Assembly (NCBI GenBank): GCA_021904315.1
Contig: CM038912.1
Span: 9,449,061 to 9,513,060, forward strand
Source: Sphagnum magellanicum
Taxonomy: Eukaryota > Streptophyta > Sphagnopsida > Sphagnales > Sphagnaceae
Direction: 5' to 3'
Length of the DNA: 64,000 nt
A model generated the notes under the pieces. It did no database searches. It worked only from the letters and a program-made list of their open reading frames with translations, and had not been told where the DNA came from. Numbering within the stretch: position 1 is the first letter of the stretch; each line of letters starts with the position of its first letter. A program made the position numbers and the translations under genes. Shown in pieces: positions 1 to 64,000 of the stretch.

Positions 1-317
1 TTTGCGTCGTTCAATTATTTTGGGTGCTCATGTTTTGGGATCAAAAACTCAATGTAGGAAAAGATTAATCTCTTATAAAAATATAAATGGAACTTCAACC
101 ATGAAAAAACATTGTGAAGATGAACATTTTGACATTTTTAAAATGTATGTTAATGAGATTGTATGACATTGGCATTCTATTGAAACAAATGCCTCTAACA
201 AACAAAGTTCCAAGGTTTGAAAAGTGGTAATTCCAAGATCCATTTCTACATTTTTTTGGTAATATTACAAAATATAAAAATTCAAATGAATAACAAAAAG
301 CTTTCATTTTTTATTTT

Positions 318-1645
318 ATGTTGGTTGTTGTGAAGGGGTTACTCTTTTTAAACATAGTTGAAAACCTATGGATGAAGCAATTTGGCTTACAAAAGGACCC
401 ACAATTGGTGTTTCCATCACGCAAATATTTAATTAAAGAAGTATTACCTTATATGATGACATGCACACTTGAAAAGTTTGTTTTACCTTATGTCAATGCT
501 ATAGTTTTAATCACAACAACATTTGGATGAGTAAAGGTGCACTTGATATTTTTGTCCTTGTGATTAATTTTTTAACATTGGATTGGGAATCAAAAGATGT
601 CACAATTGGTCTATTTAAGACAAAAGGCATTGTTGAAATTAATCTTGTTAATAATTACAAACTTTATTTAAGGAATACAAGTTGACTAACAAAATTATTT
701 GTTATGTGAAATATAAAGGCACAAATCTATCTACAATAACAAACGTTTTTAAACAAATCATTAATTATTATGAATTGGGGACATTGGCACCATTTGAAGG
801 TGGTTGTTCTAGCCATGCCTTTTTAAAAACTTGCCAATATGCCATTTTTGGTGAAAAGTTAAATTCGGGTCTACAGCATGTGAACATGAAATTTGCACAA
901 TCTTCAATTCAAACTTATATAACATGGCCAAAAAAATTAGGGAAAAAAAGGGTAGGATGGAAAAAAAAATCATTTGGTTATAAATTTGTGACCACGAAAT
1001 CTAAGCATATTAATGAAAACAAGGTTTACTTCCAAAATAGCAATGTCCCAGCATGCCCTTGAATTTAGGGTTATTATTCATGTTTGTTATAATCAACAAA
1101 CATTTGCTTTATAAGCAAAATTCCAACACCAAAACTTTGGGCCATTATAGAAAACATTGTTTGAACCCTAACCTCGATTGTATCAAGTTGTGTGTTGAAT
1201 CAACATTATGGTTACTGGTTGTTGAATGATGCACTTGCAAATGTAATTAACCTTTGTGTGAAATTGACCAATAAAATACTTTAACAAGAAATCTAAATGA
1301 ATTATATTCCCCCATTTCAATTTAATGCAAAATTGTTTTTGTTAGCCAAGAGAATGTGATTAGAAGTCACTTATGTGCATACTACATTTTTGAATTGTTT
1401 GCATCAATTTGATCCCCAAAAAAACTCAAATGATGTTGGCTTTAATGTTTGATCCTAGATTCAAGGATCTTTCTATATATATTTCAAATAATTATGCGAT
1501 AATAGAAAAAACCATGATTGTAGCAATAAAGTAAGATTATGAAATTCTAAGTCCTCTTTTGTGTTCAACTTATAAAAAAGTTTCTCCTTTTGCAAAACAC
1601 CCCTCAAATTATAACCCCCAAGAATGGCCATTAGCAATGTTTAGT
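318..1645 (+). mobile_element. Decayed hAT-type transposase remnant
   Basis: Plus-strand pieces match, from memory of the family, a plant hAT/BED-type transposase. 318-530 holds the block with VFPSRK and LEKFVLP; the frame shifts near 529 and continues at 532-680 (WMSKGALDIFVLVINFL); 682-1,062 holds YVKYKGTNLST, then a Cys/His-rich stretch (GCSSHAFLKTCQYA) and TWPKKLGKK. After about 370 bases with many stops, the C-terminal landmark MLALMFDPRFKDL is readable at about 1,433-1,475 and related sequence runs to about 1,645. The pieces are collinear, so this is one broken gene and not several small genes. I see frame changes near 529 and 680 and numerous stops after 1,062. No N-terminal BED finger, terminal inverted repeats or 8-bp target duplication were found, so the element ends are unknown. 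It is non-functional as it stands. Confidence 0.8.
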
Positions 1646-2330
1646 GTAAGATCGACTTAAGATCAAATTGTCATGGAACATGTAATTTTTTTAGTTTTTC
1701 TAATCACATGAAAGTTTTTAATTTTTATGATCGTAGATTTTAATAAAATGTATATAAATCAAATGTGTAATGCTAATAATTTTTCTTTGACTATATGTGC
1801 AATGGGAACTTGCATGTTTTCAAATTTTGCAATTAGTTGCAAAGTCTTGTGAAGATCCATTATAGTGGTGGAACGTGCATGAGGTGAAATGTATAGTTGT
1901 TAGATTTTAAGTATCATGGGAAGTTAAATTGAAACAAAATGGATTTTTCTATTGTTGGGATTCTAATAATACATGTCAACTTCAAATTTGAAACTTAAAT
2001 CAACTTACATTAATTTCCAAAAAGTGGCCAAATGATCCATGCTTTAGTTGTGAAGCATTTGTAAAGGCTAAATCTTTTTATAGCTTTAGGGGATCTTGAA
2101 ACATATTTCCTATATCAAATCTTATATATAAATTCACTTGGTCTTCCCATCCGTGACATGACGTTCTGCTGCATAATCATTTTTTATGTTTCTGCTGCGG
2201 AACCGGCCATAGGGAAAAGCATTTTCGTCTAGAACTGGCACCCCCAGGAAACCCGTTTGATTTCTACACAACTGTCCGTCCGTCTGTGCTTCTTTTTTAA
2301 TCTTTTTTTTTGGATTAAAAAATAATAAAA
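1646..2330. other. AT-rich stretch, no gene seen
   Basis: No open frame or recognisable domain. The part after about 2,150 is somewhat richer in GC, with a run of C/T-rich sequence, and could be the edge of an unidentified insertion that continues into the repeats at 2,333. Confidence 0.5.
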
Positions 2331-2332
2331 AA

Positions 2333-2570
2333 GAAATGGGCAGAAAAATCTAAGGCTACGTATTTGCTTCTTTTTTTGGATTTGTTTTTTCGTATTTTTC
2401 TCCCCTTCTCTTAAATTAACAAAAATGAAGAAACAAAATAAAAAATAAGAAATGGGCAGAAAAATCTAAGGCTACGTATTTGCTTTTTTTTTTATCTTTT
2501 TTTTTTAATTTGTTTTTTTGGAAAAATCTAAGGCTACATATTTGCTTCTTTTTTTATCTTTTTTTTTTTG
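2333..2570 (+). repeat. Three copies of a short pyrimidine-rich repeat
   Basis: A motif centred on AAAAATCTAAGGCTACGTAT, followed by TTTGCTT and a long T run, occurs at about 2,343, 2,459 and 2,522. The first two copies share a longer upstream stretch containing AAATGGGCAG. Spacing is unequal (about 116 and 63 bases), so this looks like local slippage or duplication within T-rich sequence and not a regular satellite. Confidence 0.75.
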
Positions 2571-2657
2571 GATGAGGTCTGGCCAGCAGCTCCGGGGAGC
2601 ATTCACAACAACCGTGCAGGAGGAGAGGTTGCTTCCGGTCCGAAGTAAGTAACGGCG

Positions 2658-2658
<1 letters not shown>

Positions 2659-2688
<30 letters not shown>
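2659..2688 (+). repeat. Uninterrupted 30-base poly-G tract
   Basis: Thirty consecutive G residues follow AACGGCGC. Such a tract can form G-quadruplexes and is prone to slippage; its exact length in an assembly may be unreliable. The minus-strand ORF across it (a proline run) is an artefact of the homopolymer. Confidence 0.9.
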
Positions 2689-2690
<2 letters not shown>

Positions 2691-2692
2691 TG

Positions 2693-2707
2693 GGTGCATT
2701 ATGCACC
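2693..2707. repeat. 15-base palindrome next to the G tract
   Basis: GGTGCAT-T-ATGCACC is a perfect 7-bp inverted repeat around one central base, starting 5 bases after the poly-G tract. It may be the tip of a terminal inverted repeat or chance; I have no matching partner elsewhere in the window. Confidence 0.6.
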
Positions 2708-5700
2708 GGGTTCACATTAGTTAAATAGGAGTTTGAAGAATGGTCAATTAAATCATTATGTTGAGCTTATTGATATGGAAATTTTTGATTTTTACATTTA
2801 CATTTATGTTTAGTAGGGCAAGTGGCACCTTATCTAATTTGATCTCAATGACTTGTCATTTTATGTATGTTTAAAAATTAAAAAATTGAAGTATTTTTAT
2901 GCAATTATATTATTGTAATTTGACATCACAATGTGTGCATTGTCCCATTATATTTAGGCCTTTAAAATTTGTCTAAATAAATTCCAAAATGTGAAAAAAA
3001 TCCCATTTTTGTTGAATAAGATACAATGACTTACCTTTTTTTTTACCCCAATTAAAGGTATATGATACAAGGTACTTGAACCTTATCCTAATGGGAAAAA
3101 ATAATAATATACCTTTACCCATTGGTTAAATAAATTAAAAATGTGTATATACCCTTACCTTATGATATATCAAAAACAATATACCCAAACAATGTTGATT
3201 TGAACCTCTTTGACATCTACACCATTGAACTCCTTTTGTGTTTATAATACAATAATCTTGTTTTTCATATTGGTTGTAAATTCTATCACATGTATTATAT
3301 TCTTATATATATGTTTTAAAAAATTAATAGTTAAGGTTTTTTTTAACATTAAATTTTAATATAATATGTACATAATATAATTGGATCATGCATTTACATT
3401 ATATTTTAAAGCATGTGATGTTTTGAAAATAAAAATGTAAAAAATTAATCTTGGGTTTGAAAGGGGTTATATTTTCAAATTTGCTTGATTTTTCCATTTT
3501 ATGATTTGTAAAAGAATTCAATTTTTTATGTGAAGGTCTAAGTTTTGAAGTGTCAACAAAGTGGAATTTAAGACCTATGACAACAAACACAATGTGTCCT
3601 AAATACACATATATCAAAGTACCTTGCAATATGATTACCATAGTACCTTGATAACTTTGGCACAAATTATATTATCTTTAGAAATGTTGAAAATTTCAAC
3701 AAATATTTTGTTAATTTTATTTTTTTTGTGATGGAAACAAGATTCTTTGAAATATTTGAAAAAATATTTTATTTTCAAAAATGGGATCTTCAAACTCAAT
3801 GAATTATTCAATATACATGTGTTAAAACCACCCCTATATTATCACATGTCATGGAGTTATCCATTTATTTACTATTAATTTTACTAGTTGGGATTCATGT
3901 GACCCTCACAAGTTAGCATGGCAAAAAAAATTGACAGCCAATTATAGTTAATTAATTCTATGAAGGAATGAGAGATGAATTTGATAAAAGGACACCTTTG
4001 AATTTTAAGGGCTAGGATACAAATTGAATTTAATTTTAATTGGATTCAATATCACAATATAATACCATAAAAATTTGAAATTGTTGTTATTTATCTTAAC
4101 ACATATGTGAACACAAGCCAAAAATAAATTCTTCCAATTCAACATTCAATGCATCAAACATTGTGTTAAATTGTAAAATTATATACTTTTAGTTTTAACA
4201 TAATTTGATATGAATTGTTGAAATAAATTTATTCAAATATCTACACTTTAATTTGGCTTCATGTGTTTTATTACTCACATGGTCAACTCTATATTATATG
4301 CACATGTTTTGCAATAATTTATCCACATATCTTAAATTGGAAGAAATCAATGTTTCAACAAATGATAAGAAATTACATAGCATTTTATTCATTGTTATTC
4401 TCATTTAATAGCCTTGCACATGTTCAAGTTGTAAGGATAGTTGTATTCTAACCCATAGCAAATTCATTGTGAATAAACACAACTTTAAATGAAACTATCA
4501 TTAATTATGGATGATTCCATATCTTTTGTATGTGGCATACCATAAATACAAATGTTTTTGGATCAAATTTGAGCATACGCATTCTTGGATAATATATATG
4601 TTAATGATTGAAATTGTTAAATCCAATATGTATGTAGTATCAGCAATAAAACAATTCATTATTTGTTTATGAAATTCAAACTACCTTGTAACAACAATTT
4701 GATGAAGCTTGGGATTTCATTGTTATGCTTCAATCACAATTGGCCATAAATTGCATACAATTATGATAATATCACATCGATGCATGTGTAATGCTATGGT
4801 AACTTTTTGTGCATGTTGATTACTTCCATCAAATTCATACATTTTAATAACTTCCATTTCCCCCCTTTCTTTTCTTCCACCTCCTTTGCAACCTTGTTGT
4901 TTTTATAATTTTCGTCATCTATATCATCTTCTTCACAATTTCAAACAAATTTAATCTTGGTTGTTTGATCATTTTTTGTCAATAAACTCTTTGCAAATTT
5001 GATCAATTGGTTGTTCCATGATCATAATATGTTTTATTTGACAATCAATATCTTTTGCAAAGCTTTTACTTCCTTTCATAAACATGTTGGGATTGATTGC
5101 ATTAAGTAAGTTGATGGATCATGGACAACTATAATTCACAAAGCAAATGTGTTGTTTTGATACCCTTTTGATAAATCAAAGGAACAACACTTTCTTTTTC
5201 TTCCTCATTTATTCTTCCTTTTATTTATCTTTCACCACCCACCATGGACTACAATTGATCCTCTAGTTTCATGAATATCCATACTATTACCTTGGGGGCT
5301 TCAACACAAATTATATATATATATATATAAATGTTGAAATTTTCACAAAAAAATAAATTTCAAAGAAACAACTTTTGTGAAGAAAAATGAAGAATCTTTT
5401 CAAATATTATGCAATATTTTATTTTCAAAATGGAATATTCAACATTACTTAATTACTCGATAGACATGTGCTAAAGCTAACCCTTGTACTACGATATCCA
5501 ACATCAAACATACCCATTCATAAATAAATTTGAAAGCTAAAGGGTCCAAACATGAATGAACCAATCGTGTTAAGTTTTACAAAAGGACTAATGAATCCTT
5601 TTGTCTAAAATCAAATTCTTCTTATTAAAAAACTTTGAAATGATTTTTTTTTTTAAATTCCTTTTCGGCAACTTGTTGCCTCAATACATCACCATCATGT

Positions 5701-6023
5701 GATTATCAATGTTGAAAGTATGTTCATTTCAAAATTTCCTTCTTTCAATTACACAAGAAAAAGAACATACCAAGTAGGCACTAATGCAAATCCCTCTCTA
5801 GAATCCTAATGCAATTTTTCAATTTGAGCTCTCTTTCTTTTTCCCTCCCACCAACACCACCACCACCAATACGTTTCCATTCCAATAATTTTCAAATTTT
5901 TTTCTTCTTCTATCTTTTCATTACAAAAGATTGCCAATAAGTACCAAAGTCCTATTTCCTTATTGATAGCCATGTTCACTTATTCACTATCATTTTCTCA
6001 CTATGTTTTTTCTCATTAAATTG
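2708..6023. other. AT-rich repeat-derived DNA, no gene
   Basis: No credible coding region. Two stretches, about 3,685-3,840 and 5,320-5,510, are diverged direct copies of each other. They share the order aatgttgaaa-tttc..., tattttattttcaaaa and acatgtg(t/c)taaa, so they may be the ends or solo copies of an old element about 1.6 kb apart. A TA microsatellite lies at about 5,312-5,330. Confidence 0.45.
5312..5330. repeat. TA microsatellite
   Basis: About nine TA dinucleotides in a row in otherwise AT-rich sequence. Confidence 0.8.
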
Positions 6024-6558
6024 TGGTAAATGTTAATATTCTAACATTTTAATTATGGAATTCTTTACTTAACTTATTATTTTCAAACATATAAAGTTTG
6101 TATAACAACAATTATAAAAATCAAAAGTAAAACTCAACACAAAATGCACTACAAAATACGTGTATACATTAATTGCCTTTGCAAGGATTTGAAAACAAAA
6201 TCAAGCCATATCATATTGAGAAAAAATAGAAAACATGAAACAAAATTACATTATAGTATTAATGTTCTTCTCCATCAAAATTGATCTAAAACTCCAACAT
6301 GAGCTTCTCCATTTCTTTCAAAACCACTAAATGTGTTTCATGCATAATTTTCTTAATACTCCAATGTTTAACCATCTATTATACATTTCTTAAGAAATCT
6401 TCCTTAGGTTCTTGCCATTAGCTTCAATTCAAAATTGCTCATGAATCCTAATCAACTCACCTACTTTGTCTTACTACTCCTTTGTCCACCATGTCAAACA
6501 TTGATATTTCCCTTTTTCCAGCTTGTCCAATAGGGACATCACAATTTTGCCCCTAACA
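6024..6558 (-). mobile_element. LTR-like sequence (putative left, 3' LTR of Ty3/gypsy fossil)
   Basis: This stretch aligns by eye over most of its length with 28,000-28,496 in the same orientation. Shared landmarks include aatattctaaca near the left edge, aaaagtaaaactcaacacaaaa, ttgttcttctccatca-like sequence and the atcaactcac block. The left edge begins TGGTAAATG (28,000 has TGATAAATG). The right edge is placed tentatively at CCTAACA, where a C run (a polypurine tract on the minus strand) follows. If the two are LTRs of one element, its body lies between them and reads on the minus strand. Target duplications do not match, so pairing is inferred from orientation and homology. Old and diverged. 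Confidence 0.55.
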
Positions 6559-7249
6559 TTACCCCCCCTATATGTATTTGGATTCCATCTTCAAAATCCT
6601 ATGATTGGTATAATACATAACTATATTAACATAAATAATTATTATTATGTATGGACTGGACTACATGTTCCTCTTGATTTTCTACTATAGTTACATATTC
6701 TATAGCATAATTCCCTAAGTTGTGGATTGCTCCCCTTCCGCTATAGATAACCCTTGATTCTAAGGTTGAATATGTTGATGCAATGGTGTTGTGCATCTAC
6801 AGCAACCTCTTTGTGACCATTATCACCTTCATCTAGGGATGTGGTTGATGTTGTAGTAGATGTACCAAATTTTGTTGATTAACATATAATCGGTGTTGTT
6901 GCATACTTAGTTGATTATGTAAGTGTAGATATATGTTGTGATTGCTCCTATACTTATGTGGCTACCACCTTAGTTTGGTCTACTGGGTGAACATATTTTT
7001 CTTGCTCCCCAAGAATCTCCTCTATGGCAATTCCTCTTTACATTTCTTCAGGTACTATTGATTGCACTTCATGTGCTTCTCCATAACATTGATGACAGCA
7101 TAAAAGGGGTAGAAGGTAGATTGGGCACAAATTATATTCAATAGTTTGTGTAGTGAGCTAGATCGGTGGTATAAATATGTTAAGGAAAGTAAAGGGGATA
7201 AGAAAGATACTTATTAATTTGCATTGGTATTGGCAAAATATTTCAGTAT

Positions 7250-9240
7250 CTATTTGTGCATCAAAAGGAGAATCCACAGAACCCACCAACCAAGGTTAAA
7301 AGAACTAAGGAGATGTAGACAACACTAGAGAATGGAAAGAAAGTTGCAGCAAACTTTCCAATAAGTGCTTTTAAGAAGAAGAACATAATTGAGGAAGGAG
7401 GAACCTTAGGCTTAGGAGTGAAAAGGGAGTAGGAGAGCGTAGATTTAAAGGCACATAAAATGATGAGGGGTAGAGTGGAACCATCTGCAGTGCCAACAAT
7501 GGTACATGTAGCTAAATAGATTACAGAAATACCACTAATGAGAACTCCACAATAAACACATTTACAAAAGTAGAAGCAAGAGGTACCATAGTTGACAGCT
7601 CCATGGAGAAATAGTTGAAGGAATAGAGCCATGAAGTTAAGAGGGAACATGACACAAGGTTTCTAGAGGGTGAAAAACATCTACACTTTGATGCAAATGT
7701 ATATGAAAATTGGGTGGAGACCACTACAAGTCCACATCATTTGCAACATTTGGAACAACATTTGCAATAACAAAAATAGTAAACACATGAAGGTTTACAT
7801 GATATTAAACTATAGATGGAGAGAGTGGTGACACAACCTGTTTTTGAAGAGTTCAAACCAACAAAACTATAGTACCACCTAATAGACCATAATCTCCAGA
7901 GGGATTCCCATTTGAATTTGAACTAGGGAAAAGAATGGTGTAGGAGTTGGGATCATATGTAGAAGGATCTATAGATCTTACAACATAGACAAGTACACCA
8001 AAGTTTGTGGAGGAGGTAGCTACAGAAGTAATGAAAACAGATAAGGCACCTAAGTTATTTCAAACCATGGCAACTGTGAGTCTAAATATGGGGAATTTGA
8101 CTCTAGAGGTAAACACTTTGAAGACTAAATTGGCTATAAAGGAGAAGGAGAAGGTAGTGTTATAGGACAAATTGGATAAGGAAAGAGATTTCCAAAAGGG
8201 GTATAAGCATAATGTGGAAATTTGGAGGAAGTATAGGGTAGAGGTTGAGTAGAAGATTAAAGTGCTCATTAAAAAACTGCAAGATGCGAATGAGGAGCTC
8301 AAGGGTAGCACAACAGGGTTGAAATCATAGGATGAAGAATTGAAAGATTTAACGCAAAAGATTACAATCTAGGAAACCATAGAGAGGAAGTGGACAGAGG
8401 CATTGTTTCTTCATAAAAAACAACATGAGGTTTTGGATAGTCAAGTGAAAGCACTAACTAAGGAAAATAAGGAGAAGGAAAATGTTTTGACATATTTGGA
8501 ATTGATAAATTAGAAGAATGTATTTCTATTGCAATCTAAGGAGCTTAGAAAAAAGACAACAAAGGCAGAAAGAAAGAAGTTAATGAAGGACAAAGAGTAT
8601 CAGAGAAATCTACAACACTCATAAACACAGCTGGAGATGGCACAGAAATAGGGGAAGAATTTAGATCCAGCTAGTGTCAAGAAAAGACGAAAGGATTATG
8701 AACAGATGTTGAAGTACTATACCTTGATGAGGACAAAAAACAAGATGAAGGATTTTGAGGCAAAATATGAGGAATGGTGGGAGGTTATAGAGGAATATTT
8801 TACAAAGGAGTTGGAGAAGAATCTGGCTCAGTATAGAACTAATGAACAAATTCTGAAGTATAAGTTGGAAGCTTATCAACAGAATTTTCCAGATTTCATC
8901 ATGGTAGTCAAACAAATACAAAGGTATCGAGCCAAGATGAAGAGACATAAACAAGGCCTAATGGAACAATTCAGGAGGAAGAAATGCAAACTATGGAACC
9001 ACATGACCTTAGAAGTAGAGCAGCTCAGGAGGAGGAGGTATAACCAAATAAACCATAGGACTTTAGAGGAGGGGGTCAAGAAAAGAAAATTATAGAGAAT
9101 TCAAGAACAAGAAAAGGTGGAGGCTATTTTAGCATTAGAAAAGAGGTATCCAAAATATAGTGTTTGGAAATAGAACCACAAATTGAATTAGTGGGGAAGG
9201 AAAACAAAATTGTTTAGTCATAAGTAGATATAGAACCATT
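7250..9240 (+). pseudogene. Fossil coiled-coil reading frame beside the LTR, probable retroelement antisense ORF
   Basis: One plus-strand frame keeps coding character across most of about 2 kb: a basic, polar N-terminal part followed by a long heptad-type coiled-coil rich in Lys, Glu, Gln and Leu. The longest unbroken part is 8,706-9,095 (129 codons). I do not recognise the product. It is broken, with roughly a dozen or more interruptions, nearly all of one kind that fits decay of methylated cytosines. It lies on the strand opposite to the Ty3/gypsy remains, just inside the putative 3' LTR. This is where some large plant Ty3/gypsy lineages carry an antisense ORF. The link is inference; it could be an unrelated insertion. 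The hydrophobic minus-strand ORFs here are shadows. Confidence 0.55.
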
Positions 9241-10057
9241 GGTTCATGTACAGTTGAGATTACAAAACTATAGTAGGGGAGACAAATGTTTAGAAGGATA
9301 TAAAATACTTTCATTTCATTTTTGTCATTTTACAAGGATTTTAGGGATGGAATCCAAAGTATAGAAGGGGTAATGTTAAAGGGTTAGGATGAGTACATGA
9401 TTTTGGATGAACAAGGCATTTAGGATAGTGTTTGATGAGGGAACTTTGTTGGTTTGAATTTTGAATTCATGTTAGTTTTGATCATGATGAGGAGACTAGG
9501 GATTATTCCAAGGGAGAAAGTTCTAGAAAATAAAGGGAGATTCTTAGACACAAAGTTTTAGAAAGAAAAGTGAAAGGAGCTATAGGTACTTGCAGTAAAA
9601 AACCATAAACTTTCTTTTGATATACCACATATTTTAATTATTGTTTTGGGATTTTTTTCAACAAAACATGGGATTCTATTGTAATTTTGATTCATGATTA
9701 CATTAATACAAAAAAACACATACTTCTACAATGAATTTTAATTGTTTTAGTATGAGAATATGATGAAATGAAATGTAATCTTCTTTATAAAGTTTTTTTT
9801 TACAATGTATTTTGAAATGCAGATTTTGGTTATATGAAATAACCATGAATATGGTGTTTTAACGAATGGTAGTGTTAAGAATGTTGAAAATTAAGGTAGG
9901 CATAATGAACATATGCATGTGAAATGAAAATATGTTATTACAGTAATGTGAAATATTTTACAGGAATTAAATTTCACTTTTACCACATGCACTTAATTAG
10001 CCAATAGTAACATTAACATTTTCTACATTCCCAACAATGTTATGAATAAATTGTAAT
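9241..10057. other. AT-rich stretch, no gene seen
   Basis: No open frame or recognisable domain between the coiled-coil fossil and the CACTA-type element at 10,058. Base composition is similar to the putative retroelement body on either side. Confidence 0.5.
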
Positions 10058-12162
10058 CACTACACCAAAATGCATCATAATTCACTTTGGGTTTCATTAA
10101 ATTTTGAATGAATTTAGACATTTTTACCATGGTGAAACTAATTAACCCCCTAATGAACGGGGATTAATTTTTACGGACAATGAATTGCTCCACTAGTTCC
10201 TAGTAAAATACAAATTTACCAAGCCAGTTCACTTGTTAATTAATTAATTAGGCAACATGGAAATCAATTAAATTTAAGTTATTTAATATTTAATATTATA
10301 TTTAATATTATTGATAATTTTATGATTTTCAACCTATGAATTATTGACATGTGTCAGTACTTAACCTAGGTACATAGGCCATGTAATCAACCTAAGTAGG
10401 CACCTATTTTAGGGAACTACATAGAAAAATATTTGGTCAACTTACCATTGTTGACCGCAAACAAACCATTTGTGAAGTTTGATCCTTTGACTTTTAGGAT
10501 GGAGGCCAACACCCTTACTGTCAAGCCATCACACTTGTTGTGATAATGTGTCACATTGCATTTTATTTATCAAATACTTCATTTTAAACATTACAAAAAC
10601 ATAACTTTGAAAATTCATATCTTATTGAAATTTTGTCCAAATGAAATGATTTAATTTTTAAATTTTTTTTCTTCAATAATGTACATAATTACATTTATTT
10701 CCTTTTGAAAGTGTAAAATCATTTGAATTTTATTTTTTTGAATATCACTATTCAATAACATTTCAATGTTCATTCATTTGGAAAAAAAAATGTTTAATAA
10801 ATGGATAATTTTTTTTGTTAATGTAATAATACTACCTATGTTAGGCTATTTTTAGCTATTATAGGGCTAATTTCATTGTTCTAAGTTACTTGACCTTACA
10901 TTATTTATGGCTATTTATGGTTATTTATGGTTATTATTATTTTTTGGGGTTATTTTTAACTATTTCACCTTAAGTTATTTTCAACTATTGTAAGTTATGT
11001 TTGGTTATTATAAGTTATTTCACTTTAGGTTATTTGTGGCTATTATAAAAAAATTTCTATTCTAAGTTATTTCATTTTAGGTTATTTTTGGCTATGTGAA
11101 ATTATTGTTGTTATTAAAGGTTATTTCACCTTATGTTATTATTGGATATTATAGGCTATATTACCATGGGCTATTTGTAGCTATTATATTGGTGGCTATT
11201 AGTGGTTATTTTATTGATGTGTATATATTCTTTTGGTGGCTATTGTTGGTTATTTTATTGGTGGCTATTAGTGATTATTCTATTGATGGCTATTGGTGTC
11301 TATTCTATTAATGGTTATTAGTAGTTATTATATTGGTGTTTATTGTAGGTTAAATTATCATAGGCTATTAATGGTTATTAATGGCCATTATATTAATGGT
11401 TATTGTTGGTTATTTTATTGTAGGCCATTGGTGGTTATTTTATTGATGATTATTCTATTGGTGACTATTAGTGGCTATTTTATTAATGGTTATTATCTGT
11501 TATTATTGGTTATAATCAGTTATTAGATTGTAAGTCATTGGTGGTTATCTTATTAGTGACTATTGATGGTTATTCTATTAGTGGCTATTATATTGTAAAT
11601 TATTGTAAGATATTTTAAACTTATTATGATAGGTTATTAGTAGTTATTTTATTGTGAGTTATTTTATATTATTTTTCATAGGCTATTATTGGTTATTCTA
11701 AGTTATTTTACCTTAGGTCATTATATTATATTCTAGATTTTAAGATTATTATACTTAGAATAAAATAATTTATAATAACTTAAAGTAAAAGACCTATAAT
11801 AAGTTAGCTATAATACTTTAAGGTAAAATCACGTATAATAATTTAAGGTATAATAATTTATAATAGTTTATTATAACTTAGGGTATAAATTAAAATAACT
11901 GAAATAACTTAAAATAATGTAAGGAATATTATAAAGTAGCATAAGATATTTAAAACAACAACATAAAAATAAAAATATTTAGCACAATAAATTATAATGG
12001 TGAATTATGTTAATTAATAGTGAAACACGATGTTTACATAGTCATATTATGGTGAAATAACTTTAACCAAGGTGAAATCACTAAAATGTAATGAACTTAT
12101 TTCACTTTTAAAGTCCCATAGTGATTTAGGCTATTGAACTACACCCCACTTTTGTACCAGTG
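10058..12162. mobile_element. Non-autonomous CACTA-type element A with TSD AAT
   Basis: The left end reads CACTACACCAAAATG and the right end, reverse-complemented, reads CACTGGTACAAAAGTG. The subterminal sequences also resemble each other (aattcactttggg against aatcactatggg). A 3-bp duplication AAT lies immediately outside both ends (10,055-10,057 and 12,163-12,165), which is the duplication size of the CACTA superfamily. No transposase is present; the interior is AT-rich and dominated by the GGTTATT minisatellite. The termini are imperfect, so the element is probably old. Its ends differ in detail from the other CACTA-type elements in this window, suggesting a separate family. Confidence 0.7.
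10840..12000. repeat. GGTTATT / GGCTATT minisatellite with a strand switch
   Basis: From about 10,840 to 11,730 the plus strand is a degenerate array of 7-30-base units built on GGTTATT, GGCTATT and AAGTTATTT, e.g. TGGTTATTTTATTGATGGC variants. From about 11,740 to 12,000 the same vocabulary appears reverse-complemented (AATAACTTAAGGTA, TATAATAACTT). The array is therefore bipolar, with a T/G-rich left arm and an A-rich right arm that could fold back. The apparent hydrophobic ORFs at 11,096-11,526 are repeat translations and not genes. Confidence 0.8.
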
Positions 12163-12860
12163 AATGGACATTTGAGGATTTAGGTCAAAGAACTTCATCC
12201 TGCTAGTGACTTAAAATAGTGGGGAATAATTTAGTGTGTCCCCAATGGCAACAACACCCCTAGAGCATTTAGATGTTCAAACCAGCCAGGATTAGACTAA
12301 CAACAAGACACAAGTTAATGTTCACAACCATCATGGTTATGGAAATGCACTTTGTGAACGACTAAATGCAACATTGTGTTGTTATTAATTCACTATAGAT
12401 AACCATGTAAACATCTCCAACATCACAAATTTTTTGATTTATGTTTAAACCACAAAGGCAATATGTGGGTTCAGTGGTATTGGCAGCTCCATCTTCTTCA
12501 CAAGTGCCAAATACCAGAAGGTTGTTAGATACCACACAATAAGGTGTTGTTGCCCCATCACTTAAAATTGCTTGGATTGGTAAGAACATTTGTCCCACAA
12601 CTTTGAAAGTTATAACTAGCATAACATCAATATTGGATTTTGTTTACCAATTTGTCCCATGGAACAAATGGTTTTATCAAACACACCTTTAAAACTATGG
12701 CAACCACATAGTTTACAGATAACAGAAGAAGTGGAAAGTTGAACAACTAACCATAGATACAAGGCTTTTTGGTGGAATACCACCACTCCCATTCTACATT
12801 TCCCCCAATGTTGGTGATTGTCCATGCAATTGGACTTGATTGTCACATGCCCACCAATTA
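12163..12860 (-). other. Possible broken coding remnant, unidentified
   Basis: Minus-strand frames at 12,362-12,622 (86 codons) and 12,616-12,846 (76 codons) overlap and may be two halves of one shifted frame. Both are fairly rich in Cys, Gly and Val. I do not recognise a family. The solo LTR at 12,861 is inserted directly upstream. Equally they may be chance ORFs in retroelement-derived DNA. Confidence 0.25.
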
Positions 12861-13923
12861 TGTCGCAACCCTAACCTTTGGCTTGCGACCAAGGCAAAGG
12901 GGTTGCAAGGTTGCGAGCCTAGTAGTAGACCCGGGAGGCACATCACATGCTCCCGGGAGTGCAAAGAGTGCAAAGAGTCCAGAGAGTGTGAGGGAGTGAA
13001 CCCTCACACTCCCAAGTGAACTCCCACATTGGGAGTTGGTGAGAGTTGGAGTCCCGGAGGAACTCCCGAAACTTTAGAGCACGTTTTGAGGGGTCAAAAC
13101 TCCATGGCTGGTTGCGCTCTTTATATTAATGGAAAGCTTTCAAAATGTAGATGTCCAAAATGGGCTCGCATTGCTCATTTGGACATCTGAAACACAAGTT
13201 ATGGCCAAAAGAAGGGGCGGGAGTCAAATTCTCAGGAGTTTCCTAGTTTTGACTCCCGACCATTAAAAGTCGGGAATCGACCCGAAATACTTGGGTTCAG
13301 AAAACGTGTGACATACCGTTGGAAAGGTCTCGACGAGATCTACAACTTTGCTTTAGACGGCGAGTCGATCGGAGGTCTGCTCCGAAAGTTATGAAGCTTC
13401 AAAGTCGCGGGAGTCCGGGAGTCCCGGGACAGAAAGGCCATTTGGATGCCACCCCCGCGGCGAGTCACAGAGTATACTATAAGGGGGAAGTGGTTGGCTT
13501 CCCCAAGGGGGAAGGTGCTGGCTTCCCCACCAAAGGGAATGAGGTGGTGGCTTACTTTCGAGCCCGGAGTGTGTGTGTGTTCAAAGTGAGTCCGAGTTCA
13601 CCCGTGGCTTGTCCCAACACCAAAAGGATTCAACATGAGTCCCAAGGGGGAAGGTGATGGCTTCCCCAAGGTCCGGGCCGTGGCTCTTCCTAGCACCAAA
13701 GGTGCTCCAACTTTGGACTAACCACTTGGAGTGGTTCATGGAGGGTCCGTGTGAGTGAGTCAAGCTTGTCCACTCTTCCTAGTCTTTCCCGGGACTTCTA
13801 GCACGCCTCTCTCACCCCTTTCTAGTGTTAGAAGTCGGGATCGTGCCCCAAGTTCCAACTGCTTCCGCATTGCCGCATACTTGGACCCTCGAGGGGGTCC
13901 ACAAGGAACTTGGGGGCGCGACA
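12861..13923 (+). mobile_element. Solo LTR, copy 1, with TSD AATTA
   Basis: A GC-rich block in AT-rich surroundings, starting TGTCGCAACCC and ending GGGGGCGCGACA, so it has TG...CA ends within short inverted termini (TGTCGC / GCGACA). The 5-bp duplication AATTA is perfect on both sides (12,856-12,860 and 13,924-13,928). No internal domain, primer-binding site or polypurine tract adjoins it, so it is a solo LTR left by LTR-LTR recombination. It is related to the inverted copy at 14,673-15,498. The duplication being perfect suggests a moderate age. The short ORFs inside (e.g. 13,319-13,657) are not genes. Confidence 0.88.
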
Positions 13924-14672
13924 AATTAGGCCTAAGGTTTATAAGATTTATATAATGATCACCCCGAATTAAAACTTGCCACCCTAAAGCCTTAATGGAC
14001 TTTGAAATATGGAAATAGAAAAAACACAACATGGTTAGGTGTGTACCGACATCAACAACACATCAACTTGTAACAAATTCAATTATGTACACATGAATAG
14101 CCCATCTACAACACCTTTTCAACCCAGGTACAAGCCATGCCATTGACTAGTATCTCTAAACATTAGACAAACTCGTTGAATGATGTAGCATACTAAACAT
14201 GTTTCACATAATAACCTACACCTGATTAAGGGTGACAGGTCGCCACATGCATTCTGCATGAGCTTTGACTAGGTAAGCACCTAATTTCAGGCATCCCAAC
14301 GCACCATATGTGACATTGTGCAAGATAGGTGCAACATGACACACCCACCCATAATATCAATATGTGTCAAGCCACAATATTCCAATTTAACATCTATTAG
14401 TATTTTAAGGATCATCACACATGTCATCATTCTAAATTAGTGGTGAAGACAACTATACATATATTAGATGTTTCACACACATTACAAATTAAGCCCATGT
14501 TCACATTGCCATTGTCCAACATCTGGGAACAAATACAAAAATACATTAGGCGCATGTGTCTCCTGACAAACCCAACAAAGATCCATGTGTCTACTATAAG
14601 TTAGAATTTGAGCAATAAGATGTTCCTTTCCCTTTGAAATAACTCCCTATCATGTTGTTAAACATAGATATC
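13924..14672. other. Spacer between two solo LTRs, no gene seen
   Basis: AT-richer sequence with no sustained open frame. It belonged to the DNA into which both LTR elements inserted. Confidence 0.5.
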
Positions 14673-15498
14673 TGACGCGCTCCCAAGTCACGGGGTGAAA
14701 CCCATTTGAGGGTTTCACAAAGTCAAGTTGCGGAAAGTTGAGACTTGGAGGCACGCTCCCGACTTTCCAACTCTAAAAAGGGGTAGAGGGTCGAGTTGGG
14801 AGCCCAGGGATTAGACTAGGAAGAGGGACTAACTTATCTTGTGTGAATCTGCATCCAAAAAAAACCAACCACAAGAGGTTAGTTTAGCATTCGGGACACC
14901 CTTTGGTGTTGGGACTTGCCACGGGCACTTGGACACACAAGACTCACCACGGCCCGGACTCGGGGGAAGCCACCACCTTCCCCCTTATAGTATTCTCTGC
15001 GGCTGGTCGCGGAGGCTACATCCGAATGGCACATTTTGTTGGGACTCCCGAAATGGAGTCCCGAAACTGTCCCGGGTTGGAGTTTCGGGACTTTGGACGG
15101 CCACAGCTCCTCGCCCCAAACTCGGATCGGGACGAATCCTAAACAAAAGTTATAGCTCTCATCAAGAGCTTTCCAACGCCGTGTCGCACTCCCCAAGGCG
15201 ACGTTGGGAAGAGGTCGATTGCCGACTTTTAGTGGTCAGGAGTCAAATTGCCAGTTTGACTCCCGGCCCTTCTTTTGCCCATAATTTGGGCTGCATATGT
15301 CCGAATTGCCAATGCGAGGCCATTTTCGATATTTACGTTCCAAGACCTTTCCAATGACACCAAAAACACCCTAATGCGAGGTGTTTTGGGCCTTGCTGTC
15401 GAGCTCTAAACATTCGGGAGTCTCGGAGGACTCCAAACCTCCAACTTTTCCAAGTGTTGGGCTTCACCCCCACACTTGGCCAAAGTGGGGTTGTGACA
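14673..15498 (-). mobile_element. Solo LTR, copy 2, inverted, with TSD ATATC
   Basis: Reads TGACGCGCTCCCAAGT at the left and GGGGTTGTGACA at the right, and matches copy 1 in reverse complement. Shared blocks include the CCCGGGA-rich part, the ATAGTAT(A/T)CTCTG-like part and the segment with CGAGGCCATTTT. The 5-bp duplication ATATC is perfect (14,668-14,672 and 15,499-15,503). It is about 240 bases shorter than copy 1, so one of them has an internal length change. It is a solo LTR without internal sequence. ORFs across it on both strands are spurious. Confidence 0.88.
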
Positions 15499-16766
15499 AT
15501 ATCCATGGATTATGGTTTGGTCCCATAATGGACATATCAATTGGGATGTCAGAACTAATAATAGCACAATCAATAGACATATGAAACTCATTGTGAAGTA
15601 ATAAGGTTTAGGGTTTATTCAAAAGTGGAGATGCCAGACCTATATGAATGATTAATGGTTGGCACATCCCTTTACTAGATAGGGTTCTAAAACTTACAAT
15701 GTGTGCTTATTGTGTAGGCCCACTATGATTAGATTTTGAAGGATTTTTCACTTGTGCCCATGCGAATGTCATGATGATCTATTTATTATAAAATGTTTTT
15801 GTGTTTTAGTAATTCATCAAAACATCCTAAGTTGTTTCATAACAATTGATTCACTTTGAACCACCTATGTTCCGCCTTGTAAAACACCCCATGTAAGCTT
15901 GTATTACATGGTCAACTGTGAGAATCTTTGCAATCACACACAAGGCATAACATAAAGAGGATACCAATCTTCCAAATCTTTAGCCATTCACACTGCCTTG
16001 TCTTCAATATTTTCCTAGCTATGAATTGCATGTGGTCATGACTAAGACCAAGGTCAATGTAGTCGGACTGTCAATTTAAACTTCCTTTCATTTTTTCCAT
16101 CTTCTCGATAGGTTGTACATCTATGGACTTTGTGATATCCAAGTAGTGTAGGGTATGGCCTTTCAATGCTACATGCCACTGGTTCCTACCTAGAACCAAT
16201 GGAACTCCTTTGCTATTCACATTGATCAACATTTTCCCCTTACGTCTTCATGTGGTTGGGTCCATCTTCTATTTTTTGGCAACAACTTTACTTTGTCGCC
16301 GAACTGCAGTAACATGTAAACGCCTCATGTCTTGCATTGAACAATAATAATAATTGTTTTTCAAAAGCACAAGCAGTCAATTCTTGGCGTTCTGCAAACC
16401 TTGGCAATGTTCCTATGGAGGTACCTAAGTTGTGAACTAATGTCTGGTACACACATCCTTCTAAATAGTAATCCTCACGATGTTCTATTCCAGGTTGGTA
16501 TGTGCATGTTGTAGAAGGTCATGGTCTATAGTGTCGTGGATGGTGTTATGTGGCATTTGGGTATGCCAAAGCTACAACTAGTCTTTATGTGTATGCACCT
16601 CCCATAGGTTGTTGTTCCCCAAGCTATTTAGAGGTCAATGTTGGTTCAAAAGGGGTCGCATTGTAACAAGTGGTGGCTAGTTATGTACTAATTGTTATGG
16701 TCCAACCAACCCAAGACCTCTTTGGCATGCACATTTCCCCACCCCCTATATGTGGCATGGTTAACA
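15499..16766. other. Unidentified, possibly coding remnants on the minus strand
   Basis: Short minus-strand stretches (about 15,510-15,600 and 16,070-16,330) have coding-like composition but are interrupted, and I recognise no domain. They lie downstream, on the same strand, of the exon-like block at 16,815-17,135 and might belong to the same broken gene. Confidence 0.3.
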
Positions 16767-16814
16767 TTAGTTGTTGCAAACAAAATAGAGCTTTCCCATG
16801 AAATAAAAAATATT

Positions 16815-17135
16815 AACAAGCCTTACCTTTACTCCTAGAAAGGATTGTGCCACCAACTTGGATGTGCCCGCCTGTTGTTTTTGTGGAGCTTCAATAGGGT
16901 CTTTTTCACTATCACTTGTCCCTTCATCTAAAGGGGAATAGAAATCCTCGTCTAAGTTTTCATCAAAATCATTTTTGAAATCCTCTTCAATGTTGTATCC
17001 AAGGTTATCAAATTCAGCCATGGTTAGCACTTCGACGGTCACTATTTGACTATTAAATTGAAAAGGTCCTATGGTAATAGTGTCGTCAACAATAACGGGC
17101 TTGGCTACAACTTTTGTTGTTGTGACATGTTTTTC
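16815..17135 (-). CDS. Acidic exon-like ORF, unidentified (partial)
   Basis: An uninterrupted minus-strand frame of roughly 105 codons enters from a pyrimidine-rich stretch ending ACAAG near 17,135, which is acceptor-like. It leaves at GGAGTAAAG followed by GTAAGG near 16,815, a good donor. The protein is strongly acidic in its middle (EEDFKNDFDENLDEDFYSP, then DEGTSDSEKD) and then turns to QKQQAGTSK. The ORF from ATG at 17,042 reads through the donor. Acidic, low-complexity exons of this sort occur both in host nuclear proteins and in second proteins of plant transposons; I cannot tell which this is. No neighbouring exon could be assigned firmly. Confidence 0.4.
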
Positions 17136-20100
17136 AAGAGCTTGTAAAAAAAAACCGCTTCTACATTACACAAGTTGTGGAACACATGGCTATGGCAGTG
17201 AAAAGGTTGTGATGTGAAACACCAAGACAACCACAAGGCTATGGCCGGAAACAAAGGGAGATCAAGGGAGATTGTATGTGTAATATGTTCAAGTTGGCAA
17301 AACTGAAACCCAAAAACAACATTGAACAGGAAAGCTTACTATTGTGCATATTGTAATATGGAATCTAAACGCTTTTGGTTTTTGGTGATTTTGCTTCACC
17401 TCTACTCTTCATAAAGGTTGATGTCAGTGTCTTCTTGCATTTAGTTGCTTGAAATCAAGCTCATAACCATTAATATGATAAACCCAACAACAACTTGCTT
17501 CCCGTATCCAAATCCTAATGATGTAATGTGCAAAAGAATGGGTGTAGAACGAAGATAGCATAACACAAAATAGTAGTGTAAAGCAGCAAGTGCAATTAAA
17601 AGTAATGGGCATGTTCGAATTTCAAATTGAGGGATCTATGGCCTCGGTGCTACATAGTGAGGTTTAACAAATCGATTGATTTGTAAGATCGTGTGGCTTC
17701 AAACTAAAGGATCTATGGCCTTGGCATTACGCAATGAGGTTAGATAGATCAAATGATTTGTAAGATCGTGCGATTGTCCAATGTTCCCTTGGTGCTCGAA
17801 TGTGAGCTTTGCCCGATGATGTGGTTATTTTCGACATTTTTTAGGGTGGTTTGCCTAAATATTTGATTAGGGTTGAAAAAACACTTTGTGAAAAATCTCA
17901 AATGGGGCTTCAATTCCAAGCCTAACTACTTCATTGTTTTCTTAATAAATATCTCTTATCCTTATACTTATTTCACCCCTTTCCTTACCCACCAACATAG
18001 ATATGAAAGGGCAAATTAACATGTGCCTTTTCAGGTCACTTAGCCTAAAGATGTTCCACAAATTCGCCCTGCGTAAAGACATTCCACAAATCTCGAATGT
18101 TGATGCTTTAATTGATGAATACATAGGGCAACTTTCAACAACTTACCACATACATAACATTTATGCAATTGGTCACATAGGGGTCAATGTTACAAATGCT
18201 TCAAGACAAACAACCCAATGCAAACCACCTATAAACAACCACTTCAAATCACATAACACCCTTACCATGCTTCATGCTAGTTCTTGTTTGGGTGCATGTC
18301 TTGGATACACCAAATACTTGTTTTCATGGCCATGCATACAAAGTGTAAGGTTCAAGAGTTGTGCATGGCACCAACATTGCTAGCAATGTGGTAAGAAACA
18401 CTATAGAATGGCCACCCCACCTAAGAAAACCCAAGCTATTGTCCTTCAAAGGGAAGTAGTATAAACATTGTCCACGCACATCACTAATGGAATTTATGAA
18501 TATGATACACATGTCGCCCATATGTGTGAAGTTGATGGAGAAACAAAGGTCAAGGTTACCCACAAAGATTAGGGTTACTTTAACTTTATGTGGAGGCCTT
18601 GTAGGAACAACTCTTTCAAAAAATCTGATAAAACTATAAGAACAACTTGCAATGGTTAACTTGACCTAAAAAGAGTTACAATTGTTGCACACATGTGCCT
18701 TTGGGTTCAATGTATACTTCGAAAATAACTCATTGTGGTTAATGAGTTATAGGGAGTGTTGTAGTTATTGCACACAATAGCTTTTAGATTTAGGGCTAGT
18801 CGTTGTGGTGAACTTATCCTAGAGATTGTTGAAATTATATGCTTTGGTGACCATTATGTATATAATCAAGCAAGCAGGCTCTAGGGTGCCTAACAATAAG
18901 CAACCTAGCACAAGTGCTAGCCGTTGCATGGAAGGGTTTTTCCTAACAACATCCATTGGACAATGGCTATCAAAAGCATGCTTAGGAGTTTCCCATTATA
19001 GTTTTAGAGTGAAATGCAAGCAATGGCCAACCCTTAAACCTACAAGTGCCAAGCTTGCATTCCAAGTTTCTACTTGGCTAAGTCATAGTTTTGGTTTGTG
19101 TTCTCTATGGTTTTTGTTTGTTATGTATAGTTACTTTGCGTCCACGTTTCATTCTAGTAAGGGTTACATACATGCATCTACAAATTCTGTAGTTCAAGAT
19201 TTGAGTTGTGATTTAATTTGTGTGTTCCCCTCATTGTAAGCCAAGTGGAAAACCAAAATGGTCACGTATAAGGGGAACACAATGTAGGGGAGTTGAACAC
19301 ATAATTGCCAAGCTAGACTCCAACATTTGTTATTTCTAAACATCCCAAATTGAAGCATTGATGACTTGAATCGATCCATGTTTTCCTATTGGCATTTATA
19401 TATACATTCAATCATTGATGTGTTAGATAAATTCAAGAACCATATGCAATTTAAGGTGGTGGTGGTCTAGAGGTCATTTGACCATGGGGTGGGTGGTAGA
19501 TGTTTAAGTTTTGTTCGCTCTAATTGTTTGTTTGTTTGGTTATTCAATCAAGAAATTGGGTTTAATTTTTAGGGCCTCAAACCTTGTAATAGGTGGATGT
19601 TTGATTTAAATGTTAATCTATTATGCAGTGCACTCAACCACTAACATCTAAATATTTAGCCTACAAAAAGGCACATAGTTAGAACTAGCGCACCTAGCAC
19701 TAATTGGCTATGTGGTTCTAGTGTGGAATTGAGGATGTGTTGGAGGATGTGAATTATCATAATCACCCATGCTACAAATGCCATTGTTGCAAATGCATGT
19801 TTTTGAGGTGGGTGTATTTTTTGAGCAATGTATGTGTTTATTGGATTTGAAGCACAATGGTTGGACATGACTTTGTGCATAAAAAATGATTGTCTTGCAA
19901 TTGTTGGAAGTATTACATGTAGTGTGGTGGGTGGGCCCATTCACACCTTGGAAAATAACATTTAAAGTTCAAGACTATTGACTGGTTTGATGTAAAACAT
20001 CTAGAACACCCACTGTAACATGTATGTATGGGCATGTAGAAATATCTCCACAACATATTGAACCTTTGATCTTTGGACACAATCTTTGGGAACACAAAAA

Positions 20101-20219
20101 TCACATCATTTGGCCTTACATTATGATATAAAAAATACTTGCTTGTAATGAATAATGGGTGTCTAAGTGGCTGGTGAATCAGTACGTTTGTCTTCAAAAC
20201 ATGGCTTCATGTAACAACA
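17136..20219. other. No recognisable gene; unclassified repeat-like DNA
   Basis: Several ORFs of 60-137 codons occur on both strands (e.g. 18,003-18,383 plus, 18,826-19,239 plus, 19,913-20,197 minus). None shows a domain, splice signals or codon bias I would trust, and they overlap each other. The segment lies where the rest of a minus-strand gypsy pol (RNase H, integrase) would be expected, but I could not find integrase landmarks. Confidence 0.4.
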
Positions 20220-21898
20220 TGGGCAATTTGGCGTCCATATAAACTATTATGTCTTCCTCATGAGTTTAGTTATTGGGGCCATTTTGAATACAAAATTCTT
20301 AATGAAACATCTATAAAACTAAGTCATTATGTTGAATACATGAATTTGTTGTGGATTTGCGAGTACAAGCATTTAAACTATGGCTTGCATTTTCTTAGGA
20401 TTTGGTAGTTTACCTTCCTTGGATATTATAAATCTTAGTATCATCCCTAAAAATACCATAAAACATTTTTTTGGGTTCAAACTAATCCCAAGTTTTCTAC
20501 ACTTCTAGAAGCATAGTTTGAACTAACCCCAAATGAGTATGCATGTCACTATAAATAGTGAAATCATTTTTAAAAATCTTCGTGAATTTTTCTAGATAAT
20601 TTTTGAAGGATGTGCTTACTACCCTTTGGTAAGTAGGAGGTCCATTTTTCACTCTAAAAGACATCACTACCCAAGTATAAGCTCATCAATATGTTACAAA
20701 GGTTGTCTTGTATTTGTCTTTTGGTATCTAGATTATCCATTTAAGAAGGAATAAACATCATGCACTACAACTTTGTTCATAACCTCATCTATAAAAGACA
20801 ATGGGTATGGATTTTTCATTGTGATTACATTTAGTTTTCTAAAGTTTACATAGATCTTGAGTTTTCCATTTTTCTTGGGAATTACCACTATTAATGATAG
20901 CCAAGTAGCTTCTTTTACATGCTATATAAATTTGGATGTTAACAATTTATCTATATTTTGCTAAACAACTACAACATATTTGGATTCATTTTGTACCTTG
21001 CTTGATGCACAAGTGGAATTGATGTCTCCAACTCAATATGATGTCATGCCAATTTTGGAGGTATGCCTTTCAAGTCTTTATAGGTCCATGCAATGACATC
21101 CTTGTATTCAATCAACAATTCCTTTAATGATTTCATGTTCTCCTTAGTTAATTGTGCATTTACCTTAATTGTCTATGGATTGTTCTTTGTTCTAGGTTGA
21201 TTTGCAACAATTATTGGTTGTCAATTAAGGTCCATCATGTAATTTGGAGTTCCTATACTTTGACCTTTGTTGGTGTCTCATCAATTTGTACTTGTTTGGG
21301 TTTGTGGTGATAGTAAGTTTCGAGATACATTGTGTCTTCAAGAGCTACCTCAGGTTCATTAATTATCAACAATTGTTTCTATACTACCTTTGTGGGTTAA
21401 GGTGGGCTCTATAGCAAAATTTGCAATACATGTTGCTTTCTCAATCTAAATTATGTTGATTACAACTACATTCACAACATTTAAAGGTAAACTAATTATG
21501 CCAATAGAAAATAACTCATGTTCACTTGCAAACATCAAATTTTCTTCCTCGATTTGTGATGCCATTTTGATAGTCAAAGCATAGTAAGACTTATCATCTT
21601 TTCAAGTTAATATCCAAATGTTTAATCATTGTTATAATTTTGATGGTGCCATTCCCCTATATTTTAATCATGTTATTCCCCCACACACGTGCCACTTTGG
21701 CATCCTTAAGCCATGGTTTACTGAACAACATAACATGATTCAAATTTACAACAATGTTTTGTAAAATTGTAAAGGTGGTTATGTACGGTATACCATGCAC
21801 ATACATCTTGAGGTTTCTGATCAATCCTATCAGTTTTGTTGTTGTTTGAGTTGCCATCCACATTTGTAAGGTGTAGGTTTAAGTTTAGGTAGTCCTAA
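20220..21898 (-). mobile_element. Ty3/gypsy pol fossil: reverse transcriptase region
   Basis: On the minus strand the conserved order of Ty3/gypsy reverse transcriptase blocks is readable. There is an IPKKNGKL-type motif followed by the NFRKLN block near 20,840-20,910, then the palm region near 20,430-20,700 and the start of the connection/RNase H part down to about 20,220. Upstream (higher coordinates) the segment to 21,898 resembles the protease/linker part. It is a fossil with many breaks and is cut by the CACTA-type element at 21,899-24,566, beyond which the gag-side sequence continues. Family: Ty3/gypsy by RT blocks; lineage not determined. Confidence 0.8.
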
Positions 21899-24566
21899 CA
21901 TTACAAGAAGTTTTGCAATATGTAACCATTCAATTTGTAACTACATGTGACTACATGCAACTATCTATCATTTACAACTTTGTTTTATCATTTTTGCAAC
22001 TAATACCATTTTAAAAAAATTACAACTATTTTCGCAACTATGGTGTGATTATTAAATTACACATCCTTCCATATTGAATTGCTTTTTAGATTTTTTCATC
22101 CATGAATAGGATCCTATGTTCATTTAGTTTCAAAATTAGTTATAATTTGATTACTTATTATGGTGTGTTTATACATTGAATGTACACTAAGGTTTTGTGG
22201 ACTACATTAAGAACATATTAAACATATATTTGCCCATGTATATTATGGGCATATTGGATTGAAAAAAATTCATTTTGATTTTGTATGGTTCATTTAAATA
22301 TACCATCTTTATTAAGGTACGATTAAATTATAGTAGCGAGGTCATATTAATTTGATATAATTTTTATATTAAATGAAAATTAATTATTGATAATTTATTA
22401 TTATAAAATAATTTATTAGTCACTTCAAAACTTTTCATTGATTAATTAGATATTAAATCTTAAATTGATACAATAATTAATAATTATTCATATTTATTAA
22501 TTGATTAATTAGGAAATATGCAATAATAATTAGTTCATAAAAATTTATTCAATTTTTATCAATAAGTCAATCAGTTTATAAATAAATATTCTATATCTAA
22601 TATTTACAAATGAATGATTTGTCAATAGTTTATTAACTATTACATAATATTTAGTTACTATGAAATAACTAATTATTTTGAATAATTAGTCAGATATATA
22701 AAATTTTCTGATTAATTATTCAGAAAATAATTATCTGATTATTCACTATTTAATTAGTTCTGAAATATCTCAATAATCTAATTTAATCAAGAGATATGGT
22801 TAATAACTAATGACTATTAATTAGAAAATATTTAGTCAGCCAATGAATAATAAATAATAAATTCTTCACAAATTAAATTTTCTAGTTATTATTAATGATG
22901 AATTAATATTGCCTTAATAAATTAATAATATTTATTAAACTATGTGATAGTTGATATTATTAATTAAAAAATTATGGTTAATAGTTAATAAATAGTTAAT
23001 AGCTAATTAGTTAGCTAATTATAAAATAAAACATAATGAATGATTCACGAGTTAAATTATTTAGTTAATATTAATGTTTTATTGAAACTGGTTTAATATC
23101 CACTAATTAAGTTAATAAGTTAAAATTTTAATAATTTATAGTTAGTATTCAGGAATTATCAATTATTTAGTAATTTATTTTTTAAAATAGTCAATTAATG
23201 CTTAATTATTTTTTATTTAATTAGTTGATCACTAGCATTTTAAAAGGTTAATTTTCAGAAGTAAAAAAGTAGTTATATTTAAATAATTGAATAAATATAT
23301 AATTATTATTTTATAAATAATTTCCAAATCATTAGATATATTAAAAACTTTAATGTTAAATTCGTGATTTGATTAGTTAATTAGATATTAATTTTTTATA
23401 ATAATAATAATTTTGAATTATTATTATGAACCAATTGAGTAGTTATTGGAAACCATGAAACAGTAATGATCAATATTATTTTAAAAATTATTAAACGAAT
23501 TAAAAATTATATTATAGGTAGTTTTGTGAGTGCATGGGTGGGTAGGTAATTAGTTACTAGTTAATTAATTATTTAATTAACAAGTTATTTATTTCTTACC
23601 TATTTAGTTGTATAATTTACAAAATTAAAAAAGAAACACAAAACTTGTGGGATAATGATTTTTGGTTTCAATTGAATTTACAGCGAAAGTGCAATTAAAG
23701 TTTTTGATTAATATGTTTTGTTTTCTAATGTCATCTTACAAAATATATAAAGAAAGTGTTTTTTGATTTCACGTTAAAAGTTTTATGCCATTTGGGATGA
23801 ATTCAAAAAAGCTTAACCCTAAAGGCAAAACATGAAATAAAATAAAATAATTTACATGGTTATTATTTAACTGATCTACCTTTCTACCTATTTATCTACC
23901 TTATTTTTTAGGTAGGTAAGTATTTTTTTAACACATAGTTTTACCTACTTACTTATTTATGTAAGCAATTATTTATTTTAATTGATTTTTTCCAAAATTC
24001 AATCAATATGTCATGTGATAACTTTTGATTGTGCCATGTGTCACAATCTGAATACATCTAAATTGAATAATCATAATGGATGGTTGAGATCAATATTTCA
24101 ATAAAAATTTAATTTTCATAAAAAAATTATTCTAAGTGCCACGTGTCAAAATTTCCTTTGTCCAAGTGTCATAATGTTAAATGTTGAAATCAGACCATGT
24201 TGATTTTCCTCATTATATATTATATAAAATCATTTATGAAAAAAAATTCAAGTTTTACCATGTGGCAAAATCTAAAGTTAGAAAATGTGTTGCCCAAAAA
24301 ACATTATGTTGCCAAATGGCAATTAGTGATAGGGTAATTTATTAGTTGCAAAAAAATGGTTAATAGTTGTAAATGTTATATGATAATCAAAGGATGGAAG
24401 TGTATATGTTGACCATATATTTCATCCATGGGAAATGTGCTAACATCATGCTAAGTCATCATTTGTGACTAAAGGTTCAATGTGACTTCATTTATGCAAT
24501 TAAAGTTGATTGCAACTATTTTTTAATCACAATTTGTAGTCACAAATTGACATTTTTTTATTAGTG
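21899..24566. mobile_element. Non-autonomous CACTA-type element B with TSD TAA
   Basis: The left end reads CATTACAAGAAG and the right end TTTTTTATTAGTG (reverse complement CACTAATAAAAAA). TAA is present directly outside both ends (21,896-21,898 and 24,567-24,569). Subterminal regions carry repeated short motifs in opposite orientation at the two ends: TTGTAACTA, TGCAACTA and TTACAACT on the left, TAGTTGTAAA and TTGTAGTCAC on the right. This is the usual architecture for transposase binding in CACTA elements. The interior (about 22.1-24.0 kb) is extremely AT-rich, made of TTAATTA / AATTATT words, with TAGGTAGGTAAG-type stretches, and has no coding capacity. It interrupts the Ty3/gypsy fossil, so it is the younger of the two. 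Confidence 0.85.
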
Positions 24567-27500
24567 TAACTTAGTTTTTAATTGTTTTGTGATGATATCT
24601 ACCCTTGAGCCTCCATCTAAAAGTACATCATCAATATTGTTTCTTCCTATTTATAGTAACCATAAGATTATTTACGACAATTGTTATTGTCCTAATGTCA
24701 AAAATTACAAACGTGGTTGTTTTGTTAGTCATGGGTTTAATATTAGTTTATGGTTTATCTAATTTCAATTTTTGCCATACATACTTCTTTAGGTTTGGTG
24801 TAATTTTGGGTAACCACGCAAGGTTCAATGCATAACTAATTTCCAGCATTTGTTTATTGATATCCTAAAAGATTTCCTCAACAAATATGAATTTGTTTGG
24901 AGATGTAAAAAAATACTTCATGTGGTTTTGCTAGTTTTGCAAGTTCAATTGGACTTGGCATCTTAACCCAATTGTTAGTCCATTCTCTTGCTACAATGGT
25001 AGGTATGTCGAATGGAAGATTAGTTGCTTGCATCTGTTTAATGATTTCCACCATAGACTTTTTCAACTTCTTTTTAGCTTCCTAATCAGTTGTAGTTTTG
25101 TTTTTTTTTGGTTCTCAATCTTTGAACACTTGTTCTTCAATTGCCTTACTTTGAGTGGTCATATGAACATCCACCATGTCAATTGAGGCACTAATAACTT
25201 TTACTTAAGCTATAAGCTTGTTTTTTACAATTTTACTTCTTTTGTCCTTGCATTTCGCCAAACTTCAAACAATTTGTCAATTTGTGTCACATAATCCCAC
25301 AAACATGACAAGGATAATTTAATGGTCTTGGAGGTTTACCAACCAATGCAATAGCTTTAGCAACAATTATAGTAAATTCCTCCTTTTTGCTTCTACATGT
25401 TTCCACATTATGGTGTGTACGATGATAACTTGCATAATTCATACTTGATTTTGCACTTATTTGGTTTCCCATAATTACAATCCATGTTCCTAAAAGTTTG
25501 TGGTACAAATAATGAACTTTGTATTTCTTGTACAAAAATACCTTTTTCACACATTAAATTGCAAATCCATTGTGTTGTTGTAGAGTTTTTTGTTTCATTC
25601 TTGTTGTAGTAATGTGTAGATAAGACGTTAGTCTAGATCAGAACACAATCGTTAGAAAATATTATTAGTAATAAAAGTTTGCATTACTAATGGCCAATTT
25701 TAGTAATCTTTCATAATACACCTCTATTCATTTTGTTGACTCTTACTTTAGATTCTTCAATTGTAGATACACATGTTCATCATTTTGCATTATTTGGTAT
25801 CGTCTATAGAAATCTTATTTAACTCTATGAATTTACAATTTGGATGATCTTGCATATAGTTATTGCACAAGTTTGATGCATTGTCTTTTAATGTAAAGTT
25901 GAATAAATTCATTATTTCTTCATTTACTATTTCATTGTTAGCTTTGATATTAGCTTTGAATACTCATATATGAGCATCTAGATCAAAGTATTTCTTGTTT
26001 TCAGGATAATTAAAAGGTCTCCTATAAGGCCTAGGATAGGGTATGTTGCACAAATGTTACTTCAGTACCTCTTATGGGTTTTGAAGGGTTGTTTCTTAGA
26101 TCTAGTGGTACTAATTTGGTAGTAATTATACTATGTGATGGTATTTTTGTAGTTGAATGTACATGTACCTCTACGTTAGGTTCGGCTATTATAGATTTCC
26201 TTAGTTTAGAACTAGTTGATACTGCTTTAAGACCATGTGAATAATTCCCTTGTGTGGTCACAATAGGTTCAGTATATACTAAATTGTGCAAAGGATAATT
26301 TTCTATTGGTATTACTAAAATTCCTTGGTTCCTTATAGACCACATATCCTTTTCACTATCAAACACAAACTTATTTTCATATGCATTTGTTGTGATTATA
26401 CCATGTGTTGCATTGTCAACTATTGTAAGAAATTATGGAACTATATTAACCATTCCATCATGAAATGATACATTGTTGTACTCTTCAACTGTAGTGTTTG
26501 CCATTTGTCTACTCCACATTTTAGACATAGATCCATTACCTCAAAAAGTTACAATTCTAGCATCACTCAGAGTAAGATGGGTTGTAGTCATCCTAATTAT
26601 CTTCGAAACAAGATGGGTTGTAATCATCTTAATTATCTTCGAATCAAAATGTTGTTGTCTAATGGGTCAAGGTACTTTAACATTAGAGGGATACACACCC
26701 TTCTGTAAAGTAAATTTTTTTAATGTAGTTTTGTGTTTATATTGGGTTCATAATGGTTCACTACATGATCATTGGATTATGTTCTTCCTCCATGTTCAAC
26801 TTAATATACATTCTGGTTCAAAAATGAATGATCATTACATCCCATACATCTTTTTCAATGAAAGGATAGTTTGTAAGAACATGGCCTTTGTGTTTGTAGA
26901 AACTATAGTGATTGGGTGTAGGTTTGGGTTCTCAATCTGCACCTTGATAAAATTTATTCCATACTTGTTCTCCAAATAAAATTATGTTTTGCCAACTTTG
27001 CTTAACCTTATATTCACTGGTTTGCAAGACATTGGCATTGGTTGTTATTTTCACTTCTTTATTAATTACTATTATTGGTGGAGTGTGGTTAGCTCTTTTC
27101 TCCATCCTTAATTAGTATATTGTTTTAGTTGCAAAAGCCTATTCAAGATTCTAAATACTTTGTTTGATGTATAGTTTTGGCATGTTGTGGTATTACTTGT
27201 TCAACTTTGTCATTGTCCAATTCTTTCCCACTCCTCATGGGGTTGATGGTACTAAGGTGAAATAAATTATTAATTGAAATCTATGTATGTGGATTTTATC
27301 TCCAACACTTTTTTGCATTTTTTCGTGGACATGTAATATCTCCTTGGATCTATACAAATTACCATGTCTTTAGGATGACAAACTCATATTTGTTCTTTCA
27401 TGTACCTTTTGTTGTAGATCTACAAGGGTAACCATGTTTGCATTGTTTTCTTGTCCTTTCTGTTCAATGTTCAAAGGTACTACCCTCATCGATAACCTCT

Positions 27501-27976
27501 TTCAAATACTAGGTTGCCTTGTGGTCTACCAATAAATGCTTCCCAAGGTTCCATAACTATTGCAAATGATGTCTTATACCTTGTAGGCCATTCCTTGTCT
27601 TGGGTATTTTTGACATAGTATATTGTACTCTTTATAGAATGTGAAATTATGCTACATCATTTAACAATAATAGTTATTATTCTACTACATTCTTTTCTTC
27701 ATTTTGTTGAATTGCAATTTGATTTAGTTGTCTTTGTAGACTTCGAGTCACCACGTGATTCATGTTTATTCCCGTTCTAACACTCTTTTTTGGAAAAAAA
27801 AAATGTTACAAATTTAAATCCTTATAATAGTTGTTTTGTTCAAATCTAAATCTTGACAACTTCTTAACCAATTTTGAATCTATAAAACCAGAGAAAACAA
27901 AAAAATCTCTCACAATAACAGTTTTATGCTTATCACAAAAAAAATCATAGAAGCTTGAATTTTATACCCCAAATTC
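24567..27976 (-). mobile_element. Ty3/gypsy fossil: gag-side internal region
   Basis: Minus-strand frames include a zinc-knuckle-like segment (YHRTHHNVETC, then CHVCG) near 25,290-25,460, of the kind found at the C-terminus of gypsy gag, and a gag-like segment at 26,031-26,366. The region runs up to the primer-binding-site-like sequence beside the right LTR. It is broken in many places. It shares strand and order with the reverse transcriptase at 20.2-21.9 kb, so both are taken as one element split by CACTA element B. Confidence 0.7.
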
Positions 27977-27999
27977 ATTTCCCGGGGATGGTCACCAAA
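27977..27999 (-). other. Primer-binding-site-like sequence
   Basis: Directly inside the right LTR the minus strand reads TTTGGTGACCATCCCCGGGA, which resembles the TTTGGCG..C...CCGGGGA sequence that follows 5' LTRs in plant Ty3/gypsy elements. It fixes the LTR edge at 28,000 and the minus-strand orientation. Confidence 0.6.
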
Positions 28000-28496
28000 T
28001 GATAAATGCTAATATTCTAACATTGTTTTGTTTTGAAATTCTATACGTAACTTGTTATTTTCAAACATATAGAGTCTATATAACAACTATAGAAATCAAA
28101 AGTAAAACTCAACACAAAATGCATCATAAAATACATATCTACGCAATTATTGCCTTTGTAGTGATTTGAAAATGGAATCAGACCATATCATATTGGGAAA
28201 AAACAAAAAAATGAAACAAAATTACATTGTAGTATCAATGTTCTTCTCCATCAAAACTGATTTATAACTCCAGCATGCGCTTCCCCATCTTTCTCAAAAC
28301 TACTTAATGTTTTTCATGATCATAATTCTTCTAATGTTCCAATGTCTAGCCATTTACAGAACTTCTTTAAAAATCCTCCTCAGGTTCCCAACATAAGCTT
28401 CAATTCAAAACTCTTCTTAAGTCTTAATCAACTCACTTACTTTCTCTTGTTACTCCTCTGTCTAAGCACCATCTAATAAATTTATTGGTTCTAACA
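28000..28496 (-). mobile_element. LTR-like sequence (right, 5' LTR of Ty3/gypsy fossil)
   Basis: Plus-strand edges TGATAAATG and TTCTAACA give TG...CA ends. It is homologous to 6,024-6,558 in the same orientation and is followed on its internal side by the primer-binding-site-like sequence and gag remains. The outer edge is less certain because the two copies diverge over their last 50-80 bases. If both belong to one element, its span of about 22.5 kb includes at least four later insertions (about 6.7 kb together). Confidence 0.65.
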
Positions 28497-28918
28497 CAAA
28501 GCACCTCATGTCTTCCCCAACTATGATCATACTGGGTCATGAGTTTCTCTTCTTTAGGAGGGTATTGCCTTGCTTAGTTTATTGGCCTTGCCTACCAAGG
28601 CAAGGATATTGTGTTTAGATTCATTAGAGAGTATAGTAGCTTAAGGGATTTTGGCCCTTAAGTAATAGGTCTATTTTGATATGAGGATTTTTGAAACTTG
28701 ATGTTTGGGCTTGTGTTGAAACTTGAGATTAGATACAGAGTTATAGTATCTTGAAGGCTTTTGGTTTCTTTTAGAGGTTTTTTGGAAGATTATATTTTTG
28801 CATGGTGAAAAATTTGAGTTTCCATAATTCTTCTTCCTTTGTCTTAAGATACTTTTTAATGTAAATTGCAAGGCCACAGTGTGACACACCCCCTGTTTCT
28901 CTTCCTGCTAATGCATTG

Positions 28919-28938
28919 AACCCTAAACCCTAAACCCA
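28919..28938. repeat. Telomere-like CCCTAAA repeat
   Basis: Two full CCCTAAA units and a partial third. It could be an interstitial telomeric remnant or a telo-box promoter motif. Confidence 0.7.
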
Positions 28939-30239
28939 TTTTTCGCCCTTTCAGCTCTACACCTTCTTGGCACACCTGTTCAAAATTTATAAGAGCTTCC
29001 GCACATTTGTTGACCAGTTTCTTGGATTGACCGCTGATCCCTCCCACCGCGTTTTCTAGGGCATGATCCATAATCCATGCCTTTTGCAAAAAGTCTACAC
29101 TGTTTCCTGAGACGCTTGTTTTGTCATGAGCTGCAAAAGTAGCACCTGCAGTAGTTTAGTTTCAACCAAGAGTACAAAACACATGGTCGAAATGCTCAAC
29201 GCAAATGAAACACTTTATCTTGTGGTGATGCATATGGGGTTGGTACTTGGAAAATTCTTTACACTATTGCTAGTGTGCAAGCAAGAATCCGGTATCGATC
29301 TCAAGTACCTATTCAATGTGCAAAACTGGTATTGATCGTACAAAACCTCGTTCCTGATGTTTGAGACAAAATGTTATCAAAGAAGATTATGTTGTAGTTC
29401 TTCAAGGAGAATGCTTTCATCCTCAGATATTTCAGACACTGCAAAATTAACGTCTGAGTTGTCAGTGAAAATAGTTAATAGCAGTGGATCCTTCATGTGG
29501 TTGACATCAACAATGGGCGTGCTGCTAGGATGTGGTGTTACTGCAACTTGTGGCACAGCTCAAGCTTCCCCACAAGAAGCTGGAGGATAATTTGTATGAG
29601 AAGGCCCAGTTTTCTTCAACCAAATTACAGTGGTTTGATCTCCAAATGGCACATCAAATTGATCATCTTGGATCAAGTGGCTTCACAATTTCTCATGTCG
29701 TTTCTGTGATTTTCTCATTGTCATTTTTACATTTCTCATGTCATTTCATGTGCACATTTTGAGCTTCTGGCATTGACCAGGTTGTTAATGTCCTTGAGAT
29801 GATACAGCTGCAAGAGTGGGACACAATCAAACCAAACAAATTTCCAAACATAAATGGGAACCAAAAGACAGAAAATCTTCAGGATTGGCATGCTGCTTGG
29901 TAAATCTTACACGACAATTGGAACAAGCTCCCATGGGTCTGTGTCACTTTTTTGATGGCAAGTCAGTAGTGTTCTGGACCCCATTCTTTCACGTATGATT
30001 GATCGACTTGCACAATCTGACTGCATCCATCTCAAATTCCAAGACCACCAGAGCTACCAATTAACATTCAATAATCTGGGAGACGGGATTCATTTTCTCG
30101 TGTGGATCAGATATTGCTGATGAGGACTCAGGAGATGGAAACTTGCAAAGGAGGATAGTTCAAAGTCACTCTGTTGAAATTGAAGCTGTTTCCTCCATCC
30201 TGTCTGCTACCATCACTCGAAGCATGCAATTGACATGCT

Positions 30240-30345
30240 GACCCTAAACCCTAAACCTTTGCAGTTTAGGGGTTATATAGAGAGGTTGGGTTTACATTTA
30301 GAGGAGAGGTTTAGGGTGAAAACCCTAAAACCCTAAACCCTCCCA
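30240..30345. repeat. Telomere-like motifs in both orientations
   Basis: ACCCTAAACCCTAAACC at 30,240 is followed within 100 bases by TTTAGGG on the same strand (near 30,272 and 30,311) and then again by ACCCTAAAACCCTAAACCC. The GTTTAGGGT...ACCCTAAAAC part forms a small hairpin. Confidence 0.7.
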
Positions 30346-32900
30346 TCCCACTGTGAAAGACTAACCTTTCTCAAGCTTTGGACTCAGAGAGAGCATGCCT
30401 ACAATAATCCAGAAGTCTGCATCTAAGTAAAAATCATGAACAACAATTTTGCACTTCCACAAAACCACAAAACCCTCTTGGGACAGTTTCTAGGGCTGCA
30501 GGAATTTCTTCAAGCAGAAACTGCAGAAACACAACCAGTGAAACTGAGATGAAGTGTTATACATGTCAGGCAGAGTTTGGAGCACCTCTCTCTAATGGAA
30601 GACCTGGAGACTTGGTGGGCAGCTGCTGGTACTTACTCTGTTGTTACAGCTTAGAGAAACTTGTATGCAGGGGACAAGTCCAGGTGAGAAAGGAAAGAAT
30701 TTCTGGCTTCCTAAGTAAGGAGTGCTGCAAAAATCTGGAGTCTTGAGTACAAAAGTTGGAGACATAATGATATGTGGGCTTTGGTTGGATTGAAGGCAAA
30801 AATGCACATCCTGCTTCACAGATCTATCAAAGTGTGAACTAGATTTTGTAAAAAGATGAAACTTGATGCTGATTCTGACTTCAAGAATGTCGTTCTGCTC
30901 CGGGTAGTTATGCAGTGGCATATGTCTGTAACTTAGTGTGACCCTCTTGGATTGTGTCTAGTTCCATTCCTGAGCCTTAGCATTCAAGAACACCAGATTA
31001 GTTGGAAATGTAGTAAACCAATCAAATGTATATTTGTGATCATTGTGTGGGCCTTTCTTTGGTTTGTATACTGAACTCATTCCTGGTGACTGTTTTCTTC
31101 CAAAAGGTAATTAGGTTGATTGCTTGTTAGGTTGTTGACCTGCTTTGTTGATATGTTATTTTGATTACGTAGTCATCAATAGGCACACAGTTGTGTGCAG
31201 GAGGACAGTCATTGGGGATGTCTGCCATAAGATGAACAAGATGCGTAGGAGAGCTTGGAGATGCATTTTCAACATTAAGTTGGAGAGAGTTCAATGTAGT
31301 CTGTGTGAATGACTTCATTTCACACTGGAAATTTTTCGTCATATTACATCTTACATGCCAGCTTATTTACCATTTTGATATTGGTCAATGAATCTAAAGA
31401 TTCCCATGATGCTGGACATCCCTGCATTGGAGTTCATCTATATCTGGTGTTGTCTTTGTGTTCCTCTCATTGTCAGGTGGATTTGCTAGTGTACAATCCA
31501 TATATGCAAATCTTCATGGAGTTTTGCAGAGAAAGATCTGATTGAAGAGAGAGGGGGCACATGTGTATCATCAAACATAAAATTTGTGGAATGATGGTAG
31601 TGAAAGGGGATGGTGGTTTCAACTATGCTTCATATTTATCTGAACTGTGGTATACATAATATGCACACAGAATAATCCGATACTAAAAGCAACAATATTC
31701 TTCGTTCTAATTGAAAACATTTGTAGTTTTTGTCAATGGGAGAAGGCATAACTGTAATTGTCAGTGCATTCAGAATTGAACTCCTTCTTTGATTTTGTAA
31801 TTTGCTACTAATAAACATGATTGAATATTCAGAGATCTCTCATTTGTGGAAATTTTTGAATCATTATCAACGCTAGAACAGTAACTTGTTCCACATTTAG
31901 GGATTTTCCTTCACATGTCTTGATGAAATGTTACTGTTTGTATTGGCATTGCCGGCCTTGGGTGGAGTACATTTTGCACTCTCAAGTAAGCCAAAGGGAC
32001 ATAGTAAAGGGGAGGAGACAAATTTTGGAGAGGAATAGAAAATTGTGGTAAAATGAGCAAAGACTTTTCTTGGTTCACTATTTATTGCAGATGATTAGAG
32101 TCCCTGCATTGTGAAGTGGCTTGGTCTTGATACAGATTACAGGTACCAATTTACTACATGATATAACTGTGCAAATAGTATCAGATTTTATTGAGCAACT
32201 GGACACAAGATCTAATAGAAAACGTTTGCAATGCTGAACATTGTGGACCCATTTTGAATCAGTGAAAACAGCTTATGAAATGGTTTATGTGCAAGTGAAA
32301 GATTAAGAGTACAAGAACGATGCAACAATACTTAGTGTTGATATAGTATTGTTTGTGAATGAATTCGACTTATTATGAGATTAAGATTTCTGATACTTTT
32401 AATTGTATCCCAGAAGGCTTCTATCACCACATTGACATGGAAATGACGAGGTTAAGCAACATGCAATCAAGAAGCACAAGCTTTTTCCTTCTGCTGAAAA
32501 AAGGTGGGGAGGGAGAAACATATGTTCACATTGTGTTCTCCAAGTTGTCTCAAATAGCATCACACTTAATTCCATATCCTTGTCCCAAAGCTCTACTCTT
32601 GTAACCTATAAGTAGGCCGAAGGGAAGGATTATGATTATTCTGTTTTGGGAAAGCTCAAAGTGTGAATTGTTTCTTTCCAGTCGTGACCCAATCAAAGAG
32701 GACTATTGCCAAAAGAAAATTTGAACTTTGTGTGTCCCCACAACTAATTACTACGAATCACATTATCTTGCACAGTGCTAGAAATATAGGCTTGGATAAT
32801 ATGTGTGTAAACTGCAACTGGTGTGCAATTGATGTGTAACTTTCATAGTGCCATTTACCTACCTAGATATAAGGATGCCCTCCATCTCACCCATCCTCAC

Positions 32901-33838
32901 ACCCATGTCCAATATCTTTGAATCACATTTTCATTTATCAATAATAAAACATATTACTATAAAAGATAAAGTAATTCATAGACTAACAAATATTATCCTT
33001 TATTTGAAGACAATGTATTAAGAACATTCAAGGTTCAAATACATTCCTAGAATTCCTCAAAAATAGTTCTTTCCAATGGAATGTAATTATTCCATGTTTA
33101 GAATGTCCCCTAGCTACCAATAGTTGAGGCTACTTTAATCCTATACTACTCTTTTTGCATCTTGCAAAAGCAACTTTGAAAAGTCATCATCAACACTGAA
33201 TATTAACATCAATATTAGACATTTCCTACAATACCATTTTGTAGATGCCTCCTTCAACAATTTTGGACTTGAACAAGTCACCCTTAACTCCCTCCATCTC
33301 CAATCTTGCAAAATTGTGATAGTATGACTATTATGCTACATCTAAATGATGTCAACAACGTGGATGGAAAACATAATTGAAATAGTGAAGTTAAATTTAA
33401 CCATATTTTTCTCGTAGACATCATGTTCAAAACTTTAGCAATTGTCCTTTGGGTGGAACCACACTAATAGGAGTGAAGGGCACTCTTTTTCTGGGTCCTT
33501 TCTAAGGATGGGGGGAGGGGGGTGGTTGCAGGAAATACATGGCATGTAGATATTGGTTTAGGGTGAAAATTAATACTAGATGATAATAGTGACAATTTTC
33601 AAAAAAACAATTCCCTCGCACACCTAGTCTACCCCTATGTTAGAACTTTGAACCTAGGGCATCATCGTCACTCTCCAACCATTTGGCACAAAGTCTATTG
33701 ACCTAATTCATGCCTTCCCTCCCATGTATACTATCACAACTAACTCCCCCGCAAGCTTCATGCCACTCATGTGTTTTGCTCGATGCATTCCAACAAAATC
33801 TCTATATTCCACCATCATTTGTATACATTACATTCTTC
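32901..33838. other. No gene seen
   Basis: No credible coding frame. A short purine run (GGGGGGAGGGGGG-like) lies near 33,510. The 103-codon plus ORF at 33,710-34,021 overlaps the duplicated segment and has no recognisable feature. Confidence 0.4.
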
Positions 33839-33839
33839 A

Positions 33840-34140
33840 AGGTGAACTTCGCTAGGTCCTTCTCTCTTTTCCATGTTTTAAAGTTTGCCAAAGATCGAAC
33901 TTTTATGAACTCTAAGCTGCAAGTTCTCTGTTTTTTTCATTTTTTTTCTCGAAAGCAAGGACTAGACACTACATCATTATTAATAGCTTTTGTTAAAAAA
34001 CAATGGGATTTCAGTTGTTGAAAGGTGAGCTTCTCTAGGTCCTTCTCTCTTTTCCATGTTTTAAGGTTCATTGAACATTAAGTTTTTTTACTCTTCAAGC
34101 TGCAAGTTTTTTGTTTTTTTCATTTTTTTTTTTCAGAAGG
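33840..34140 (+). repeat. Duplicated ~120-bp segment, period about 184
   Basis: The block GCTAGGTCCTTCTCTCTTTT...CATGTTTTAA...GCTGCAAGTT...TTTTTTTCATTTTTTTT occurs at 33,850-33,960 and again at 34,030-34,140. A weaker third copy may follow at about 34,190-34,320. Confidence 0.75.
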
Positions 34141-34439
34141 AAAGACATTGCATCATTGTTCTAGTGGCTAACTCTCCTTCAAAGCATATTCAAGATAAAG
34201 GTTGTTGAACAAGGTTTGGAGCCTCTTCTTCTTTTTCGAATGTTCTATAGTACGCATAAATTGTTTTTACATTTTATTCATTGCAAATTTTGTGTTTTTT
34301 CATTTTCGAACTCTTAAAATGAAGGTTTCATTTTGCCTTTGAAGGCATTTAGGGATTACTGTTCCTAAACAAAGTTTGAAGCTTCTTTTCACTATTTTTT
34401 TTTCTTTGTTTGACTTAAATTCTATGTGAAATTTTTTGC

Positions 34440-34812
34440 TTTAAAAGTTGGATGTTTATAATTAACTAGAATGTTACTTGTCTAGACACCTAGTTATGCT
34501 TAAGTTAAAAAAATTATAACATATGTTTTTAAAGTTGCATGCTTCTCAAGTTTGCATACCTTTAGGTTTGCTCAAGTTTAAATAATTATAACATTTACTT
34601 TAAGAGTTGGAAGCTTCTCAAGTCTACACACCTTTAGGTTTGCTTAAGTTTACAAAAGATAACATGTGCTTTAAAAGTTGGAAGCTTCTCAAGTCTGCAC
34701 GCCTCTAGGTTTGTTCAAGTTTAAATAATTATAACATCTATTTAAAAAGTTGGATGTTTTTCAAGTTTGCACACCTCTAGGTTTGTTCAAGTTTAAAGAA
34801 TTATAACTTAGA
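34440..34812 (+). repeat. ~71-bp tandem repeat, five units
   Basis: Units contain AAAGTTGGAAGCTTCTCAAG, then TTTAGGTTTG, CAAGTTTAAA and AATTATAACAT. They start near 34,440 (most diverged), 34,527, 34,599, 34,670 and 34,741. There is no coding potential. The boundaries follow the motif phase and are approximate. Confidence 0.85.
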
Positions 34813-34999
34813 AGCTAACTTACATTTTCTTGTGAAGGAACAATAAATTTTCATCCCACAAAATTTTAGAACTATGCTTTGTGATAGTTTAGACTGAGGT
34901 TCAACAATTGTGGACAAGCTTCTACTATCTCTTTCAACTTGTTCCATTTCATGAAGTAATATATAAAATCCTAATTGTTATTGTTTGCATTCAATTGTT

Positions 35000-37900
35000 G
35001 TTTGTTTTTTAGGTTTTCTATTCAGTCATGTTAGTTCCTAGAAATGAACATGTGGCCCAATCTAGGTTTAGGAAGGTAATAGTTGATCTTGTTGAAGGGC
35101 TAGTGTGCATAGGTAAAATGAATACAAGCATATTAGTAAGGTTGTATGGGAGAGCTTGAATAGGACAAGGTCTACCAATGAGAAGTTGGCTTGGGAGGGA
35201 GAGAATCAAAGAAAAGATGGCATTTTTTTCACACCACCAAAAAGCCCTATAAAAGCGCATTCTAGAGTGACAATGGCAATTGCAATGTAATTTCTAGCAA
35301 TTAAACTCATTTGATCATGTATAATGGTGTTGAACATGTTGCTATTAATGAACAATTAACAATTCATATATAGAACTTTGGAATTTTTTACAAGCTCCTA
35401 CACTTGAGTAATCCAAATCAAAGCATCCATCAAAGTGTGATAAAATCATCAGAGCTAGTGATAAGAAACCTCAACCAAAACCTAGTAAATATACCCATGG
35501 TCAAGGAAGCCAGAGCCATGTTTTGCTTCATGATGTGGATAACAACCCAAGAAAATTTCATCTAAGCCATCTAGCTTTTCTTTTATGAATTTCAATTAGG
35601 GGACCAAGAACTCCCCTTGATTTTTATAATCATCAAACTTCATATTCCATGAACTTTGTTATTGAGACAAGGTAGACATCTCTCACTTTGGCATAGAGCT
35701 TTGCTGGAATTGCTTTGAAAATAGATGGCCATATATAGTTGATTACTTACACAAACAAAACTCTACTCCTATATTAATTTACATTTTCTTTTCTCCTCAA
35801 GAGTTTTCCTTATGTGTACAACTCACTATGGTGGATAACTTGGATCTTGTTGCAAAGCATTTTGTTGCAAAACTAGATCATTGGGTAAGTTTCAAGTTCC
35901 CAAGTACTTTGAACAATGCAAAATTGCTTATGCAAAGTACATTATTTTGTCAAATTACCATTGTGAACTTTAAACTTAATAATCTGTCATTAAGAAAATA
36001 TGTTTTTCAAGACTAACACCTTGTAATTGATCCTAGGTACTTGGAAAAGGTGCCTAACTACTTTTTCAATTAAGTGTTCCTTACAAATCACTTTGAAAGT
36101 TTTCTATTAAGTAATTTACAATTTACATAGTGCCCAATACATGACTATTTCCTTTTATTTAAGGATTTGTACTTTCAATGGTTTTACTTGTTATTTATGC
36201 AAAGTAACTGATGTTTAATAATCATCAACCTTTAGAAAAGTGGTGATCATTAACTTAAAGTATTATACTAAGGATTAACACCTTGTTAAACTAATAATTA
36301 GACTAATATTTTCATTCTAGTGCTAATGTTCACCAAGTCTACAAAGTAATGTATGCTTATTGATCACTTTGGATCTTTGAGCAAGTGGTTTGTCATTGGC
36401 ACAAAATTTTTGTTAAGGACTGACACCTTGATTATAACACTAATGCATTTTGTTTTTCATTGGAGGGACTATTGTAGACTTAGAGTTACCTCTATAAAGT
36501 GTGCTCCCAAATTTCATTTTCGTTCCTTGGATTTATTGGTTGACAATGTGAAGTACATGTAGGTCCATGTGTAGAGCTAATATTTTCATTCCAATGTTAA
36601 ACATCAAGTTTACAAAGTAATGTATGTTTATTTATCATTTTGGATTTTTTAATTTGAAGTGGTTTGTCATTGGCACAAAAGTTTTTGTAAGGACTAACAC
36701 CTTGATTATCATATCACTAATGCATGTTGCTCTTCATTGGAGGGACTATTGCAAACTTGGAGTCCCTTTGTATTTATGGTGCTCCCAAATCATTTTCCAT
36801 CCTTGGATCTATTGGTTGACAGTGTGAGGTATGTTGGTCCACCAGCTAAGTTGCTCTTTGGAAGTGGAGTACTTGGAGTCATTTTATCAGTAAATCTATT
36901 ATTGATTATTTGAAGTATTTGGAAAAAAATAGTTTTATGACATTAGCATGCACTGTCGTTTTACTTTCAAAATGCATTTGACCAATTGATTCTTTGATTC
37001 ATTTTTTTATACGTGTTAATCATGGGGAGGGAGGACAAAGAAAGGAAGCCAAAACGAGATATTGACAAGGACTTCCCAAGTGGGACTACGTTGATTATAA
37101 ACTTCAAGATGCCCAATTTTTTTAAGAGGTCAAGAAGCTTTCGATAGAAGGGTTGGATCCCAAACATGATGTGACAAATGAACAAATAACTACCATGGAC
37201 ATTGCCAAAATCATTGGCAATAACAAAGTTTTCAAGACCACAAATCCACTTTTGCCTCCTATTGCAAAGGAGATAAAGACATTGTATTGGAAGATTGATG
37301 GGATTGCCCACATTACAAATAATAAGTTGATGTTGTGGTTCATTAAGGGTTGGATAGTAGACTAAAAGGGGCATCTCGTCAATTGGGTTGTAGTTGTTAC
37401 TGCAACTACTGAGGAGAAAGGTTCAACGCATGGGCACAATCAAGCCCAAAGTTGAAAGATCAGATTTCAATGAAGGTTCGTTGCAATCCTTAGATGGGCT
37501 AGGTATAGTTGGGAATGTAGTTTAAAAGGCGGAGAAGGATGCAAATGTGCCTTTAATGAGAAAGCTGACATTTGATGAAGAAGTTGGTAAGGTGAAAAAA
37601 TTTATGGAGCTGAAACATGAAGTGTTGAAACTAACTAGGGTTCATTTGAAGTAGCTTGAAGAGAAGAAGAAAAGGCTATAAGACCATTTGTTTGGTCTGA
37701 AATTTAACATGGAGGACTGAAAATTGGCATGTGTGGAGGTTGAAAAAAAGGTTCAAAATGCAGAAGCAACACTTCAAAGTTCAATAAACCAACAAACATC
37801 TCCCACTTTGCAGGTATGTGTATTGAATCCTCGATCTATGCATCAAAAGTTCACAAAAAATTATATTAAATCATTAAACAACATCCATCCAAATCATTGT

Positions 37901-39780
37901 TCAAATTCTTAAATCTATCAATAAACAACAAAACCTTTTACTATTGTTTGTACTTCTAAAGGTCATGACTTGAAGTATGTTTAATATTGTGTTCATCTAA
38001 ATAGGGTTTTTTTGTGTGGAAATGTTATCTGCTTATAATGTTTTAGGGATTGGAGCAAATTGATACTACCGATTTGGAATATCCCAGTGACTCTCCAAGT
38101 TTGGAGAAGAAATATAGCATTGGCCTTATTACTAATTTAGTGGACACACTTGGTGTTTTTGACTTTTAGTAGCAAAAATCCAAGCTAGAGGATGAATTGA
38201 AGATGGCCACAATAATTGCAAAGGATAAAAGTAGGAAGGCCTTCCAAGGTGAAGCTTTGTTGAAGGAGGAAAAAGAAAAATTTGCTCGATTGTTAGATTA
38301 GAATTATAGAAGGTTACACATAAAGTTGGAAAATTTGTCAAGGAAGAAAAGACCATCCAATTTCAAATGGATGGAATGAAAAAAGGTGGTGGTATGTGTT
38401 TTTGGCCAACACCCATCATGCATCCAGCAAAGATTCCAAATGATTCAATGCAATTCACAATATGAATTTGCCATGTCTCAAAGTAATTCATCGAAACCTT
38501 TGTAACTTTAATCACAACATTTGCCATTGATGAATTGCATCAAAACATGGCAAATGTTGTGATTGAAGTTGTGAAGGTTGGACTTGACAGCTTCAAATTA
38601 GATGGTTAGTTTAACATCCATTATAGACAAGTTTTGTTATACTATTGTACCATGGTTTCGTATTGCAATTACACCTTTCTAAATGGTCTAAAATAACACA
38701 TTCAAAGTTATTTATAATCAATTTACATTTTCTATTTGTAGATTTAACAATGGAAACCAAGTGCACAAAGTTAAAATCCATGCAAACCATTGGAAACCTT
38801 GTGTGGCAAGTTCAGCATGACACTCTTACACTTGATAATAGTCCCAATGGAATTGTCTCATGCACAAAACCTACAATAGATGGAATTGAAAAGCTTGTTG
38901 CTTTCTTACAAAATCACACATGTATGGCATGTCATTTAAACCAAATGAAGTTGTAGAAAAGGGCCATCTAATTAATGCATGTTTAAACTGCATTTTTCAA
39001 ACATGTAGCTCTTAAACATAAAGCAAGTGTGGAGCCACCATTGAAAAAGATGAAGCTTCTTGGACACATGCTTGAAGATTTGAACAATAAGCTCATCGAG
39101 CCAACATCTCCCATAGTGGACGAGTCTAATAAGTTCATCAATTCTTCCTACTATCTTTTAATTTCAAATAACTCACAATTGCAATTAAAATTTGATATGC
39201 CAAGTAATACTTTCATTTCTTCATAATTGCCCTTGTTGAAATACATTCATGTTGAGTAGGTGTGCTAGAGGATGAAGTTAATCAAGATTTTCAAAACCCA
39301 ATGAAGGTTCTATGGTATGCTAAAACAAACCAACAAGGAAAAAAAAAAAAAAAGTTTCAAAGCCCAAGGGTAAATCTCAAAGTCTATCAACCAAGTCACC
39401 AAAGCCTGGCAAGCTATTTAACCTAAATTTTCCAAACAAGTTGACCAATATGGAGATTGGGTTTGATGAGAAGCCCTAAGATGTAAATTGTATGTTGGGT
39501 AAGGATTTACCAAATCTACAAGAACAAAACACTGACGCAAACCAACAAATTATTACAATACCCAAGGATTTGCTTGGTAAATTTTTGGAATTGTTAAAAG
39601 GTAAAAAACCTTCAAGTATGGAACAGTCTAAGGATGATGTGATTGACATTAACCACCCCTCTAGAAATAATTCAAAACCACCAAAGGGTGGCTGCAATAC
39701 TTTTATTGTATTAAAAAAGACCATCAACACATGTTTTTAGGAAGATGGTAAGAAAGGTATGGGTACAAGGTCTTCATCCA
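35000..39780 (+). pseudogene. Broken multi-exon gene-like remnant with coiled-coil exons
   Basis: A series of plus-strand coding-like blocks in the same order as exons: about 35,015-35,250; 37,440-37,812 (charged coiled-coil ending at CTTTGCAG before GTATGT); 38,048-38,380 (another coiled-coil, rich in Lys/Glu); 38,745-38,955; 39,010-39,226; and 39,240-39,740 (basic and Pro/Ser/Lys-rich, with PKDLLGKFLELLKGKKP). I recognise no family. The blocks carry a number of in-frame stops, mostly of the TAG kind. Sequence downstream (40,160-40,510) is repeated in inverted orientation at 52,524-53,045. This suggests that the whole is a transposon-borne gene and not a single-copy host gene. Exon limits are approximate. 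Confidence 0.45.
36305..36840 (+). repeat. Tandem duplication, unit about 265 bp
   Basis: The segment 36,305-36,570 is repeated at 36,575-36,840. Shared landmarks are GCTAATATTTTCATTC, ACAAAGTAATGTATG, GTGGTTTGTCATTGGCACAA, CATTGGAGGGACTATTG and TATTGGTTGACA. The duplicated unit interrupts the plus-strand gene-like remnant, possibly in an intron. The two ORFs of 67-69 codons in it are the same frame duplicated and do not represent separate genes. Confidence 0.85.
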
Positions 39781-40159
39781 AGTTTTAGCTATAAAGTTGT
39801 TGTGAATTAAAATTCATCCAATTTTTTGTGCTTTTTATTTTTTGTACATGGTCTACTTAGTTTTTTAATGTTGAGCGAAATTGAACAAACCCATATGTAG
39901 AGTTAACAAATTTTGTACTTTAAACTCCAAGCAGACTGAATTGTTTATTGCCTTGAAACAACTTTTTGAATTAGAGATGTGGACCAATTTAGTAGAATGC
40001 AAGGACAGTTGTGAAAGAATAGTGGTATAGTGCTTTGAAGGCAATTATGATATTTGATAAGACATTTTTTTAAGACTAATATTGTACAATTTTGAGGCCC
40101 AACAAGGAGAATTTTTGTTCAAATGCAGATCTTATATCTTGGTTTTTAACACTTGTGAT

Positions 40160-40510
40160 AATGAAAACAATGAAACATGAACCCATTCAAGAATATAACA
40201 GTATTTGAATTATTTACAATTTGAATTTATTTCATTCAAATCTTAGATATTTGGTTCAATTGTGTGTTTATTATATGTTCTTTGTCAAGTTCATTTTGTT
40301 ACCATGGGATCCTATGTTTTTTATTCTAAGATTTATAGGAGTTGAATGGGTGCTCATAATGTAGTTGTTGAATATGAAGGTAAAATTTCAACAACTAACT
40401 CAAAGTTAGTCTACTCCAAGGACTAACTCCTTCAGTGGTAAGGATTGACTCCTTGTTTAGTTGATTAAGTGTTGTGTCATTGGCACATAGAAGTTTGTTG
40501 CCTACATAAA
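40160..40510 (+). repeat. Dispersed repeat, copy 1 (inverted relative to 52,524-53,045)
   Basis: Contains GGTTCAATTGTGTGTTTATTA, GAGTTGAATGGGTGC and the AAGGACTAACTCCTT block. All reappear, reverse-complemented and in mirrored order, at 52,524-53,045. The copy includes part of the ~124-bp array unit described at 46,014. Confidence 0.75.
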
Positions 40511-42290
40511 CTCTTTGTTTAGTTGGTAGTCTAATTAAAGGTACTTTATGTGGCTCAAGTAAACAACATTGTTTTTATGTTCAACCATTTTTAAAAAGTA
40601 AATAATGGTTATGGTTCATTTTTCACCATTAATAAAATGGTTTGTCATTAGCATTAAAATGTTTTCCAGGATTAATTACTTTGCAAAAGCAAATTAGGTC
40701 AACTTTGATAATTGCTAATAACTTTTTAAATCATTGTTAATTCAATAGTTATTACAAAGTAACTTATATTTTGCAATAACTTGGATCATGGTTCAAATCC
40801 TTACGAGCAGCTCTATGGTTGAAATTCAACATAACCCTTGCTTATAACGTGCACCATGTTGGCTCCATTTCCAAATTTTGAATTCATTTTTCTTCTAATC
40901 CCAACTCTGTAAATGGATAATTTGGATAATAAAAATTTGGTGGTTAAGATAATAATTAAAAAAAACCAATTTACACTTTACATTGGTGGTCAAGAGAATG
41001 GAAATACGTCACAAAGAAAATTAACTAATCTCTTGGTGTTTTCAAATTTCTGGACACCAATAGATTTGATGTCATTTGAATGAGCATTGTGAGTCTTCAT
41101 TTTTCAATAGTGGGTTCTAACATTCGTAATGTTGTTGCAATGAGGGTATACATTCTCCCACTTTTATATTTTATTTCTAAATAGATGTGTATTGTAATCT
41201 CATACGTGGAGGGTGCTTCCAATATGTTCACTATTTTTCTTTGGTGGTTGTGCCATGACTTAGTGGCATGGAAAGATCTTTTATGAAAACTATCTTTGTA
41301 AGGGAGATACCCCTTCATGGAAGGAAATTCATGAAAAGCCATTCATATATATATTGCAAAAAGTTCAATTCTAATTTGAACATTCCATTCAATAAAGCTA
41401 ACACTTTTTAGACTTTTTTTCCTTGTATTCTCCAACCATATATTTTCCATTCAAATGAATTTCCCATTCTACAACAATATTCTTTAACACTATCTAAATC
41501 GTAGGCATATATAATTTTGTAACATTTTAAATTGCAAAAATATAAACATGATTATTTTCAATTTCATACACTATATGATATAAATTATATAAACATCAAT
41601 TATTGTATAAAGTTTTATAATTTAATAATTATGAAATAAATTTCACATTCAAATTATTGAATTAAATAATTATAAATTTCCTGATTTCAAAACTTGAATG
41701 CTCATTACATTATTTTTAATTAAAATTTAATATCATAATTTTAGTTAACTTCATTTAATGTTTCAAAATTTATATAATGATATATATATATATATATATA
41801 TATATCTTCATAATTTTTTTGAATGACTTAAATTTCAAATTTAATTGAATTAATTCAAAATTCAAAATATTTGTAGCAATTTAGTTCCTAAATTTTGAAC
41901 TTGAATTTTATTTCTTATATTCTAGATCTCCAAGTTATGAAATATTTATAGTATTTACAAGCTCAATTGTATAAATTATGGATCAATTGTTTATTTTGGG
42001 GCTTTTACAAGGTCAATATTGATTTCATCAAGGATTTGAACTACCAATAATGAAAGTTTTCAAAAGAATGATATTTAGAAGACACTGGAGTAGGATCCAT
42101 ATATGGATACATATATGAATATCCATATATATGATTAGACCCTAAACCCTAAAAACATATAATTTTAAATTTAGTATACCTATGTGATTGCATTTGCATA
42201 TGCAATTATCTTGGATGGCTAAATAGACCCTATGTGTTAGCAAAATGTGACCTCATTGACTCTTTCAATAGAAGCTAATTTGACAAACCT
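40511..42290. other. AT-rich, no gene seen
   Basis: Contains a TA microsatellite at about 41,779-41,805 and a short telomere-like ACCCTAAACCCTAAAA at 42,139. The 81-codon minus ORF at 41,097-41,342 has no recognisable feature. Confidence 0.5.
41779..41805. repeat. TA microsatellite
   Basis: About thirteen TA dinucleotides in succession. Confidence 0.85.
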
Positions 42291-42299
42291 TCCACATAA

Positions 42300-43140
42300 T
42301 TAATGTCACATGAACCAAAGATTGCTTGTTTATGTGGGAGGTGATCATAATGGTTAGAAGTTAATGAAAAACATGAACAACAAGACATATTTATATCGAG
42401 GAAACTTGCCATGCATTGTAATGCTCCATACAAACTCATGGACAAGTTGGTGCCTATTATTGGACAAATTGTCCATGTTACACATGAACCAAAAATTGTT
42501 GTGTTCATGGTCCAAGTGATCATACTAATTACAAGCTCACTGATGAAAGACATGAAAAAAAATAGAGTTAATATGAATAGACTTGCCATTACAATGTTCC
42601 ATATAAGCCCATGGACAAGTTGGTGCCTATTACTAGACAAACTATCCATGTTACACATGAACCAAAGATTGTTTTGTTCAGATGGGAGGTGATCATTACA
42701 GTTCCAAACTCCCTAATGAAAAAATGAACAACAAAATTTATATTGAGGAGACTTGCTATGCATTACAATGTTTGATATAAACCCATCCAGATAGGTTGCT
42801 ACCTAGGACTAAGCAAAATGTCCATGTGACACATGAACCAAAGATTGATGTGTTCATGGGAGGTGATCATATTAATTACAAGTTCATTGATGAAAAACAT
42901 CAACAAGAAAAATTTAATATGAATAGAGTTGCCATTACAATGCTTCATATAAGCCCATGGACAGGTTGGTGCCTATTATTGGACAAACTATCCATGTTAC
43001 ACATGAACCTTGAAGATTGCTTTGTTCACATGGGAGGTCATCTTCATAATTAATAGCTCCTTAAAGAAAAACATGAACAACAAGATGAATTCATATTGAG
43101 TAGACTTGGAAATTTACAAGTTGGTGCCTATTACAAGTTC
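42300..43140 (+). repeat. ~175-bp tandem satellite, about five units
   Basis: The start motif ACACATGAACCAAAGATTG recurs near 42,307, 42,483, 42,655, 42,832 and 43,003, so the spacing alternates between about 171 and 177 bases. Each unit also carries GGGAGGTGATCAT, GAAAAACATGAACAACAAG, and TGGACAAGTTGGTGCCTATTA (the last in most units). The length is close to one nucleosome repeat, as in many plant satellites. The ORFs at 42,275-43,053 on both strands are translations of the array. Confidence 0.9.
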
Positions 43141-44247
43141 TGACCAATGAACACTATTACAAAATGTGGGTGCAATTCAATGGTCCCTATTCACTAAACT
43201 AGTGAATTCACTGCTTTTTCACTAGTCCTCATTCACTATAACTAGTGAATTCACTCAAAATCCAATGAAATCACTTGACGTACAAGGACACCTTTTGTTG
43301 TAATGCTTGAAAGACATGGAATGAAAGACAATTCAACATGATAATAAATTTGTAATCACAAACTTTTTATATGACCATTTTCAATTTCATACACTTTTAT
43401 ATAAATTCTATAGATGTAAACTATTATGTAAAATCATATACTTCAATAATTTAACAATGTTAATGAATTTCACGTTCAAATCATTGAATTTAATCATTAT
43501 AAATTACCCAATTTCAAAAATTGAATGCACATAATTTGTTTTGATTCAAATTTAATTTCATAATTATAGTTTACTTCATGTTTTCAAAAACCAACAAGTG
43601 AAATTATATATTAAATTTACATAAATAAGATAAATTAATCTTTGTAATTTTTAAAATTAAATTAAATTTCAGTTTTAATTGAATTAGTTTTAAAGTCCAG
43701 ATATTTGTAGCAATTAAACCTAAATATTGAATTTCAAATATATATTTTATGTTCTAAATCTCAAAGTTATGAAATATTTAGATTTTTTAGTTCCAAACTT
43801 AACATGTTAATGAAATTTTTAATCTAATTGATGTAATTTGATGTTTTAAAGTTTGATTATTTAATTAATTAACTTATAATATTTTATTTCTTTCTTTCTT
43901 AATTACATGTTATATTGTTAAATCTTAAAAACATGATAAGGAAATTATGCATTATTTTAGTACATCTAAATTTATAATATTAAAAAATTGAATAATTTAA
44001 ATTTAAATTTAAATATAATTAATTTGAAATTCCACATCTTGGTAGCAATTAAACCTAAATTTTTTATTTCAAGATTAATTCTTATGTTCTAAATCTTAAC
44101 ATTATTTTTAGTTCTAATTTAAAAATTAATGTATATAAATTATTAGATGATGGACATGTTATTCAATTTGTGAATTTAAGAAACTAATTGATGTACGGGT
44201 CCTTGTTCAACCTTGTATTAGATCCAAAGAAACCTACTAGTGGGCTG
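43141..44247. other. AT-rich, no gene; paired AGTGAATTCACT palindromes
   Basis: Near 43,200-43,255 the perfect 12-bp palindrome AGTGAATTCACT occurs twice within about 42 bases, with CACTAG between the copies. The rest is AT-rich without coding frames. A CACTATTACAAAATGTGGG sequence at 43,152 looks like a CACTA terminus, but no matching right end was found. Confidence 0.5.
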
Positions 44248-45978
44248 CACTAGAAGAAATCCCCCAAAATGCAACCAATGCATTTGTAACTACATGCAAC
44301 TAATTGTCCTTTGTAACTAACTTTTATTGGTTTTACAACTACTTTGCACCCTTCGTCATTCTTGCAACTATGTTGCAACTACATTTGCAACTAATAATTT
44401 TTTCATCCTAGACTCTAAGAATGTTTTTCATTCATGATCATGTCCATATGTCCCATTAATTGCAAATGGAACGAAACTTAGATGCACCTCTAAGGTGTTA
44501 AGATAGCCCCTAGTGGTGTACATAGGTGTATTAGGAAACTTTTGAAAGGTATGTGTACTTTTGCTAAGTTATATTAAGGGTATAATGGGGGTATGTTTCC
44601 ATTGGTGTATTTAGTCTGTATTTATGCAAACTAACTAACTACCTACCTACCTACTTACATATGTTTGTTTACCTACCTAACCTAGCCTATCAACCTATTT
44701 ACTTATATGTTTACCTACATGTTCTAGCCTAGGTTACTTACCTACCTCACATAAATTATTACCCACTTATTAATTAATTGATGATTAAAATTAGTTACAC
44801 TTATTTTAAATTAATTGATAACTAATAGTTCATACTTAGTATTTATAATTAATAGTTCATGATTATTAAATATATTAATTATTTATGTGTTTCTATATGA
44901 ATTATTTATGAATTATTTATAATTATTAGCTAGTTAACTATTATTTAGTTAATTATTTAAATAATATATTCAGTTATTTATTACTTAATTATTAATTATT
45001 TAATATTTTAGTTATTTTGGATTATTTAACTGAATTCTATAATTAATAATTAAATTATGAAGTATCATTTAATAACTATAATTAATAAGTTAGTTAGTTA
45101 TTACTTAAATTAACTATTAATTGGCTAATATTTTAGTTATTTACTTTTATATAAAAAATTTATTAACAAAAATTTATATGTAATAAGTTGGTTAATTAAT
45201 TATTATTTAAGTCAATTATTTTTCTATTTATGAATTAATGATGTATAGCTAAATGGATTTTTTATTTAGTTATTTAAATAGTTAGTTAGTTACCTATCTA
45301 CTTACAAAATTAAAAAGGAGGACAAAAAATATAAGATAATATTTTTAGTTGCAACCTAGTTTACAACTAAGTTGCAACTTCAATTTTTATCCCATATGTT
45401 TTGTCCTCCATTTCCATCTTGAAAATTATATAAGGAGGAGGCTTCATCCTACACTTGCACATAAAAAACACATGTCAATTGGGATGAGTCAAAGGAATTT
45501 AACCCTTAAAAAGTTGAACCCCAAAGGTTAAACCTAAAAAAAATTTAAAATATTTTCCTACCTCCTTAACCTACCTACCTAGTCCCACCTACCTACCTAA
45601 ATATTGATTTAAAATTAATTTTGACCAAAATCCAAAAATGCCACATTGCATATTGGTATTATGCCATGTGTTATAATCTAAAACCGCTTAAATTAGATGA
45701 TGAGGATCCATTATCTATTTTTAAAACAAATTTTTAAAAAACCTTTTTCAATTGCCACTTGCCATTGTGTGAATTGATGATTTTTATGGTAATATATGAA
45801 TAGCATACAATAGTATATGGATGGTGAAATATTTGTTGACCATTGACTTCATCCACACGTGCAACTAGTGCTTAATGTAACTTGTTTAATGCAACTGGGT
45901 AATTTTCAATAACAAATGTCTTTTGCAACTAGAAAATAATTGCAAATGGTAGTTGTTTTTTCTAGTTTTCTTTTAGTG
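44248..45978. mobile_element. Non-autonomous CACTA-type element C
   Basis: The left end reads CACTAGAAGAAATCC and the right end TTTTCTTTTAGTG (reverse complement CACTAAAAGAAAA). Left subterminal motifs are TTGTAACTA, TGCAACTA and ACAACTAC; right-hand counterparts are TTGCAACTAG, GCAACTGGG and GGTAGTTGT. The flanking trinucleotides are CTG and ATG, so the target duplication is imperfect. The interior resembles element B (TAATTAATT runs, CCTACCTACC stretch at about 44,640-44,700, and an ACAAAATTAAAAA(A/G)G segment). It has no genes. It lies only about 300 bases from element D. Confidence 0.75.
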
Positions 45979-46013
45979 ATGGGACATGTTTAGAATCTAT
46001 AATCTAGGAAAAA

Positions 46014-46281
46014 AGAAGTTGTGCAACAATATGTCTTGCAAAATGAAAATAGTAGGATTTAGTCCCAACCATTAAACAAGGAGTTAGTCCTTGTAGTAAG
46101 ACTCACTTTGAGTTGGTTTTGAAGTTTAACCTTCATAAAGAAGTTGTGTAACAATATGTTTTGTATAAAGAAAATATTAAGAGTTAGTCCTATCCATTAA
46201 ACAAGGAATCAATCCTTGGAGTAAGACTCATTTTGCATTGGTTTTGAAGTTTAACCTTCATAAACAAGTTGTGTAACAATA
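46014..46281 (+). repeat. ~124-bp tandem array, left part, split by element D
   Basis: Units begin GAAGTTGTG(C/T)AACAATATGT at 46,014 and 46,137, and a third starts at 46,263 and is cut off at AACAATA by the element. Each contains GAGTTAGTCC, TAAACAAGGA, TTTGA(G/T)TTGGTTTTGAA and TTTAACCTTCATA. The array resumes at 52,524. Confidence 0.85.
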
Positions 46282-46899
46282 CACTAGAAGAAAATTGGGA
46301 TTTTGTAACCAACAAATTTGCGACTAGTTGCGACTATTTGACATTTACAACTATTGTTGGTTATATCTACAACTACTTTTTGCATTTGAAGCCGCTTACA
46401 ACTACTCTATGACTAACTTACGACTAATGGATTTTTTCATCCTTTCATTTGGATAGTTTTCAATACAATTTCCATCCAAGAAGACCCCTCTACCTACCAT
46501 TAGTTGCAAATGTCACCAAATGAGTCATAGCCCTGTGAGATTCCAAATGTATTATACATATTTTAGGCATAAGGGGTCCACAATTGTGTATTGAATGTAT
46601 TCTACTCATTATTATATGGGTACATATTAAGATGTACCCATATATTACTGGTTATGTATAATGGTTGTATTTAAATTGTATGTAAATTGTATTTGAAGCA
46701 TACTTGAATATGTATTGCATACATCACCTTAGTTTTTGTCTAGTTTATTTATGTCAAATTTGTTTAAAATAATATACAGATTATACCCAAGTCATATTAC
46801 ATGCCTTATGTGGTTTTCCAAATTAGTGTTCCAATATATTTGCCCAGATTTATGTGTTGCAGTCTAATAGGGGACAACACCTAAGGAAGTTATGGACTT

Positions 46900-47532
46900 G
46901 GTAGAATTATGCTAACCCATGTCAAGCATTTTGAGTGGTTTTAAGTCTACTGGGCCCTAGTTGAAGAAAGTTGTTGTTTCTGTTGTTGCAGCTTGTGAGA
47001 TGGGATAGGCATACGTGCGGAAAGTAGGGTGCAAATAATTTTCAACATTGAATATGTATCACATTCTTAAAACAACAGGAAAACTTTGACCACAATTTCA
47101 GCAAGCACCCAAAAGGGATAGCTAATGAATACCTAGTCTCCTGATTCAATCTGCAACTAACATCTGTGAGAGTGAGTTAAAATGGAAATGAATCTTGTCT
47201 GAAAATAAACACTTTTGCAAGGGAAAACCAATCCATTGATGCAAATCACTAGGAAGTCAAACAATGCTCAATCAAGTACACATACTATTCTGACAATAAA
47301 CTGTAAACACACATACAAATCTGGTTGCATTACAGATTCCGACGAGATTTCAGTGTAGAATGCTCTCAGAGTACCAACTCTATATGAAAAGAAACTAATG
47401 TTCTTGCAATTTTGACTACTTTTATTTGTACAAATCTTTAGAATACTCTCTTGTGCAAGCCTTCAACAATGGGCAGACACAGTCTGTTGTAATACCCATT
47501 CAAAGAGAAGTGTCGTTCAAACAATTGCCATG
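46900..47532 (-). other. Probable captured 3' flank of the HIR copy
   Basis: Less AT-rich sequence following the HIR stop codon up to about 46,900, beyond which the CACTA subterminal sequence begins. It is likely the 3' UTR and downstream DNA carried along with the gene. No separate gene seen. Confidence 0.4.
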
Positions 47533-49125
47533 TTAATTCATATGGCCAGCTTGCCTTTGCAGTAAACCATTACGGGTTTGCTCTGCAACATCACGCACAG
47601 CACCAGGACCATGTGGGATGAACACCGTGGAGTTCCTGGAGCTTGCATCGATTTCTTTCATTGTGTCAAAGTACTGTGTCACCAACACCATGTCCATAAC
47701 TTCCTTAGGTGTTGTCCCTGGAACATTGTGTGAGAAGGCTAAAACACTCTCCCACAAGCCATCAACAATTGCCTGACGCTGACGTGCAACACCCACTCCT
47801 GAAAGATACTTTGCCTTTGCCTCCCCCTCTGCTCGCTTCACCTAAAGAGTTTTCTTTGCCTTTGCCTTTTCCCGAGTGGCCACCTTCAACCTTGCAGCTG
47901 CAATCAAGAAAAAGTGCACTTATTTGGTTCACAGATCTTCACAATCTATAAAATTGCAGGTTCATTCAAGATAGTTCTAGTCAAGAAAAACTTGACTTGC
48001 TGAAGAAGACCATCTCTCTCTCCTGATTTGTATCAATTACTAAGTTGACATCAATTTCCATTAGAGAATAGATCTTGAAGAGCATCCAATTTAACATTGA
48101 ACTGGAGCATGGGACAAAAAGACATAAGAGAGAGACATGAGTCTCCTCACCTACATTGATTTCGTTCATGGCCCGCTTGACAGTCTCATCAGGTTCAATG
48201 TCAACAATGAGAGTCTGCACAATCTCATACCCATAATTCCGCATGGCCTGTAATATTTTTGTCAGCAAAAAATAAACTGTCAGAATCATCTATTAATTGC
48301 TACATATACCCACATCTTCCATTACTCCAGCTAGGGTTGGAGAACTGAAAGCATTCTCAAACTGCTGCCAGGTGAAACAAAAATGATTGTTATAAAAAAG
48401 GAATAAAGAAAATTGACCTTCTCAAGTTCTTCTTCCACGTTCTTTGCAATGTCATTCTTCTGCTGAAAAACATCATCAAGAAGCATCCTTCGTACACTGG
48501 CCCGCACAACTGCTCACAAACAAACAACAGCATTCTGTTCAAAATTGAAACCTGATCACATGAGGAACACATATATATATGTCTATATAGTTGCCATTTT
48601 GCTTAAACATAAGGCCTACTCATTGAAATCCGATACCAATTACATCAATTGTTTGCAACAAGGACTGCTATACTTAGCATCAAATACATATGATTTGATT
48701 TGTTCCCGTGGATTCGTGAGCTTATAGAAGGCATCTTTAGCAGTCTCAATGTGTGCTCGATATTGCACTGATGCCACCACAGTCACAAAGACATTGTCCT
48801 GAACATCACAGACACACAAACCCCACAATTCCTACCCCTGAGCTTTGATTCATCCTCACAAGACCACTGATAAAAGATCCAAGCAGGCAGGCAGGTGGGT
48901 GGGCGGGGGAGAGGGGGAAAAAAAACAACACCAGACCTTGCTCTTGGTTTTGCATTGGACATCAAGCTGCTAGATGCGAAGGGACAAAACACCTGCAACA
49001 TTGACACTACAGAACCATGGGACACAATGGCAACCAGGGCTAAGCACAATACTAAATTTTCCGAATTTTTCCTTGATAGCAACAATGGATTTGTCCACCT
49101 AGTATAAACCACACACCCGCCCCAT
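47533..49125 (-). pseudogene. HIR (hypersensitive-induced reaction, SPFH domain) gene copy, full length, decayed
   Basis: HIR proteins are plasma-membrane SPFH/prohibitin-type scaffold proteins linked to plant defence. Five exons on the minus strand: 49,125-48,937 (starts MGRVCGLY; Gly2 for myristoylation, Cys5; then [10 protein letters not shown] and PGCHCVPW), 48,798-48,678 ([15 protein letters not shown]), 48,509-48,418 (DDVFQQKNDIAK), 48,247-48,151 ([23 protein letters not shown]) and 47,897-47,533 ([40 protein letters not shown]). Together they make 287 codons plus a stop, the usual length. Defects: TAG at codons 9 (49,099-49,101), 52 (48,970-48,972) and 185 (47,842-47,844), each where HIR relatives have Gln, and intron 2 starts CTAAGT, not GTAAGT. 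All other junctions are GT/AG. No frameshift is seen. It cannot be translated as a whole as it stands. Confidence 0.9.
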
Positions 49126-49269
49126 GTCTCCTCCACCCCACCAGGTTTGAGATCTGCACAACACAACAACAACAACCCATTTTCAACACTCAGATGATGC
49201 ACCAAAATTTGGCATAAGTAAGAAGACTTAAACCCCATCAGTCCCTAAACCCTAAACCCTAAACCCTAA
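49126..49269. promoter_or_regulatory. Short head-to-head spacer with telomere-like repeat
   Basis: Only 144 bases separate the HIR start codon (minus) from the DUF639 exons (plus). The right half contains four tandem CCCTAAA-type units (about 49,242-49,269). In plants telo-boxes (AAACCCTAA) occur in promoters; here the repeat may also mark the join between two captured fragments. A promoter function is inference. Confidence 0.4.
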
Positions 49270-50300
49270 ATGGGGTGCTATGAAGTTGACATTCTTGTGG
49301 GCTTGTTGGGATGCAGTATTGAACCTGTAGTGCTGGAGTTCCTTGAATTGACATGGTGCACCCGTCGGGACTATTGGCTTGCAATTATCCAGGAAGTGAT
49401 TGCTACTCACCAATTTATTCGTACATTCCAGTTGGAGGGTGTCGATAAAGCTAAAGCTCTAGCAAAAGCAGTGTTGGGTATTGCTCGCTTGAGAGCCACA
49501 AGGGAAACTTCACATGTCTTGCCACCAAAACCAGAAACCTTGCTTACATATTACTGGGGAGAGGAAATGCCTGCTGGGGACTTGGTATTGGCTGCGTTAG
49601 CAAACACCTTGCATCATCTGGAGGTGTCAACAAGCAAGCAGTTACAGATCTTGATATCAACCAAGGTGGTCGGATTTATGCCAACTCAGCAGAATCTATT
49701 GTAGCCAGCTTTGGATCTTCACCTCTGAAAGGAGTTGATAAAGGCAAAGAGGCATCTGTTCCTATTGGTGAGGTCTTCATAGGTGAGATGACTCCTTTAG
49801 AAAAGGCAATTGTGCAATCATGGGATAACAGCAAAATAGTTATGCTTGCACAAGCAATAATAGAGGGGGTGCGAGTTGAGGGCATTGGCACAAACCTTGC
49901 AGTCTTGAGGTATATTACATTTCTTTCAAGGGAGGATATAACATGGATGAGGTATCTTCCTTTGTTCTGCTGCTAAGCAAACAATATGTTGTGTGACAAT
50001 GTTTGACCAGACTAGTATGGCTCCTCCTGCAAGTGGATTAATGATGTTTAGTGGTTTTCTTCTATCTGTTTCCAGGAATTGTTTTCTCTTTTGATAGTTT
50101 CTATCACATGGCTTCAATCAGTTCTAGTATGGGAGGAGCCCTTATTATCTACCACTTTATGTGTGATTGTTTCATACATTATCTATAGGTGTTATTTTCT
50201 TTACCTTATTATTGTTGACACAGTTGTTTCTATTAAGAACTGGTTGAATGAAGTTAGTTTCGTAAGGAGTCTTCTGCCTACTGTGAGAAATCGAATGGGA
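49270..50300 (+). pseudogene. DUF639-family gene fragment (C-terminal exons)
   Basis: Plants encode a family of membrane proteins with domain DUF639, function unknown. The first block (49,270 to about 49,605) holds the family's conserved stretch: CSIEPVVLEFLELTWCTRRDYWLAI, split here as CSIEPVVLE, LELTWCTRR and DYWLAI, then HQFIRTF and LGIARLRATRE. The frame shifts at about 49,600-49,650 and coding continues in the next frame to 49,909 (RIYANSAESIV, GEMTPLEKAI, EGIGTNLAVL), ending at a GTATAT donor. The next exon begins near 50,096 and runs to 50,300 (SITWLQSVLVWEEPLLS, VSYIIYR, a membrane segment), with a stop after NRMG. The N-terminal exons are missing, so it is truncated. The ATG at 49,270 is not the native start. 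It lies head to head with the HIR copy in element D. Confidence 0.8.
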
Positions 50301-50742
50301 TAAAAGCTAGCATCTGTTTAATTCTTGCTTAGGGTTGTTGTGGTGCCATTGGTCTCAAAGACATTGGGCAAGTCTTCTTTCAGGTTTGAGTGATTTGCTT
50401 GGGCTCTTCATGGGCTATGGAGCAGGTTGTGAGGAAACAACTTGGTGGGCAAAGGCTATGAGAAAAATATTTGGGCATCTTGTATGTACCTATTTCTTAT
50501 ATAAGTTGAATTTTACCCCATGTAGGAGTTCAGAATATTAAAAATGGGATTAGGTCTAGGATGTTCACATAACTAGTTTATGAATGCCAGTCTAAAAGTT
50601 GATGAAATCAAGGTTAATTTGAGAGTTCTGAACCTTGGTCCAAAAATGATTTTTGTGTAACCCAACCCTGCACTATGATGGTGAGCCTCTGCAGGATATC
50701 ATGTTCTTGAACATATCAGGTGGAATTTGTGGATGGGTGTAG
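50301..50742 (+). other. Intron-like or unassigned sequence between captured fragments
   Basis: A coding-like patch at 50,335-50,500 is broken in all frames and I could not assign it to DUF639 or to the COP9 subunit. It ends in a usable acceptor (GGTGTAG) at 50,742, where the COP9 exon starts. It may contain decayed exons of either gene. Confidence 0.35.
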
Positions 50743-51384
50743 ACAATGGAGGCAAAGTGGATATCAATGGACCATGTGGCACATATCAAGCCTTCCGATG
50801 GGAACTCAGCTGCTACACAATGTAACTTCTTATCATTTCTTAGCCAATATACTTTCTAAGTTGAAAACTGAAAGAACACTTTTAGACTGTTTTGCTAAGA
50901 GAATCAAGTTGTTGGTTATGTAGTTCTCAGAGTTACAGAGTTTTTGAGGTTTCAAATTAGAAACCTTTTGATTGAATTGTCATGCTTGCTACTGATGGGA
51001 GAGCTTTGTGGGCCCCCTAGAGGAAATGTAGCGGCAGCCCATTTGACAGGTATGCACAGTGCCATAAAGATGTTAAACAATCGCATCAGAATTCTACACC
51101 ACCATCTTGTGTCTATTCAGAAAGGTATGTGACTCACCCTGTGTCACCCCATATGCATTCATCCACTCAAGTGTTGTATAACATTATGCCATGAGCATGT
51201 GGCCTTTTGGAGATACACTTCTTAATTCCTTTCATCAGTAGATAATTGAGCTTTCGTACTGATTATGAAGATTGTTTGTATAGGAAAAGCTCCATATGAC
51301 CATTCACTTCTACGGCAAGTTTCTAGCCTAATTTGCAGACTACCTGCAATTGATTCTTCAAGATTTCAGGATGATTTTCTCATG
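50743..51384 (+). pseudogene. CSN6: COP9 signalosome subunit 6 (CSN6) fragment, three exons
   Basis: CSN6 is the catalytically inactive MPN-domain subunit of the COP9 signalosome, which removes NEDD8/RUB from cullins. Three collinear exons with good splice sites: 50,743-50,821 (TMEAKWISMDHVAHIKPSDG, NSAATQ), 51,032-51,124 (AAHLTGMHSAIKMLNNRIRI, LHHHLV) and 51,284-51,384 (PYDHSLLRQVSSLICRLPAI, FQDDFLM), the last ending at GTATGT. They correspond to the end of the MPN domain and the following helical region. The exons have no stops. The N-terminal half and the final exon (expected to start EYNDTLL) are absent, so it is a fragment from the middle of the gene. Introns are retained, showing genomic capture. 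Confidence 0.87.
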
Positions 51385-51840
51385 GTATGTACTCATTTGA
51401 GGTGGGTTGAGCATTGGTTTCACGTGTCAACCTCACAATCTGTGTATCACTTTACTCAAACGATAGAAACATTGGTGAATTCTTTGTGAATGTAGGTCAT
51501 GATGGGGCCGTTAGTGCCAGGGTTGATGGCACATGTGAACAGTGCAATGACGCACTTGGTGTTGGATATCCAAACATCTATTTGCTCCCTTTTGGACTTG
51601 GATCATCTAGTTATTCAAGTTAAGTATTGTTGATTACATTAAGGTAGGAACCCATGTTCAATACAAAACATTTTTCCATCCTTGCAAAACTTAATGTGAG
51701 TGTGCTCACGGAGTTTTTATTAGCTCAATGGAAACAATTTTCCATGTCCATTTTGTGTGTGATTAGTGAGCCATGGTAACCCTAACCCTAAAACATTGTT
51801 AATTAAACCCTAAAATGTTAACCTCAATTCATAATGTTAA
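51385..51840 (+). other. Possible further captured exon, unidentified
   Basis: After an acceptor-like TGAATGTAG at about 51,496 an open stretch to about 51,625 could encode MMGPLVPGLMAHVNSAM and onward in one frame. Another frame gives a 69-codon ORF (51,414-51,623). Neither matches the missing CSN6 exon and I recognise neither. Telomere-like TAACCCTAACCCTAAAA lies at about 51,778. Confidence 0.3.
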
Positions 51841-52523
51841 ACTAAGGTCCATTATTCCTTTTCAATAAAAATATTTTCCAAATTATTTAACATCGCCATG
51901 TGGCAAGTTTATATTCTTCGATCTTTAAAAGATGTGGCAAATTTGAAATTTCCATTCAAATAATAATGTGACACGTGTCAAGATCCTCATTCTTGACATT
52001 TGATGAATGGGATATATCTAGGGTTTTTTAATAAATATTCAAATGTCATGATGCTCATAATGAGACATGGGCACATTTCGATTAGCCAAACACAAAAGAC
52101 GTGGCCATTTCTTAGCCATAAGATTTAGAAAATTCTAGATCATCCAATATCACAATCTAGTTTCCCAAATATTAGAAACCATGCCATGTGGCAACAACCC
52201 ATTAGTTAATCGAAAGTATTTCAAGAGTTAACATGTGTCTCCACATGGTTGGAGTTTGGATCCACCAAAATAGTTGCAATTTATAGTTGCAAAATGATGC
52301 CTTGTATACATTATGTATATATTGGCCCCATCGGATGAAACAATATATACTAAATGTAGGCTTCATCTACCATTTGATGACATCATCCTGATGTAATGTT
52401 TTGTGACTATTTGTCGTATGTGACTTGTCTTAGGCTACTATTAAACAGTTAGTTGTAAAATGTCTCTTTCGATTAAAAAACAGTCGTAAACACCAATTGT
52501 AAATAAAGATTTTTCTTCTAGTG
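51841..52523. other. Right subterminal region of element D
   Basis: AT-rich, with CCATGTGGCAA and GACACGTGTCAA-like phrases also found near the right parts of elements B and C, then TAGTTGCAA / TAGTTGTAAAA / CAGTCGTAAA motifs and the terminal repeat. No genes. Confidence 0.6.
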
Positions 52524-53045
52524 AATATGTCTTGTAAAAAGAAAATATTAGGAGTTAGTCCTATCCACTAAACAAGGAGTCAGTCCCTAGAGTAGGATTC
52601 ATTTTGAGTTGGTTTTGAAATTTAACCTTCATAAAAAAGTTGGGTAACAATGTCTTGCCAAAAAAGAATATTAGGAATCAATCCCAACCATTAAATAGGA
52701 AGTTAGTCCTATCCATTAAACAAGGAGTTAGTCCCAACCACTAAATAAGGAGTTAGTCCTATCCATGTAAACAATGAGTTGGTCCTTGGAGTAAGATTCA
52801 CTTTGAGTTGGTTTTGAAATTTAACCTTCATATTCTAAGTACCTTTAGTAACTAAAGCCATGCACCCATTCAACTCTCGAGATTCATAGCATGCCATTGT
52901 TCAAAATTGCGCTTGACAAACAACATAATAAACACACAATTGAACCAAACATTTAAGGTCTAAATGAAATAAACTCAAAATATTAGATAATTCAAATATT
53001 CATGTATTTCCTGAGTGGATTCATGCTTCATTTTTTTCATTATCC
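52524..53045 (-). repeat. Array continuation and dispersed repeat, copy 2
   Basis: 52,524-52,835 continues the ~124-bp array split by element D, with an extra local reshuffle of the TTAGTCC(T/C)A...AAACAAGGAG sub-motif near 52,675-52,770. The following part, read on the minus strand, matches 40,160-40,440: GAGTTGAATGGGTGC, GGTTCAATTGTGTGTTTATTA and a GAATCCACTCAGGAAATAC-like segment. The two copies are inverted relative to each other about 12 kb apart. Confidence 0.75.
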
Positions 53046-54141
53046 TAAGTGCAAAAAAAAAGATTATATAAATGACCTACAAATTGTACTTGCAATTTTG
53101 AAGGCCATAGTAAATGGATATTAACTTGAATCTAAATCATTCCAAGAAATATTCCTCAAGTTCCTTATAATTTTTTAAAAAAATCATTTGCAAACTTTGT
53201 ATTGGATATGTCCAATAAGTCCATAAAAGTGTACGATATGTAGATGATTAGAATTAAATTACATTCAATGTTTAGGTCTCTAAGCATACATGGTGTTAGA
53301 CCTCTTGCAGTTAATTTTGAAATTGGGACGTGTTTAATTAGGCTTCCATCAAGCATTGTGGCATCATTTTGTAGAATGAAACAACCAATAATTTTTGTGT
53401 TGAACAATTTATAAGTCGGTATACTCAATGACAAGATCCATTTCAAGTAATTCCAAATTTCCTTTCATGTAGCTTTCATGCATGCTTCATACCTTCTTTA
53501 TTTACAAGGAGTCCAAGCCATGATTATTGTTGTATTTTAAATCCAAAGGTAGGAGACAAATTATAATAGTGTACATAATGTGTTTAGATGTGCAGTCGAA
53601 TGCCCTAGTCATCCATCCTAAACCATTTATTACATTTAAGAAATGAATTCAGGCTCACAAAAACTTTAAATCATATATGTCTATAAAACATTCATCTTTG
53701 TTATGGCCTTCAATTTTTTAGCTTTTGAAATGTTCCTATGTAGTAAACCTATAAAAAGTGGTGGAAAATGAAATTCATTATTTAAAACTTGTTGAAATGT
53801 TCCTATGCAACAGACCTACAAAAAGTGGTGGAGGATGAAATTCATTACTATGTATGTGTTGAAGGGACTTGGACTACCTCACTTTGCAAAATGGTGCCTA
53901 GGTCAATTTGTAATCACTTAGAATTATTCACTAGAATCACAATAGATGGCACATGATAACTTAGAAACCAACATATTGCTTGTAATCACACCTTGCAAAA
54001 AAAGAAGATAGTGGTCCCAAACATTGTAATATTACTTGATTGGGCCTTCTAAAAGGAAAATAACCTGAAAATCAAATTATTAAATGTTAGCTTCTATATG
54101 TTTGACCTAGTTTTGACCACTTGCAATTGTCACTCATTTTG
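53046..54141. other. No firm gene; possible transposon flank
   Basis: A 93-codon minus ORF at 53,165-53,446 is not recognised. The sequence between about 53,720 and 53,850 contains a short direct duplication (GAAATGTTCCTATG(T/C)A...AAAAAGTGGTGGA). Confidence 0.4.
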
Positions 54142-55979
54142 CTAATCTACCAACTGTTGATAGGAAATACCTTCATGGATTATCCTTAACACTTCATTAA
54201 ATAGCTCATAGGTACATAATGAACCTTTAATTGCATGTATTGTAGGTGACATGGGAAACTTGGAGGCCATAATTAAGTGAAAGTAAACCCATGTAAGTGG
54301 TGAGTCCTTTAACAAGTAATAGGACTTGTTGCCAAGGTGCAATCTTTTGTACCATAAACCACATATGATGTAGTTGCCTTGAAACCATTCTTGCCCTCAT
54401 GCATCTACAAGATGTTCTTTAACAATGGTTAATGGTGTATCAACTAACATTACCCGTAAATTTTCATTTGGAAAGCTATGGCACATGACAACTATGTTGT
54501 CACCCACACAAACATCTTCAACCATCTCTTCTCCACCACTACAAAAATCCACTTGCTCATCAAGATTCTCCATAACTACCTTCACTTCTACATAGTTGAT
54601 GGGTTTCAACCTTGTTAAGGTCCATGGTTGGACATGGGATGATAGCTCACAACCAAAGTCTAAACAACCATCTTCACATTTGGGACAATGGCATGAGAAG
54701 TCTCGATATTCAACTAAAGTCAAATCCTAATGTGAAACAAATTAAACTTGGTGCGCCTTATGGTTGCTATGTATAGTTAGACATTCATAAAAATGAGCTC
54801 TATCAATGTCATCCTTCTTCACTTCCCAAAAATATTTGTGGATATTCATCCTCACATTGGGGTGGGTAGTAGTATGTTGTTTCATTATTTTAACTTTCAA
54901 GAAATTGACCACATCTAATGTGCACTACAATTTTTATGCATTGGGTTTAATTTGCTCCTTCTAGATTTCCCTTTTCAATAAGGCTCCAACTCCATCTACT
55001 TTTCCCTTGCCATGACCATTAGCAAAGTAATTTCAGTTCATCTGACAACCAAATGGTAATTCTTCACAAATAGTCAAATTATGGTAATGAGGTAGAAAAT
55101 ACCAACGTTTGTAGATTTGAACTATCCGCTACATCCATCATTCCACACCACATATTGGTCTAGCAAACAACCCCTGCCTCGTAGAAACTCCTAGTTCAAC
55201 ATAAAAGCATGTTGCACATATTAATTATCATGCTTTTGCTCATTTAAGATGTAATAGTGGACTTCTTTCAATATTTTGGACCTTGGATGAACTAGATCAT
55301 GATCAAGGTTTATTCACTACATGATATGCACAAGGATGGTAATTTGAAATGATAACTAGTGCATATCTTGGATCTCATTTTGAACTTCAAATGCATAGTT
55401 TTTGGAAAAATCAATACAAGACAATATTGTGTTTGGTGGTAGAACAAGAACATAAGACTTGGAAATAAAATTGTGTGTGACAAATTCTTTCAATTTTGGC
55501 TTCAAGTAACCTCTAAAATGATTTGATTTTGTCTTAGAATACTTTACCCTAAAAACCTTCCTATCATGACTATCACTAGTTTTTCCAACAACATACTTGA
55601 ATTTTCACCAAGTCACAAGTTTACTTGAACTCAGCTTGATAGGACAAATTTTCAAGCTCTTGACACCATAATCTATACATTCATCCAACAAACATGATTT
55701 GTGATGAAAGGCTGAAAAACCATTTACAGGGCACAAAATGGATGACCATAAAGACGTCAACCTTGTAAAGTAATTTACATGGGCTTGACATTCTTATGGA
55801 CAAATATTCTTTCCAACAGGACAACAAATTTCAGTGTAGGAACAAGTATAGTGACCGTGCAATCTTGTACCCCAATTTTTCATCCCATTTAGTCCTTCTT
55901 CCAACTCATTAATCTCAATATGATATTTGCAATTGCAAGTGTTCCATTTTTGTAGTTTTTTGACAAACCAAGGGTTCAA
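54142..55979 (-). mobile_element. DDE-type transposase remnant of an unnamed plant/animal transposon family
   Basis: On the minus strand a large protein is readable in pieces. An N-terminal Cys-rich part lies at 55,794-55,979 (WNTCNCKYHIEINELEEGL). Next comes DFSKNYAFEVQNEIQDMH near 55,365-55,420. WNDGCSG-stop-FKS follows near 55,120-55,157, then GHGKGKVDGVGALLKR near 54,965-55,020. A C-terminal zinc-like stretch CHCPKCEDGCLDFGC follows with WTLTRLKPIN (54,397-54,723), and a tail at 54,142-54,342 has YYLLKDSPL. I recall the order DFxENY, SDGxxxQFK, FGTxHGKGxxDGxG from a widespread family of transposase-like proteins, including animal copies. The aspartates could be the DDE acids. Several stops and shifts break it; the one between WNDGCSG and FKS is TAG where the family has Gln. 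Confidence 0.7.
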
Positions 55980-57100
55980 GGATTAAAATTCTGAAAGCAT
56001 CACTTAGATGTCTAGATATTTATCCTTGAACAAGTTGAAAAATTCCAACTACAAAACAAAAACAAGCATGTGATATGCTAGTAAAACAAGTGGTACTAGA
56101 TTTAAAGTACAAAGTAATGGACAAACTTTCATAAACCACTTAGTAGCCTACATGTTCATGAGAGGTTTTTTAAATTTATGTTCATGAGGTGGTAGTTCAT
56201 GTGTTTTCTAACTAGGAAATGGGTTTGTCCCAACAAACCATAATCAAGAAGCCCAAAAACCATATACTCTATGCACATTGTACTTAATTACATAAACATT
56301 CATACCCAATAAACATCAAGTTTCAAGGGTAGTCAAATTGCTCTTATTGCATTTTATAGAAAATATTCCTAAATTTTGTAAGCATGTGATCATTTGGATC
56401 ATGCCATGGAATCACATTTGGAAATATTTCAAGCCAAAATAAGTGAGAGGTTAGTGGATTGAAAACTTCATAAGTAATGCAATTTATGAAACTGGATCGG
56501 TGGCTGAACTCCTATTGGCTATCAAAGCAAATGTTAAAAAATGATTAAATATTACAAAAGAACCTCATAACCCACATGTTCCATAAGAACATTCAAATGT
56601 TTTGCAAACATACATTCCAATGTGAACAACATATATAAAGCCATAGACTTAACCAAAAGTGATTAGAATTGGTTTAAAAAACACACAAAAACCTCAAAAA
56701 CTTCACTAGATTTGCAAAGATTCAATTGAAGATTTGGCCATTGATTAATATAGATGTTAGATCTTATAAAATTTGACCAAGTAGACATTAGGCAAAATTT
56801 TGCACCATATAGTTTTGATAACAACAAACATGATTGTTTCTAGTAAATCATAACAACATTGAACTTGTTCGTTAAAGTCCTATTCAAGGGGTAGTCAAAT
56901 TGATTCACCCTTTGCATTATTACTTGTAGTCTATTGAAAGGAAAATTCTGATTTCTTACTTTTTTTACTCCTACCACATAAATGTATAATCGTCAAAACA
57001 ATGAATAAACACCATACCAATTTTCCAAGCAAACCAGCTTACATCACATTTAGCAACTGACATGCTTTTGAGAGCACTCTGAACTTATTCATGGAAAACA
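55980..57100. other. AT-rich, no gene seen
   Basis: No sustained open frame. It may be an intron or flank of the minus-strand transposon remnant that appears to have further pieces at 59.3-60.0 kb. Confidence 0.4.
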
Positions 57101-58480
57101 CCAACTTCCCAAAAGTGGAATTTCAGCATTTTAGTCTTTAATTTCAGCTTCTACATGATTTTAGTTATGATCCTAAAGTTTTTCCAAGGAAACTGTCCTT
57201 AAAATTCAGGAACTTGTACTTTCTAAAAAACATTTAGAACCAAATTAAAAAGGACAGACCTTAAACTCAAAGGATATTTGACTTTCAAAAGAAATTGACT
57301 CCTTACATTTTTGTTTCCATCACTTCTTTAATGACCTTGGAAATATAGGGCCATGCACTAAAAACCTCTTACCATTTGTAAAATGTAAACAATTTAGTTA
57401 ACCACATTGTATAGACCTAAAATTGATTCACAATAGACACAAACCTTGAATTCAATTTGACAAATGCCATCCTTATATCCACTTGAAAAAAAAACATTAA
57501 AAAGAAATGCATTGTATACTTTTGAAAGCATTTGAAAACTACTTCTAGCAAAACATATGCAAATTTGAACTTAATGAATGTACATAAGCTTCAAGGGTAA
57601 TTTGGTTGTTTCACACAACACATACACCTTGAATGCAAATTTTGATGGAAAAACCCAAATCTGTACTTGACCTCCTACTAATTTTACTTGTACCATTTAT
57701 GTTTAATCACCACCATAATGTTTTTTGAGTAAGGACTTTTTAAGTTTTAGTAGCTTGTACTTTTGAAAGGCATTCAAATTTGATTAAAAAAAACACATAG
57801 CCCTTGAATTCAAAAAGTCACACAGATCCCAAACTTGGAAAAACACTTTGAAGTCCTTATGTCTTTACTAAACTACCATTTGTTTTGTGATGCTCAAGGT
57901 TTTTTAAGGACGCACTCCTTAACATTCATGAACTTGTATTGTTTAAATAATACTTAAAAATTAATCACAAAGGACATACCTTTAACTAAGAGGACACAAC
58001 TTTCAAAAGGACATACTTATTATATTTATGCTTGTGATGGTTGATTTATGATCCTAATGAACTCTAAGGAAAGCCTCCTTTACATTAAAGAATATGTGCT
58101 TTTAAAAAAACATTTAGAACTTAATCACAAAGGACATACTTTGAACTAAGAAGACACAACTTTGAAAAGGACTTAAATCTTCATATTTATGCCTCTACTA
58201 ATTTATTTATGACCTTAATGATTTTCCAAGCAAAGCTTCTTCACATTCATAAACTTGTAATTTTGAAAACCACTCAAAAATTAATTCCAAAGGACAAAGA
58301 CCTTGAACACAACTTTTAGAAGGACTTAAGTCTCATTTTTTTTGACTCTATAACTTGTTTAACATGAACCTAGAAGTTTTTAAAATAAACCCTCCTTAAC
58401 CTTCAACAACTTGAACACTTTAAAAAACATTCAATAATAATTCATATAACAAACAAACCTTGAAGCAAAGGACCCAAACC
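57100..58480 (+). repeat. Degenerate tandem array, unit about 110-180 bp
   Basis: Recurring landmarks are CTT(A/C)ACATTCA(T/A)(G/A)AACTTGTA, TTTTGAAA-A(A/C)CA(T/C)T(T/C)A(A/G)AA, AATTAATC(A/C)CAAAGGACA, CCTTGAACTAAGAGGACAC and TTTATGACCTTAATGATTTT. Clear units start near 57,180, 57,730, 57,910, 58,080, 58,230 and 58,390, with older, weaker ones between. The spacing is irregular, so this is an old and eroded array. Confidence 0.65.
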
Positions 58481-59330
58481 TTAAACCGGTTGAAGGTTAT
58501 ATTTAGTATATCATTTAACAACTTTATAGAACATTCAAAATCAATAGTTAAACCACTTCATGAACTTTAGAAGCACATCTATTCAAGTAGACATTTCAAA
58601 TTAGTGAGATACAATATATTGATTCCCAAAACATCACAGTAGTACTTGGAAAGGGGATTTCATGGCAAGAAATCTAGCAACATTGCAATCATAAAAACCT
58701 TATCCCTTGAACCAAAAATAAATTTGTAATAGGAAAGTTCAAACTTTGATTTGATCAGTATTTTACCTGAGAGACCTAAAGATAGTGGGTAGCATGCACT
58801 TTATATTGTTTTATTCTAGTCTTCCTTCGAGTAACATCCTTTGCATTTGGTGAAATTGAAGACTTTGAAGTCCAAAAGGATTAAATTTGCTTGATTACAA
58901 CTTCACCCATTAGTACATTTTCTTAGCTTTCTCTCAACCCAAAAAACATTTTGATTGGTGTCTAGATAATGTCATTTTTCATATGTTCATTTTATATTCT
59001 TGCAATCCACACCTAAAGCTTGAACAACCTATCTACCATTACAACTCTTGTTAAACACTGTTAGCCACAAATAATGTCCTTTGCCATGACAAGGGGTGAG
59101 GTCTTTTGGCCTTTTCAAATGATCTAACAAACCACATTTCAAATTATTTACAATGAGGTGATTTTTAAAAATTCTTGCTAGATATCTTGTAAATACTCTG
59201 GAACACAACCTTTCACCAAAGGATTATTAAGAAACTTTTCAAAAATTAAAAATTAGAAAGATTTTGGATAACCATTCAAGGTGTCACAAAAGCACAAGGC
59301 TATGATCCTGGCCACAATTGCATTCTCCTT
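58481..59330. other. No gene seen
   Basis: AT-rich. Towards 59,200-59,330 the minus strand again becomes coding-like (see next entry). Confidence 0.4.
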
Positions 59331-59980
59331 TTGGACCCATTGACAAGTTTCACTTGTGTATTTTGTAGGTTTTATTTTTTGGTGTGTAAAAACCAATGTT
59401 TTTTCTTTTGCAAAATGAGCATTTTGTTCTGTTCATATACTTGTTTAAAAAAGTTTGTATTTCCATTGACATGTCCTCTTTTAAGCCCTCCTCTTTTCGA
59501 TCAGAATCAAGTCCTCATCCTTGTGATTATTGCATAAGTTGTAAAAATGGGAATTAGATGGCACTGCTATAGAACTTTCACCATCGCGAACATTTGGCAA
59601 TTCAGCATCCGCAAGTACATTGGCAACATGTGATTTAGTAAGATCAACATTGTTGGCATTATTAACTTCTATAACTTCAAGATCAAAGTAATTAACATCT
59701 TCTATTTTTGCCAATCAAAAATCACTAGCTTCATTTTGTATTTGGTTTTGATCAAATTTGGGACATGATTCATCAAGCTCCAGAGGGTGGCAAAGGCTTT
59801 TTTTTCTCCCATTTTTCAAGTAATAGTCCCCCATGCTCACAAGGAAGTGAGCTACAAAAGATGACCATGTATTGGGTCATCTTTAGATGCATGCTTCCCA
59901 CAAAGTCTTCCATAAGTTCATCACAATCCAATTGGCTCAATGTTGTAAAAAAGTTAAGATCTGATTGTAAGGAACACAAT
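59250..59980 (-). pseudogene. Possible N-terminal part of the minus-strand transposon gene
   Basis: Minus-strand ORFs at 59,773-59,979 (68 codons, LDCDELMEDFVG) and 59,481-59,714 (77 codons, an Asn/Asp/Val-rich segment with ADAELPNVRDGESS, ending DLILIEKRRA) are followed by coding-like sequence to about 59,250 (with CKRKN and GPKGECNCGQDHS in one frame). They precede the transposase core at 54.1-56.0 kb on the same strand. They could be its upstream exons with the tandem array in an intron, or an independent element. Confidence 0.35.
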
Positions 59981-62100
59981 TATTTAAAATAAAACAAACA
60001 GATGGACAATGGAACAATCCTTGTAAAAATGCATCATCTCTATTACCCATATGTAGGCAATTGCCAAAATCTAGTAATGCATGTCAACTTAGAAAATGCA
60101 CACAATGCAAACAATTTCTCAATGTTATAGTCACCTTGGACGTCAATTGAATATTGTGTTGTTGTTGCCCTTCTACAACTATTTTGTAATTAGGTTTTGA
60201 ATGTTGCATCTATGTTTTTTTTCTCCAACCTCCTTCATTGTCGATGCAAAGATGCATCTCCAAAAGGAGGTTACAGAAGGGCAACACCAATGTTGCAAAT
60301 ATTTCATGTTTGTGATGACAATCCCCAAAGACATCGCATTTTGTTGCACTCAAGAAACCATCACAAAGATCAACTAGAGCAAAAGATGGGCAAGAGCTGG
60401 TGGCATTTTGTTGTGAGTTGAACCATGGTGCAAAGCTACAAGGTTAAAAATTGTTATAATAAAATATTGCTCAAAGTGGTGGCTAGAGAAAGACGAGAGC
60501 GATGTTGCATACAAAGAAGAAAAAATGGCTCATTTAATGTGTGGGTGGGAGCTTGAAGTGATGAACCTCTATCCAAAATGACAGCTATCTAAAAGTATTG
60601 TGAGAGTGACCTAAGACATACTAGGGGCTAGTTAGGGTTTGTAGTTAAAACTTCATGAAAATTTCAACAATGAAAAAATTAATTGTGGTCAATGATGGAT
60701 GACCTTGAATGATGAATAATAGGTTTTCTAATTAGCTCGAGTAGCATTGTCATCCACTTTATTTTGTTCATCCATGAACTTGAAACTTTTGAGAAATGTG
60801 AAATTAATGAATATTACATATGTAAAATTTTCATGTCAGGTACCAAATAAATGTGAATGACTTTTGTGAAAAAAATATTAAAAATGCACAATTTTGAAGA
60901 TAAAAAGGACTTTTGAATCAAAATATCACAAATGAAAGGACTTTTCACATGTAAACATCACATCCATAGCACTTTTAGTCCTTTCTATATTTTATGTACT
61001 TAGTTCATACTCTTCATTAATTCCCAGCTTGATTAGTGGCCATTTGACAAGGGAAAAGGATTTTTAAAAAATAAGCACTTGTCCACACAATTTTTCTAAG
61101 TCTTTTAACTATACAAAAGGACTTTTAAAACGTGGAAAATTTGTGTGAAAATTTTGTGGGTTGAAATTTTGGCTATTAAGGAACCTATTCCCAACAAAAA
61201 ATTGAAATTTCAAGTTTTTATGTTCTCATAATGTCATTCCAAAAATACAATTGTATACATTGTGTGGCTCTTTTTAGTGTGATTGTACCCTTTTAGATGC
61301 TTGAATATGGTAATATTAATACTTTATAAGAAATAAGAACTCATTTTAATGCCATAAGAACCAATAGTGTAACAAAACAATACTCCAAGTTTAACTTTTG
61401 TTAATGCAACCAACAATTCATTCTCCAAAAAGCCTTAGGTTATTTTGTTTCAATGATCCTACCATGGAGTCAAATGCACTACCATGTTGTAACCTTGCAC
61501 CATAACCTTTTTCATCTTGTTTCATGTTCCAAAGTTTTTTTTTAATGTTATGAATAAAATATTATTTGGTATATATTTGCATATTTGATATCTTTGTGTG
61601 AGCCATGGATTATAGATCAACAATTAGTTAAGTTTTAGTTCCGTAATTTTCCTTAGTATTAATGATTTGAATGCTTATAAGCCTCTAAGTATTGATTATT
61701 AATAGTTGAATCAACTTTTGTGATATTTTTAGGCATATAGTACTTCTTTATTTCAGTTGATGTAACGCTTAATTAGTTAAGCACCTAGTAAACCTTTTAA
61801 AGTACATTATCCCTTTTATGTTGTAGAGAAGGGAAAGGGGATGTAGAATTAGATGTGATTTATTGATATATAGGGAATACAAGCCCATAATTAATAATAG
61901 CATTTCGCCATGACAAGGTTAAGTTAGTATGTAGAAGAATCTTCAAACACTAATGATGTATTTGTAAGATTTTTAGGATGTAGTCCTAATACATCTTTAT
62001 TTAGTTTCACTTCTATAAGACTTTTAAATAGAATCAATTCAAACTTAAGTATTAACATTTCCGCCTGAGTAGCTTCAGGTGAATTACAACTTTATAACCG
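59981..62100. other. No gene seen
   Basis: Short ORFs only (e.g. 60,197-60,421 plus, 74 codons), without domains. The sequence becomes strongly AT-rich from about 60,650. A purine-rich run GAAGGGAAAGGGGATG lies near 61,830. Confidence 0.45.
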
Positions 62101-62102
62101 AC

Positions 62103-62528
62103 TTAAAGGATAGATCACAATTGCAAAAAATCTAGAATGCGACGAATGGTGCGAGTGAGGTACTCGGCTTGGTGCTCCATGGGAAGGGGGTTGATTGGCC
62201 TTCGTAGCCAACGATAATGGCCATCACCGGGAACTCACGTTTGACAATGGAGACGGACATCATCATCTTCGCATTGACATTCTTTAAACCTTTCTGGCAC
62301 GGCTCCACGAGCAGGAACGAATTCTAAATAGATTGTTAAAGCATGTGGGTTAAGAAATAATCGACGATCCCATGCCGAACGATCGATTCGAGTGCGCACT
62401 ATTCGCCTAGGCGGTTCTTCTTCGCGCGGTCGTTGAAAAACAATCATGTCGAATGGTGCTTCTTCAAGCTCTTCTTGTTCTACTGGTGCAACTGAAGGAT
62501 TTGAAGGTGTAACGACATCATCCGCCAT
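62103..62528 (-). CDS. Compact GC-richer ORF, product unknown
   Basis: ATG at 62,528 opens a 97-codon frame ending with TGA at 62,235. The protein begins MADDVVTPSNPSVAPVEQEE and is acidic at first. It then becomes basic and Arg-rich (RPREEEPPRRIVRTRIDRSA) with WDRRLF and FVPARGAVPERF. The same frame stays open after this stop to another TGA at 62,115, with protein-like content (RRPINPLPMEHQAEYLTR), so the ancestral product may have been about 137 residues. The TGA could come from CGA. Upstream (62,545) lies an acceptor-like GTCGATGCAG, and before it a leader-like segment to about 62,760. CpG content is higher than nearby, suggesting recent arrival. I recognise no family; a gene or a mobile-element ORF are both possible. 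Confidence 0.5.
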
Positions 62529-62529
62529 G

Positions 62530-62760
62530 ACTAGTTCTCACCTGCATCGACAAAAACCAAGAAAATAGTACAAACAATGTGGTATTTACGTTCAGAAGGG
62601 GTCAAGGCCTTTTTATTTAACAAATTAGGGTAGGCGTAAGGTGTGGGAATGACGGCGGAACCGCATGAAAACTCGAACATCCTAGATCTAATGGATTCGT
62701 CAAACCCTAATTTTGACGGCAGATCTAGAAGTAGGTGGGGGTTTTTTGTGATGCAAATTT
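62530..62760 (-). other. Leader-like sequence upstream of the GC-richer ORF
   Basis: The minus strand reads like a 5' leader: a C/T-rich start near 62,750, a TTAGGGTTTGACGA segment, then a pyrimidine-rich tract (TTTTCTTGGTTTTTGTCGATGCAG) ending 17 bases before the ATG. Transcription is inferred from composition only. Confidence 0.35.
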
Positions 62761-63420
62761 TACTTCCAATTTACTATGTATTACATAGTTAACTAATGCA
62801 TGGTAAAATAAATAGGTAGGGGATATCAAAAGAGTAAATGGTACACATGGATGTTAATTCAACCATTGAATTAGTCAAGTAAGAATTTAAGGACGTTACT
62901 TGTTACTACCGATAAACTATCCTAGTAGTTAGTTACTTGAAATAATTAGGATGAAGAAGTAGGATGTGAAGGTCAACGGACGAAAAGGATAAGGATCAAG
63001 CTCAAGAGACCTCATCAAGATATCCAAGAGAAGGGAAGGGACGAATCCTCCAATCCCATTAGTTATGAGGATTATCATCCTATTTGATTGGAGGATGGAA
63101 TATTTTTTGTGTTTCATTGGGCCCAATAATTTTCATCCTAAACTCAATTGGATGGCAATTTATTCTCAATTCTCATTGGTTTTAGAAGGATGAAGAGGCC
63201 ATTGATTGGAGCAAAGGATTTCAAAGCTTTCATTGGACAAGGGGAACAAGCTCAAGGAAGGTCATGGAGGTTTACCAAGGAGTAGAGGGTATTGTGTGTA
63301 TGTGGGAAGGAAAGGAAGTGTGAAGGAGAATTTTTTTAGTTCTTATGTGCGGAGAGGTGTTCATGGAAAAGGTGTGTGCAAGAATCAAATATGGAAGGAA
63401 GTTGTGTGTAACAAGTACTA
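62761..63420. other. No gene seen
   Basis: A 71-codon plus ORF (63,206-63,421) is rich in Gly and Lys and shows no domain. The sequence leads into the tandem duplication at 63,426. Confidence 0.4.
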
Positions 63421-63425
63421 GTAGC

Positions 63426-63795
63426 AAAGCCTCTGGATCTTTGGTTCAATTAGTTGTTCCTCCCAAATCCACCGTTGGATTTGTGTCAAAATGAAATCAA
63501 TTTTAGTTTGGAAGGTGTAGAAGGTTCTCCTCAAATTTCAGCATCATCGGGTTTGTTATTAGGGATATACACTGGTTGGAAGTAGAGGGTGTTATAGTGG
63601 AATTCATGGAAGAATTTGCATGACAAAGCTTTTGGATATTTATTTCAATTAATTGTTCCTCCCAAATCCACCGTTGGATTTGTGTCAAATTTAAATTAGT
63701 CTTAGTTTGAGAGGTGTAGAACGTTCTCCTCAAATTTCAACATCATCGGAGTTGGTGTAAGGGAGTTACACTTGTTGGAAGTAGAGGGGGTCGAA
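63426..63795 (+). repeat. Tandem duplication, unit about 195 bp
   Basis: The segment 63,426-63,600 is repeated at 63,624-63,795. Shared landmarks are TTCCTCCCAAATCCACCGTT, GGATTTGTGTCAAA, GTTCTCCTCAAATTTCA, CATCATCGG and GGTTGGAAGTAGAGGG (TTGTTGGAAGTAGAGGG in copy 2). The copies differ at a moderate number of positions. Confidence 0.9.
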
Positions 63796-63854
63796 TTGTC
63801 TATTTTTTCCTTTAATCTAAGCAAAGTGGTTTCTAGTTCAAAGCTTAATTCTTG

Positions 63855-63885
63855 ATAAAAAAAAATTAAAAAAAAAAAAAAAAAC
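63855..63885 (+). repeat. A-rich tract
   Basis: Two A runs (8 and about 17 bases) separated by TT. This could be the tail of a retroposed sequence; no target duplication was identified. Confidence 0.5.
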
Positions 63886-64000
63886 TTATGATATTTTGTA
63901 ACATGGCTATTTTTATATTAGCTTTCAAAAAATTCAATGCATGTTAGATTAGGAGGTTATATGTAGATGTTATGACAAATGGAACGGAAAGGTTCCAACC

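Follow-up and report, generated by a model that had tools for sequence, protein, structure and literature searches.

A Pack-CACTA-type transposon with host-gene pieces and introns in the peat moss Sphagnum magellanicum

According to its description, the soybean CACTA element Tgm-Express1 is 5.7 kb long and contains five gene fragments (PMC1947982). The Pack-CACTA elements described in Arabidopsis and maize are non-autonomous CACTA elements with captured coding DNA, the ends of which are conserved while the interior is acquired, and several loci per element are known (PMC8903248, PMC13317346). The element reported here lies in a 64,000-nucleotide stretch of Sphagnum magellanicum DNA (the window) and shares these Pack-CACTA features; as in Tgm-Express1, its CACTA-type ends enclose fragments of several unrelated host genes, in which both exons and introns are present. 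It differs from Tgm-Express1 as described in that (i) its host is a moss; (ii) four gene pieces are recognised; (iii) it holds all coding exons of one gene; and (iv) it has many sisters with other mixes of pieces. Compared with the Arabidopsis and maize elements, its family lies outside the flowering plants, has bounded elements of 4.2–9.6 kb, and is strongly mosaic. The element is of a known kind and belongs to a new, rich family; the multi-gene load, considered unusual for CACTA elements in the initial annotation, has precedents in soybean, maize, and Arabidopsis.

Grapevine Cactavine (PMC2528002) and CACTA elements or families of Chenopodium (PMC8978399) are described as combining a CACTA transposase with host-gene pieces. 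The same combination is present in a giant relative of the moss element, which is 31.8 kb long and in which three or more host genes are represented by similar pieces. Large size is also a feature of Tgmt*, a 20.5-kb putative autonomous soybean CACTA element with a tnp2-type transposase (PMC2613891), and of the 16–20-kb En/Spm elements of Chondrus (PMC6431247), going by their reported lengths; the moss giant exceeds them in length by a factor of about 1.5. The Sphagnum genome paper gives CACTA elements as 6.8% and among the two most abundant repeat types (PMC9946827). Among the papers listed in our searches, it was the only one relevant by title to Sphagnum and CACTA, and none concerned CACTA capture in bryophytes or mosses by title; no paper on transposable-element gene capture in Sphagnum was found, which is not proof of absence from print. 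With this element, the known range of multi-gene CACTA capture comes to include peat moss, and the transposase relatives, graded mosaics, and capture order of its family make gene pick-up, with the donor either copied or removed, testable across Sphagnum genomes.

Boundaries and gene content of the element

Window positions 46282–52523 were confirmed as a real DNA transposon of the Pack-CACTA type, non-autonomous and 6,242 bp long. The 5′ terminal inverted repeat CACTAGAAGAAAA (46282–46294, plus strand) and the 3′ terminal inverted repeat (52511–52523, minus strand; TTTTCTTCTAGTG on the plus strand) are perfectly complementary at 13 of 13 positions, and they are flanked by the target duplication AATA (46278–46281 and 52524–52527). 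The element sits as a unit within a tandem-repeat array, and the 125-bp repeat adjoining the insertion occupies 46012–46281. When the flanks are joined and one AATA is removed, the reconstructed empty site is very similar to a neighbouring repeat unit, that at 46148. The duplication is 4 bp long here; the length characteristic of the CACTA superfamily, 3 bp, is found in 11 of the 13 sister copies bounded by the terminal pattern (the exceptions are L011 and L014) and in both giant relatives (described below).

The 5′ subterminal region (46282–46581, plus strand) contains 8 CRACTA motifs, counted in both orientations, and the 3′ subterminal region (52224–52523, minus strand) contains 3, which have the same orientation relative to their own end as most of the 5′ motifs; the 5,642-bp interior has 3, and the 64-kb window as a whole has 88. 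The 5′ region is part of an approximately 593-bp module common to many relatives. The element has the short terminal inverted repeats starting with CACTA, the repeated subterminal motifs, and the relatives with a tnp2 transposase (see below) that are traits of the CACTA (En/Spm) superfamily. The absence of an internal transposase, host coding DNA between the ends, and membership of a multi-copy family, traits of Pack-CACTA or Pack-TYPE elements, also apply to it. A tblastn search with four transposase queries, two drawn from the giant, gave a best E value of 0.83 inside the element and recovered the giant as a control. The initial annotation was thus upheld to exact coordinates for the 6.2-kb unit, its 13-bp inverted ends, subterminal motifs, 4-base duplication, and pre-insertion sequence, as well as for the lack of a transposase.

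The HIR (Band 7) piece, on the minus strand, includes all five coding exons: exon 1 (48937–49125), in which two codons that read CAG in the homologue on contig C7 have become premature TAG stops; exon 2 (48678–48798), followed by an intron with CT rather than GT as its donor; exon 3 (48418–48509); exon 4 (48151–48247); and exon 5 (47533–47897), which contains the stop codon and one premature stop (CAG to TAG). The full HIR copy of the initial annotation is therefore complete in its coding exons, but with three CAG-to-TAG stops and a lost intron-2 splice donor it is dead. Four copies of the telomere-like CCCTAAA (49243–49270) separate it from a DUF639 gene fragment (49288–49910, plus strand), which runs in different frames over 49288–49617 and 49626–49910. 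The latter part matched Pfam DUF639 below the curated cut-off (E = 7.2e-6; 26 bits versus 37.1) and the former gave no DUF639 match. The DUF639 exons noted before stand as a fragment that changes frame.

The reported capture of CSN6 exons was borne out by three on the plus strand (50746–50820, 51022–51126, and 51283–51384), which when joined matched Pfam MitMem_reg (E = 6.2e-18) and the CSN6b chain 9is6_F (E = 8.8e-32). A fourth piece, absent from the initial annotation of at least three host genes, is an IPI1/TEX10-like exon (51459–51599, plus strand) with 93% identity over 141 bp to locus L037 on C10. The Ipi1_N match on 51496–51621 is below the cut-off (E = 2.2e-4; 22.1 bits versus 24), and copies of this exon in sister elements pass the Pfam cut-off.

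A mosaic family and its transposase-bearing relatives

The ends are not unrelated chance sequences: genome-wide, there are 82 occurrences of the 3′ end in a 16-bp form and 14 of the 5′ end in a 24-bp form, versus 0 for the reversed control in each case. The first 400 bp of the element recur in at least 39 other places with 94–99% identity (scoring covered 40 of 251 first-look candidates, window included), and the 3′ end likewise recurs in 39 other scored places. Module content was tallied in 15 other bounded elements, a module being counted as present when more than 40% of its length matched. All five HIR exons were present in 5 of the 15, the DUF639 module in 3, CSN6 exons in 9, and the IPI1 exon in 12, while 2 had none of these; the exon 5 region of HIR is inverted in L008. 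The gene set of the window element recurred among the 15 only in L010 and L014, the latter without the first CSN6 exon.

The interior is thus a mosaic of modules that are found singly or otherwise mixed in sister elements, with left breakpoints near element positions 289, 427, and 593 and right breakpoints near 4355, 4496, 5149, and 5330, which vary by subfamily. In addition to HIR, DUF639, CSN6, and IPI1, pieces of heavy-metal ATPase, M18 peptidase, LRR kinase, and dicarboxylate transporter genes were recognised in the family; chosen ORFs of L013, L020, and L029 matched no Pfam family. The earlier description of a Pack-CACTA-like element with captured gene pieces and introns, and with copies carrying differing pieces, agrees with these results. 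The suggestion that the family shuffles defence and signalling genes is not supported by them: the recognised pieces are mixed, and the aligned HIR copies are decaying.

A CACTA transposase is encoded by relatives whose 5′ end is shared with the window element at 97.8% identity (Transposase_21, E = 1.6e-68; DUF4218 and DUF4216; Transpos_assoc below the cut-off). These relatives are 99.4–99.9% identical to one another. Two giants were followed end to end (31,844 and 29,419 bp; target duplications ATG and TAG, respectively). At the 3′ end they are 82–86% like the window element, with a degenerate terminal repeat; given this difference, the giants may not be the only transposase source.

The window element is very probably a non-autonomous member of this CACTA family with DNA of at least four unrelated host genes, introns included, between conserved ends. 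The transposase of the relatives would recognise the shared ends and move it by cut and paste. The gene pieces may have been added stepwise, through two neighbouring insertions re-mobilised as one element, faulty repair after excision, or both, and the captured genes would now be methylated, decaying pseudogenes without a cellular role. The differing 3′ end of the giants and the lack of a matching 3-bp duplication in L011 and L014 count against this explanation.

A possible but clearly less favoured origin is internal deletion of a larger transposase-bearing element already loaded with genes. Both giants combine the 5′ end with a HIR exon-5 piece, beside LRR-kinase and dicarboxylate-transporter pieces, and L023 and L024 retain remnants of the transposase N-terminal exon (94% and 78%, respectively), but neither giant has a DUF639, CSN6, or IPI1 match. 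At C2:30.0576–30.0891 Mb, the order of matches (HIR, transposase on the opposite strand, DUF639 scrap, CSN6, IPI1, and the exact 3′ end) is compatible with one element of approximately 32 kb; however, the 5′ end there is not among the scored matches (40 of 251 and 40 of 265 candidates), and the arrangement may be a cluster of elements.

Sources of the captured genes

Host homologues of the four pieces do not sit together in the genome: those of HIR are on C7, C9, C14, and C1, those of DUF639 on C15, C1, and C9, that of CSN6 on C3, and that of IPI1 on C10. Parent genes in the same order elsewhere, which would have spoken against capture, were therefore not found. The order of capture is readable. 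The IPI1 piece is recent, and by its similarity of approximately 93% the C10 locus is probably its donor, whereas HIR, DUF639, and CSN6 came from donors not found among the scored matches (40 of 43, 21 of 21, and 40 of 64 candidates, respectively, in an assembly that may be incomplete), the nearest homologues having Ks values of 0.28–0.6. The HIR consensus of the elements has a Ka of 0.042 and a Ks of 0.53 to the C7 gene, with a short branch; HIR stands at Ks 0.53–0.61 from host homologues. C7 was rejected as the direct donor on these values and because the consensus branches outside C7, C9, and C14, a clade with a support of 87 and an internal support of 73, in a tree for which the exons of C14 and C1 could be aligned only in part. 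With a Ks of 0.28 each, the C15 DUF639 and C3 CSN6 genes are unlikely to be recent direct donors.

Capture may have relocated the donor genes rather than copied them, neighbouring insertions leaving as a composite and taking the gene along, although we consider this improbable. The empty locus would be tolerated in a moss that is mainly haploid and has a duplicated genome, and donor removal would explain why the HIR, DUF639, and CSN6 donors are missing although related copies persist, as does the probable donor of IPI1. Such removal takes these three donors to have still been working genes just before the burst, and, if true, it makes the element family an agent of duplicate-gene loss.

Still less probable is horizontal transfer, in which the element would have arrived pre-loaded out of a different moss lineage. 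The equal Ks of DUF639 and CSN6, too distant for recent capture from the nearest host homologues, would fit such a transfer and the missing exact donors, but the Ks of HIR is not 0.28 and the IPI1 piece resembles a resident locus. Lost duplicates are moreover an ordinary source, given the Sphagnum duplication peaks reported at Ks 0.406 and 0.643 (PMC9946827).

Decay of the HIR copies

Function under selection, for example of the HIR copy in defence, is very improbable for the captured genes. The element-consensus HIR is near the host HIR in protein, but a donor that was still functional when it was captured would account for the low Ka. All five copies with every exon aligned have premature stops (3 in the window, 2 in L005, 1 each in L010 and L012, and 4 in L014; one position is common to three of them), stops also occur in L006, whose exon 1 is replaced, and the intron-2 donor is non-GT in 6 of 6 copies. 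Ka/Ks is 0.41–0.67 among the copies versus 0.11–0.18 against the C7 gene. C-to-T changes in the HIR exons peak at CG and CHG sites (0.12 each, compared with 0.025 at CHH sites and 0.006 for changes at A/T). A functional HIR gene was rejected on the stops, the lost donor, and this decay spectrum.

The dN/dS of the copies versus their own consensus is 0.57, which favours constraint and is close to the lower limit of the values simulated under neutrality (mean 0.80, 2.5–97.5% range 0.56–1.17, P = 0.029). The 11 stops observed over the five copies are fewer than simulated (mean 15.9, P = 0.068); one stop is already present in the consensus. These values, which also count against the preferred explanation of captured, decaying pseudogenes, make weak constraint possible in part of the history of the copies. 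Two non-transposon readings, a segmental duplication and a gene cluster that happens to be flanked by inverted ends, are favoured by nothing besides the presence of genes and are refuted by the 82 exact 3′ ends against none in the control, the distinct insertion sites with 3-bp duplications, and the location of the homologues on different contigs.

Boundaries and captured genes of the element

The 6,242-bp element at positions 46282–52523 of the window is a genuine Pack-CACTA-type element within a rich family, of a kind that is already known. Inspection confirmed the initial annotation in that (i) the element is exactly bounded, its 13-bp ends being perfect inverted repeats; (ii) the subterminal motif CRACTA is enriched in both ends; (iii) the flanks, when rejoined, closely match the neighbouring tandem unit and thus give the pre-insertion sequence; and (iv) transposase is absent. 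AATA flanks the element on both sides as a 4-bp duplication; 3-bp target duplications were found in 11 of the 13 sister copies bounded by terminal pattern (all except L011 and L014). Therefore, the 4-bp duplication is an exception or an alignment ambiguity.

Across the 439-Mb genome there are 82 occurrences of the 3' end in a 16-bp form, with 0 for the reversed control, and 14 of the 5' end in a 24-bp form, with 0 for the control. The first 400 bp matched 39 other scored places (94–99%) and the last 400 bp also matched 39, with weaker and often partial matches (88–96%); because only 40 of 251 (5') and 40 of 530 (3') first-look candidates were scored, these counts are lower bounds.

An HIR (Band_7-type) gene is represented on the minus strand of the element by all five of its coding exons; the host homologue has a Pfam Band_7 match (E = 4.2e-30). 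The proposed "full HIR gene copy" holds for the exons but not for an intact frame, as exon 1 has two premature stops and exon 5 a third, all CAG to TAG, and intron 2 begins with CT as its donor. The DUF639 and CSN6 pieces are present as proposed, both on the plus strand: the DUF639 fragment has an internal frame change and a Pfam score below the cut-off, and the three CSN6 exons match CSN6b (chain 9is6_F, E = 8.8e-32). Also on the plus strand is an IPI1/TEX10-like exon that had been overlooked, with a Pfam score below the cut-off in the window and above it in sister copies. A telomere-like repeat lies between the HIR and DUF639 pieces.

Mosaic sister elements

The family was sampled by fetching the 20 top-ranked among the 39 additional scored 5'-end places, plus a single 3'-end place, so the sample is skewed to close relatives. 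Thirteen sisters were bounded by terminal pattern and 2 more (L023 and L024) by 3'-end homology; 6 were unbounded within 10 kb. Of the 15 bounded elements, 5 have the complete set of five HIR exons (part of it inverted in L008), 3 have DUF639, 9 have CSN6 exons, and 12 have the IPI1 exon; L023 and L024 lack all four pieces. Only L010 and L014 match the cargo set of the window element, L014 minus one CSN6 exon. Other gene pieces were found as well: a heavy-metal/copper ATPase piece (HMA, E1-E2_ATPase) in L005, its module also in L008, L011, and L012, and an M18 aminopeptidase piece in L007, its module also in L009 and L018. Copies with the same and with different gene pieces, for which a search had been proposed, both exist. 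In a genome search with 47500–48950 (HIR exons 2–5), 9 places including the window align over nearly the whole stretch (1437–1452 bp), and others match just a single part of it. The initial suggestion that defence genes are functionally shuffled finds no support in the window copy or in the five aligned sisters.

Across the sisters, the ends are conserved and the interiors are swapped at several breakpoints. This pattern fits a published model in which such mosaics are built by re-mobilisation of neighbouring insertions as a single element (PMC8903248; PMC13317346), and it fits repair errors after excision as well. In L023 and L024 (4.2–4.5 kb), remnants of the transposase N-terminal exon (94% and 78%) persist approximately 0.7–1 kb from the 5' ends, so both resemble deletion derivatives of elements that carry a transposase.

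A 462-bp internal inversion covers most of the HIR exon-5 region of L008 (1425–1886, oriented). An insert of approximately 185 bp, probably a small secondary transposon, is common to L010 (1423–1605) and L029 (5720–5912; 93%) at different sites, and is bordered by 12–13-bp overlaps of the surrounding element.

Transposase-bearing relatives

Four fetched stretches (L015, L016, L017, and L022) represent one element type with the 5' end of the window element (L015, 97.8%). Two giant copies were traced end to end: 31,844 bp on contig C1 (C1:5655437-5687280, TSD ATG; L016, L031, L032, L033, and L036) and 29,419 bp on C12 (TSD TAG). The C1 copy exceeds the 16–20.5 kb given for CACTA elements in the papers compared. 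The giants encode Transposase_21 (E = 1.6e-68), DUF4218, and DUF4216, with a Transpos_assoc match below the cut-off, and also hold an HIR exon-5 piece, LRR and kinase ORFs, and a fragment resembling chloroplast dicarboxylate transporter 2.1 (E = 1.5e-54). Judged from their sequences, the giant copies moved recently, because the compared copies, at different sites, are 99.4–99.9% identical over long aligned blocks (11.9–17.5 kb). The first transposase exon has a stop in the C1 copy at 5.66 Mb and lacks its start in the C12 copy, and the DUF4218 frame is broken in the C1 copy at 2.05 Mb; in the C11 copy, the corresponding frames are open (674, 317, and 330 aa). Two segments of the C12 giant (7043–8144 and 27776–28875 of the oriented stretch) each align, inverted and at 98.6–98.8%, with the far region in the C1 copy; they thus make up a 1.1-kb near-identical inverted repeat within the giant element.

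At C2:30057599-30089092, matches to HIR, transposase, a DUF639 scrap, CSN6, IPI1, and the exact 3' end follow in order, an arrangement that may represent one transposase-bearing element loaded with the window element's cargo and suggests that such elements exist. The scored 5'-end matches included no 5' end for this arrangement.

Origin and decay of the captured genes

Ks between the HIR element copies is 0.07–0.13 (L006, with exon 1 replaced, was left out). The C7 host gene lies at Ks 0.58–0.59 from the single copies and at 0.53 from their consensus, Ka being low, and the element HIR branches outside the C7, C9, and C14 genes in the tree. The CSN6 consensus differs from the C3 gene by Ks 0.28 and Ka 0.05. 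The HIR and CSN6 donors were most likely working genes near, not identical to, the present homologues. The DUF639 consensus (Ks 0.28 and Ka 0.12 to C15) would also allow an older capture from C15 followed by neutral decay. Because PMC9946827 gives Sphagnum duplication peaks at Ks 0.406 and 0.643, lost duplicates are the simplest source. The IPI1 exon matches a C10 locus at 93% over 141 bp; this locus is the probable host gene, and the piece was probably captured from this still-resident gene.

After capture the copies decayed. C-to-T rates in the HIR region were 0.12–0.15 at CG (the intron value from 3 events), 0.11–0.12 at CHG, and 0.023–0.025 at CHH, and those in the approximately 593-bp 5' module common to many relatives were 0.06, 0.15, and 0.025, a pattern to be expected of methylated DNA. 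The dN/dS of the HIR copies (0.57) is below the neutral simulation mean (0.80, P = 0.029), which leaves room for weak constraint.
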